A stretch of DNA of 40,470 nt, taken from positions 1-40,470 of the IMG/VR virus record IMGVR_UViG_3300043449_000441. The stretch is one strand, 5' to 3'. Shown piece by piece: positions 1-40,470 of the stretch (within the stretch, counting starts at the first letter, position 1; the number at the start of each line of letters is the position of its first letter). The notes under the pieces are model-generated. The model saw only the letters and a program-made list of their open reading frames with translations. It was not told where the DNA came from and made no database searches. The stretch is from a virus. The position numbers were made by a program, and so were the translations under genes.

Positions 1-2630
1 CCAGAGCGCAGCGCGGCTACAGTCTCTCGCTCAATTATGTTCTCACTATCCTTTTTCTCTTCGACCTTGACAGTTGTAACAGGCTTGGCTTTACCGGGTT
101 TAGGCGCAGCGGCAACCGATGTGCCAGCAGCTTTCTTACGGGCAGCACGAATATCAGAGGCGCTCTTCTTGCCTAGCTTGGATACAGCCTTGATCTCTGC
201 TTCAATAATTTTTTTGCGTCTGCTTTCAACAGCTTCCTGTTGTTTTTTAGACAGCGACTTAACAAACGCATCCCGTGCTTTCTTTTTATTTAGTTGCTCT
301 GGTTTAAGTTTATTTTCGTCAATGGCTTTATCAAAAGCGGTTTCGCGCTCGCTTTGGGTCATGCGACCCAAGATGTCGTAGATTGTTACTTTATCTGGTT
401 CGTTGTTTGGGTTCGGGATGCCAAGCTTTTCGTTCTCTTTAAACTTGGCTTTGGCAGCGTCGTTCTCAGCCTTTATCTGTTTAGCGTAAATCTCTTTGAG
501 GCTGGTCAACACTGTATCAAACTGATCAAACGCGGTCTCGGCACCAGCGTGACTAATAGCCTCATCCATGCTTTTTGGCGCTGCGACGCGTGTGTCTACA
601 TCTGCCATTACAAATGGCATCTGTTCTTTTTTAAATACACGCTCAGTCGCAGCGTAGTCTTTCTTCTCTACCTTGGGCGCGGGTTCCTTCTTCTCTACCT
701 TGGGCGTAGGAACACCAGCAAGTTCCGCATCAAGTTCCGCTTGCAGCGCGGCTTCATCAATCTCTTGGTCTATTGCGGGTGCGGCTGCTTTCGCTTGTCT
801 TTCTTTTTTTGTTTGCTTGGCTTCAGCGGCTTGAGAGACATTTGGTTCTCCTTCTGGTGTAGTTTGCTGTAAGCTTGTAATAGGCACGGAGCGAAGAACT
901 TCGCCCATTCCATCTTTTATACTTATTTCTGCGCGATCACCTGAAGTGCTTAGTACCGTGACCGGAGTGCTACCCCCAAGCTCATTTAAAATTGCAGGAC
1001 CCGGTACTAATGCAGGACGCTGATCCGGCGCTGGAGCAATAATTGGTTGAGCATCCCCTCCAGTATCATCCAGTCTAGCGTTGACAGGTGTTGTAGGTTC
1101 TCCGGTGGCGACTGCCAATTCTCGTGGAGCGCCAGCAGCGCCAGACTGATCTCCTGCGGCGTTAATTCCAGCAGGTTGTGCGGCACCGGCTCGTATGCGT
1201 TCGACATTTTCGGCTCCCAGTTTTTCTATAACTTTGTCTCGGGACTTAGTTTTATTTTCTATAGCTTGCGGTGCAAGTTTTTTACCGTTCGAATTTATAC
1301 CAAGCGTAAGCTCAGCGTCGTATCTGATTAATTTTTGCTCGTCTGTTTCGTTTTTTACGCTCGCAGGAGGCAACTCGGGTTGAGCGCGCGCGGCGTCCAT
1401 CCGTGTGTCTACAGCGGCAAGCGGGTCTGCCTCGGGCGTAACAGCGGGAGCCGGTGGGTTTATTGCAGCATTTATCTGTTCAGGCGTAGCAATACCAAAA
1501 GGTAGGGTGGCAGGTGGTTGGGCAGCTTGTTCAGCTTGGGCTTTTACTGCCTCGGCCTGTGGGACGATAGCCGCTGCACTTTGCGCCGCTTGATCTACTG
1601 CTTGCTTGGCTTCTAAATCTTTTATAGCAGCGTCGGCTGCAAGTTTATTACGCGCTTCAAGAGCGCCAATACCTGCACCCGGAATGGCACCAAGCACCGC
1701 GCCCAGCGTAGCGGCACCCGCCACACCCTTCATTGGATCAATTCGTGGGTCATAAGTTTGAGCGGCTGCGCGTCCAGAGTATTCGGTCACGCCTTCTTCA
1801 AGAGCTTCTTGAGCAGCTTCGGACAAGCCAGATTTAATTGCACCACCAAAAATACTATTAGCGGCTTTACCACCTATACCAGCCAAGAATCGCTCAACAC
1901 CAAACGCACCTGTTGCGCCGCCAATCAAAGCGGGGACGAATGACGCACGGCGAGCTGCGGTAGTTGCAGCTTCTTCTTTTACTTGTGCTAGTGATACACC
2001 TTTTTCTACTTGGCTACGGATGTAGTCGTTCTGTAGAAGAATCTCATCAGGCGTCTCCATGACCATACGGTAAGCCGAACCACCAGCATCACCACCTGCC
2101 ATCGCAGCGCCGGTCACAACACCAGCGCCAAGACCTAAACGACTCGCGGTTTTTTCAGTAAGTTTTAATAGTTGTGCAGCTTTAGCAGCGCCTTTAATAG
2201 CTAGGCCGGGGCCAGCAAAAGAACCAGCCGCTTGAGCAGCGGCCTGTAGTGGATTTTCGGCTATGTACTTTGCAACAGCAGCAACTTCTTCCCCGCCTGA
2301 TTGCGCGGCTTCTAAATCCTTTTGGAACTTCTCACGCCCAGCTTTGACTAGGTCACTCTGTGACTCTTCGCCCTTTTTGATAAAGGCATCGACCGCTTTT
2401 GAGAACGAGTTACCGGGTACTACAAAGTCAGCCGCCGCTTGGACACCGCCCGCCGCTGCGTTTGCAATACCTATCACTGTGTCGTTTAAGACAGCAGCGA
2501 TGTTTCTAGTCTTAGGTTCAGGTTTTGGTTCTTCTTTGGCAACACCCCACTCGCGCTCCCAAGGAGCGGCAGACTCTTTGACGGTACGTTCTTTAGTACC
2601 AGCCCAATTGCGTTCCCAAGGCGCTGCCAT
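1..2630 (-). CDS. Large Ala/Gly-rich virion (ejection-type) protein, 3' end beyond window
   Basis: An open frame starts at ATG 2630 and reads to the window edge without a stop, so at least 876 codons are present and the C-terminus is missing. The N-terminus carries a duplicated AAPWERxW motif (residues 2-9 and 21-28). Next come helical and glycine-rich hydrophobic stretches around residues 180-330, including an EAAQEALEEG segment followed by GAVLGAIPGAGIGA. The later part is Pro/Ala/Lys/Glu-rich linker. It is the last gene seen in the late module, directly after another giant Ala/Gln-rich protein (stop at 2633). Size, composition and position match the ejection or internal virion proteins of podoviruses (P22 gp7/gp20/gp16 role), which cross the envelope with DNA; that role is inference. 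Enzymatic domains could lie beyond the edge. Confidence 0.75.
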   Translation of the reverse strand, partial: MAAPWERNWAGTKERTVKESAAPWEREWGVAKEEPKPEPKTRNIAAVLNDTVIGIANAAAGGVQAAADFVVPGNSFSKAVDAFIKKGEESQSDLVKAGREKFQKDLEAAQSGGEEVAAVAKYIAENPLQAAAQAAGSFAGPGLAIKGAAKAAQLLKLTEKTASRLGLGAGVVTGAAMAGGDAGGSAYRMVMETPDEILLQNDYIRSQVEKGVSLAQVKEEAATTAARRASFVPALIGGATGAFGVERFLAGIGGKAANSIFGGAIKSGLSEAAQEALEEGVTEYSGRAAAQTYDPRIDPMKGVAGAATLGAVLGAIPGAGIGALEARNKLAADAAIKDLEAKQAVDQAAQSAAAIVPQAEAVKAQAEQAAQPPATLPFGIATPEQINAAINPPAPAVTPEADPLAAVDTRMDAARAQPELPPASVKNETDEQKLIRYDAELTLGINSNGKKLAPQAIENKTKSRDKVIEKLGAENVERIRAGAAQPAGINAAGDQSGAAGAPRELAVATGEPTTPVNARLDDTGGDAQPIIAPAPDQRPALVPGPAILNELGGSTPVTVLSTSGDRAEISIKDGMGEVLRSVPITSLQQTTPEGEPNVSQAAEAKQTKKERQAKAAAPAIDQEIDEAALQAELDAELAGVPTPKVEKKEPAPKVEKKDYAATERVFKKEQMPFVMADVDTRVAAPKSMDEAISHAGAETAFDQFDTVLTSLKEIYAKQIKAENDAAKAKFKENEKLGIPNPNNEPDKVTIYDILGRMTQSERETAFDKAIDENKLKPEQLNKKKARDAFVKSLSKKQQEAVESRRKKIIEAEIKAVSKLGKKSASDIRAARKKAAGTSVAAAPKPGKAKPVTTVKVEEKKDSENIIERETVAALRS

Positions 2631-2632
2631 AA

Positions 2633-5017
2633 TTATTCCTTGACCCAGTTATTTTTATCGTTGGGGTTACCACCTTTAAATTTATACCCGTCAACCACCT
2701 GCCCCGGCTTTAATTCATTCGACGTATTAACAGTACTCGGTTCTTTTATAAGCTCATCGATCCGCGCGTACTCGTATGAATCTGGCAAACTTCTTATGAA
2801 CTGCTGTTCTTCTGCTTTCATCTCAGCCAGACGTTTTTCCGCAGCTAGTCTTGGTTTAGACCCCGGCTGAGCGTAGGTTAAGTCTCTATTAAGTTTTTGC
2901 ATTTCTTCTACTCGTGTCTTATCACTTCTGAACTTATTCAGTTCAGCACGAGCAGCTTTAGTTTGAGCGTCTTCACGTCTTCTTTGCTCTCTTGCATCAC
3001 GCCTATCTTCGGCTTTAATGCGCATACCAGCTTCAGCCGTTCTAGCGTTAGCTTGTATTTTTTCTTTCTCAATACCATATTTGCCTTGCACCTCTTCTTT
3101 TGCCAAGCCCCCCTTAATTTGAAGTTGATCAATTCCAGCCTTGTACAACATCTCGGTTAAATTGGCGCTAAGGGTAGCCGATGTTTTCGCCGCCTCGCTG
3201 TGTGATTTAAGCGCCTCGTCAACCCTATTCCTTTTCTCTTGGTACTCTGCCCTGTTTAGATCATTTAAGGCTTTATTAGCTTCACGCTGAATAGCGCTCA
3301 CCTTGGCTTGGTCGTCAAGAAGATCGGGCACCGTGTCGTTAATCGAAATAAGCGCAGCTTTAAGCACGGGGCCGGGGGTGGAACCAAACTTAGCGAACAT
3401 TTGCGCCCAACGTAGATGCTCAGACTTTCTAGCATCTTCCTTGCTCATCCTCATTTCTTCTTGGCGACGCGCGCGCTCTTCTTCAAACATCTTAACTGGA
3501 TCAATACCCAGTTTTTTATAAGCGGCTTGTTGGCGGTCTAGTTCACCCTCAACACCAGCGGCAACACGATCTTCAAGAGTCTTGATATTTGCACGTGTTT
3601 TTTCTAATTCTGGTGGCGGGGCAAACCCCGTCATAGCCGCGCGGTATTCATCTTGGTAAGGCGTAGCAGAAGCCGTAGGCGCAGGGGCTTTAGCTTCTTT
3701 CTTAACTGTTTTAAACCCAGCCTTCTTGTCTTCTTTTGGCTTACCTTCAGCCCACTCAGTATCTTCTCTATTAACAGTATCTATCCCGCCTTTAGCGAAC
3801 GCCACAGCACCGCCACCTGCCATCATCTTGGGTGCGCCAGCGCGTACTTGATCACGACGCTGCTTTTCAGCTTGGGCAATTCCCATAGTCTCGGGATCGG
3901 TGTCACCGCCCAGCTTTCCTTGAAGCTGGTCGTCTGAGAGTTTTTTCATCATGCCCGGCAGCTTGTATGGGTCAGCGCCTGTGGCGATACCACCACTTGC
4001 CATCTCCTTAATAGCGCCGCCTTCTTTATTAGCTTGTTTATTGCCAAATGCCTGATACAAGTTCGCGCCAGCACCAGCCAAACCAACAGCTTGCTGCATG
4101 AGCGGCGGCTGCGCCTGATACAACTGAGTAGTAGACGCTTGCATCGGTAAGCCGCGCAGCATGTTGGAAAGCGTACCCAGTTGAATGAACGGATACTGTT
4201 GCTCAGTCGCATAGTCTTGGATTCTCTGGTTTAGACGAGCTTGCTCGTAAGCTTGCTGTTTACCGCCGACTTCCATCTGCTGACCCAGAAGCCCCGTTTC
4301 CTGACCGTACTGTTGCTGACCCAACGCGCCCATTAATTTAGCGCCTTCTATACCCTGACCATAACCTTTGAGACCAAGTTCGGCACCAAACTGCTGGGCT
4401 TGACGGGCTTGCTCGAACGCTGACTGCATACCTTTACCGTAGATGTCGGCTTGCTGCTGGCCTAGATTACGCTGGCGCTCAGCTTCTATAAGTGCAGAAC
4501 GAGACCCACCGAACGCACCTTGCTTAGAAGCTTCAGCCAAATTAGTTTGTTTCTGTATGGCAGACTGACGTGCAGCCTCACGCATCTGTGGTTGCAGTGC
4601 GTTCTCCATATATGGAGACATATATGCTTGTGTGGCGTAAGGGTTAGTTGCCTGTTGTTCGTACCGCTGACCTGCCCCCATAGAGGCCATACTTCCCATG
4701 CCAGTCATGCGAGTAGCTAATCCAGTTTGACCGGGCAGTTGATAGCCGCCAATACCTTGCATGGCTCGGGCTTGCATTGGGCTAAAGCCAGCAACTGTTT
4801 CGCCTTGGAATGGTTTGTATGGTTGGAAGCCAGTTATATTGCCACTAGGGCCATACTGATAGACTTGTTTTTCGGTCGAACCCATCATCCGCTCAACGTA
4901 CGGACGGGCGTAATCTGGGATGTTTGAAGTCTCAGACTTGGTCGTAGTTGGACCGCCACCGCCACCGCCGAAGTAGAATGTGAAGTCAGGGAAAATAAAT
5001 TTTAATAGATTAAGCAT
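2633..5017 (-). CDS. Gln/Ala-rich internal virion (ejection-type) protein, 794 aa
   Basis: The N-terminus is strongly hydrophobic (LLKFIFPDFTFYF) and runs into a six-glycine stretch at about residues 17-22, which could be membrane-active. Residues of roughly 130-290 are Gln/Ala/Gly-rich amphipathic helix. Around 330-410 are GG-hydrophobic motifs (ASGGIAT, AGGGAVAFAKGG). The C-terminal third is highly charged coiled coil. The start at 5017 has GGAG eight bases upstream and overlaps the preceding gene by eight bases. There is no recognisable catalytic motif. Placement among the hub, a 725-aa Ala-rich protein and the edge protein supports a DNA-ejection role like P22 gp20/gp16; a tail-internal protein is the alternative. 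Confidence 0.75.
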   Translation of the reverse strand: MLNLLKFIFPDFTFYFGGGGGGPTTTKSETSNIPDYARPYVERMMGSTEKQVYQYGPSGNITGFQPYKPFQGETVAGFSPMQARAMQGIGGYQLPGQTGLATRMTGMGSMASMGAGQRYEQQATNPYATQAYMSPYMENALQPQMREAARQSAIQKQTNLAEASKQGAFGGSRSALIEAERQRNLGQQQADIYGKGMQSAFEQARQAQQFGAELGLKGYGQGIEGAKLMGALGQQQYGQETGLLGQQMEVGGKQQAYEQARLNQRIQDYATEQQYPFIQLGTLSNMLRGLPMQASTTQLYQAQPPLMQQAVGLAGAGANLYQAFGNKQANKEGGAIKEMASGGIATGADPYKLPGMMKKLSDDQLQGKLGGDTDPETMGIAQAEKQRRDQVRAGAPKMMAGGGAVAFAKGGIDTVNREDTEWAEGKPKEDKKAGFKTVKKEAKAPAPTASATPYQDEYRAAMTGFAPPPELEKTRANIKTLEDRVAAGVEGELDRQQAAYKKLGIDPVKMFEEERARRQEEMRMSKEDARKSEHLRWAQMFAKFGSTPGPVLKAALISINDTVPDLLDDQAKVSAIQREANKALNDLNRAEYQEKRNRVDEALKSHSEAAKTSATLSANLTEMLYKAGIDQLQIKGGLAKEEVQGKYGIEKEKIQANARTAEAGMRIKAEDRRDAREQRRREDAQTKAARAELNKFRSDKTRVEEMQKLNRDLTYAQPGSKPRLAAEKRLAEMKAEEQQFIRSLPDSYEYARIDELIKEPSTVNTSNELKPGQVVDGYKFKGGNPNDKNNWVKE

Positions 5018-5456
5018 TCAAGTGCTCCTCGCGGTACTCCGCAAAGCGTTCGTTAACAATATCTTTCCACATTTCCGGCACGTATTCAGCGGCTTTTTCC
5101 GGACCGACACATACATGTATCGCATAAGCTAAGATATTTCCAGCGGCGTATCTGAGCATATGTGCCGCCTCTAACCCACGTTCATCTTTCTCGCGTTCAA
5201 ACTTGTTTGCAGTTTGGTACGAAGACACTACGGTTATCCACATCGGCAACACATCGCGCTGTATCTGTTGATAAAAAGGATTCAGCGGCAGGTAGACAAG
5301 GCATATAAGAAAAGAATTATTTATATCTAACTCAGTTACGTCTTTGTCTTTATCAACCAAGTCATCCCATAGGTGCGCGAGATCAACCAGCATACGGTAC
5401 ACCTGTAGCGCATCGTTGTTACCACCAAACCATTCTAGTTTCCCGTAATTGTTCAT
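5010..5456 (-). CDS. Conserved all-helical phage protein with HLWDDLVDKD motif
   Basis: A 148-aa soluble, helix-rich protein, with no signal peptide or clear membrane segment. The sequence AHLWDDLVDKDKDV near residue 27 resembles the acidic DDxxD pattern of metal-binding helical proteins, but no other isoprenoid-synthase feature is visible, so I give no enzyme call. The C-terminal half is regular amphipathic helix (AAHMLRYAAGNILAYAIHVC). It is sandwiched between the two giant ejection-type genes with four-base and eight-base overlaps. It has no clear Shine-Dalgarno sequence, so translation is probably coupled to the upstream gene. A chaperone for, or partner of, the large neighbours would fit; this is a guess. 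Confidence 0.7.
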   Translation of the reverse strand: MNNYGKLEWFGGNNDALQVYRMLVDLAHLWDDLVDKDKDVTELDINNSFLICLVYLPLNPFYQQIQRDVLPMWITVVSSYQTANKFEREKDERGLEAAHMLRYAAGNILAYAIHVCVGPEKAAEYVPEMWKDIVNERFAEYREEHLNA

Positions 5457-7630
5457 GCGGGTAGATGTTTGTCAGATTTAGAATTAACAGCAACCTTTTT
5501 CTTGCCTATGCTTTTCTTACGCGATGCCTGAACACGTTCCATCATTGCGTATAACTTACGGGCACCTGCCTCAGTCGAGCCGTTACCCAATTCAGAGACA
5601 ATACGCGCTGGGACTACAAACTCGCCATCAGCAAGACGAGCAGGCTGGCGTTTACCAATAACAGCAGGGATAGAATCAGAAACTCCATCGCCGGGTCCTC
5701 TCAATAAACGCCCACCATCGGAATAACCACCAAGACCGTGCATGATGCCCCCACCTGCTGCATACCCATAACTAGCAAGTTGCTGATCCATGTTTGCATA
5801 AAAATCACTCATGTCAGGCTGTTGCTGGGGCGGTAAATTATTTTGGTAAGGAACAGGTGCGTATTCGGGCTGTGGTGTATAACGGGCTTGCTGTGCAGGA
5901 ATACTATATGGGGCACCGCCAAAATCAGGAGCTGAATCAGAACCCGAGCCATATACCCCCGATCCAACCGGCCCCATAAACGCAGGACCTCCGCTAGAAA
6001 CGATTTCGGCTCTTGATGGCGCTCCTGAAGCCCGCATAAACGCAGGACCCCCGCTAGAAACGCTTTCAGCTTTTGATGGCGTTCCTGAAGCCCGCATAAA
6101 CGCGGGGCCACCATTTGAAAATTTTTCTGCACCATGCATGATGCCACCACCCGCAGCCTCAATAGGGATGTCCATATAGTTGTCGATGTCACCTAGATTA
6201 GTCTTAGGCATCTCTACAACGGGTACTTTAGCTTTTTTACCAAGACGCGCATGTTCAGCTTGAGCAGCGGAAAAGGGGCTACTCAACATCTGGGTGCGGC
6301 TACGCGGCACAATACCGGGGTCTGAGCGTTCGCCAAACAATTTCATCGCCTCTTTCTGGCGTTCTTCTTCCATCTCTTCGTAAGATTTTGTCAGGCTTCT
6401 AGCCGCCCTTTGCCCACGGGTCTGCAAACCATACTCACGACGCTGCGCCGCAGAAAGACCACCTTCTGCAAAACGTGGCTCACCAGTGTAGGCATTAACG
6501 GAAGCGTCAGCCGAGGGGGTCAGGGTGTTTACAGGCATCGGTGTAGCTGAACTGACAGCATATGCTGGGGTTTGCAGTCGTGCCATAGGAAAGCCAGTAT
6601 TGGCCCCGATGCTATTCATACGAGACATATCTTCAACCGGGCCACCACCCTGATAGCTTTGGTACTCATACGAGCGGGTAAAGGGGCGCTGCGTAGGCAC
6701 TGATGGCTGGAACCCAGACATATCCACCGTGTTCTTGTACTTGTCTTCATCCTCTTTTTCGGGCTTGTTCATGTACTGCCCAGCCGCCATCAGCCCCATG
6801 CCGGTTTCCATAGGGTATTTTTTAACAATCTCTAACCCCTCCATAACGCCTCTTTTTAACGCGCTTGTAGGCAAGTCAGCACTTATACCTTTTGGTACCT
6901 CTGGGGTGTACTGCGATACTTGTTGTGAAGACGCTTGCGCTGCTTTTACCGCATCAGCCCCTACAGGTTCTGGAGGAATTACTTCTGGCAGAGGATTTTC
7001 AGTCCCCCTAAGATATTGTGGCTGTTCAAGCATTCTCTGTGTTGCATTAGCTTGTTCAAGCCCTTGCCCCGCAGTGCCCGGCTCTATAGTCTTACCCGCA
7101 TGTTGCGCAAACTGCTCTGGGTAAGTCTGTCTTAAATATTCTTGCGAATACGGGTCTATAGGTTTAGCCGCAGTAGTAGGCGGCGTAAAGGGTGTACCAC
7201 CAGCCGGTGGCAGTGGTGTAGCAGGAGCAGTGGGGGTGATCGGCGCACCAGCAGTCGGTGGCATACCAGCAGGATTAGCTGAGAAAATACCCTGTTTTGC
7301 GGCTTCTACACCGGTTTGCTTAGCGGCTTCTACACCAACCTGTTGACCAGCTTGAGCGATGCCTTGCTTAGCGGCTTCTGTTCCAGCTTGCTTCATGCCC
7401 GCCGAGATTGCTTCTTTCTTCGCTAGTTCTAAGGCGGCGGTTTTACCAGCAGCAGCCGTAGCAGCAGTTGTAGCAGCGGTAGTTGCGGCAGCGGTTTTAG
7501 CAGCAAGGGCGGCAGCGGCGGCGGAAGAAGCGGCACCGGCTTGAGTAGCAGCAATAGAAAGAGAGACAGGATCGTGATAGAACCGTACCCCGTCAAACCC
7601 GTAGCCGTTAAATTTATTGCGGATAATCAT
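5453..7630 (-). CDS. Ala-rich ejection-type virion protein with 20-aa repeats, 725 aa
   Basis: Residues of about 28-120 are an almost pure Ala/Thr/Lys/Gln helix (AAAATAAATTAATTAAT-like). A Pro/Thr/Ala linker follows, then segments with GG-hydrophobic motifs (AEGGLSAAQ, GGGIMHG twice, YSDGG). A 20-residue unit, GGPAFMRASG[T/A]PS[K/R]AE, is tandemly repeated about residues 504-550. Near the C-terminus lies GPGDGVSDSIPAVIG followed by LADGEFVVPARIVSELG, a pattern I know from many aquatic phage proteins of unknown function. The start at ATG 7630 has AGGAG nine bases upstream. The gene overlaps both neighbours by four bases. Composition and position suggest an ejected internal protein; no enzyme domain is seen. 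Confidence 0.75.
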   Translation of the reverse strand: MIIRNKFNGYGFDGVRFYHDPVSLSIAATQAGAASSAAAAALAAKTAAATTAATTAATAAAGKTAALELAKKEAISAGMKQAGTEAAKQGIAQAGQQVGVEAAKQTGVEAAKQGIFSANPAGMPPTAGAPITPTAPATPLPPAGGTPFTPPTTAAKPIDPYSQEYLRQTYPEQFAQHAGKTIEPGTAGQGLEQANATQRMLEQPQYLRGTENPLPEVIPPEPVGADAVKAAQASSQQVSQYTPEVPKGISADLPTSALKRGVMEGLEIVKKYPMETGMGLMAAGQYMNKPEKEDEDKYKNTVDMSGFQPSVPTQRPFTRSYEYQSYQGGGPVEDMSRMNSIGANTGFPMARLQTPAYAVSSATPMPVNTLTPSADASVNAYTGEPRFAEGGLSAAQRREYGLQTRGQRAARSLTKSYEEMEEERQKEAMKLFGERSDPGIVPRSRTQMLSSPFSAAQAEHARLGKKAKVPVVEMPKTNLGDIDNYMDIPIEAAGGGIMHGAEKFSNGGPAFMRASGTPSKAESVSSGGPAFMRASGAPSRAEIVSSGGPAFMGPVGSGVYGSGSDSAPDFGGAPYSIPAQQARYTPQPEYAPVPYQNNLPPQQQPDMSDFYANMDQQLASYGYAAGGGIMHGLGGYSDGGRLLRGPGDGVSDSIPAVIGKRQPARLADGEFVVPARIVSELGNGSTEAGARKLYAMMERVQASRKKSIGKKKVAVNSKSDKHLPA
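5975..6118 (-). repeat. 60-bp in-frame tandem repeat inside the 725-aa gene
   Basis: Units begin with CATAAACGC at 5975, 6035 and 6095 on the plus strand, giving a 60-base period with two nearly full copies and a diverged third. Each unit encodes 20 residues on the minus strand (GGPAFMRASG core followed by PSKAE/PSRAE). The period is a multiple of three, so gain or loss of a unit keeps the frame. Confidence 0.9.
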
Positions 7631-8004
7631 GAGAAATTACTCCTATCACATCTTAGTCGGATTGTACCGTTTTCTTCGCCCAATTTGACAAATCCTAACC
7701 GTTCGCAAAAGCGTAAACCCGCCGGATTGTCTGCCTGTACTGTGGTCATTGCAAAACCATACTTATCTATGACCCCACCCAATATTTCCTTGATGTAGGG
7801 CCGGATCGAGGCTCTTGGCTTTTCTCCATACCCAACGTGTAATTCGTTATCTTTTGCTAACACACCACCAATAATCCGCCCGTTTTCATAAAGAGGTACT
7901 ACTTCCCATAGCCTTAACATCTGCACGAACTCTTCTAACGCAAACGGGGCGCGTCCTTTGACAGACTTGTACACTAACTTGATAGCAGCGTTTCGTTCGG
8001 TCAT
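7627..8004 (-). CDS. GNAT-like N-acetyltransferase
   Basis: A 125-aa protein. Its C-terminal NPAGLRFCERLGF (residues 93-105) matches the beta6-alpha4 region typical of GCN5-related acetyltransferases, which transfer acetyl from acetyl-CoA to an amine. The strand GRIIGGVLAKDNELHVGYG (about 42-60) fits the central sheet. The classical acetyl-CoA pyrophosphate loop (Q/RxxGxG/A) is not clear, since GEKPRASIR stands where it would be expected, so activity is uncertain. It sits between the gene for a small virion protein and the 725-aa ejection-type gene, overlapping each by four bases. A virion-associated or host-modifying role is possible; the substrate is unknown. Confidence 0.65.
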   Translation of the reverse strand: MTERNAAIKLVYKSVKGRAPFALEEFVQMLRLWEVVPLYENGRIIGGVLAKDNELHVGYGEKPRASIRPYIKEILGGVIDKYGFAMTTVQADNPAGLRFCERLGFVKLGEENGTIRLRCDRSNFS

Positions 8005-8312
8005 ACCTTTATCTTTATTACGTTATCTGCTGTTGTGTCACGGTACAAGTCGCCCACCCGCATATTGGCTAAGTCTGCCTCGGTAGGCAAGCTCGCAACC
8101 CTCTGCCCAGTCGCCTGATTTATTACGCTAAAGTTCATGGCAGATACAATCTGGTTCAAGTTTATGACCTGCGTGGACGCTGCGCTAGGGCCGGGGTTGT
8201 CTAGCTGCTGAAAGTAAAGCCTGAGAATGTTCAGTAGCTGATCCATATATAGCCGGTCGTACTCGACGGGCGCGTAGGGCAACGCTGGCGCTCTTGTTGT
8301 TCCAGTTGACAT
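8001..8312 (-). CDS. Small phage protein of unknown function, 103 aa
   Basis: The frame extends nine codons upstream, but I choose ATG 8312 because AGGAGATAAT lies directly before it. That start also leaves a one-base gap after the hub gene instead of an overlap. The product starts MSTGTTRAPALPYAPVEYDR, contains a helix DQLLNILRLYFQQLD, and ends in a short beta segment with VGDLYRDTTADNVIKIKV. No family is recognised with certainty. Its location right after the tail hub suggests a minor tail or virion component. Confidence 0.7.
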   Translation of the reverse strand: MSTGTTRAPALPYAPVEYDRLYMDQLLNILRLYFQQLDNPGPSAASTQVINLNQIVSAMNFSVINQATGQRVASLPTEADLANMRVGDLYRDTTADNVIKIKV

Positions 8313-8313
8313 A

Positions 8314-10407
8314 TTATCTCCTGCCGTCCGGACGTACATCCATACTGGGTGTACCTAGCTGCCACTGAGTGCCAAGCGTATTGGATTCAACCTTGAAAGC
8401 CATCTGTCTGCCACGAACGCGGGTGTACACAATCTGGGTAAATTGCTGAACCTCATAAGTGTTTGCCACCGCATAGTTGTTTTCAGTTATAACCGGCGGG
8501 TTATCCGCTGGGCCATAGGCCGAACCGGGGTTTCTACGTGGAAGAACTGTAAAATCCACCCGTGGGGTTGTAGCGCCCTGAACAACATTAGACCCGTCAA
8601 AAGTAATATCTGGCACTATGCGCCACACAAACCCATAGTTGTGTCCATCACCGATGTCAAAGTCGGAAGACTGGATATAAGCATTAATAGGTTGAGGGGT
8701 ATTTGTGGAGTTGTCATTGACCCCAAACTCGTGGAACACAAGGCGATTAACATTTGGGTCAGCAGCCATAGGGAAGCCACGCAGCGGGCTATCCAGCCAA
8801 GCCGTACGATTTAACGTGCCGTAGTACCACACACGGTCAAGGTGGTTGTAGATGACGTATCTATCGTTGATTGTTGAATTAGCTGAGCAGTACTGCCACC
8901 ACACCTCGTTGTAGCCCTCATTTGTACCGGCAACCACTTGATAGAACTGATCACGGTTAATGTCGCTAAACACATACTGACGAACGGTAGACGGCAAAGT
9001 TTCTACTCGACCAGCGTACATATAGAACTTGTCAGTACCCATCCAATAAACTACACCGTTGACTGTAGTCATGGCGTTCGGGCTACAAATAGACAGATTG
9101 TCGGCAAGAATATTAAAGTTCCAAACGAACGGTGGGCCAGCGTACTGCATGGAGTACATAGCGGTGTCTGTCCAAATCAAATTTTCTTGACGCGTTTGCA
9201 ATGCGCCAATAATCAATGAGCCATGAGAAAGCCGGTAGCTACCAGCCTGATTCGTAATTGCAGGGTTCCAGTCGGTATAGTCTTCAGAGACAGACCAGCG
9301 AATAAGCAGTGGATCAAGAACGCCGGGGTCGGGTTCAAATGAATATGGGTCGCAACCAAACGCAATCACAATCCGCGTAGCGTCTGAGATCAAAAGCTGT
9401 AGCACCTGAGTAGGGCATTCTGAGCCTGTGACGAGATCACCCCTAGTGCCAAAATCTGGCTGAGTGCCGGGACCCGGTGCCCAATGATAAATAGGCCCAC
9501 CACGGTAAGAAAACAATAAATCCTGTCCGTAGTTAATTTGGTTCCACAGGCGAAGCTGCTGCCCCACACCAGTCGTAAAACCATCGCCCCAACCCAAACG
9601 ACTCCAAGGGCCAGCGCCCCAGCCAGTACCAGCGGTATATACAGCCTTACCAGTCCCAATTTCGTAGGTAAAAGTTGCACCGTTTATAGCTACCCCATCA
9701 GTAATTGCAGGAGTTGCTATAGTAAACGTCCAAAACGTAGAGTCAATGACAGTCATCTGCCAGTTACCATTGATGTACGACACGGGAATACCGTTCACAA
9801 ACCCTACAACATTGGAAATGGTGACGAAGTCATCCGTCTGACCGCCATGCCCCGGATCAGTAACTATGATTGTGGAAGAAGCAACCGTAGCCCCAGTTAA
9901 ATGCGCTGCGGCAGTTGTACCGTTATAACCTCGAACGCAATTCGTTAATGTGTTACTAGTAATTGCGCCGTAAAAAATCTGCTCAGACCCGATATAAATA
10001 ACGCCCCCTGCGGTAGAAAAATTTGAGGCGTTCGTTAATGTTATTGAAGTCTGGGTTGCGTTAATGCCGCCGTTTAGAGTGGATACCCCTGTGGTAAAAG
10101 CGTTTGAAGCAACCGTAGAAGTGTACCGGATGGGGGTGATGTCGTAATACGCGCCGCCGTTCTCTATATAGAACTTCAGGTGTGTGCCAAGTCCAACAAG
10201 ATTAAAACTTTTAAGAGTCACCCAATTCCAGAGTGAACGGCAGACGCCTAAAAAAGTGTCGTTGGAAAACGCTGTCCAACCGCCAATCTTTTCAGGATAG
10301 CCAGAACGAAACCGCACTTTATCGCAAGCGTACCAACCCCCTTCGTTAGCAAGTGTCGTGCTCTCGCGGTTTACACCGGGGCGAAATTGCAGTCTCTGTA
10401 GAGGCAT
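8314..10407 (-). CDS. P22 gp10-like tail hub / packaged-DNA stabilisation protein
   Basis: 697 aa, beginning MPLQRLQFRPGVNRESTTLA and with a WYACDKVRFRSGYPEKIGGW segment, the start typical of the phage stabilisation protein family (P22 gp10). The family protein forms the tail hub or nozzle beneath the adaptor, closing the portal vertex after packaging. The body is beta-rich and repetitive, with many Trp/Tyr-containing strands (for example VWYYGTLNRTAWLDSPLRG). A Thr/Gly-rich insertion at about 110-200 looks like a fibre-type Ig-like or turn-rich domain. P22 gp10 is shorter (about 470 aa), so the insertion may be an added tail domain. It follows the fibre cassette and precedes the ejection-type genes. 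Confidence 0.75.
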   Translation of the reverse strand: MPLQRLQFRPGVNRESTTLANEGGWYACDKVRFRSGYPEKIGGWTAFSNDTFLGVCRSLWNWVTLKSFNLVGLGTHLKFYIENGGAYYDITPIRYTSTVASNAFTTGVSTLNGGINATQTSITLTNASNFSTAGGVIYIGSEQIFYGAITSNTLTNCVRGYNGTTAAAHLTGATVASSTIIVTDPGHGGQTDDFVTISNVVGFVNGIPVSYINGNWQMTVIDSTFWTFTIATPAITDGVAINGATFTYEIGTGKAVYTAGTGWGAGPWSRLGWGDGFTTGVGQQLRLWNQINYGQDLLFSYRGGPIYHWAPGPGTQPDFGTRGDLVTGSECPTQVLQLLISDATRIVIAFGCDPYSFEPDPGVLDPLLIRWSVSEDYTDWNPAITNQAGSYRLSHGSLIIGALQTRQENLIWTDTAMYSMQYAGPPFVWNFNILADNLSICSPNAMTTVNGVVYWMGTDKFYMYAGRVETLPSTVRQYVFSDINRDQFYQVVAGTNEGYNEVWWQYCSANSTINDRYVIYNHLDRVWYYGTLNRTAWLDSPLRGFPMAADPNVNRLVFHEFGVNDNSTNTPQPINAYIQSSDFDIGDGHNYGFVWRIVPDITFDGSNVVQGATTPRVDFTVLPRRNPGSAYGPADNPPVITENNYAVANTYEVQQFTQIVYTRVRGRQMAFKVESNTLGTQWQLGTPSMDVRPDGRR

Positions 10408-10409
10408 GA

Positions 10410-10631
10410 TTAACCTATGTTAATAGTCAGGCCCTGAATTGCTGGCATGGAAGTTATACTTACCGTTACGCTTTGTGTGGCCTCCCAAGGCATATTGCAT
10501 TTAGTGCACACGCCAGACGCGGCTTCTTTTTCGCTCACAGGGTCTTGGCAATGGACGCAAACCTGTTCAACTGTGTGGGCAGATTCGATGGAACCGTCTG
10601 GCAAAACTTTAGCTTCATAAGATAGTTTCAT
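10410..10631 (-). CDS. Small zinc-ribbon-like phage protein
   Basis: A 73-aa protein with two CxxC knuckles, CVHC and CTKC at about residues 25-28 and 42-45, spaced as in a small zinc ribbon. A beta-rich, Thr/Ser-containing C-terminus follows. It lies two bases upstream of the hub gene and is probably cotranslated. The function is unknown. A structural zinc site in a minor virion protein is more plausible than nucleic-acid binding, given the setting. The protein at 18801-19214 also has paired CxxC motifs next to an adaptor gene. Confidence 0.65.
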   Translation of the reverse strand: MKLSYEAKVLPDGSIESAHTVEQVCVHCQDPVSEKEAASGVCTKCNMPWEATQSVTVSITSMPAIQGLTINIG

Positions 10632-10640
10632 AAATAATCC

Positions 10641-11057
10641 TTAACGAAGTTCCGCCCAAGTAGTAGTCCCTCTATCACTATAAATACTATAAGTAGCCCC
10701 ATCAGGCACGATAAAAGAAAAAGGAAAATACATAGCGTTACCAGCAGATAAATAAGCAAGACCTATTGTTACGCCCCCCACTGTATAGGTCACATTAAGA
10801 GACCCACCGCCGCCGGATGAAAATGCCACCATGATTGGTTTACCAGTATTATTAGTGTAAACCGTACCATTTGATGCCCTGCTGCCAGCAACATTTTGCC
10901 AAGTCTGCCCTATACCTAAAGACAAATTATTAACGACAGTAGTGGCAGTAGTAGTAACTTCTGCCGCAGTCTGAAACCCCAGACTAGCGGGGGATGCGGT
11001 TTGAGTTGAGGCATCAGGGAACGTAAGTCCAGTATCCCCGCTTATTGACATCGACAT
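10641..11057 (-). CDS. Tail fibre tip / receptor-binding candidate (paralogue 1), 138 aa
   Basis: I take ATG 11057 because GGAGTAATT precedes it; the longer frame would start inside the intergenic gap. The N-terminus (SISGDTGLTFPDASTQTASP) is a common short phage-fibre lead-in. The C-terminal domain starts LGIGQTWQNVAGSR, continues TNNTGKPIMV, and ends TTWAELR. The protein at 11910-12398 shares this layout, so the two are paralogues. Both lie in the fibre cassette with collar and assembly-chaperone genes. Receptor binding is inferred from position and the beta-rich, Ser/Thr/Gly composition. Confidence 0.7.
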   Translation of the reverse strand: MSMSISGDTGLTFPDASTQTASPASLGFQTAAEVTTTATTVVNNLSLGIGQTWQNVAGSRASNGTVYTNNTGKPIMVAFSSGGGGSLNVTYTVGGVTIGLAYLSAGNAMYFPFSFIVPDGATYSIYSDRGTTTWAELR

Positions 11058-11105
11058 AATTACTCCTTTAGATACTTTGCTTTTACAAATAAGCAAGCAT
11101 CGATA

Positions 11106-11633
11106 TTAAAATTTAATACATGCCATCATCGCTACGTTAGTTGGGCGAGTTTCAGTTCCTACCCTAGCGCCAGTAGAAGTAGCATTGTTAAAACCTATAT
11201 TAACTCCAGTATTACCGCCCGCAGCAATACCGTTGTTTCCTTCTGCTGAACCGGTAATAGAAAGCGCCCCAGTACCTACGTTTGAAGACCCCGAATGTAC
11301 TCTTCCTATGTTTGTAACACTACCCGTTATTTGTTGCATCTGGTCTAACTGACTTGAACCAATTGTTCTGCCACTATCTATAGCCGCACCATTTGACCAT
11401 CCACGAACAAACTGCCCACGTAAGTCAGGAAGATTAAATGTAGTAGCACCGTCTCCTGAACCGTAAACTATGCCTATTGCAACAAAAAGATCAGCGTAAG
11501 TTATCCGTGAAACCGCTGCCCCATTACACTCTAACCAACCGCCCGGAGCAGTGGAGTTTGCGAAATACATCACCATACCCGGTGGTAGGGCTAAGGATAT
11601 AGAACCTGTAGTGCCATTAATTGTGACCGCCAT
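11106..11633 (-). CDS. Phage tail collar domain protein
   Basis: 175 aa with a recognisable collar domain: PPGMVMYFANSTAPGGWLEC, then NGAAVSRITYADLF, then TFNLPDLRGQFVRGW. This matches the short-fibre or collar family (T4 gp12-like), in which the domain trimerises at fibre ends. The C-terminal half is Gly/Ser/Asn-rich and ends TRPTNVAMMACIKF, the usual end of such proteins. It sits between two paralogous fibre-tip proteins and directly before their likely chaperone gene's coding end. Its role would be a tail spike or fibre subunit contacting the host surface. Confidence 0.85.
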   Translation of the reverse strand: MAVTINGTTGSISLALPPGMVMYFANSTAPGGWLECNGAAVSRITYADLFVAIGIVYGSGDGATTFNLPDLRGQFVRGWSNGAAIDSGRTIGSSQLDQMQQITGSVTNIGRVHSGSSNVGTGALSITGSAEGNNGIAAGGNTGVNIGFNNATSTGARVGTETRPTNVAMMACIKF

Positions 11634-11636
11634 TTT

Positions 11637-11900
11637 CTACTCCTTCGGGTATTTATCTTTTATGGCTTGGATAGTAGCCTTCCACGCATCTAACCCGCCG
11701 TGGTATAAAAGATCAAACTGATCTGCAAATGATGGATACTCAGCAGCACGGAGGTCTCTATATGTAGGTGCTGGCGGTTGTGGGCGCAGAACCTCTGCTT
11801 CTTCGTCTGTAATTAATGTGCAATTAGGTAGCCAAACAGCAGGGTCATCGCCTTCATCAAGCCAGAATAAATCGTTATTTGCGTTTTTAAAATGTGGCAT
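11637..11900 (-). CDS. Tail assembly chaperone-like protein
   Basis: 87 aa. The C-terminal part YRDLRAAEYPSFADQFDLLY followed by HGGLDAWKATIQAIKDKYPK resembles the phage tail-assembly-chaperone family whose hallmark is R..YP...DQLD.L. The N-terminal half (FKNANNDLFWLDEGDDP) looks like the fibre-adjacent domain often fused to it. It lies three bases upstream of the collar gene. Such proteins help fold or attach fibres. The assignment rests on this motif and context. Confidence 0.65.
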   Translation of the reverse strand: MPHFKNANNDLFWLDEGDDPAVWLPNCTLITDEEAEVLRPQPPAPTYRDLRAAEYPSFADQFDLLYHGGLDAWKATIQAIKDKYPKE

Positions 11901-11909
11901 GATTTATCC

Positions 11910-12398
11910 TTATCGAAGTTCCCAAGCAAAACTTAAAGCACCACTACTTACAGTAATTACATACGACGCATTTGGTGGAATAATTACCGTTCCACTTGCA
12001 ACAGCTATGCCAGAAGGTAAGTTACACATTGCAAAAATAAATGCCCCAGTACCATTTATGTTTATTGTTAATTGGGTCTGGGTACCAGATCCACCTGTTC
12101 CATAAACACCACAAATTGGTTTACCAGTTGTGTTGATATAAGTAGTACCAGATACCCTTGTTACAGATACATTTTGCCAAGTCTGGTCTACACCAAGCCC
12201 AGTAGAAGGTACACCCACATAAGACCCCGCAGTTAAACTACCCGTAACAGTCACATTGCCCGCAGCGGTCACGTTTTGTGTAGCGCCAACAGTAATAGCT
12301 GTAGTGCCACCGGTTTGAATTTGCAAAGTACCCGATGCGTCGCCAGCGGTAACTAAGCCACCAGACCCACCTGATACTGCGTTAATTATGCTTGCCAT
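11910..12398 (-). CDS. Tail fibre tip / receptor-binding candidate (paralogue 2), 162 aa
   Basis: The N-terminal 70 residues are Gly/Thr/Ala-rich fibre repeat (GGLVTAGDASGTLQIQTGG, VTAAGNVTVTGSL). The C-terminal domain begins LGVDQTWQNVSVTR, passes YINTTGKPICGV, and ends LSFAWELR. It is clearly paralogous to the protein at 10641-11057 but diverged in the middle, as expected of receptor-contact surfaces. It follows the 263-aa fibre protein in the cassette. The receptor is unknown. Confidence 0.7.
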   Translation of the reverse strand: MASIINAVSGGSGGLVTAGDASGTLQIQTGGTTAITVGATQNVTAAGNVTVTGSLTAGSYVGVPSTGLGVDQTWQNVSVTRVSGTTYINTTGKPICGVYGTGGSGTQTQLTININGTGAFIFAMCNLPSGIAVASGTVIIPPNASYVITVSSGALSFAWELR

Positions 12399-12407
12399 AG
12401 CTAATCC

Positions 12408-13199
12408 TTAAATAATAACAAACCGCTGGCCCGTTGGCACTGTTAATGACGCACCGGTTGCAATAGTAAATGGCCCCACTGTCATACCGTTTTTACCAAC
12501 GGTCAATGTGTAATTCTGAGTTAGTATCGTAGTAGTCTCATAAATAGTACCGCCCGCCACAGAACCCGCACCGGCGGTTGAAGCGACCCATGTAACGCCG
12601 TCTGACTGTAACAAATTACCCGCAGTCCCCGGTGCAATCGCAGTTATAGCAGTGCCAGTACTATTGCCGACCAATACACCGATAGGCGCAGCTAAACCAG
12701 TGCCGCCTGAAGCAACAGGAAGTGGGGTAGTAAACGACAAAGAGCCATCTATAAAATCTGTCGAGCTAAATAAATCAGTGCCATCTGTCCATATCTGCGA
12801 GGTTTTACCTGCGGGTATTAGCGCCCCAGTACCTTTTGGAATTACGTTGCCATCAACCGTGCTAACGTATATGGTCACGTCGTACGCCGCTAAGTTGCGC
12901 ATGATGTAAGTCTTTGGCACCGGCGGGATATAAACTTCATACGCAGCAGTAATAGTGCCATCTATAGCGAGACTTACAATTGCGCTCCGTGCTTCATCAA
13001 CCGCACCGTTATTAGTTGTCAGCGGATACTTAAGAACGCCGGGAGTAGCGGTGGAAGCAATTACGTCCACATAGCCGGTAATACCATCCTCAAGCAATGT
13101 GCCTAGATTCAGGTTAGTTGTAGTGCCCCACGTACCCGACTGTTCACCGTTCGGGATAAGTTCAATACGTAAACTAGGCGAGTAGGTTGAAACTGTCAT
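12408..13199 (-). CDS. Tail fibre protein with virion-anchor-like N-terminus, 263 aa
   Basis: The N-terminus (STYSPSLRIELIPNGEQSGT, then WGTTTNLNLGTLLEDGI) is a conserved lead domain seen on many marine and freshwater phage fibre proteins and probably attaches the fibre to the tail. A beta-rich body with PVASGGTGLAAP repeats follows, ending in a small domain with VPTGQRFVII. GGAACAGAT precedes ATG 13199. It starts the second fibre cassette, just after the endolysin gene. Confidence 0.75.
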   Translation of the reverse strand: MTVSTYSPSLRIELIPNGEQSGTWGTTTNLNLGTLLEDGITGYVDVIASTATPGVLKYPLTTNNGAVDEARSAIVSLAIDGTITAAYEVYIPPVPKTYIMRNLAAYDVTIYVSTVDGNVIPKGTGALIPAGKTSQIWTDGTDLFSSTDFIDGSLSFTTPLPVASGGTGLAAPIGVLVGNSTGTAITAIAPGTAGNLLQSDGVTWVASTAGAGSVAGGTIYETTTILTQNYTLTVGKNGMTVGPFTIATGASLTVPTGQRFVII

Positions 13200-13211
13200 A
13201 TCTGTTCCTTG

Positions 13212-13724
13212 TTAAGCAAGCATGGTCTCGGCGTGGGTTTTAGCCTCTGCCAAGCGGCGCAACCAGCCCTTACCAAAGGTCGCAAACGTAGGCAGACTGC
13301 GGTAAAACGCTTCCTTTTCTGCACTGAATTTTGCCACTAATTCGGCCTGATTGGCACCTTTTAGTGCTTGCATAGTCTTGGGGCCAATAGCGCCATCTGG
13401 GGTAGCCCCGATAGCTTTCTGCATAGTCTTAATCGCCCGACCGGGACCAGCGTTGACGGCAAAGTCAAACATCAAATAGTCCAGACCATCAGGCATCTCG
13501 TCGGCTTTGACCGCATCCCAATACTTCTTCTTGTACATCGGGCCTACCACCTCGGGTGTCAGAGCGCGCATTGCCTTTTCGTCAACAGGATGCCCTACCC
13601 ATTCTTCCCAGACTTTCTTGGTCACGCCCAGATTGGTCATGCCACCGGGGTCTTTCGGGTGGTTTACGAAACCACCCTCGTGCTTCAGGATGGCCTTCAG
13701 AGCTTCGTCAAAGTTCTCTTTCAT
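13212..13724 (-). CDS. Endolysin, GH108-type muramidase
   Basis: 170 aa. The N-terminal glycosidase domain has LKHEGGFVNHPKDPGGMTN, with Glu16 of the HEGG motif as catalytic acid by analogy with glycosyl hydrolase family 108, which cleaves the MurNAc-GlcNAc bond of peptidoglycan. Residues of about 80-170 match the associated peptidoglycan-binding domain (FDFAVNAGPGRAIKTMQKAI, GATPDGAIGPKTMQAL). Full length for the family. There is no signal peptide, so release should depend on the holin encoded immediately upstream (four-base overlap). Confidence 0.9.
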   Translation of the reverse strand: MKENFDEALKAILKHEGGFVNHPKDPGGMTNLGVTKKVWEEWVGHPVDEKAMRALTPEVVGPMYKKKYWDAVKADEMPDGLDYLMFDFAVNAGPGRAIKTMQKAIGATPDGAIGPKTMQALKGANQAELVAKFSAEKEAFYRSLPTFATFGKGWLRRLAEAKTHAETMLA

Positions 13725-14131
13725 TTCTTGGCTTTCATATCGATGATCTTCTCAAGCGTTCTGCCGCCAAAGTAGAAGGACATCACAAGCATCCCCCACT
13801 GCCCCAGCAATTCAACAAAGGAGTCGGCGATGTCAATCAATGCAGCGTCCAGAATAGCCAGCGCCATGTAGGCTACCAAGATATATACCAGCGTCAAAGG
13901 CCGGATGTTCTTGGACAACCAGCTATCGCTTGCCATGTCGGCTTTAAGGCGCTCGGTCAGGTTGTTCTGTTCTGTCTTGTACAAGTCGGTGTCATTAGCC
14001 ATCTTGGCTAGTTCACCATCCTGCGCCATCTTGGCAAGTTCTAACTGCGCCTTGGCTTTCTGTTCAGGGTCAGGGATCAGTTTATCGATCAGTTTGCCGC
14101 CGATACCCAGCAGCGCGTCAAGTCCTAGCAT
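13721..14131 (-). CDS. Holin of the 3TM (GTA-holin-like) family
   Basis: The start is set at ATG 14131, preceded by GGAGG, giving 136 aa; the longer frame overlaps the upstream gene without its own ribosome site. The N-terminal half is amphipathic and charged (IGGKLIDKLIPDPEQKAKAQ). Then follow WLSKNIRPLTLVYILVAYMA (membrane segment, about 72-95) and LLGQWGMLVMSFYFGGR (second segment), ending basic. The SW-x4-RPL-membrane signature is characteristic of the 3TM holin superfamily. The role is timed permeabilisation of the inner membrane for the GH108 endolysin next door. Confidence 0.85.
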   Translation of the reverse strand: MLGLDALLGIGGKLIDKLIPDPEQKAKAQLELAKMAQDGELAKMANDTDLYKTEQNNLTERLKADMASDSWLSKNIRPLTLVYILVAYMALAILDAALIDIADSFVELLGQWGMLVMSFYFGGRTLEKIIDMKAKK

Positions 14132-14132
14132 G

Positions 14133-14750
14133 TCAACCTCCTTGTTGGAACATCCACCATATAACCCAGCAAAATGCGGCAACGATACAAGTAATTACCA
14201 CCACAGTACCCGCTAATGCAATATGCGCAATCCGCTCCTGTTTTGCCCGGCGCTTCTTCATTGCTTCGGCTTTTTCATGCAGCCGCTTCTCCGTTTCCGC
14301 TAGGCGCTGGGCTTCTGCTTTAGCTTCACGGTCGGAACGCAACTTACCCATGCGCTGCCAGAACTCATCCCACATCCCGGCTTCTTGGAAGTGGTAGGTA
14401 AAGATGTGCTTGATGTCGTCGTAGTACTGCTTGATCTGCCGATCAATAATCATCAACTCCATGACGTACTCAGCATCAGACACATAGTCCGGTACAGGCT
14501 CACCTTTGGTAACGGCTGCTTCTTGCGCTACCTTGGCTTCTTCAAGCTGACTGCGCTTGGTCTCGTATTTACCAGCGGCGGAGAAGAACTTGGTGACCCC
14601 AGACATCGAATCAGCCAGCGTCTTACCGGACTCGACTGCGCCATTAATTTCATCAAAAGCTTCTTTGGCAAGAGCAGCGGCTTCCTTTACTCCGGTAACA
14701 ACCGCCTTGACGCCCGCGACCGCCAAACCAATAGTTACAGGGTCCAGCAT
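14133..14750 (-). CDS. C-terminally membrane-anchored coiled-coil protein in lysis module
   Basis: 205 aa. The N-terminus is an apolar Ala/Val-rich helix (about 5-30). The middle is charged coiled coil (SDREAKAEAQRLAETEKRLH). One strong transmembrane helix lies near the end (IALAGTVVVITCIVAAFCWV), leaving a short tail with WMFQQGG. There is no signal peptide or lipobox, so it is not a typical spanin. It ends one base before the holin start. An antiholin-like or membrane-scaffold role in lysis is possible, but the family is not recognised by me. Confidence 0.7.
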   Translation of the reverse strand: MLDPVTIGLAVAGVKAVVTGVKEAAALAKEAFDEINGAVESGKTLADSMSGVTKFFSAAGKYETKRSQLEEAKVAQEAAVTKGEPVPDYVSDAEYVMELMIIDRQIKQYYDDIKHIFTYHFQEAGMWDEFWQRMGKLRSDREAKAEAQRLAETEKRLHEKAEAMKKRRAKQERIAHIALAGTVVVITCIVAAFCWVIWWMFQQGG

Positions 14751-14752
14751 AA

Positions 14753-14992
14753 TTACTCCAATGGGTACTGCGCGGTATTAATCGTAGTCCAACGAAGTGG
14801 GAACGTAGTCCCATTAATTCCACTGTTCAATAGCACAGTGCCTGACACCCCAGTAATTGATACGTCTGTTGCTGGAGTAGCAGTAACCGAATTCAATAAG
14901 GCGTTAGCTTGCAGCCCAGATACCGTAGAAGTAGGCTCAAATATTAAATAACCCGAAAACGGGACACCTGAAAACGGAGCAAGACCTAACAT
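14753..14992 (-). CDS. Small beta-rich protein before the lysis module, 79 aa
   Basis: Starts MLGLAPFSGVPFSGYLIFEP with GGGG just upstream. The rest is Ser/Thr/Val-rich beta sequence ending TTINTAQYPLE. It lies after a GC-rich hairpin and two bases before the 205-aa membrane protein gene. Composition resembles small virion or fibre subunits. No family is recognised. Confidence 0.6.
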   Translation of the reverse strand: MLGLAPFSGVPFSGYLIFEPTSTVSGLQANALLNSVTATPATDVSITGVSGTVLLNSGINGTTFPLRWTTINTAQYPLE

Positions 14993-15011
14993 ACAAACCC
15001 CTATTGAACTA

Positions 15012-15029
15012 GGGCGGCTTTCGCCGCCC
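15012..15029 (-). other. GC-rich intergenic hairpin without U-tract
   Basis: GGGCGGC and GCCGCCC pair around a four-base loop in the 48-base gap between the 226-aa and 79-aa genes. Read leftward it is followed by TAGTTCAA, not a T-run, so efficient intrinsic termination is unlikely. An mRNA processing or stability element is more plausible. Confidence 0.6.
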
Positions 15030-15040
15030 CGTTTACTTCA

Positions 15041-15721
15041 TTAGTAAGCGATTGGGTTGCCAGTAGTTGCTGCAAGTTCCATCCACTCGACGTTAACAGT
15101 CAAGTTAATTACACCAGTCGCACCCATAAGCTGCACGTTGTTAAGGATAAAGCCTTCGTTACTAGCAAGAATAATTGGGTAGTCGCCCGGCTGATGTTGG
15201 AAAATTGGAGTAGCGGTCAATACAGTACCAATTGCAGTTGACTGACCTTGTACAGTCGCAATAGCTTGGGTATCAAGCGTACGAGTACCGGCAGTGATTG
15301 CACCAGTATTTGCGATAAAAATCTGACCGCCGCCAGCAAACGCCGAAGTAGGCATAGTGGTACGGAACTTACCAGTGTTAGTCTGGGTAAACAGCGCCGT
15401 AGTACCGACGGTATCGTTAGCTGTCCACTGACGAGCAATCTGCATCGAGTACTGCAAAGACTGAGCAGTACCGAAAGCTGTGATAGTCGAGAAACCAACC
15501 TCAACACGGCGAACCATGCAAAGCTGGGTAGCAGTAGCCGGTGCCCAACGGAAAGAGAATACCGTAGCAGCAGCAGCTACAGCGGTCAATGAACCAGAAG
15601 TCAGGGTCATTTGATACGCACCAAGAATTTCTGGTGGACGCTCAGAAACGCGCGCCGCCAGCATGGTTGGATCAACAGTTTGAAGAACAGTGCTATTTGC
15701 ACCAGATTGAATAATTGCCAT
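15041..15721 (-). CDS. Beta-rich virion protein, 226 aa
   Basis: The N-terminus (AIIQSGANSTVLQTVDPTML, AARVSERPPEILGAYQ) followed by a Thr/Ala/Gly-rich beta body and a C-terminal LTVNVEWMELAATTGNPIAY looks like a conserved aquatic-phage virion protein of unspecified role. There are no membrane segments or enzyme motifs. It is in series with fibre-like proteins downstream of the adaptors, so a minor capsid or tail decoration protein is likely. The GC hairpin follows its stop codon. Confidence 0.65.
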   Translation of the reverse strand: MAIIQSGANSTVLQTVDPTMLAARVSERPPEILGAYQMTLTSGSLTAVAAAATVFSFRWAPATATQLCMVRRVEVGFSTITAFGTAQSLQYSMQIARQWTANDTVGTTALFTQTNTGKFRTTMPTSAFAGGGQIFIANTGAITAGTRTLDTQAIATVQGQSTAIGTVLTATPIFQHQPGDYPIILASNEGFILNNVQLMGATGVINLTVNVEWMELAATTGNPIAY

Positions 15722-15737
15722 TTGAAGCTCCTATAAA

Positions 15738-17180
15738 TTAGCCGAGAGTGTATGCAAAAGTGCGGCCCCCAGCTATATAACCGGGGCTTGCGTTAACATA
15801 AACAGTAATAGTCCCATTTGTCAAACACTGACCTGAAACATTAATACCGTCCATTTCTAGCTCATCGCCTCCAGCCGCAAGTAACGCAACGGGTATTGAA
15901 AAACCAGAACCTGATCCACCTAAATTGGCATTTGACGCCGAGAGCGTGTCGCCATAGGCATAATTAATACCTGTACCAGCAGCGGGAAGGGTTACAGAAG
16001 TAACCGCGCCAACGTCAACCACAATTGTCGCAGCCACTGCGGTAGTGCCAGAACCGCCAGTAAGAGGTACGTTCGTGTAAGTCCCGTTCACATATCCAGA
16101 CCCGCCGGTAATAGTACCAAGTGCAATAATTTCACCGCCAGACAAAGGAGTAGCACGGATTGAAATTACGCTAGAGGTCGTAGCATTAGCATCAGTAAAC
16201 GAGTAATTGTAAGACTGGATAGGCGTTGTACCCAGATTTACCATATAAATAAACGCTTGGTTGGCTGAAGTCTGTACTGTGCCGTTAGGAAACTTAAAGC
16301 CGCCTGTAGTTGACTCGATTACGCCCGCAGCACGAATTTTTGACGTACCCGCGCCGTCCGACGTTGTACCGACCAAGAGGTTGTTCGTAGTCGGGGCAAA
16401 CCGAGCTACCTCGTTTGCAGCGAGAGTGCCACCTTGGAAGAACTTAACAGATTTAGCTGCCGCTGCTGTTCCAATTGCAAGGTTAGTACTCTGTGAGTAC
16501 AAGTAACCATCGTTAGCCCCGGTAATCGTAAACGTACCAAGATTATACGTTGAGCTGTTAATACCAAAGTCAACGAAATTAGTCGTGTCGTTACCATTGT
16601 CTGCTGTCAAAACCAAATCAGTAGATGCGCTGTTGCCAGCGTTCAAGTTTTGGTAATTGATCTGAGAGTAGCTGTTTACATCATTGTAAAAAGACGCAGC
16701 GGAATTAGGCAGTGGTGTGCCAGTGCCACCGTTATTTATGGTAAGCGGGCTATTGGTCGCTGATGTGACAGTGACTGTGTTGTTTACAGTTGTAACGCCT
16801 GATATACCGACCGTGCTATTAAACGTCGCTGCGCCTGTAATAGTTACGGAGCCGTCAGGAGCGTAGTTAACCGAACGTGACGAGGGGTATGTGCCAAATA
16901 CAGTTTTGGTGCCAGCAGTAAATACAACTGCGTTGTTTGAGTTAGAAGACTTGTAAACAGTTGTACGGGTAAGAATAGTCCCACCAGCGTCAAGAGTGCC
17001 AAGACCTACTTCCCATTCCGCAGCTACGTTCGGGTTAACAATACAGTAATAAGTTGTATTGCTACCACCAATACCCGCCGAAAAACTTTGAAAGCCTGTA
17101 GAAGCACCAAGCAGAGTAGCCGGACCCGTACCTATAACAGTAGAGGTTTCAAGTACCCGGTCATTAATCACAAATGCCAT
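15738..17180 (-). CDS. Tail fibre-like virion protein, 480 aa
   Basis: The N-terminal domain (INDRVLETSTVIGTGPATLL through AEWEVGLGTL and TVFGTYPSS, about residues 1-105) is the widespread fibre lead domain with the ETS-GTG and WEVG-GT signatures. The middle is Gly/Asn/Thr-rich fibre repeat. Residues of about 345-420 contain GGSGYVNGTYTNVPLTGGSG, a turn-rich module common in fibres. It ends with a compact beta domain (YVNASPGYIAGGRTFAYTLG). It probably forms a trimeric fibre on the virion. Confidence 0.75.
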   Translation of the reverse strand: MAFVINDRVLETSTVIGTGPATLLGASTGFQSFSAGIGGSNTTYYCIVNPNVAAEWEVGLGTLDAGGTILTRTTVYKSSNSNNAVVFTAGTKTVFGTYPSSRSVNYAPDGSVTITGAATFNSTVGISGVTTVNNTVTVTSATNSPLTINNGGTGTPLPNSAASFYNDVNSYSQINYQNLNAGNSASTDLVLTADNGNDTTNFVDFGINSSTYNLGTFTITGANDGYLYSQSTNLAIGTAAAAKSVKFFQGGTLAANEVARFAPTTNNLLVGTTSDGAGTSKIRAAGVIESTTGGFKFPNGTVQTSANQAFIYMVNLGTTPIQSYNYSFTDANATTSSVISIRATPLSGGEIIALGTITGGSGYVNGTYTNVPLTGGSGTTAVAATIVVDVGAVTSVTLPAAGTGINYAYGDTLSASNANLGGSGSGFSIPVALLAAGGDELEMDGINVSGQCLTNGTITVYVNASPGYIAGGRTFAYTLG

Positions 17181-17192
17181 GATTGCCCCCTA

Positions 17193-17624
17193 TTAAGCGA
17201 TACGGATAACAGCGTTAGTTGCATCCGCAACTGGGAACGAAACGGTAAACGTACCAGCTACAACAGTTTTATCTGAACCAAAGTCGAAGACAGCCACCGC
17301 TTTATTGGACTGGCTGCTGTTGTATATCAACGCGCCACGGCAAGTAAATGATGCCGAAGTCCATGTAGTATTGTTAAACGAAATAAATGCAGTAGTGCCG
17401 CCTGATGTCGGCGACTGCGATACGGTCAGCGTATTACCTCCAGCCGTGTACCCGGTACCACTAATTTCGTTAGTTGCACTGTAAGCTGTGGTGGTTGGGC
17501 CAAGCGTAGCGGACGAGGTGTAGAGCGCCATTTTAAACGTGTCGCCGGTGCCCGCCGTGAAATCCATAGTGCCGCTAAGGAGGTCAACCTTAAAGCTTGT
17601 GCAGAGTGATTGTGTAATTGCCAT
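17193..17624 (-). CDS. Conserved virion-associated beta protein, 143 aa
   Basis: A compact beta-rich protein with phrases conserved in aquatic phages: FKVDLLSGTMDF near residue 11, TFKMALYTSSATL, and a C-terminal FTVSFPVADATNAVIRIA. No signal peptide or catalytic residues are seen. It lies between the adaptor gene and the 480-aa fibre gene. It probably decorates the virion or sits at the tail neck; function is not established. Confidence 0.7.
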   Translation of the reverse strand: MAITQSLCTSFKVDLLSGTMDFTAGTGDTFKMALYTSSATLGPTTTAYSATNEISGTGYTAGGNTLTVSQSPTSGGTTAFISFNNTTWTSASFTCRGALIYNSSQSNKAVAVFDFGSDKTVVAGTFTVSFPVADATNAVIRIA

Positions 17625-17642
17625 TTAGAACTCCTAATTAAA

Positions 17643-18371
17643 TTACGCCGTTGGCACCCGTGGTTGTCCAGAACGGTACGAGTCTTGACGTTCTTTGCCG
17701 TCAGTCAATTGCTTGTACAACATTAACGCTTCGTCATACCGCGATTTGTAGAACATGACCAAATCTTGTTCGCCCTTCATGAACATGATGGCTTCCATCA
17801 ACGCGCCGTACAACAATACTGTGTCGAAATTATTGCCAAGCCATGACGTACCAGCAGTAACAATCGACTCTGGGTAACGGAAGTAATGCAGTTCAACCCG
17901 ATAGTTTTCGTCAGGTGTAGGCGCAACAATCATTGTGTAATTTGTATTTGGCAGTGGTACATTAGGCCCAACATTAGGACCAAACAACGCGTAATACAGC
18001 GGTACATCCTCGTAAGTCGGATCAGGGTATGACTGCCGAATAAAGCTAACATCTTTGTTGAGCAAGAACTCCTGCGGACTATCTTCCCCCGCTGCCGTGT
18101 CAGTCAGCACTGCCAACGAATACACCGCCAGAAAATCTGGCGGCAAGTTCAAATATTTATTGCCCTGACTCAAGTCGCCGTAAACATTGTGCTTCAGGAT
18201 AGGCGGATTGCCAGAGTTATAAATACGCTGCTCTGCTTGTCTGATGAACGTATTGACCTGCTCATTACTAGGCACCACAACAGCGCCGCCGTTCGACGCC
18301 GTAAAGGACGACGCTGCGAAATCGTTTTCGCAGTAAGACTTAATAGTATTGAACAGTTCCGTGTAATTCAT
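17643..18371 (-). CDS. Tail adaptor protein (phage adaptor-type)
   Basis: 242 aa. The helical N-terminus (YTELFNTIKSYCENDF, then VNTFIRQAEQRIYN) and the sequence LNLPPDFLAVYSLAV, followed by VELHYFRYPESI and a C-terminal helix ending with LVMFYKSRYDEALMLYKQ, match the adaptor proteins that sit beneath the portal in short-tailed phages. The SY-C-(D/N)-F and R-A-E-x-RI-x pattern is the family landmark. It would link portal to nozzle together with the 246-aa protein at 19214-19954. Confidence 0.75.
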   Translation of the reverse strand: MNYTELFNTIKSYCENDFAASSFTASNGGAVVVPSNEQVNTFIRQAEQRIYNSGNPPILKHNVYGDLSQGNKYLNLPPDFLAVYSLAVLTDTAAGEDSPQEFLLNKDVSFIRQSYPDPTYEDVPLYYALFGPNVGPNVPLPNTNYTMIVAPTPDENYRVELHYFRYPESIVTAGTSWLGNNFDTVLLYGALMEAIMFMKGEQDLVMFYKSRYDEALMLYKQLTDGKERQDSYRSGQPRVPTA

Positions 18372-18373
18372 AA

Positions 18374-18631
18374 TTAACCCATTGGACCACGAGCCATCGT
18401 ACCTTTAGTTGCCGCGCCAGTACCACGAATTTTGATACCAGTTGTCTTTGGCTCTTTGTAGTTACCTTTACTAAGAACCCCACCTGCGATGTTCATCTCG
18501 TTCATGCAAGCTGTACCTGTCTTCTCAGGCACAACTGCTTTAGTCTTTTTACCGTCCATAGTATGTGGCTCCGCGTAAATGGCAGCTTGGCCTATTTCCT
18601 TGCCACCCACCTTTTGTGAATATTTAGCCAT
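18374..18631 (-). CDS. Small Lys/Gly-rich phage protein, 85 aa
   Basis: Starts MAKYSQKVGGKEIGQAAIYA and ends GIKIRGTGAATKGTMARGPM plus G. The C-terminal GIKIRGTGAATKG block resembles the GIAxRGKT tag of its neighbours further right and recurs in aquatic phage proteins. There are no hydrophobic segments; basic and probably disordered. It overlaps the 53-aa gene by one base (TAATG). Function unknown; a packaged or ejected small protein is my inference. Confidence 0.7.
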   Translation of the reverse strand: MAKYSQKVGGKEIGQAAIYAEPHTMDGKKTKAVVPEKTGTACMNEMNIAGGVLSKGNYKEPKTTGIKIRGTGAATKGTMARGPMG

Positions 18632-18792
18632 TATCGGCCCCGACCACCGCTGCGCTGATTCATGGCACGAGCCATATTACGGCCCATTTTTTTCATCGCC
18701 ATGCCAGTCACGCCGCCTTTAGCCATACCCTTGTGCATCCGCTTCTCATGCGCCTTGACTTCCGCCTTGGCTACTTTCTTCATGCTGTCCAT
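18631..18792 (-). CDS. Small basic Met/Lys-rich protein, 53 aa
   Basis: ATG 18792 is preceded by GGAGCAATT, and the frame ends TAA at 18631-18633, overlapping the next start as TAATG. The product begins MDSMKKVAKAEVKAHEKRMH, contains KGMAKGGVTG, and ends QRSGGRGR; it is about a third Lys/Arg. The KGG motif matches the GG motif of its small neighbours. Short length is normal for this gene type in such phages. Nucleic-acid or capsid-interior binding is likely from charge only. Confidence 0.75.
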   Translation of the reverse strand: MDSMKKVAKAEVKAHEKRMHKGMAKGGVTGMAMKKMGRNMARAMNQRSGGRGR

Positions 18793-18800
18793 AATTGCTC

Positions 18801-19214
18801 CTACGTAATTACCACCGTTAAACTGCCTACTTGACCAACGCCAATTAAATCATTTGGGGTTAGCCCAGTATCATCGGCCCTTGAACCCCCTATAGGATTC
18901 CACCCCCACTGATATATCCTACTACCGCCTGACGGATCACCAAAGTCTGTATTTAACGTCAACTGTAGCCCCGTATAACCGGCTTGTACATAGCTGTTAT
19001 CAGGGCGCGGTTCCCGTACTGCTTGTGGGTCCTGCACTGGATACATTCCTAATTGCAATTGCGGCTGATCCGGTTCCCAACAAGTTTTACAAACTTTAAT
19101 CGATACCTGCTTAGTCTTGATCGTCAGCTTCTTTAGTTCTTTTAACTTGTAGCGAAACCCGCAGCGGTCACATTCCGCAATCGAGTTTTTCGCACTAGAA
19201 AATCTGTTGCCCAT
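18801..19214 (-). CDS. Zinc-ribbon phage protein adjacent to adaptor, 137 aa
   Basis: The N-terminal half has two zinc knuckles, ECDRCGF and VCKTCWE, separated by a Lys-rich helix/strand (KELKKLTIKTKQVSIK), like a treble-clef or ribbon. After EPDQPQL comes a Pro/Gln linker and a beta-rich C-terminus with TPNDLIGVGQVGSLTV. It overlaps the adaptor gene by one base. This layout is common in aquatic podoviruses, next to head-tail connector genes. A connector or minor structural role is inferred. Confidence 0.7.
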   Translation of the reverse strand: MGNRFSSAKNSIAECDRCGFRYKLKELKKLTIKTKQVSIKVCKTCWEPDQPQLQLGMYPVQDPQAVREPRPDNSYVQAGYTGLQLTLNTDFGDPSGGSRIYQWGWNPIGGSRADDTGLTPNDLIGVGQVGSLTVVIT

Positions 19215-19954
19215 TAGAAAAACATTTCACGTGGAACAAGCCGGTCAGCCGCCTTCTCGCGGTCTTCACCAGCAGCTAAATCCCATGCTTCATCGTACAT
19301 TGCCTTCAACGCTTGTGACCTAACCGGATCGGCATTCGGCAACTTAATCGATAACATAAAAGCCAGCCCCGCCACTAAGCAGTTCTGGAATCGAAACGGA
19401 ATATCTGGCACGTTTATACCATTGCCCGCGTCATAAATACGCTTCATGCGCCAATAGTAAAACACGTAATAGGGGTTCAAAGTAGTGCCCTGATCCGGCG
19501 CGGGCCACACATTAATCTGTGGGTTAGCCGAAGTCGCGCCAATTAAATTTGTTGTCTGTCCACTTTGCCGATTAATCCACACTTGAATAGGACGACCTTG
19601 TGCCAACTTGTTCGGAATAGTCGAGTAAGTTGAGACCGAAATACGGGTGATGTTCAAATCAGTCTGGTTAGGACCCTGTCCGGAATCAGTGCGAATAACA
19701 TGTTCCAGAAGATCAACGGTATCATTAGGTAGATCATAGGTAGTTACCCCCTGCGCCAAGTTAATCGAGCCTTGCTCAATAGTCCACAAGTTCACGCCAC
19801 GGTTAGCCCACTCCCCCAGCAGGAAATTCAGGCTGCGTCGCGCCGTACGGAAGTCATAACCCGTACGCATCTCTTGCCCACAACGCTCAAACGCCTCTTC
19901 GAATATCTCGTTGAGGTCTGGGTTAAACGTCGATACTGAGGTAGTGAATGCCAT
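19214..19954 (-). CDS. P22 gp4-like tail accessory / head-tail adaptor protein
   Basis: 246 aa. The start FNPDLNEIFEEAFERCGQEM and the helix YDFRTARRSLNFLLGEWANR, with W-x4-Q-x4-L and TTYDLPNDTVDLLEHVIR, fit the P22 tail accessory factor family. A PYYVFYYWRMKRIYDAGN segment and a C-terminal helix (LKAMYDEAWDLAAGEDRE) complete it. In P22 gp4 seals the portal and nucleates tail assembly; a peptidoglycan-hydrolase activity is known there but I see no basis to claim it here. GAGGG precedes the ATG. Confidence 0.75.
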   Translation of the reverse strand: MAFTTSVSTFNPDLNEIFEEAFERCGQEMRTGYDFRTARRSLNFLLGEWANRGVNLWTIEQGSINLAQGVTTYDLPNDTVDLLEHVIRTDSGQGPNQTDLNITRISVSTYSTIPNKLAQGRPIQVWINRQSGQTTNLIGATSANPQINVWPAPDQGTTLNPYYVFYYWRMKRIYDAGNGINVPDIPFRFQNCLVAGLAFMLSIKLPNADPVRSQALKAMYDEAWDLAAGEDREKAADRLVPREMFF

Positions 19955-20395
19955 TTAAGCCCTCGTTTTCCCACGCATTGCAATCCCATCTGCACGTTGC
20001 GAGGCTGTGCGCACTTTGCCGCCTTTTTTGTATATTAGCGCTTGCGGGTTCATTTGGCGTAGCAAACTGCCACCGCCACCGCCACGGCCCCCACCGCCAC
20101 CGCCACCGCCACCGCCACCGCCACCGCCACCACGACCAAGACGTTCTTGGCGCTTTTGTTCATCGGCTTTGAGCATGTCGTCAATACCAAGAAAATTTAT
20201 TCTTGCATTGGTGGCTTTTCTTGCTTCATCATGCCTTTTTGCCCACTCTTTGGCTTCTTGCGTTTCTTCCCGTAAAGCGGCAGACACTCTCTTAAATTTT
20301 TCACTGCCCGGCTCTCCCGGATCAGCCTTCTTAACATTTTTCTTTGGTGTGGGTATGTTTTCCCAATCCAACCCTAAAAAATTTTTATCAGCCAT
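19955..20395 (-). CDS. Tagged small basic protein with poly-Gly linker, 146 aa
   Basis: A helical charged N-terminal half (PGSEKFKRVSAALREETQEA) is joined by a run of about 21 glycines broken by one Arg to a short C-terminal piece with YKKGGKVRTASQRADGIAMR followed by GKTRA. The last 15 residues are the tag shared with four neighbours. The DNA of the stop end (19955-19975) is identical to that at 22500-22520. It overlaps the upstream gene as TAATG. Function unknown; basic and flexible, suited to packaging inside the virion. Confidence 0.7.
   Translation of the reverse strand: MADKNFLGLDWENIPTPKKNVKKADPGEPGSEKFKRVSAALREETQEAKEWAKRHDEARKATNARINFLGIDDMLKADEQKRQERLGRGGGGGGGGGGGGGGGRGGGGGSLLRQMNPQALIYKKGGKVRTASQRADGIAMRGKTRA
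20070..20132 (-). repeat. CCGCCA hexanucleotide tandem repeat coding for poly-glycine
   Basis: On the plus strand CCACCG units are repeated about three times at 20070-20085 and about seven times at 20091-20132, separated by a GGCCCC variant. The minus strand reads GGN codons. Slippage by a six-base unit would alter the glycine linker by two residues without changing frame. Confidence 0.9.
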
Positions 20396-20628
20396 TATCT
20401 AAACCCCGCTGTCTTCTTTGCAATGCCTTTAGGCTGCGCTACGAACTGCTTTCCTGCTTTCTTACCCGCCCGCTTGGCCTTGGTTGTCGCCGCATACTCA
20501 GCAGGACTCAACGCCTTAATCGCCTTCTCCGGCAGGTACCGCTCACCGGTTTTACTGGAGGGTTTACCGGACTTAGTCCGCCATTTCTGGTCTCCCCAGT
20601 TTTTTAGCGATTGCTGTGGCGCTTTCAA
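20395..20628 (-). CDS. Small very basic protein, 77 aa
   Basis: Rich in Lys/Ala/Gly with no hydrophobic segment. Starts MKAPQQSLKNWGDQKWRTKS, includes ERYLPEKAIKALSPAEYAAT and ends KGIAKKTAGFR. The segment LPEKAIKALSPAEYAATTKAK recalls a short helical conserved phage peptide. Its end KGIAKKTAG is a reduced version of the neighbours' GIAxRGKT tag. Overlaps flanking genes by four and one bases. Function unknown; DNA-binding or capsid-interior protein by charge. Confidence 0.65.
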   Translation of the reverse strand: MKAPQQSLKNWGDQKWRTKSGKPSSKTGERYLPEKAIKALSPAEYAATTKAKRAGKKAGKQFVAQPKGIAKKTAGFR

Positions 20629-20900
20629 TCTCGGTATCCTCCACCTGCGGCTTTATACTTCTTAGCCACAAGCTGCGCTTTGCGGGCAGACCACTGACCT
20701 GCGCCCGTGCCATGAGTTGCTGCGGACTTTACCTGCGACACAATCTTCTTACGTAGACCGGGCTTGGTGTAGTTACCAGCAGCATTGACCTTGCCGCCTT
20801 CAGCGTACTGCGTAAAGTCGGTGTCATCCCGACGGGCTTTCTTTTTCCCGCCGGGCATCTTGGAAGGGTTGATTGCACCCATACCACGCGAGGCCATCAT
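20625..20900 (-). CDS. Small basic GG-motif protein, 91 aa
   Basis: Starts with two Met codons (20900 or 20897). Contains NPSKMPGGKKKARRDD, then YAEGGKVNAAGNYTKPGLRK and KIVSQVKSAATHGTGAGQWS, ending KKYKAAGGGYRD. The segment from NYTKPGLRK to GQWSARKAQLVAKKYK recurs in many aquatic phages. Strongly cationic, no membrane segment. Its GG motif (AEGGKV) is shared with the tagged neighbours, but the C-terminal tag is absent. Likely a DNA-associated virion component; not proven. Confidence 0.7.
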   Translation of the reverse strand: MMASRGMGAINPSKMPGGKKKARRDDTDFTQYAEGGKVNAAGNYTKPGLRKKIVSQVKSAATHGTGAGQWSARKAQLVAKKYKAAGGGYRD

Positions 20901-21301
20901 CAGATCATCCTACCTTTCGTCTTACCTTTTTGGGCAATACCATCAGCACGAGAAGAGGCCGAAGACACTTTACCGCCTTTTTTCATGCCTTCAGTGTGTG
21001 CAAACCCAGACCGCGTAGTTATAGGATTACCACTACTATCTATCATAGGAATTTTACGGCGACCTGTGTTTTTAAGGTTCAACTCTTCACTTGCGGCTTT
21101 CCGTCTTGCTTCGCTTAATTCTTCGGGCGACGCTTTACGGTTTTTAGCCACAAACGAATCCAACTCTTCGCGTCTTTTTGCCCGCCTTGCAGCTACTTCT
21201 TTTTGCTCAGGCAATTCAGCGTAGTCCTTGTCTGCTTTATTTTTAAAAGCAGCCACACCTCCAGCCAAAGCAGCAAGTGCTAAAAGGTCTTCGTTTCTCA
21301 T
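20900..21301 (-). CDS. Tagged basic protein with short N-terminal hydrophobic helix, 133 aa
   Basis: The N-terminus (RNEDLLALAALAGGVAAF) could be a short membrane-active helix. The middle is a charged, disordered or coiled segment (EKEVAARRAKRREELDSF-like). The C-terminus is GMKKGGKVSSASSRADGIAQ followed by KGKTKGRMI, the cluster's tag with a KGRMI extension also found at the end of the 261-aa protein. It shares one base with the next start. Function unknown. Confidence 0.7.
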   Translation of the reverse strand: MRNEDLLALAALAGGVAAFKNKADKDYAELPEQKEVAARRAKRREELDSFVAKNRKASPEELSEARRKAASEELNLKNTGRRKIPMIDSSGNPITTRSGFAHTEGMKKGGKVSSASSRADGIAQKGKTKGRMI

Positions 21302-21313
21302 GCCTGCCTCCTA

Positions 21314-21712
21314 TTAGCAGTAGCCGCCTTTTTTCATACCTTTAGCGCCAGCCATAACGATTTGCTTGCCTTTGGTCTTGCCTTTGGCAGCGATACCGTC
21401 TTTGCTAGGAGCCGCAGTACGAACCGAACCCATCTTGGATGGGGCAACCATACCGCCTTTAGCGTACTTCGCCATGCTGCCTTTTTTCATACCAGCCTCC
21501 GCCATTTCATGCTTAACCATCGATTTAGGAGCACCCTTCTTTTTCATGAAGTCGACTTCCTTCTTAACCATCTTCTTTGACTCAGCCATACCGCCTCCTG
21601 ATTTAGTGAACTCTTGTCCCACAGTTACAGGGACGCCGACTTTCTTTGCAAACTTTGGGTTGTTCGCCACAGCTTGCATGAACCTTTCCTGCTTGGCAGA
21701 TTTAGCTGGCAT
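21314..21712 (-). CDS. Tagged Lys/Met-rich protein, 132 aa
   Basis: Begins MPAKSAKQERFMQAVANNPK FAKKVG, a lead common in aquatic phage proteins. The middle has Lys-Met-rich helices (KKMVKKEVDFMKKKGAPKSM) followed by YAKGGMVAPSKMGSVRTAAP, then SKDGIAAKGKTKGK. The tag is therefore internal by about 20 residues and a KKGGYC end is added. The SKMGSV-[K/R]TA block is shared with the 303-aa protein. No enzymatic signature; probably a packaged virion protein. Confidence 0.7.
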   Translation of the reverse strand: MPAKSAKQERFMQAVANNPKFAKKVGVPVTVGQEFTKSGGGMAESKKMVKKEVDFMKKKGAPKSMVKHEMAEAGMKKGSMAKYAKGGMVAPSKMGSVRTAAPSKDGIAAKGKTKGKQIVMAGAKGMKKGGYC

Positions 21713-22497
21713 TAGATCATCCTGCCTTTCGTCTTGCCGCGCATAGCAATACCATCACCGCGAGATGAAGCCATACCACCCTTCTTGAGACCGCCTTGGT
21801 CTTTCAGACGAGTCTTTTCGCCTTTGTCATACGCTTCACGCTCTTTGCGATTACGGATGTCCTGTTCCTGATTCTTGCGCTCGTTTTGGAGCGACTCAAG
21901 CACAGTTTGCGAAGGTGCGTCTGGGTCTACCTTGGTCCTATCGGGTAATTTTGTAGCGGTCGACCTGACAGAGCCAGAAGGTTTCTGATTACCCCTAGCC
22001 GGAATATTCTCGTACATACCACCGCCAGCAAACTTCTTAACTTTGCCGCCTTTTTTATAATACCGCCCGCCTTCACCTTCCCAAGTAGCTTCACCGGGTC
22101 CTAAATCTTTTATGCGGGGGGATGCCTTGTATTCCTTACCTTTATTCAGTTCACGTTCCGCGCGGGCGCGCTCTGCACCGCGTAGGCCGCTTAGAACAGC
22201 CATCGCGCCAAGACCTAGACCAGCGCCAGCAAGACTAGCGGCAGTGCCGCGAGACCGCTTGTCTTCTTTCTTCTCTTCCTTGGGTACGGACTTCTGACGT
22301 GTGCCAGCTTCAATCGTAGGGTCTTCTCTAACCTTACCCTGCTTTGGCTCGTCTTCGCCTTTTAGCTTGGTACCGTACTTTTTGCCGTTCCACTCAAAAG
22401 TTTTCTGGCCTTCTTTACGAGCATCAGCGAACGCTTCCTTGAAGGTTGCGCCAGTGGCGGAGTCGTAGTAAATCTTGTCTTTAGATTTGTAAGACAT
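21712..22497 (-). CDS. Tagged basic protein with central hydrophobic stretch, 261 aa
   Basis: The N-terminus YKSKDKIYYDSATGATFKEA and the phrase FEWNGKKYGTKLKGEDEPKQ look like a small conserved domain. The hydrophobic AASLAGAGLGLGAMAVLSGL at about residues 87-106 may be membrane-active. Then comes YYKKGGKVKKFAGGGMYENI, a charged linker, and the C-terminal tag SSRGDGIAMRGKTKGRMI. The start overlaps nothing and the stop shares one base with the next gene. Virion packaging and ejection are inferred. Confidence 0.7.
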   Translation of the reverse strand: MSYKSKDKIYYDSATGATFKEAFADARKEGQKTFEWNGKKYGTKLKGEDEPKQGKVREDPTIEAGTRQKSVPKEEKKEDKRSRGTAASLAGAGLGLGAMAVLSGLRGAERARAERELNKGKEYKASPRIKDLGPGEATWEGEGGRYYKKGGKVKKFAGGGMYENIPARGNQKPSGSVRSTATKLPDRTKVDPDAPSQTVLESLQNERKNQEQDIRNRKEREAYDKGEKTRLKDQGGLKKGGMASSRGDGIAMRGKTKGRMI

Positions 22498-22499
22498 AA

Positions 22500-23411
22500 T
22501 TAAGCCCTCGTTTTCCCACGAATTGCAATACCGTCAGCACGGGATGAAGCAGAACGCATAGCGGGTTTAGCTGTCTTAACTGAACCCATCTTGGACGCTT
22601 TGATCGCGCCACCTGCCGCGTATTTCTTTACCATGCCACCTTTCTTGATGCCGTAGCCTTGTTTTTTAGCAAGTTCTTCTTTGCGGCGTCTTTCTACTTC
22701 TCTTGCACCTTCTGCCATCCTTTGTTCAGGAGTACGAACGGTGCTTCTGTTTCTGTTCTCTATGGTGCCTTCGATTGCTTTTTTAGCACGTTGCACAGCC
22801 GGAGATGGCTCCAACGTAGCTTTGGTTTTTCTTGGGTCACCGGGCGTAGTTATACCCGTGCCACTAAGCCCTGCTCTTTTCTGTAAAAACTTTCGATGTT
22901 CTGCTGCTTTAACAGAGGGGAGATTAACTGGATAAGGCTTTAAATTACCTTCACCTACAGTTATAGATTGACCGGGTTTTAAATCTGGCGGGCCACCTGT
23001 TATGGATTTTGCCGCTGACGTAGTAGTTGAGGCTGCGGCTTTTTTATCTTTCTTTATCACAGGAGCAGGGGCAGGGGCAGCAGATTTATACTCACTAGGA
23101 CTAGCGCCGCTTGTGCCGTCTTCTGTCTCGTATGGAAACTTACCCCGCTTAGAAAGCTCTTTAGCTTCAACTTTGTCAGAAGTTTCGTCTTTACTTGTAT
23201 TAGATGACTTCTGCGCTTTCGTAACCTCTTCGTCTATTCTTGGCTTTGGAGTAGTCTCACCACTACCTTCATTTTTTGTAGAAGTGTCTTTTTTCTTGTC
23301 GTCTTGACTGCCCATATACTTATCGTACAGAGCTTTGCCCAACAGAGCTGCGCCAACACCAGTAAGGATGTCACCGCCGCGACCAAATTTTTTGACTTTT
23401 TTGGTAGCCAT
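22500..23411 (-). CDS. Largest tagged basic protein of the cluster, 303 aa
   Basis: The N-terminus MATKKVKKFGRGGDILTGVG plus AALLGKALYDKYM has a short apolar helix. A long Ser/Thr/Lys/Pro-rich disordered region follows, then a Lys/Arg-rich helix (EQRMAEGAREVERRRKEELA). The end is KYAAGGAIKASKMGSVKTAK, then PAMRSASSRADGIAIRGKTR plus A. GGAGTAAAT precedes ATG 23411, which overlaps the preceding stop as TAATG. The 3' end is near-identical in DNA to that of the gene at 19955. Function unknown. Confidence 0.7.
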   Translation of the reverse strand: MATKKVKKFGRGGDILTGVGAALLGKALYDKYMGSQDDKKKDTSTKNEGSGETTPKPRIDEEVTKAQKSSNTSKDETSDKVEAKELSKRGKFPYETEDGTSGASPSEYKSAAPAPAPVIKKDKKAAASTTTSAAKSITGGPPDLKPGQSITVGEGNLKPYPVNLPSVKAAEHRKFLQKRAGLSGTGITTPGDPRKTKATLEPSPAVQRAKKAIEGTIENRNRSTVRTPEQRMAEGAREVERRRKEELAKKQGYGIKKGGMVKKYAAGGAIKASKMGSVKTAKPAMRSASSRADGIAIRGKTRA

Positions 23412-23653
23412 TATTTACTCCAAAGTTTAATTACGCTTTCAGCAATTATAGTCAATACACCACCCGCACCTGCGGCAGCAGCCAATAAACGCCAGCCGCC
23501 TTTAGCCTCAGACAGAGTTGTCTGAATACTTTGTATGGCCTTCTTTATTTCTTCCATATCTTGGACGAGCTTGTCCATATCCTTCTGCAAATGCTCTATG
23601 TCATTTGCATGGGTAGCTAGTTCCCGCGCTGTTTCAATTTCAGGAGTTGCCAT
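23411..23653 (-). CDS. Coiled-coil protein with C-terminal membrane helix (XhlA-like topology)
   Basis: ATG 23653 with GGAAG upstream is chosen over a longer frame that overlaps the previous gene; this gives 80 aa. Residues of about 5-48 form a coiled coil (ELATHANDIEHLQKDMDKLV). A Gly/Ala-rich transmembrane helix follows (LLAAAAGAGGVLTIIAESVI), then a short KLWSK tail. The arrangement matches haemolysin XhlA-type or minor holin-associated proteins, but it is far from the lysis genes at 14.7-13.2 kb, so an ejection or membrane-docking function is also possible. Confidence 0.65.
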   Translation of the reverse strand: MATPEIETARELATHANDIEHLQKDMDKLVQDMEEIKKAIQSIQTTLSEAKGGWRLLAAAAGAGGVLTIIAESVIKLWSK

Positions 23654-23655
23654 GT

Positions 23656-23910
23656 TCAACACTTCCAAGCTCTCAAAGATTTATTAATACGGCTATTTGG
23701 ATCATTAGCAGTCTTCGAAGAAGTCAGCTTCTTTTTCATCCCAGACATCCGGGCGCAGAATGACTTCTTCCTAGCCCCACCTTCTGGCTGCGGTGCTTTC
23801 AGACCGGGTTTCCCCGGATTCGCTGCGTTATACGAAGCCCGTCCTTTGGCGTTCAAACCGCCCTTTTCGGACTTGCCTTCTTTGCGCTGCCATGCTGGAG
23901 TCTTAGCCAT
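23656..23910 (-). CDS. Conserved TPAWQRKEGK-type small phage protein, 84 aa
   Basis: Starts MAKTPAWQRKEGKSEKGGLN and ends with KSFCARMSGMKKKL through RINKSLRAWKC. This pattern is one I know from many marine and freshwater phages as a domain of unknown function (I believe DUF6321, unchecked). Basic, with two conserved Cys. Just downstream of the long fibre gene and upstream of the tagged cluster. Function is unknown. Confidence 0.75.
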   Translation of the reverse strand: MAKTPAWQRKEGKSEKGGLNAKGRASYNAANPGKPGLKAPQPEGGARKKSFCARMSGMKKKLTSSKTANDPNSRINKSLRAWKC

Positions 23911-26900
23911 TTAGTAAGCCTCAAAAATAATGACCCCACCTGTACCCAAGGCCGATGTATTGTTACCATGAGAGCCTCCGCCCCCAGCTCCAAAACCGTT
24001 ACCTACTGTTCCCGCAGTAGCGACACATCCAACAGCTAAACCACCTGTTCCAAAGCCGGGACAGTCGCCACCCTTGCCTGAAAAATTTGTTAGTACTGTA
24101 TTAGCGGAACCAAAAGATGAATTGCTTCGTCCACCTGCTATATTTACATCTCCACCTGATGCTGCACCACCAGCCGCACCCGCAGTCACCGATGCAGCAT
24201 AAGCGGTTCCCGCACCATTTGCTCCTGATCCCGCCGATATAGTTGTAATACTTAATGTCCCAGATGATACCGTAGATGCCGTGCCAGATGCAGTTCCAAC
24301 TGTGTAAGTAAGGGTCTGGCCCGCAGCCATCACCAACCACTTAATAGCCACACCGCCGCCACCGCCACCCGTAGCCCTTTGGTTATTAGCTCCGCCGCCG
24401 TTACCACCGGGGCCAACTGCTGTCACTTTTACCCACTGAGTGTTCGCGGGGGCAGTATAAGTCTGCGCTGTTCCTGTAACAAAGACAGATGTTGATTCAG
24501 CCAAAGGGCTTGCAACCGTAATACTACCCGCACCATTGGTTATAGTAACCCCATCGCCCGCTGTTAATGTAGCTTTTGCGAGAGTATTACCCGTTGTGTT
24601 GCCAATAAGTAATTGCCCGTTGGTGTAGGTTGTCTGCCCAGTCCCGCCATTAGCTACAGCAACCGTGCCCGTTACGTTACTAGCCGTGCCGGTAGTATTT
24701 TGGTTTAGCGTAGGTACATCCGCTGCCTGAATAGTGGACATCACTACGTTTGTACCGTCACCCCGTAGATACGACCCGCTAGTAACAGCCCCAGCAAAAG
24801 CGTTCATAGCTGCTTGAGCCGAAGTTTGGCCCGATCCACCGTTGGCTATGGCTACAATACCTGTGACATTAGCCGCATCACCCGAAATATTGCCAGATAC
24901 AGCGCTGCCAGCAATAGCAATAGAAGTGTTCGTAACTGAAGTAACTTGCCCTTGCGCGTTGGTCGTAAAGACCGGGACTTGTGATGCTGAACCGTAAGTA
25001 GCCGCCGTGCCAACATTCGTAATCGAAAATTGATTACCGGTTAGTGTTAGTCCGGTTCCTGCCGTATAAGTCGTACCACCCGCCCCAAATTGGATAAACA
25101 CAATTGCTGTCGTTCCAACTGTAATGGGCAGCGGTGTCTGTTGAACCCATGAAGTATTAGCAAGGCTAGAGCCACCAAGGACATAAAGAAAGTCGCCAGC
25201 ATCAATCTGGTTTACGCCCGACCCAGCAGTATTAAAATCGGTTGCCCTTGTCAAAATATAAGGCTGACTGGCGGTGCCTTCCTGCGTTAACGTATAGACG
25301 CCGTTGTTGGCTTGAGTTGATTCGTTTTTTATCAATAGGCGCTTACCTATGTCACTAGACAATAGCGTATAGCCATCAATCGTCAAGGTACCGTTAGCAT
25401 TAGCGGTCAATGTTGCTCCTACCCCGCTTGACCCATTGTTATAAGTATTTGCAGGTAGAGCCGTCGTAGTAGCATAACTACAGGCTATATGGTAGTTAAG
25501 ACTGCCAGCAATTGAATCCGCGTATGCCTTATTTACAATATCCGTACTTGAACTTGGTGCTGTAGAAATCGTGCCCGTAGTTAAAGTAATCGACGTAATG
25601 TCTGTATTTGTACCGCTTTTCGCCGCGCTTAAATTTGATCTAGCATTAGCAGCATCCGTAGCCCCTGTACCGCCATTAGCTATAGCTACAGTACCCGTTA
25701 CATTACTAGCTGTACCTGTCGTGTTTTGGTTAAACGTGGGCCACGTAAATGTGCCGGTACTAAAGTCACCTGATTGGGGGGCGCCAAGAATAGGGGTGAT
25801 AAAGTTGGGCGAAGTAGCAAGCGCCACCACCGTACCAGAGCCGGTAGTCGAATAAGACGTTCCCCAAGCTGTACCAGTAGAGTTGGGAATGCCCAACGCA
25901 GGGTATGTCATGGGTAATGTATTAGTAATCGTAAAGCTAGGGTATGTACCAGATGTGCTTATGCCTGTGCCGCCAGTCAACGACACAGTTTGATCTGGTG
26001 CGGTATTACTGATCGTAATCGATCCAGCACCATTAGCTACGCCAATCCCTGTACCAGCGGTTAAAAAAGCTTTTACCCATAAACTAGTCGTAGCGTTATA
26101 GATTAATACCTGACCGCTAGATGGATTTTGCGCCGAGACGTTATGTAGTTCATCCATCTCGTAACCATTCTGTATGCGCACATACAGGCGACCATTACCA
26201 GCATTTGCCCGTTCAACTACGCCGATATATACCAAATGGTTCGGGGCATAGGGTTTAACATTAGTTAATGTGCCCGCTGTCGCTCCAAGATATAAAGTAT
26301 CGCCGGGGCTGTATGCACTTAAATTCAAACCACCCTGCGCACCTTGGCATAGGACTAGCCCCGCTTGTCCCGCGCCAATATTTTCAGCACATATACCTAA
26401 AGTTTTAGCTGATGTTGCATCACCTGTGTTGTATGCCAGCTTGACAGACACACGGTCGCCCTGCGCCCCATACATGTAAACAGGCTGACCTTTATTAATT
26501 GTGACCGCTTCATCGTTGGTTACATACGCATACAATGTCTGACCAATATCCGCCGCAACATTAGCGTTTAACCCGGCTACTAAGGTCTCTTGTGTGTTAT
26601 TCCAATAAAGCCGACCAGCCGCGTTAGTGACCGTGGGTGAGGTACTAAAATCTACGTAATTAGCTACACCTAACGAAGCAACACCTGCCATATCGCCGGT
26701 ATCACTTACTGTAATAGTGCTATTTTGTATTAGCTTACCAGTAGCGCTATCAAAGCGAGCAATTGCGTTGTCCGTCGCTGATGAAGGCCCAACTACATCT
26801 CCTGTACCACTACCCCCCGGAATCCACCCGGATGCACTAAGTAAATAGCCTTCTTGCCCAGCTAAAGGCTGGGGAACCTCACCTTGAATTCCGTCAGACA

Positions 26901-26961
26901 GGGGCGTAGGCGAAACAAATGTTCCGAAATCTATGATCCCCGCATGTGGAGCGATAGACAC
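23911..26961 (-). CDS. Long tail fibre / adhesin protein with Gly-rich tip, 1016 aa
   Basis: The frame begins with GTG at 26961 (AGGGG seven bases upstream, stop of the previous gene adjoining) and has no early ATG. The N-terminal part has AIARFDSATGKLIQNSTITV. A central domain (about 120-260) includes YVTNDEAVTINKGQPVYMYG. The shaft has repeated TASNVTGTVA[I/V]ANGGTG units. The last ~170 residues are a glycine-rich domain (VTAVGPGGNGGG, GGGGGG, FGAGGGGSHGNN) ending GGVIIFEAY, like Gly-rich phage tip domains that contact receptors. It is probably the main host-range fibre; the receptor is unknown. Confidence 0.8.
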   Translation of the reverse strand: MSIAPHAGIIDFGTFVSPTPLSDGIQGEVPQPLAGQEGYLLSASGWIPGGSGTGDVVGPSSATDNAIARFDSATGKLIQNSTITVSDTGDMAGVASLGVANYVDFSTSPTVTNAAGRLYWNNTQETLVAGLNANVAADIGQTLYAYVTNDEAVTINKGQPVYMYGAQGDRVSVKLAYNTGDATSAKTLGICAENIGAGQAGLVLCQGAQGGLNLSAYSPGDTLYLGATAGTLTNVKPYAPNHLVYIGVVERANAGNGRLYVRIQNGYEMDELHNVSAQNPSSGQVLIYNATTSLWVKAFLTAGTGIGVANGAGSITISNTAPDQTVSLTGGTGISTSGTYPSFTITNTLPMTYPALGIPNSTGTAWGTSYSTTGSGTVVALATSPNFITPILGAPQSGDFSTGTFTWPTFNQNTTGTASNVTGTVAIANGGTGATDAANARSNLSAAKSGTNTDITSITLTTGTISTAPSSSTDIVNKAYADSIAGSLNYHIACSYATTTALPANTYNNGSSGVGATLTANANGTLTIDGYTLLSSDIGKRLLIKNESTQANNGVYTLTQEGTASQPYILTRATDFNTAGSGVNQIDAGDFLYVLGGSSLANTSWVQQTPLPITVGTTAIVFIQFGAGGTTYTAGTGLTLTGNQFSITNVGTAATYGSASQVPVFTTNAQGQVTSVTNTSIAIAGSAVSGNISGDAANVTGIVAIANGGSGQTSAQAAMNAFAGAVTSGSYLRGDGTNVVMSTIQAADVPTLNQNTTGTASNVTGTVAVANGGTGQTTYTNGQLLIGNTTGNTLAKATLTAGDGVTITNGAGSITVASPLAESTSVFVTGTAQTYTAPANTQWVKVTAVGPGGNGGGANNQRATGGGGGGVAIKWLVMAAGQTLTYTVGTASGTASTVSSGTLSITTISAGSGANGAGTAYAASVTAGAAGGAASGGDVNIAGGRSNSSFGSANTVLTNFSGKGGDCPGFGTGGLAVGCVATAGTVGNGFGAGGGGSHGNNTSALGTGGVIIFEAY

Positions 26962-27525
26962 TTACAGCCCCTGAACAAGCGCCTGAAACGCTTTTTGCTT
27001 GGCAATGAGCGAATCTTTCATTACCTGTGCTTCAGCTAAGGTTGTATCAAGCTGCGCTTGCGCCTCAACAGCTTTCCTGCGTTCAACTTCTGCCGCAGCC
27101 TGAGCGGCTTCAGCACGTGCTTGTGCTGCTTTTACTTGGGTTAGCTGCGCTTTTGCTTGAGAAAGAAAATCATCTGCCTGAGCCTTTACGGCTTCTGCGT
27201 CAATTCTCAACGAAGCTGCTTGTTGCTCTGCGTTTACAATAACTGTGGTTGCTTTAGCTTGCGCTGCATTTAAATCAGAGTCAGCTTTAGCAATCGCAGA
27301 GTCTTTATACGCTTCTGCTTCGCTGCGCAAACCTTTTGCTTGATTTCGCAAACTTTCAATATCCGCAGCGACACCGTATAGCTCTACATACTTTTTGTAT
27401 TCTGCCGTAGCGTCTTGAAGTACTTTAAGTTTGGCTGCATAAGCGTCAGGATTTGCCAACAACTCCACAAGTTGAGTTATGGAGCCGCCAACAGGGGAGC
27501 CAGTAATGTCAGTAGCAATACTCAT
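26962..27525 (-). CDS. Ala/Lys/Gln coiled-coil virion protein, 187 aa
   Basis: After a short N-terminal piece (ATDITGSPVGGSITQLVELL) residues 35-180 are a nearly continuous coiled coil of Ala/Gln/Lys/Glu heptads (AKAQLTQVKAAQARAEAAQA). No membrane helix or catalytic motif. It is four bases overlapped with the 108-aa gene and immediately precedes the 1016-aa fibre, so it may serve as a fibre-attached spacer or chaperone. That partner is inferred from order. Confidence 0.7.
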   Translation of the reverse strand: MSIATDITGSPVGGSITQLVELLANPDAYAAKLKVLQDATAEYKKYVELYGVAADIESLRNQAKGLRSEAEAYKDSAIAKADSDLNAAQAKATTVIVNAEQQAASLRIDAEAVKAQADDFLSQAKAQLTQVKAAQARAEAAQAAAEVERRKAVEAQAQLDTTLAEAQVMKDSLIAKQKAFQALVQGL

Positions 27526-27848
27526 GCTCTTCCACCTCCGCCAGCTTGGATAATAGTGAGTGTCGCAGTACCTGTACCAGCAGACGTGTTTAGTCGTATA
27601 CCGGTAGCGGGGTAAGCGATGTTTGAATTGGAAGCCACAGACCCCGTAAGAGTGGGGTGGTTAAACCAATTCCCGGATGCTGGGCTATACGTAGGTGCAA
27701 ACACATCATCAAATGTATATTGCACCGTATACGTAATAGTGCCGGTAACAGTAACTGCCATACCAATATTCGCTGGAGAGATATACAAATCCAGAGGGTA
27801 GACGTTAGAGTTCCCAACCCCAGTTACAGTAAAAACAACTGGACGCAT
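27522..27848 (-). CDS. Small beta-sandwich-like virion protein, 108 aa
   Basis: Starts MRPVVFTVTGVGNSNVYPLD and contains YTVQYTFDDVFAPTYSPASG, then NWFNHPTL, ending LTIIQAGGGGRA. The pattern VTGTITYTVQYTFDDVF...W..HP is familiar from aquatic phage structural proteins. GGAG precedes the ATG. Probably a decoration or neck protein; no specific function. Confidence 0.7.
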   Translation of the reverse strand: MRPVVFTVTGVGNSNVYPLDLYISPANIGMAVTVTGTITYTVQYTFDDVFAPTYSPASGNWFNHPTLTGSVASNSNIAYPATGIRLNTSAGTGTATLTIIQAGGGGRA

Positions 27849-27860
27849 ATCTCACTCCTA

Positions 27861-28325
27861 TCAGACATTTTGCTGACCAACCAGCGGATCGGTAACGAAG
27901 TAAGTGATAAAGCCAGTAACAGTGCCGGAAGCACCCGTGTTGTCTGTCACAGTCACATATGACATCTCGGTCAAAGCTGCGCCAGAAACCACCGAGCCAA
28001 CTGAAGTTGTACCGACAGCTACAGTCACGCCAGAAGCGATGTAGTTATTGTCGGCAGTACCAGAGGTGTAGCCGGTTGTGCCCAAATCGAACGTACCAGA
28101 GCCGGTTTCAGCAGTAATACTTACTGAAACGACAACAGCACCAGATGGAAGAATAAGAGCCGGAGCGCCAGAGACAGAAGAAACTTTAACTTGAGTGCCA
28201 GCGATAGCTGGAGAAGCGTCATCGATATAGAATTCAGCAGCCATAACGCCGGAACCACAATACGCGGTGCGAGTCTGATCGCCACCGCCCGAACGCCAGA
28301 TGCTTTGGGTAGTAGAAAGTGCCAT
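27861..28325 (-). CDS. Virion decoration-like protein following the capsid terminator, 154 aa
   Basis: ATG 28325 (AGGA eight bases upstream) is preferred to the longer frame. The product starts MALSTTQSIWRSGGGDQTRT with AYCGSG, then a Val/Thr/Gly-rich beta body with LPSGAVVVSVSITAETGSGT. This lead resembles a conserved protein near capsid genes of aquatic phages. It is separated from the capsid gene by a terminator hairpin, so its transcription is lower or has its own start. Function is likely structural. Confidence 0.65.
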   Translation of the reverse strand: MALSTTQSIWRSGGGDQTRTAYCGSGVMAAEFYIDDASPAIAGTQVKVSSVSGAPALILPSGAVVVSVSITAETGSGTFDLGTTGYTSGTADNNYIASGVTVAVGTTSVGSVVSGAALTEMSYVTVTDNTGASGTVTGFITYFVTDPLVGQQNV

Positions 28326-28431
28326 TTGAGTTGTCCTCACATGCGAGTTAAGCGCAAACGATCTGCATGTCGTCAGGCCGGGAGCCTGTTCGTAAGCGCC
28401 GGATAATCCCGGTTTACTGCTTTATATACCA

Positions 28432-28461
28432 AAAAAAGGGGGCCGTAAAGCCCCCTTTTTT
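28432..28461 (-). terminator. Intrinsic terminator after the major capsid gene
   Basis: A 12-base-pair perfect stem (28432-28443 with 28450-28461) has a six-base loop CGTAAA. Read leftward the right arm is GGGGGC and the stem ends in CCCCC followed by seven T. Because A and T runs flank both sides it would terminate in either direction. It starts one base after the capsid stop codon, so it should end or attenuate the head-gene transcript. Confidence 0.9.
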
Positions 28462-28462
28462 C

Positions 28463-29371
28463 TTACGCTCCGGGTGAACCGTACATGCCCAGCGGGTCAG
28501 ACCAGCCGAACGAGTAACGCTCACGAGCTTTGTAACGGACGTTGCCGGTATCAAAGTCGCCGTCCATCGAGTTAGCCAGTGGGCTACGAACAAAGTGCTT
28601 CATGCCGTTTGGAACGTCGGTAGTAAGGTACCAAGCATTCGTGTCGGTCAGGAAGTGATTGATCGTATAGCCTTCTGGGATCGAACCATTGTTCTTCAGA
28701 GCATTAACGTCGTTGTCATTGGTACCGACACGGAGTTCGGTTTCCAGCAGACGAGTCGCAACGAACTGGAGAGCAGGGGGAACGATCAGCTTACGGGGCT
28801 TAGCAGCAATCAGCAGACCACGTTCGTCAGTCCACGCAGCGATTTGAATCACAGCGTTTTCCAGCGAAGTTTCGTTCAGGTCAGCAGGAGTAGTTGGCTC
28901 GTTAGAGTTAGTGCCACCACCGACCAGAGGGTGATCAGTTGCAAACAGGGCCTTGCCGTCACCGCCCGGGTAGGACGCGGAGAAGCCGTTGTTCAGAACA
29001 TTTGCTGCTTTGACTTGCTTGGTGTACGACATAGCACGAGCCAGCGCCTTGGTATAACGAGCCGACAGGCTGTCATACAGGTTATCTTCGATGGCCTCTT
29101 CGGTCAGCGAGAAACCCAAAGCGATGGTTTCGTGGTTGTATCGAGCGGTCCAAGCTTCCTGCGCATTGTCATAAGCAATTGCAGAGCCTTCGTTCTTGAC
29201 TGGAGCAGCCGAGAAACCCGACAGTTTTGTTTCTTCTTCAAAAGAACGCTCGGAAGTCTCGGTTTCGTAGATTTCCTTGTGTTCTTCGCCGTAACGAGCA
29301 TACTCCAGACCGAACAGTGCGTTCAAGCCGGGGAGCAGCTCTTTCAGTAGTTGTGCGCGTGAAATAGCCAT
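28463..29371 (-). CDS. Major capsid protein (Mu gpT-like type)
   Basis: 302 aa. The sequence AIALGFSLTEEAIEDNLYD-like region (about 82-100), the YTKQVKAANVLNNGF helix, and GGDGKALFATDHPLVGGG resemble the Mu gpT-type major head subunit (gpT has FFDKEHPV at the equivalent place). RKLIVPPALQFVATRLLETE and the end YSFGWSDPLGMYGSPGA complete a well-conserved aquatic-phage capsid protein. It is preceded by scaffold and decoration genes, as expected for the HK97-fold shell, and followed by a strong terminator. GGGAG precedes ATG 29371. Confidence 0.85.
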   Translation of the reverse strand: MAISRAQLLKELLPGLNALFGLEYARYGEEHKEIYETETSERSFEEETKLSGFSAAPVKNEGSAIAYDNAQEAWTARYNHETIALGFSLTEEAIEDNLYDSLSARYTKALARAMSYTKQVKAANVLNNGFSASYPGGDGKALFATDHPLVGGGTNSNEPTTPADLNETSLENAVIQIAAWTDERGLLIAAKPRKLIVPPALQFVATRLLETELRVGTNDNDVNALKNNGSIPEGYTINHFLTDTNAWYLTTDVPNGMKHFVRSPLANSMDGDFDTGNVRYKARERYSFGWSDPLGMYGSPGA

Positions 29372-29383
29372 GATTTAACTCCC

Positions 29384-30070
29384 TTATACGTTGAACTGAC
29401 CGTTCGGGTTCAGGTAGCAGTGCCCACCAGCAATAGAAACCGCTGTTACCACACCCTCATCGGTTGTTACACTCAAACTTGAAGCATTCCATTTGACGAT
29501 TACTTCACTGTAGTCGCCGCTCGAATTAGTGGTCTCAGGAACCAGACCAACGACACGCAACGGAAGCGTAGCAACAGTGCTATCTGCCGCATTGTATGCG
29601 CCGATGTTGGAGTTACCAGAGATTGTGGTATTCGAGGCGGGCTGCGAAATGCCCATGTTGCTGCCCAGAATTGCGGCATCAATTGGGGTGATGGTGGACG
29701 AAGTCGAACCGCCAGTCACAGCAACCTTGAACAGTTGGTCAGGATCATCTGCCACATAAGCCAGAATGTCCGAAGCAACGACACCACCCGTAGGATACGA
29801 GTTGGCAAACAGCTTCTGACCAGTCGATGGGTTAGTATAAGTGCAACCAAGAAATACGCCCACAACACCATTGGTACTGACAGTAGCAGTGCCGGTTTCT
29901 TTGACAATAGTACCGTCAGTAGTATTAAATTTAACTACGTCACCATTATAAATAGCGGTGCTGTAGCCACTTGCAATCGGGAGTTCACGAGTTTGGCCCG
30001 CGAACACCTGACCGCCGATCAAATTGATCGGTTTTAGCCCGTAGGGGGCATTTACAGTCGGATAAGCCAT
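29384..30070 (-). CDS. Capsid decoration / cement-like protein, 228 aa
   Basis: Starts AYPTVNAPYGLKPINLIGGQ and is Gly/Ser/Thr/Val beta sequence throughout, ending with CYLNPNGQFNV. This NAPYGLKPIN lead is common to proteins encoded just upstream of major capsid genes in aquatic podoviruses. There is no membrane segment. GGAG precedes its start, and there is a 12-base gap to the capsid gene. A shell-stabilising decoration protein is the best inference; a second capsid subunit is the alternative. Confidence 0.7.
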   Translation of the reverse strand: MAYPTVNAPYGLKPINLIGGQVFAGQTRELPIASGYSTAIYNGDVVKFNTTDGTIVKETGTATVSTNGVVGVFLGCTYTNPSTGQKLFANSYPTGGVVASDILAYVADDPDQLFKVAVTGGSTSSTITPIDAAILGSNMGISQPASNTTISGNSNIGAYNAADSTVATLPLRVVGLVPETTNSSGDYSEVIVKWNASSLSVTTDEGVVTAVSIAGGHCYLNPNGQFNV

Positions 30071-30092
30071 ATTAAGCTCCAGTAATTAGAAA

Positions 30093-30539
30093 TTAACCTT
30101 TTCCAAATGATGTTGAAGATTTACGCTCCGCAAAGAGCGGCATCCGAACATCATTCTCACGCATGAAGCTATTGTCAATTGCAACCGTCTGGGCTTGAGT
30201 CTGTTTAGCGAAATAATCACTACGCTGTTTTACAAACTCTTCCGGAGCCTTGCACAACAATAACCCGTCTACCTCGATGTTGTCTTTAAAGCGACTTGTC
30301 GGATCGACTAGCAGTTGAAACTTTGGTTGTTCCTCAATCCTTACAGGTTCCCATCCTTCTCTCAGCTTCCCTGAGATATTCTTCGGGTCTGGTCTGTTAA
30401 GTGTAGAAACACGAATCCACCTGTACGCAAAACCGGGCTGTTTATCTGGTTCTGGCAATAGCTCAGCAGGTGCCCACTGCTTGGGGCGTTCCTGTTGTGT
30501 ACGGGCTTCTAGTTCACGAGTTAGTCTGTTCTCAGCCAT
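30093..30539 (-). CDS. Capsid-module accessory protein, 148 aa
   Basis: Charged N-terminal helix (AENRLTRELEARTQQERPKQ), then YRWIRVSTLNRPDPKNISGK with LREGWEPV and a conserved-looking PEEFVKQRSDYFAKQT helix, ending KSSTSFGKG. I recognise it as a frequent companion of scaffold and capsid genes in aquatic phages but know no function. Starts one base inside the scaffold stop. It may be a minor head or scaffold-interacting protein. Confidence 0.7.
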   Translation of the reverse strand: MAENRLTRELEARTQQERPKQWAPAELLPEPDKQPGFAYRWIRVSTLNRPDPKNISGKLREGWEPVRIEEQPKFQLLVDPTSRFKDNIEVDGLLLCKAPEEFVKQRSDYFAKQTQAQTVAIDNSFMRENDVRMPLFAERKSSTSFGKG

Positions 30540-31507
30540 TATCTGTTCTCCAATTTGAGGACTTCGCGGGCGTATTGCTCCGGGGTCAGTTTAAATTTTT
30601 TAGCCAGCGCTGCTTGTGTCTGGGTCAACTTAATCTGCTTCGGAGCCGTGCTCCGCTTAGCTGAAGCAACGACTGTACTCGGCTTACTTTTTTGAGGTTT
30701 CTGTACCTCAACTTCTGAAGCGTTAAAAGCTTCTGGGAATCGCTTGCGGATCGTTTTGTCGATGCGCTCATAATAATCGTCAGTACCAATATATTCAGGG
30801 CCGTACTCACGATAAAGCTTCTTATGCAACCCCATTGCAGCGTCGGTCATCTCCTCGTCCTTTTGGAACCAATTAGAATTTCGACGTTGCCAATCTTGAA
30901 ACTTTGGATCGGCAACTTGAGTTTTGTTATCAGGTTGCGATCTTTGCGGCAGTTGTACCTCAGTTTCTTCCTCTTGTAAAGTGGGTTTAAAGTTTTTTGT
31001 GCGATCCAACTTTAAAGACGCCTGCATTAAGGCTTCCTGTGCGTCAACTAACTTATCAGTATCGCCCGAGTCATAGGCTTCCCGATAGTTGCGTTTTGCC
31101 ACTTCCACTTCGGTTTCAGCCGCCGCTTTGACCGTTGCGATGTACTCTTGCTCACCAGTAGACAAGGTAGCTTTGAGACGCTTGTTCTCTTCTAGGATGG
31201 ACTGTGCTATCCGCAGAGCTTCTTCTTGCTCACGGAACGCAGCCTCCTTCTCCCGGCGCTCGTCATGCCAAGCTTTTTTATACTGCTTAAACTTGACAAT
31301 AACTTCCTCGGGGTACTCTCCGCCGTCTTCTGGGGCTTCAAGTGAATTAATAATATCTTTAGGGAGAGGTTCCTTACCACGATCTTCTTCCGGGGTATCG
31401 TCCTCGATTTCGACGACAAACTCCTCTTCATCCTCTTGGGCTGAAGCTTTCGTCTCGTCTACCTCATCGGGAAACTTGTACTCGTCTTTCTGAAAATTAG
31501 CTGACAT
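30539..31507 (-). CDS. Scaffolding protein
   Basis: 322 aa. The N-terminal ~75 residues are very acidic (EDEEEFVVEIEDDTPEEDRG). A long coiled coil follows (about 75-175, EEALRIAQSILEENKRLKAT). The C-terminus is basic (STVVASAKRSTAPKQIKLTQ) and ends in a helix EQYAREVLKLENR. This acidic-coil-basic layout and its position between portal and capsid are typical of scaffolds, whose basic end binds the capsid protein. It is expected to leave the procapsid before packaging. No protease fusion is seen. Confidence 0.8.
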   Translation of the reverse strand: MSANFQKDEYKFPDEVDETKASAQEDEEEFVVEIEDDTPEEDRGKEPLPKDIINSLEAPEDGGEYPEEVIVKFKQYKKAWHDERREKEAAFREQEEALRIAQSILEENKRLKATLSTGEQEYIATVKAAAETEVEVAKRNYREAYDSGDTDKLVDAQEALMQASLKLDRTKNFKPTLQEEETEVQLPQRSQPDNKTQVADPKFQDWQRRNSNWFQKDEEMTDAAMGLHKKLYREYGPEYIGTDDYYERIDKTIRKRFPEAFNASEVEVQKPQKSKPSTVVASAKRSTAPKQIKLTQTQAALAKKFKLTPEQYAREVLKLENR

Positions 31508-31516
31508 GGTCTCTCC

Positions 31517-31918
31517 TTATGGACGTGAAATACCGCGTGGATCGTCAACAATAGCTTCTACACTGTCATCATTAATGATCCTGAACTCTCGCCCGTGAAT
31601 CTTTAGTCGAGTACCGGAATTAGGCCGCGCAAGAATAAAATCGCCCTGTTTACACCAAGGGCCATTCGGGAACCGCTTTTCATCCTTGTAAGCGTCGGGG
31701 CCTAGTTTCACGACAAAAAAGACCGTGCTCAAGACTTCCTCGTAGTGCATAGTCGAGTCAGCCTTAATCAGACCACTTTCATACTTATCTTCGATCTCAG
31801 GAATAGCTACCAAAATACGGTAACCAGAAGGCTCAGGCAGTTGCTTTGCCTTTTCTTCTGCTGTTTGTGGCAGGGTGGATACTTCACCGCTGTCTGTAGC
31901 GATGGCAAGTTCAGTCAT
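31517..31918 (-). CDS. GroES-like co-chaperonin
   Basis: ATG 31918 is chosen (GGAG seven bases upstream) over TTG 31921. The 133-aa protein shows the chaperonin-10 fold pattern: GYRILVAIPEIEDKYESGLI, FVVKLGPDAYKD, WCKQGDFILARPNSGTRLKI, and GREFRIINDDSVEAIVDDPR. GroES caps the GroEL cavity to fold capsid proteins, and phage versions (T4 gp31, RB49 CocO) replace host GroES. The predicted mobile loop here is the EDKYESGLIKADSTMH region. It lies between portal and scaffold genes, consistent with capsid folding. Confidence 0.85.
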   Translation of the reverse strand: MTELAIATDSGEVSTLPQTAEEKAKQLPEPSGYRILVAIPEIEDKYESGLIKADSTMHYEEVLSTVFFVVKLGPDAYKDEKRFPNGPWCKQGDFILARPNSGTRLKIHGREFRIINDDSVEAIVDDPRGISRP

Positions 31919-32099
31919 CAAAGTGCTCCATGTGTTTTGCGAGGTCTATTAAATACGTCTCCACTGCGGTGAGACCTCGAATTTCACCGCAGATAAATTG
32001 ATACTCATCAAAAGTTCTAGCCGACCTATTACCTAGACCGTCAGATAGTTGTGACCGACGCTCACGTATTTCTTTGAGGGCTGCTTCTATAGCGTTCAT
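31911..32099 (-). CDS. Small helical protein after portal, 62 aa
   Basis: Starts MNAIEAALKEIRERRSQLSD and ends YLIDLAKHMEHFDD. It is an amphipathic two-helix peptide with GEIRGLTAVETYL. It overlaps portal by four bases and the GroES-like gene by eight, indicating translational coupling. It is a frequent neighbour of portal in related aquatic phages. Function unknown. Confidence 0.7.
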   Translation of the reverse strand: MNAIEAALKEIRERRSQLSDGLGNRSARTFDEYQFICGEIRGLTAVETYLIDLAKHMEHFDD

Positions 32100-34576
32100 T
32101 TAGGTTTCCCTTTCTGTGGGGGTTTGGATTTCTGTTGCTGCTGATTCATACGCTGCTGCTGCAAGTTTATTGCTGCGCGGAAGCCTTCAGTTTCTTGCTG
32201 TTTATCTAGCTTTATGCGGTCAGTATGTGTCTTAACCGCCATGTTTGCCCCAGCGATTTCTTTCTGAGCATTAATACGCTCCATTTCAATCGCCATCTGT
32301 TTATCTTTCGCTGCTGCATCAAGCTGGTCTTTGGCGATCTTGCGCTGAACTTCTGCCTGTTTGATCTGCAACTCTTGCATCTGCATCTGTATGATCGGGT
32401 CTTGCATCTGTTGTTGAGCCTGTTGCTGTTGGGCTTCTTGCATGTGCTGTTGTACAAGTTGTTGTGTAGCTTGTGCAGCACGTTGAGATACTTCGACTTC
32501 GATCTCTTTCGGGATCATTACATCGTCGTCTTCTTCGTAGTTTGGTAGCGTGAGACCCATGTTTGCTTCCATCTGCTTGCGATACTCATAGCCCACGTGC
32601 TCATTAATATGAGCCATCATTGCTGCTTGCATCATCTGAACTTGTGGGTTCTGCGATAGGATTTCTTGAATCTTGGGGTCTTGCATCGCGCCCATGTGAA
32701 CAGCAATATGCGCCTGATGGTCCTGATACAAGAACGCTTTGACAGGTTTACCCATCAATATGTTCTGGTTCTCAGTGACGGGGTCGCGCGGGCGAGTGTC
32801 ATCCTCCATCGGAATTAACTTGTTCGCGTTCTTCACGCCCAGTACTTCAACCATCTGACGGTGCAATAGCGGCAAGTCATATAGTTGTGGTGCGCTCTGA
32901 GCCAACTGAAACACCGCCTGATACTGCACAACCTTCTGCGACATCGTCGCCGCATTCGGGTCGCTAACAGGAATTACATCCACCGAGTCATAATCACTCT
33001 GTTTAGCGCGACGTGAACCGTCTACTGGCTCGTAGTCATACTTGTCTGGTGTGAAGTCACGAATGATCTCTTTTAACAGGCGGAACTCTTCGTGCATCGC
33101 GTAGTGAATACGCGCTTGAACCGCTGACATGATCTTCAGGGTTCGCTCTAAAATAGCCAGCGTCGTGCCAACGGGGGATTGGGCAGACATGTCACTGACT
33201 TTTAAGTCAGCCGCGCTGGCAAACCTACGGCCTTCTTCGATGATTTGATTCATCAATCCAGCCAAAACTTGTGATGGTTCCTTGTACGGCAGTGGCAAAA
33301 TGTTGTCACGTATCGCGCCGCTTGGTACATCTACGTCTCTAAATTCACCCGGAGAGATCGGTGTATCGTCGCCTTTGACACGCATACCGCGTGTTTTCAA
33401 TCCCCCCGGCAAGTTTGAAAGCGTACCTGCGTCAACAAGCTGCCTCAATATAGAAGTGCCTGACTTCGCGTATGCCCCGATCAAGTGGATCAAACCAAAG
33501 CAATAAAAGCCAAAACCGGGGATATAGCCGTAATGCACGAAGTGCATACGTTTGTGTTGAAGCTTGTCTTCGGGTCTCCAATTACGGCGAATAGAGAGGA
33601 TTGTTTGTGTACTCTTCTCTATAGTTACAATGTATGGCAGCGCAATGCCTGTCTCTTCACCCTCATCATCTACATCCTCATAACCGGGCAAGTCCAAGTC
33701 AACCTGCATCTCAAGGAGCTTGTAGCGATCATCAGTTGTCGCTCTAAAGCCGAGTTTTTCTGCAATCTTCTTCTCGACTTCTTCAATGGTATTAACTGGG
33801 TCACCCAAGTCAACATCAAGATAAAAGCCCGATACTTGTAGTTTGCGTAGCTCGTTTGGAGTCTTACGCATTACGTGTGTTACACGCTCACACGTTCTTA
33901 ATGACGACGCGCCGTACGGTACAACTACATCTTCAGCAGGAACGTAGATCGATGTCTGCCTACCAAGGGACGGGTCGTAATACACTTTTTTGAACGCATT
34001 ACCAGACAGACCCAAGCCCCACAACATACGCTCATGTTCAGGACGGTATTCAGGCATTTCTTCAGTCAGACGATAGTTCATATCGTCTTTGACGCGTTCA
34101 GCCGCATCTTTCTTTTCAGAAGTCTCTTTACCGATAATTTTCGTCTTAACCGGCCCAGCAGCCGGGAAAGTTTCCATGATCGTCTCAGACTGGAATTTGA
34201 CGAGCGTTTCTGTGAGAAGAGGGTGTGTAACTCCGCAAGCACCCGCCCAAGGTTCTGTTCGCTCATCGAGTTTCATCCCAAGAAGATCAAGACCGTCAAC
34301 GTATGTCTGTACCCAGTCTTTACGGCTAGATACATCCTCCTCGTACGCATCAATCAACTCACTGGCAAGAAGCGACAACTCGTTGTCTTCTATGAACTCA
34401 GCCAAGTTCGCTTCAAAGTCCTCGTCGTCCATCTCACGAGGCTCAATCTCAATCTCCAACCCTTCTGTGCGCAAGCGCACAGCTTCCGGGTCTTCGATCT
34501 CAATTTCCAAGTCAGGCTCCATATTCGCCTGATCCAAGCCCTGCGGGGCGGCATATAAACCTTTTTCGATGCTCAT
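32096..34576 (-). CDS. Portal protein (P22-like)
   Basis: 826 aa. After an acidic N-terminal leader with two LEIEIE blocks comes the portal core: PWAGACGVTHPLLTETLVKF, SGNAFKKVYYDP, YVPAEDVVVPYGASSLRTCE and YGYIPGFGFYCFGLIHLIGA. The C-terminal ~150 residues are Gln/Met-rich helix (QQLVQQHMQEAQQQQAQQQM), like the barrel domain of P22 portal, which extends into the head. P22 portal is 725 aa. Twelve copies form the DNA gate engaged by the terminase encoded upstream and by adaptors downstream. Direct overlap with the next small gene implies coupling. Confidence 0.9.
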   Translation of the reverse strand: MSIEKGLYAAPQGLDQANMEPDLEIEIEDPEAVRLRTEGLEIEIEPREMDDEDFEANLAEFIEDNELSLLASELIDAYEEDVSSRKDWVQTYVDGLDLLGMKLDERTEPWAGACGVTHPLLTETLVKFQSETIMETFPAAGPVKTKIIGKETSEKKDAAERVKDDMNYRLTEEMPEYRPEHERMLWGLGLSGNAFKKVYYDPSLGRQTSIYVPAEDVVVPYGASSLRTCERVTHVMRKTPNELRKLQVSGFYLDVDLGDPVNTIEEVEKKIAEKLGFRATTDDRYKLLEMQVDLDLPGYEDVDDEGEETGIALPYIVTIEKSTQTILSIRRNWRPEDKLQHKRMHFVHYGYIPGFGFYCFGLIHLIGAYAKSGTSILRQLVDAGTLSNLPGGLKTRGMRVKGDDTPISPGEFRDVDVPSGAIRDNILPLPYKEPSQVLAGLMNQIIEEGRRFASAADLKVSDMSAQSPVGTTLAILERTLKIMSAVQARIHYAMHEEFRLLKEIIRDFTPDKYDYEPVDGSRRAKQSDYDSVDVIPVSDPNAATMSQKVVQYQAVFQLAQSAPQLYDLPLLHRQMVEVLGVKNANKLIPMEDDTRPRDPVTENQNILMGKPVKAFLYQDHQAHIAVHMGAMQDPKIQEILSQNPQVQMMQAAMMAHINEHVGYEYRKQMEANMGLTLPNYEEDDDVMIPKEIEVEVSQRAAQATQQLVQQHMQEAQQQQAQQQMQDPIIQMQMQELQIKQAEVQRKIAKDQLDAAAKDKQMAIEMERINAQKEIAGANMAVKTHTDRIKLDKQQETEGFRAAINLQQQRMNQQQQKSKPPQKGKPK

Positions 34577-34803
34577 TTTATGTTCCTAAATATATGCACG
34601 GCCCGGCTCTTAGGTGCCGGTTCCATGTGGTGAGTATTCAGTAGCTCTCGGTCAAGTTCAAATGGGTTTGCCTCGAACCACTTGTCCACGTCTTCTTTCG
34701 TTGTTTCGTACGGCGTTCTGTCCGCCGTTTTTGCTTGCTTTAATAGTCTGCGGTTGTACTTCTTAACCCGCCACCAAAACTTAATAGTCTCAAAGATAAC
34801 CAT
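34573..34803 (-). CDS. Small basic protein before portal, 76 aa
   Basis: Starts MVIFETIKFWWRVKKYNRRL with Lys/Arg-rich helix, then YETTKEDVDKWFEANPFELD and an end APKSRAVHIFRNIK. Overlaps upstream stop as TAATG and portal by four bases. No hydrophobic segment long enough for membrane insertion, though the first 12 residues are apolar/aromatic. No family recognised. Confidence 0.65.
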   Translation of the reverse strand: MVIFETIKFWWRVKKYNRRLLKQAKTADRTPYETTKEDVDKWFEANPFELDRELLNTHHMEPAPKSRAVHIFRNIK

Positions 34804-35594
34804 TATTTTTTTCCAATTAAGCCACCTTGGTACATACCAAGCATGGATTTAATTTTTGCCATAAACCCCTTATCGTCTGGGTCTTCCTTAGTAGATGTAG
34901 ACCCCGGCTGGCGGGTATACGGGGGTAAATCTTTTGCATCTAAACGAGTCTGACGTAGCCCCGTCAAAGCTTCATATGTTTCTCGTTCTGCTGGCGTTTT
35001 AAGTATGTACTTACGCACATATGGGTCTTCTACAAACCGTTTTCCTGACGCTTGCTCTAGTGCGGAAAGTGTTGCAAATTGTTCGTCTAAATAATTACGC
35101 GAGTCTAAAGAATTCTTTAAAACATTTTTAGAAAAATATCCTGCTTCCGCGTGTTTATCGGACAGTCCGTAGTTTTTGACAAGATGCGGCGCATGTTGCA
35201 CAAGTCGATTTACTATTTCGCCACGATCAGAGCCTTTTTTACCAACAAGTGAATTCCATAAAGAATTTATGCTTGTTACACCGCCAATACCTTGCTGCTC
35301 TAAAGCATGTTCGGCCTCATGTGCTCTTGTTAAAGCTAATTGTTTTTTATCAACAGCATCGTTATAAACTGAATAAGAAGTACGCCGTCCTTCGTCGGTA
35401 GTCACTGGCTTATTAAGACCAAGAATATTTTCACTTCTCATCGGCGCTAAAAATTCTTCTGTTTGCGTCAGTCCTGCGCGAGTATAAGGCGCGTCTTTTG
35501 CCGGGGCTTTTTCAACCATGCCATAATGGCCTCCTTGTCTCTCTAACGCCGACCTTATATACGGCGGTAGCTTGTTCCATTCGTCTTGAGTCAT
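34803..35594 (-). CDS. HExxH zinc metallopeptidase-like protein, 263 aa
   Basis: ATG 35594 with AAGGATTG upstream is preferred to TTG 35600. HEAEH at residues 92-96 in the helix QLALTRAHEAEHALEQQ is a zincin metal-binding and catalytic motif. A likely third ligand lies in YLDEQFATLSALE (Asp170/Glu171), as in gluzincin-like proteins. The C-terminus carries KIKSMLGMYQGGLIGKK, with a GG-hydrophobic motif like those of the tagged cluster. The substrate is not known. It is encoded between TerL and portal, where a packaging or procapsid maturation role is possible; I do not claim one. Confidence 0.65.
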   Translation of the reverse strand: MTQDEWNKLPPYIRSALERQGGHYGMVEKAPAKDAPYTRAGLTQTEEFLAPMRSENILGLNKPVTTDEGRRTSYSVYNDAVDKKQLALTRAHEAEHALEQQGIGGVTSINSLWNSLVGKKGSDRGEIVNRLVQHAPHLVKNYGLSDKHAEAGYFSKNVLKNSLDSRNYLDEQFATLSALEQASGKRFVEDPYVRKYILKTPAERETYEALTGLRQTRLDAKDLPPYTRQPGSTSTKEDPDDKGFMAKIKSMLGMYQGGLIGKK

Positions 35595-35603
35595 GATCAA
35601 TCC

Positions 35604-37130
35604 TTAATAGTAAGCGACACGTCGCTTCGACTTGAACAACTGAATTTCTTCAGGTTCGTCAGTCTCAAGCCTAATAAACCCACCTTGCCGGAAACGTAGT
35701 AGAGCCAGCGTAGTCGAGTCAACCAAGTCATCATTAATGCCAGACGGGAAGTCGTTACATTCTTCTATAACCTCCATCGCCCAACGTCTGTGTGGTGCCC
35801 ACACAATACCGCCATGAAACAGTGAAGAGACTGCGTTTACGCGGGAAATCTTGTCTTGTCCTTTGCCCGGTGTGAACTCTTGTATTGGCACACCCATACG
35901 CCGCATCTCTTGAAACAACACCGAACCGCTGGACTTCTTCTCCACAATAAACGCGTCCGGTTGCCAATCCCTATACTCTTCAAGCACGAGTGCTTTTAGC
36001 TCGGGGTACTCCATTCGTTTCTTGATTGAGTTCAAGAGAATGATGTTGTAGTTGTTGACTTCCTCGTTGTAGAACACACCCCATGTTGTTAAGGCGTTGA
36101 AGTCAGATCGGTTGTTTGCTTCTTGTGCCGCGTCAAGCGACATAATTGTGAATTCGCACTGCGGTGGGTCATCTTCTTCCCACATATTCCACCACTCACG
36201 CTTTATAAGCGCTCCCTCTTCCGAGGTCGGTTGCTGCATGTACTGTGCGTTCCAGTATCGTATATCCAGTGATGCCTTTTTCGCCAACAGCTCTTCAACC
36301 GGCCAGAATTCGGGCCAGAGAGCGTTGTCGTTCTCGTCGATTGCCGGGAACTCCACCACTTCCCAGCGATCCACATCCTCACTGCGCTCCATTTGCGTAA
36401 CAATCTGTCCAGTAAGATCAAGTTTGCTCCATCTGGTCATTACTACAATGATTGCCCCACCCGGCATAAGACGCTGTATTGGCCCTGATTGGAACCATTC
36501 CCACGCAGGTAAAAACACTTCTGGTCTTCCCAGCTTGGCTTCCTGTTCGGAATGGGGGTCATCAATAATAAATAGATCAGCACCCCGCCCAGCAAGAGCG
36601 CCACCCACACCAATGGCGAAATACTCTCCTCCAAAATTAGTTCCCCATCTGGAAGCGCTTTTCGAGTCAGCTTGTAGCTCAATTTGCGGAAAAACGTCAT
36701 GATAAGACTCCGATCCAACGAGATTTCGCACCCTACGACCGAACTGGACAGCCAAATCAGCCGTGTGAGAGGCCATAATGACCTTTTTCTGGGGATACTT
36801 ACCCAAAAACCATGCGGGAGCGAGGTAAGAGATGAGTTCAGACTTGCCGTGACGCGGTGCAATATTCACAATCACGCGTTTTTTCTTGCCAGCAGCGATT
36901 TCTTCGAAGATTTTCGCTAATTTATAGTGGTGCGGCCCCACTTTGTAGCCCGGATAGACGTGTTTTACGAAATCGAGGAACGATTCCTTGCTGATTTCGC
37001 GTGTTACTTCCTCTTTGTACTTCTTTAATAGCTCAGCGGTGCGCCTTTTCTGCTTCTCAGGCATGTTTGGCAGCGCCGCGCGCAGTCTATTTAGTTCTGT
37101 TGCAGAGAGTTTAAGCGTCTCCAAGCCCAT
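35604..37130 (-). CDS. terL: Terminase large subunit (ATPase-nuclease)
   Basis: ATG 37130 (GGGAGG six bases upstream) is chosen over a longer frame, giving 508 aa. ATPase: Walker A PRHGKS at 92-97, Walker B LFIIDD at 186-191, coupling motif VVMTRWS at 229-235. Nuclease (RNase H fold): Asp333 in IMSLDAAQ, Glu397 in AFIVEKKSSG, and Asp467/468 in INDDLVDSTTLALL. The enzyme translocates genomic DNA into the procapsid through the portal and cuts it. The small subunit is encoded immediately upstream with a 20-base overlap. The packaging mode (headful or cos) is not evident from sequence. Confidence 0.95.
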   Translation of the reverse strand: MGLETLKLSATELNRLRAALPNMPEKQKRRTAELLKKYKEEVTREISKESFLDFVKHVYPGYKVGPHHYKLAKIFEEIAAGKKKRVIVNIAPRHGKSELISYLAPAWFLGKYPQKKVIMASHTADLAVQFGRRVRNLVGSESYHDVFPQIELQADSKSASRWGTNFGGEYFAIGVGGALAGRGADLFIIDDPHSEQEAKLGRPEVFLPAWEWFQSGPIQRLMPGGAIIVVMTRWSKLDLTGQIVTQMERSEDVDRWEVVEFPAIDENDNALWPEFWPVEELLAKKASLDIRYWNAQYMQQPTSEEGALIKREWWNMWEEDDPPQCEFTIMSLDAAQEANNRSDFNALTTWGVFYNEEVNNYNIILLNSIKKRMEYPELKALVLEEYRDWQPDAFIVEKKSSGSVLFQEMRRMGVPIQEFTPGKGQDKISRVNAVSSLFHGGIVWAPHRRWAMEVIEECNDFPSGINDDLVDSTTLALLRFRQGGFIRLETDEPEEIQLFKSKRRVAYY

Positions 37131-37677
37131 TGGCGACCTCCCTGACTTCCACGTCGACCACCTGATCTTCAAGCATATTCAGGGTCTCAATTAGTTCGCG
37201 CTCGACTTCCTCAATACTTTGTATCTTGACCGTCATCTCGCTGCGCTTCTTGAAAGCATCGACCCCATCGACCTCGCCTAGCTTGGATAGTGCAGCGATT
37301 CTGGCCTTGGCGTCCTTGGCATTTTCAACTTCTGAGACAAGCTTGTTGACTACGTAGAGTTTCAGGTCGGAGAGTTCCTCGACGATCATGCAGTTTGACT
37401 GCGCCACCATACCCGCTAAGTAAGCCATTACTTCGTTCGGATACTTTGCAAACTCTGGCCTGTGGGCTGGGTTGTGCATCATCTGCTTGGCAACTTCCCG
37501 CGCAGTATCTATGTGCTCAGGCGTTGGCTCGATGGGGGTGTTGTTTAGGTCAGCAACTAACTTAATAGTACGCGCCCGCATTTCCAACTCTTCATGAGGC
37601 GACAAGTGGGGCATGGCCTCTAGGGCAGAGGCTGGGAGAGGAATATCTTCCTCGATGTTAGGGACGATCACATTCAT
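37111..37677 (-). CDS. terS: Terminase small subunit (candidate)
   Basis: 188 aa, mostly helical. The central IDTAREVAKQMMHNPAHRPE and YVVNKLVSEVENAKDAKARI parts suggest oligomerisation coils, and the end IEEVERELIETLNMLEDQVV a C-terminal helical tail that could bind TerL. No obvious sequence signature identifies it; the call rests on size, position directly before terL and overlap. GGAAGCTTA precedes the ATG, and a late promoter lies 34 bases upstream. Confidence 0.7.
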   Translation of the reverse strand: MNVIVPNIEEDIPLPASALEAMPHLSPHEELEMRARTIKLVADLNNTPIEPTPEHIDTAREVAKQMMHNPAHRPEFAKYPNEVMAYLAGMVAQSNCMIVEELSDLKLYVVNKLVSEVENAKDAKARIAALSKLGEVDGVDAFKKRSEMTVKIQSIEEVERELIETLNMLEDQVVDVEVREVANGLGDA

Positions 37678-37710
37678 TAAGCTTCCTGTGGCCTATGTGA
37701 CGATTGCGCG

Positions 37711-37738
37711 ACTATAGCAGGAATAATAAGAATGTAAA
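37711..37738 (-). promoter_or_regulatory. Candidate sigma70 late promoter for the terminase/head operon
   Basis: On the minus strand TTTACA (37738-37733) and TATAGT (37716-37711) are separated by 16 bases. It lies 34 bases upstream of the TerS start in a 161-base gap (37678-37838), which otherwise holds AT-rich sequence. It would launch the leftward structural operon. Confidence 0.65.
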
Positions 37739-37838
37739 GGGTTGCTATTGTGGCAATAAAGTTTGGGGGATTTTTTGCGAAATATTTTTTGTATAGGCTA
37801 AAAGTTTCTTAGGGGGTAGGTAGGCTAGATGAGCCGTG

Positions 37839-38360
37839 TCACAACCGAGATGGCTTTACTCTATTAGCTGCTTGCTCTTTGCGGGTAGCCCACCGACAGT
37901 TAGCGGGGTAGTACCCTTTAGTGCCATCGATGCGGTCGATAGTTAACCCTTGGGGGCGCGGCCCCATATCTTCATGAAAGCAAGCAAATCCACTTTTGCC
38001 GCTCTCCCCAAACCGCCAACGGTCGCAGACTTCAATGCCTTTACCGCCATATTTATAGTATCCGGGGTGCAGTTTTGGCTCATAGCACCGCCTAATCATT
38101 GAACGATAAGAGTCTCTTGTGTAGGTTTTCCGTTCAATTTTAGCCTTCTCTTGTCTTGCGGCTATGCTCGACTGGATTACTTTTTTCATGTTTTCTACGC
38201 GCAAACACCCGCAAGAAGCTACGTAGCCACTTTTTAATTGATCCCCACGGGCAACATGTGTGTTTCCGCACTCGCACAAACAATTCCAATGCTTGTTGTA
38301 CTTAGCGTCGCGGTGAGACAGGCTGACTACAGTAAGCCGCTTAAAGACTTTCCCTTCCAT
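37839..38360 (-). CDS. HNH-type homing endonuclease-like protein, 173 aa
   Basis: The N-terminal zinc-binding module has CLCECGN (about 27-33) and SCGCLR (49-54), as in several phage HNH nucleases. The C-terminal nuclease motif is TIDRIDGTKGYYPANCRWAT (140-159) followed by RKEQAANR, an HNH variant in which the first His is read as Asp in the DRID core. These nucleases cut DNA in a metal-dependent way and often lie next to terminase genes, sometimes aiding packaging cuts or homing. It is on the same strand as terS with its own upstream region. Low similarity in base composition to neighbours was not measured. Confidence 0.8.
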   Translation of the reverse strand: MEGKVFKRLTVVSLSHRDAKYNKHWNCLCECGNTHVARGDQLKSGYVASCGCLRVENMKKVIQSSIAARQEKAKIERKTYTRDSYRSMIRRCYEPKLHPGYYKYGGKGIEVCDRWRFGESGKSGFACFHEDMGPRPQGLTIDRIDGTKGYYPANCRWATRKEQAANRVKPSRL

Positions 38361-38365
38361 GATAC

Positions 38366-38399
38366 CCCCCTAAACTAACGTAAATTTAGGGGGATTATA
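38366..38399 (-). promoter_or_regulatory. Inverted repeat and TATAAT at the HNH start
   Basis: CCCCCTAAA (38366-38374) and TTTAGGGGG (38385-38393) form a nine-base inverted repeat abutting a TATAAT box (minus, 38399-38394). A convincing -35 is missing. The left arm, read as AGGGGGG on the minus strand, is also the likely ribosome site five bases before the ATG. The repeat could be an operator or a start-site hairpin controlling translation. Confidence 0.5.
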
Positions 38400-38477
38400 G
38401 CTTGATTTTGAAAAATAGTGGGGTCGTTTGTGCGTTTCTTAGTGTATAGAGGCGCGGGACTCCAACGCAGGGATTTA

Positions 38478-38504
38478 GGGGGGTGGGGGCGTGGGGGGCT
38501 AGGG
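38478..38504 (+). promoter_or_regulatory. G-quadruplex motif upstream of the first rightward promoter
   Basis: Four G-runs of six, five, six and three bases (38478-38483, 38485-38489, 38493-38498, 38502-38504) are separated by one to three bases, a strict G3+N1-7 pattern. It ends about ten bases before the -35 box at 38514. The preceding TTTAGGGGGG shares nine bases with the HNH operator-like repeat. Formation in vivo is unproven. Confidence 0.7.
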
Positions 38505-38513
38505 CGGATTTAC

Positions 38514-38541
38514 TTGACATACCTATGGGATATGATAATAT
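38514..38541 (+). promoter_or_regulatory. Near-consensus sigma70 promoter for the 100-aa gene
   Basis: TTGACA (38514-38519), 16-base spacer, TAATAT (38536-38541). The ATG is at 38596, giving a leader of about 45-50 bases that ends in AAAGGGAACATC. Promoter strength is likely high given the perfect -35. Confidence 0.85.
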
Positions 38542-38595
38542 TAGCTCATGTCGGATAGATACCGACCGATCATCAACCAACAGAAAGGGAACATC

Positions 38596-38898
38596 ATGAT
38601 TGATCATCTGTATATCGGCGCAGTGCCCGCCGAAGAAGATTGTGCACAAGTAGGCGCAGCAGACTATGCAACACGCGCCAGAGCAGAGTGCAGACGGTTC
38701 ATTGCACAAATACTGCGCCACTATCCAGAGCCAGAGAATGGATGGCTGCAAGTTAAGTCTTGCCCGCATGACTTCGGTACGTACTATGAAGTAATCGCTT
38801 GTTATGACACAAACGATGACAAATCAACACGCTGGGCGTTTGATGTAGAGTGGGATGAGAAGGATGTCCTGAAGGTTTGGGACGATCACTTTAAGTAA
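38596..38898 (+). CDS. Rightward small early-type gene, 100 aa
   Basis: ATG 38596 (AAAGGG upstream) is chosen over 38548, which precedes the ribosome site. The product, MIDHLYIGAVPAEEDCAQVG followed by ADYATRARAECRRFIAQIL, has an N-terminal short strand, a Cys/Arg helix and an acidic beta C-terminus (WAFDVEWDEKDVLKVWDDH). No family recognised. It is transcribed away from the HNH and late genes from its own strong promoter, and ended by a classic terminator, so it is probably an early, independently regulated protein such as a host-takeover factor. Confidence 0.75.
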   Translation: MIDHLYIGAVPAEEDCAQVGAADYATRARAECRRFIAQILRHYPEPENGWLQVKSCPHDFGTYYEVIACYDTNDDKSTRWAFDVEWDEKDVLKVWDDHFK

Positions 38899-38902
38899 CA
38901 CC

Positions 38903-38926
38903 AAGCCCGCTTCGGCGGGCTTTTTT
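38903..38926 (+). terminator. Intrinsic terminator of the 100-aa gene
   Basis: AAGCCCGC and GCGGGCTT pair around a TTCG tetraloop, followed by six T (38921-38926). It lies just after the stop codon. Confidence 0.93.
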
Positions 38927-38936
38927 ACGTCCTGTG

Positions 38937-39032
38937 GATTTGATACCAGTTATTAAAGAGCGCGAGCGTCACCCATCGCGCGGCGGCGCGGGCGGCTTAT
39001 TTAGTGCCCTATGCGCGAATAGGGCGCTATTT
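38937..39032 (+). repeat. Intergenic cassette, copy 1: 25-base core plus hairpin
   Basis: The core 38945-38969 (ACCAGTTATTAAAGAGCGCG ending GCGT) matches copy 2 at 39830-39854 in 23 of 25 bases. A palindrome (TTTAGTGCCCTA at 39000-39011 with TAGGGCGCTA at 39020-39029) has an eight-base loop and ends next to the -35 box of the following promoter. Between lies a GC-rich stretch. Confidence 0.75.
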
Positions 39033-39034
39033 GC

Positions 39035-39062
39035 TTGACATATAGACTGTATCAGGTAGAAT
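39035..39062 (+). promoter_or_regulatory. Sigma70 promoter for the 217-aa gene
   Basis: TTGACA (39035-39040), 16-base spacer, TAGAAT (39057-39062). Both this and the promoter at 38514 begin CTTGACATA. Downstream, TCGGA-TTGTT-TCCGA followed by six T (39088-39108) may be a weak attenuator in the leader before the ATG at 39126. Confidence 0.8.
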
Positions 39063-39125
39063 TCACTTATCGGATGAACAGTCTATTTCGGATTGTTTCC
39101 GATTTTTTAAGAAAGGTTAGTCATC

Positions 39126-39779
39126 ATGGCTACCAAAAAACTTCCAGTTGTACAGGCTATTGAATCCGCTTTTGAGTTTGTTTCTCTCAAAGATGCGGCC
39201 TATAAACAAGCCGCTGGCTTTGAAACAAACAACGACACTCTTAATAGTGTTGCGCATTATGTTCGCATGACTAGTCCGAATTACCCGCATGAGAAGGATG
39301 AAGTCATCGACACAATGCTGGCTGAGGGTTATCTGTTAAAACTCTCAGAAACGAAACGGGGCGCGCCCCGTGAATTCGGTTACGTTGACGGGAATTATGT
39401 TGACGTTTCTTTGCTGGCATCAAAACCGAAGCATTGCGAAGTACTTACCATTGCTTACGCTACTGGTCTGAGTAACTATGATTATCGCAAATTAGATAAT
39501 CCAGACAAAAAAGCAGTAGTGCAGGAAATCCGCGAAATGGCGTCAACGTATGTTTCTCAGCGTAAAGCCGCTTTGCACAAAAAACTGGATGAGATCGACA
39601 ATCCAGAGAAGGCTAAGAAACGCTCTGATAACAAAACCTTCCGCAAACATTGGGAAGACGTTTTTGAGAATGGTGAAAAGAAAGTGAAAATCGCCGTGAA
39701 GCTTGGCGATCCGGATGCAAACCCCGCGAAGTATAACGCAGCGGTCGCGGCCTTCTGGCAAGTGATCAACGCTAAGTAA
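39126..39779 (+). CDS. Rightward early-type protein, 217 aa
   Basis: ATG 39126 preceded by AAAGG. The product is a soluble, Lys/Asp-rich protein: KKLPVVQAIESAFEFVSLKD at the start, YVDGNYVDVSLLASKPKHCE in the middle, a coiled segment with NPEKAKKRSDNKTFRKHWED, and ENGEKKVKIAVKLGDPDANP near the end, finishing AVAAFWQVINAK. No nuclease, helicase or DNA-binding signature recognised. It is expressed from its own promoter and terminator, like its left neighbour. Early or moron-like role by context only. Confidence 0.75.
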   Translation: MATKKLPVVQAIESAFEFVSLKDAAYKQAAGFETNNDTLNSVAHYVRMTSPNYPHEKDEVIDTMLAEGYLLKLSETKRGAPREFGYVDGNYVDVSLLASKPKHCEVLTIAYATGLSNYDYRKLDNPDKKAVVQEIREMASTYVSQRKAALHKKLDEIDNPEKAKKRSDNKTFRKHWEDVFENGEKKVKIAVKLGDPDANPAKYNAAVAAFWQVINAK

Positions 39780-39785
39780 GACTCA

Positions 39786-39812
39786 GCCCCGCCGAAAGGC
39801 GGGGCTTTTTTT
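39786..39812 (+). terminator. Intrinsic terminator of the 217-aa gene
   Basis: GCCCCGCC pairs with GGCGGGGC around a GAAA tetraloop, followed by seven T (39806-39812). A textbook GNRA-looped terminator. Confidence 0.95.
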
Positions 39813-39819
39813 GCCCCTT

Positions 39820-39946
39820 GATTTTCGAAACCAGTTATTTAAGAGCGCGCGCGTGAGTTAAGCAAACGGTAGATGACACCCCGTCAGGGGTGGGTCGCAG
39901 GACGCTTCGCTATTTAGTGACCTACAACACAATAGGACGCTAAATA
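39820..39946 (+). repeat. Intergenic cassette, copy 2: 25-base core plus hairpin
   Basis: Core 39830-39854 matches copy 1 (23/25). The palindrome TATTTAGTGACCTA (39911-39924) with TAGGACGCTAAATA (39933-39946) has an eight-base loop, 12 Watson-Crick pairs, one G-T pair and one mismatch. Unlike copy 1, it sits inside the large inverted-arm element and no TTGACA follows. Confidence 0.75.
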
Positions 39947-39973
39947 AGGTTCTATCATTTACCGTTTGCTTAA
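39858..39973 (+). other. Structured element with 19-base terminal inverted arms and two internal hairpins
   Basis: TTAAGCAAACGGTA plus GATGA (39858-39876) is complementary to 39955-39973 (perfect over the first 14 bases, one mismatch in 19). Inside are hairpin CACCCC-GTCA-GGGGTG (39877-39892) starting directly at the arm, and the cassette hairpin (39911-39946). As RNA or cruciform DNA this forms a three-way junction. No ORF spans it in a convincing way. It could be a structured ncRNA, an origin structure, an attachment/recombination site or a MITE-like insertion. Confidence 0.65.
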
Positions 39974-39994
39974 ATGATGCGCGGCTCGGTTTTT

Positions 39995-40367
39995 TGTTCC
40001 GGTAGTTCCGTTACTGTTCTGCTAACGGAACACGTTTTCCTGTTTAAAATCAACGACTTACACGCTTGTTCCGATGTTCCGGCTTTTTTAGAGGGGTACG
40101 GGCAAATCTCGTGTAAATGCAGATCGAACGTCCTTTGCGGCAAGTGCGTTTTCACTCAGATTTTCCATACCCTCTTTTTTCACCGGAACAGAACAACCTA
40201 CTATATATAGTATATTTATATAATTATTTTTTAAAAAAACGAGGTTTTATGCGGCATCTCAGCCCTTTCTTACTGTTCTGGCAACACCAAAATCACCGGA
40301 ACAAGCCACGAGAGAATGCGGGTTTTCAGCCATTTTTTGTTCCGATTACCCATCCAACACCGGAACA
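39995..40367 (+). repeat. Cluster of TGTTCCG/CGGAACA repeats (iteron- or operator-like)
   Basis: Exact copies at 39995, 40067, 40075 and 40338 on plus, and 40026, 40184, 40297 and 40361 as CGGAACA, many extended to TGTTCCGG, with a partial at 40005 and near matches TGTTCTG at 40015 and 40274. Eight 7-mer hits in about 370 bases versus well under one expected. The repeats fall in different reading frames, so coding does not explain them. Consistent with an initiator-binding array. Confidence 0.8.
40201..40240. other. AT-rich tract (candidate DNA unwinding element)
   Basis: 37 of 40 bases are A or T, with runs such as TATATATAG and TTTTTTAAAAAAA. It lies within the TGTTCCG repeat cluster, an arrangement common to replication origins. 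It also contains possible -10-like sequence, so a promoter role is not excluded. Confidence 0.65.
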
Positions 40368-40425
40368 ACTATCGTATTTAAACCCCTTGTACCATATGTC
40401 AATTTATGGTATACTTATAGAGTAG
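40249..40425 (+). CDS. Possible small ORF inside the control region, 58 aa
   Basis: ATG 40249 has GAGG five bases upstream (AACGAGGTTTT). The peptide starts MRHLSPFLLFWQHQNHRNKP and ends LNPLYHMSIYGILIE; it has no family match I recognise. It crosses three repeats and the edge promoter, so it may be fortuitous. Low confidence. Confidence 0.25.
   Translation: MRHLSPFLLFWQHQNHRNKPRENAGFQPFFVPITHPTPEQLSYLNPLYHMSIYGILIE
40387..40415 (+). promoter_or_regulatory. Rightward promoter with operator-like inverted repeat at window edge
   Basis: TTGTAC (40387-40392), 17-base spacer, TATACT (40410-40415). The spacer and flanks hold the perfect inverted repeat TACCATA (40390-40396) and TATGGTA (40405-40411), centred where a repressor would block RNA polymerase. 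The leader to the edge (ATCAACCTACACAG) resembles the 38.58 kb leader ATCAACCAACAGAAAGGG, so a gene start probably lies just beyond 40470. Confidence 0.75.
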
Positions 40426-40470
40426 TAGAGCAGTTCAGCAACACGCGCAGTTAATTATCAACCTACACAG

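Follow-up and report, generated by a model that had tools for sequence, protein, structure and literature searches.

A SaPI/PICI-like candidate replication origin in a phage family, with a primase-DUF927 helicase encoded in trans as its likely initiator

Introduction

The alpha protein of the satellite phage P4 combines primase, helicase and origin recognition in one polypeptide, and the ori/crr repeats of this phage are arranged in separate sets with an A/T-rich region. PICI origins always have an A/T-rich region with a set of iterons on either side (PMC6092414). Iterons are recognised by the SaPI Rep helicases through their C-terminal domain, and Cch of SCCmec is a relative of the self-loading initiator SaPIbov1 Rep (PMC7581432). 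The origins of environmental phages have rarely been located.

The stretch of DNA analysed here (the window, 40,470 bases) is a linear phage fragment from IMG/VR without a terminal repeat. Close to its right end lies an array of a 7-bp word (Table 1) which, judged from sequence comparison, is very probably a phage replication origin of the SaPI/PICI-like type, served by a trans-encoded, self-loading initiator in which a primase is joined to a DUF927 helicase. A probable origin is placed here along with the protein likely to initiate at it, and many genomes of the family are available.

Results

Genomic context of the array

Terminase, portal and structural genes run leftward in the window. Rightward from ~38.5 kb follow two small genes, p101 and p217, then the array, a promoter-like site and the contig end. 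TerL is ~47-53% identical to that of HTVC023P, HTVC027P and DSL-LC04, and, to judge from the 57-62 kb genomes of these phages, early genes spanning ~20 kb probably continue beyond the right end of the window. The array could not be found in HTVC023P, DSL-LC04 and the first 50 kb of HTVC027P. No DNA similarity to known phages was found for the array region, and an Rfam scan of positions 37700-40470 gave no match.

The p217 protein belongs to an orphan family which is fast-evolving and often tandem-duplicated. Its AlphaFold model is confident (pLDDT 87) and has no structural match in the PDB or BFVD. Between the p217 terminator and the array, an inverted repeat TTAAGCAAACGGTARATGA / TCATTTACCGTTTGCTTAAATGA is present at 39858-39876 and 39955-39977; it is kept in three relatives (L002, L004 and L003, with three copies in L003) and has no Rfam match. 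After each rightward terminator of the window (38945-38953 and 39830-39838) ACCAGTTAT is followed by a GCGCG-rich stretch, and this element is also seen in relatives and near the arrays of G034, G041 and G052.

Table 1. Features of the array region and its left neighbour, in window coordinates
Feature	Position	Strand	Description
p217 gene	39126-39779	+	Left neighbour of the array; family without known fold
Cluster A	39995-40032	both	TGTTCCG (+) 39995-40001, TGTTCTG (+) 40015-40021, CGGAACA (-) 40026-40032
IHF-consensus-like element	40047-40061	+	AAATCAACGACTTAC; tighter form ATCAANNACTTA at 40049-40060, single copy in the window
Pair B	40067-40081	+	TGTTCCGATGTTCCG; tandem TGTTCCG at 40067 and 40075, 8-bp period
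Inner inverted repeat, left arm	40090-40099	+	AGAGGGGTAC; just inside pair B
Inner inverted repeat, right arm	40167-40175	+	ATACCCTCT; just inside pair C
Pair C	40184-40195	-	CGGAACA at 40184 and CAGAACA (TGTTCTG variant) at 40189, 5-bp period in the window; inverted relative to B
A/T tract, candidate DNA-unwinding element	40200-40239		38 of 40 positions A/T
Cluster D	40274-40367	both	TGTTCTG (+) 40274, CGGAACA (-) 40297, TGTTCCG (+) 40338, CGGAACA (-) 40361
Promoter-like site	40387-40415	+	TTGTAC-17-TATACT; the rightward early operon begins here, with its genes beyond 40470

An array of TGTTCCG sites around an A/T tract

The word TGTTCCG is present nine times in the window and, as the initial annotation had counted, eight of these copies fall on both strands within 39995-40367 (373 bp). 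The word is indeed rare elsewhere in the window, where the single further copy (26920) lies inside a long ORF. Shuffled windows give 4.5 copies per whole window and ~0.04 per 373 bp, and eight copies in such a short span are therefore far beyond chance. Three TGTTCTG variants are also part of the array. The sites had been described as iteron-like, which is right in so far as they form a real repeat array; the copies are not evenly spaced but gathered in clusters and two oppositely oriented tandem pairs. The 40-base A/T tract noted earlier is the most A/T-rich 40-mer of the whole window. The array region (~375 bases) looks non-coding, as had been assumed, and an ORF of 102 aa (40117-40425) has no support. 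A hairpin or RNA reading of the interval from B to C was set aside, because inverted protein sites pair as well. Cumulative GC skew, which had been put forward as a test of the origin, turned out to be uninformative, since its minimum is confounded with gene strand: it tracks the gene-strand switch and lies ~4 kb from the array in both G002 and G004.

Downstream of the array, the promoter-like site is kept in four relatives (L002, L003, L004 and L099). The initial annotation had considered this promoter repressible; the palindrome ACCATA...TATGGT present at this site is broken in L002, L003 and L004, and only the promoter part of the proposal is retained. The array is always found upstream of the early operon, its last sites ~20-35 bp from the -35 box, a position which would suit an operator array for a phage transcription regulator at the rightward early promoter, with no role in replication. 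However, the sites reach ~400 bp upstream and include the A/T tract and an IHF-like element, which argues against an operator, as do the results on p217 and on unrelated phages described below.

The first early gene to the right of the promoter in L002, L003 and L004 (for example L004:5917-6174) encodes a small acidic protein with the conserved end SIYSYTxWFYDGDxxAFSxI. Another early protein, encoded at L147:12504-12965 (G001 32504-32965), carries an RNA polymerase alpha-CTD domain (Pfam PF03118, E 1e-10) and is possibly a phage transcription adaptor.

Conserved layout and concerted change of the word in relatives

In IMG/VR relatives the array occupies the same position, with the terminase block on one side and the early operon (e300, AAA ATPase, VWA protein) on the other. 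Placed in one orientation, ~35 loci share a common plan, namely cluster A, pair B (>>), ~120 bp, pair C (<<), the A/T tract, cluster D and the promoter. Cluster A contains 2-4 sites at the same place, and pair B always points rightward with an 8-bp period. C is an inverted copy of B, and the two pairs enclose a further inverted repeat; the period of C is 8 bp in most relatives as compared to 5 bp in the window. With few exceptions, relatives have the A/T tract next to C. G005 deviates from this plan, with its A/T tract before B and no D seen. Inside the arrays of L003 (11238-11630, minus strand) and L004 (5471-5839, minus strand) there is a minus-strand ORF of 120-130 aa, flanked on both sides by copies of the word; it is absent from the window and L002 and has no Pfam match.

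Most loci use a single word throughout, and the word differs by genome, with all clusters changed in concert. TGTTCCG is found in the window, L002, L024, L034 and G005, TGTTCTG in L069 and L083, TGTTCTA in L087, L094, L097 and G001, TGTTCCA in G007 and L099, and AATTCCA in L139, while the arrays of L003, L004 and L080 are TGTTCYR mixtures. Further words came from a word-blind detector of the layout alone (a >> tandem followed by a << tandem 95-180 bp apart, with at least 6 copies): TGTGTCA (G042, G044), TTGTACGC (G034), AGTTCC (G041) and ATTCCA (G053, G055, G058). This detector gave no match in 40 shuffled genomes (2.4 Mb in total) and overlooks some true arrays, namely those of G002 and G004 and, in its strict form, that of the window.

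The IHF-like element (Table 1), both forms of which we take to fit the IHF consensus WATCAANNNNTTR, is part of this layout. Of 56 array regions, 38 contain ATCAANNACTTA (0.1 expected from shuffles) and 48 the relaxed form [AT]CAANNACTTA (1.6 expected), counts which are not independent since some of the regions are close relatives. ATCAANNACTTA is usually present in one copy per genome and persists where the word differs. DnaA boxes occur in 8 of the 56 regions (2.0 expected, maximum 7), which is overall not convincing. The array regions of G055 and G058 carry the DnaA box TTATCCACA, and a DnaA-box-like TTATCCACAGGTTATACACG lies beside the G055 array at ~19,750-19,790 (in L292).

A primase-DUF927 helicase as candidate initiator

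The initial annotation had expected the initiator nearby, to the right of position 40470. In relatives the candidate is encoded instead at the distal end of the early region, ~15-23 kb from the array in most genomes that have both. This protein of ~950 aa, with a primase-like N terminus and a DUF927 helicase, is present in all eight long relatives (G001-G008), which had been chosen through TerL or the array word. We take its N terminus, by motif, to be archaeo-eukaryotic primase-like, and DUF927 was found in 59 of 59 homologues. A profile of these 59 homologues matched SCCmec Cch (5dgk, E 1.2e-22) and SaPI Rep (8tch, E 3.9e-18) and no other PDB sequence at E up to 0.1. The model of the C-terminal half (pLDDT 85) has the same two structures as its top matches, followed by MCM helicases. 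The last ~95 residues are winged-helix-like; the Pfam HTH_56 profile (the HTH of Cch) matches 11 of the 59 homologues weakly, with a best E of 0.0006, and in the member shown the match does not reach the curated cut-off. The window's own initiator, which would lie beyond the fragment, is expected to be of the same primase-DUF927 type.

Covariation of the word with the C-terminal domain

Word distances between genomes were compared with protein distances, with a control distance partialled out; the word distances are approximate, because words were picked by eye from enriched k-mers. Among the 24 genomes compared, the word correlates with a single segment of the primase-helicase, residues 850-945 (partial r 0.31-0.33, p about 0.005; r 0.33 and p 0.004 in the comparison by segment), all other segments having p > 0.1. 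The correlation persists once near-duplicates are removed (r 0.34, p 0.017). In sliding windows over the protein the last window is the best, with an uncorrected p of 0.03, so that this set alone is modest evidence. In the 15 genomes where TerS and TerL are available the domain gives r 0.60 (p 0.0003), with TerL, TerS and the remainder of the protein as controls.

These 15 genomes also bear on a packaging function. The IHF site of lambda cosB offers a parallel, and the terminase genes lie ~2.3 kb to the left of the array, so that the sites could be imagined as small terminase sites with an IHF site in a cosB- or pac-like element. Yet neither TerS nor TerL correlates with the word when the primase is taken into account (partial r for TerS -0.29, and -0.50 for terS given CTD2), the L002 and L003 contigs continue across the array without a contig end there, and an A/T tract in an early-promoter context would be unusual for cosB. 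We regard a packaging site as very improbable.

Covariation with a phage protein domain also counts against sites for a host-encoded protein such as a LexA-type repressor, with a word that varies since hosts differ. GTTC/GAAC cores, as in the window's word, resemble some LexA boxes. The spacings, however, are unlike direct or inverted LexA boxes, and the words TGTGTCA and TTGTACGC lack the core in the same layout. Sites of this kind are hardly to be expected here.

As the most obvious local candidate for an operator-binding regulator, p217 was compared in the same way. Over 35 loci, distances for p217 and for the word are uncorrelated (partial r -0.01, p 0.57). The protein was also not detected in five array-bearing genomes (G005, G034, G041, G042 and G044) and has an orphan fold, and was therefore rejected as the reader of the array.

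TGTTCCG arrays in unrelated phages

All IMG/VR viral contigs were searched for the 15-mer TGTTCCGATGTTCCG. Matches were mostly chance, and the search gave relatives plus three unrelated contigs with at least 5 sites. In L006 (4785-5009) 10 sites follow Toprim-primase and DUF5906 genes, in L051 (11505-11748) 5 sites lie at the 3' end of the gene for a P4-family primase (TIGR01613), and in L052 (528-617) 6 sites lie over the end of a DUF3631 gene. These three arrays are candidate origins of their own phages. No recognised primase lies beside the sites of two further contigs, L011 and L054 (four sites each).

TGTTCCG arrays of unrelated phages adjoining primase-helicase genes would not be expected of operators, and we consider an operator array without a replication role unlikely. 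The original preference for an origin is upheld: the layout, the concerted turnover of the word, the A/T tract, the IHF-like element, the Cch/SaPI-Rep-type initiator, the covariation of its C terminus and the unrelated arrays beside primase-helicase genes all favour an origin over an operator.

Discussion

A model for initiation

In the replication origin that we favour, the copies of the 7-bp word would be iterons, putative sites for a phage-encoded self-loading initiator in which an archaeo-eukaryotic-type primase is fused to a DUF927 helicase of the Cch / SaPIbov1-Rep / MCM-like kind, with a C-terminal winged-helix-like domain. From the arrangement of the sites, the inverted pairs B and C, ~120 bp apart, may seat two helicase rings. 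A protein, presumably of the IHF type, would bend the DNA, and the A/T tract next to C would melt. After melting, the helicase would be loaded and the fused primase would start synthesis. It is possible that the adjacent early promoter helps in this process or is controlled by the same complex. Across the phage family, the word and the domain that would read it appear to have changed together.

We lean, with some reserve, towards a broader view of the family. A widespread group of uncultivated phages would replicate from an origin of the SaPI/PICI-like kind, with an AEP primase-DUF927 helicase as its trans-acting reader. At least seven words would have arisen at constant architecture in step with the winged-helix domain, giving orthogonal pairs that could bar co-infecting relatives from cross-replication. 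The many matched pairs of word and domain make initiator-origin specificity directly testable, and they could provide orthogonal replication origins for laboratory use.

Comparison with known systems

Iteron plasmid origins of the RepA/RepE type resemble this locus in having iterons, an A/T-rich unwinding element and an IHF-like site. Here, in contrast, the candidate initiator is itself a helicase-primase and the iterons are on both strands; no plasmid Rep-type initiator (Rep_3/RepA) was found among ~20 early proteins of G001 (compared with PHROGs and some also with Pfam), and the locus was not assigned to this class.

With P4 alpha and ori/crr the locus has in common a single polypeptide for primase, helicase and recognition (the recognition being predicted here), separate repeat sets and an A/T-rich region. 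P4 alpha is a member of the P4/D5 family (TIGR01613); the helicase here is DUF927, and there is a single compact locus. Membership of the P4 family (TIGR01613/D5_N) was not assigned, TIGR01613 matches being confined to L051, an unrelated phage with an array.

SCCmec Cch (5dgk), with its DUF927 helicase and C-terminal HTH, is the nearest solved structure by both profile and fold; in contrast to Cch, the helicase here is fused to a primase and encoded in a phage replication module.

The SaPI/PICI origins with SaPIbov1 Rep or Pri-Rep (PMC6092414, PMC7581432) likewise have two sets of short iterons flanking an A/T-rich region, a helicase of the DUF927 family (SaPIbov1 Rep, 8tch) whose C-terminal domain binds DNA, as is predicted here, and a primase as partner or fusion. 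They differ in that their origin lies directly 3' of the initiator gene, which is ~20 kb away in the present family. In comparison to the SaPI/PICI elements, the phages of the present family carry capsid, terminase and polA genes of their own, and their origin shows inverted 8-bp tandem pairs, a conserved IHF-like element and an AEP primase fused to the helicase. The presence of such a close PICI analogue, with a homologous helicase, in phages bearing capsid and terminase genes bears on the source of the PICI replicon.
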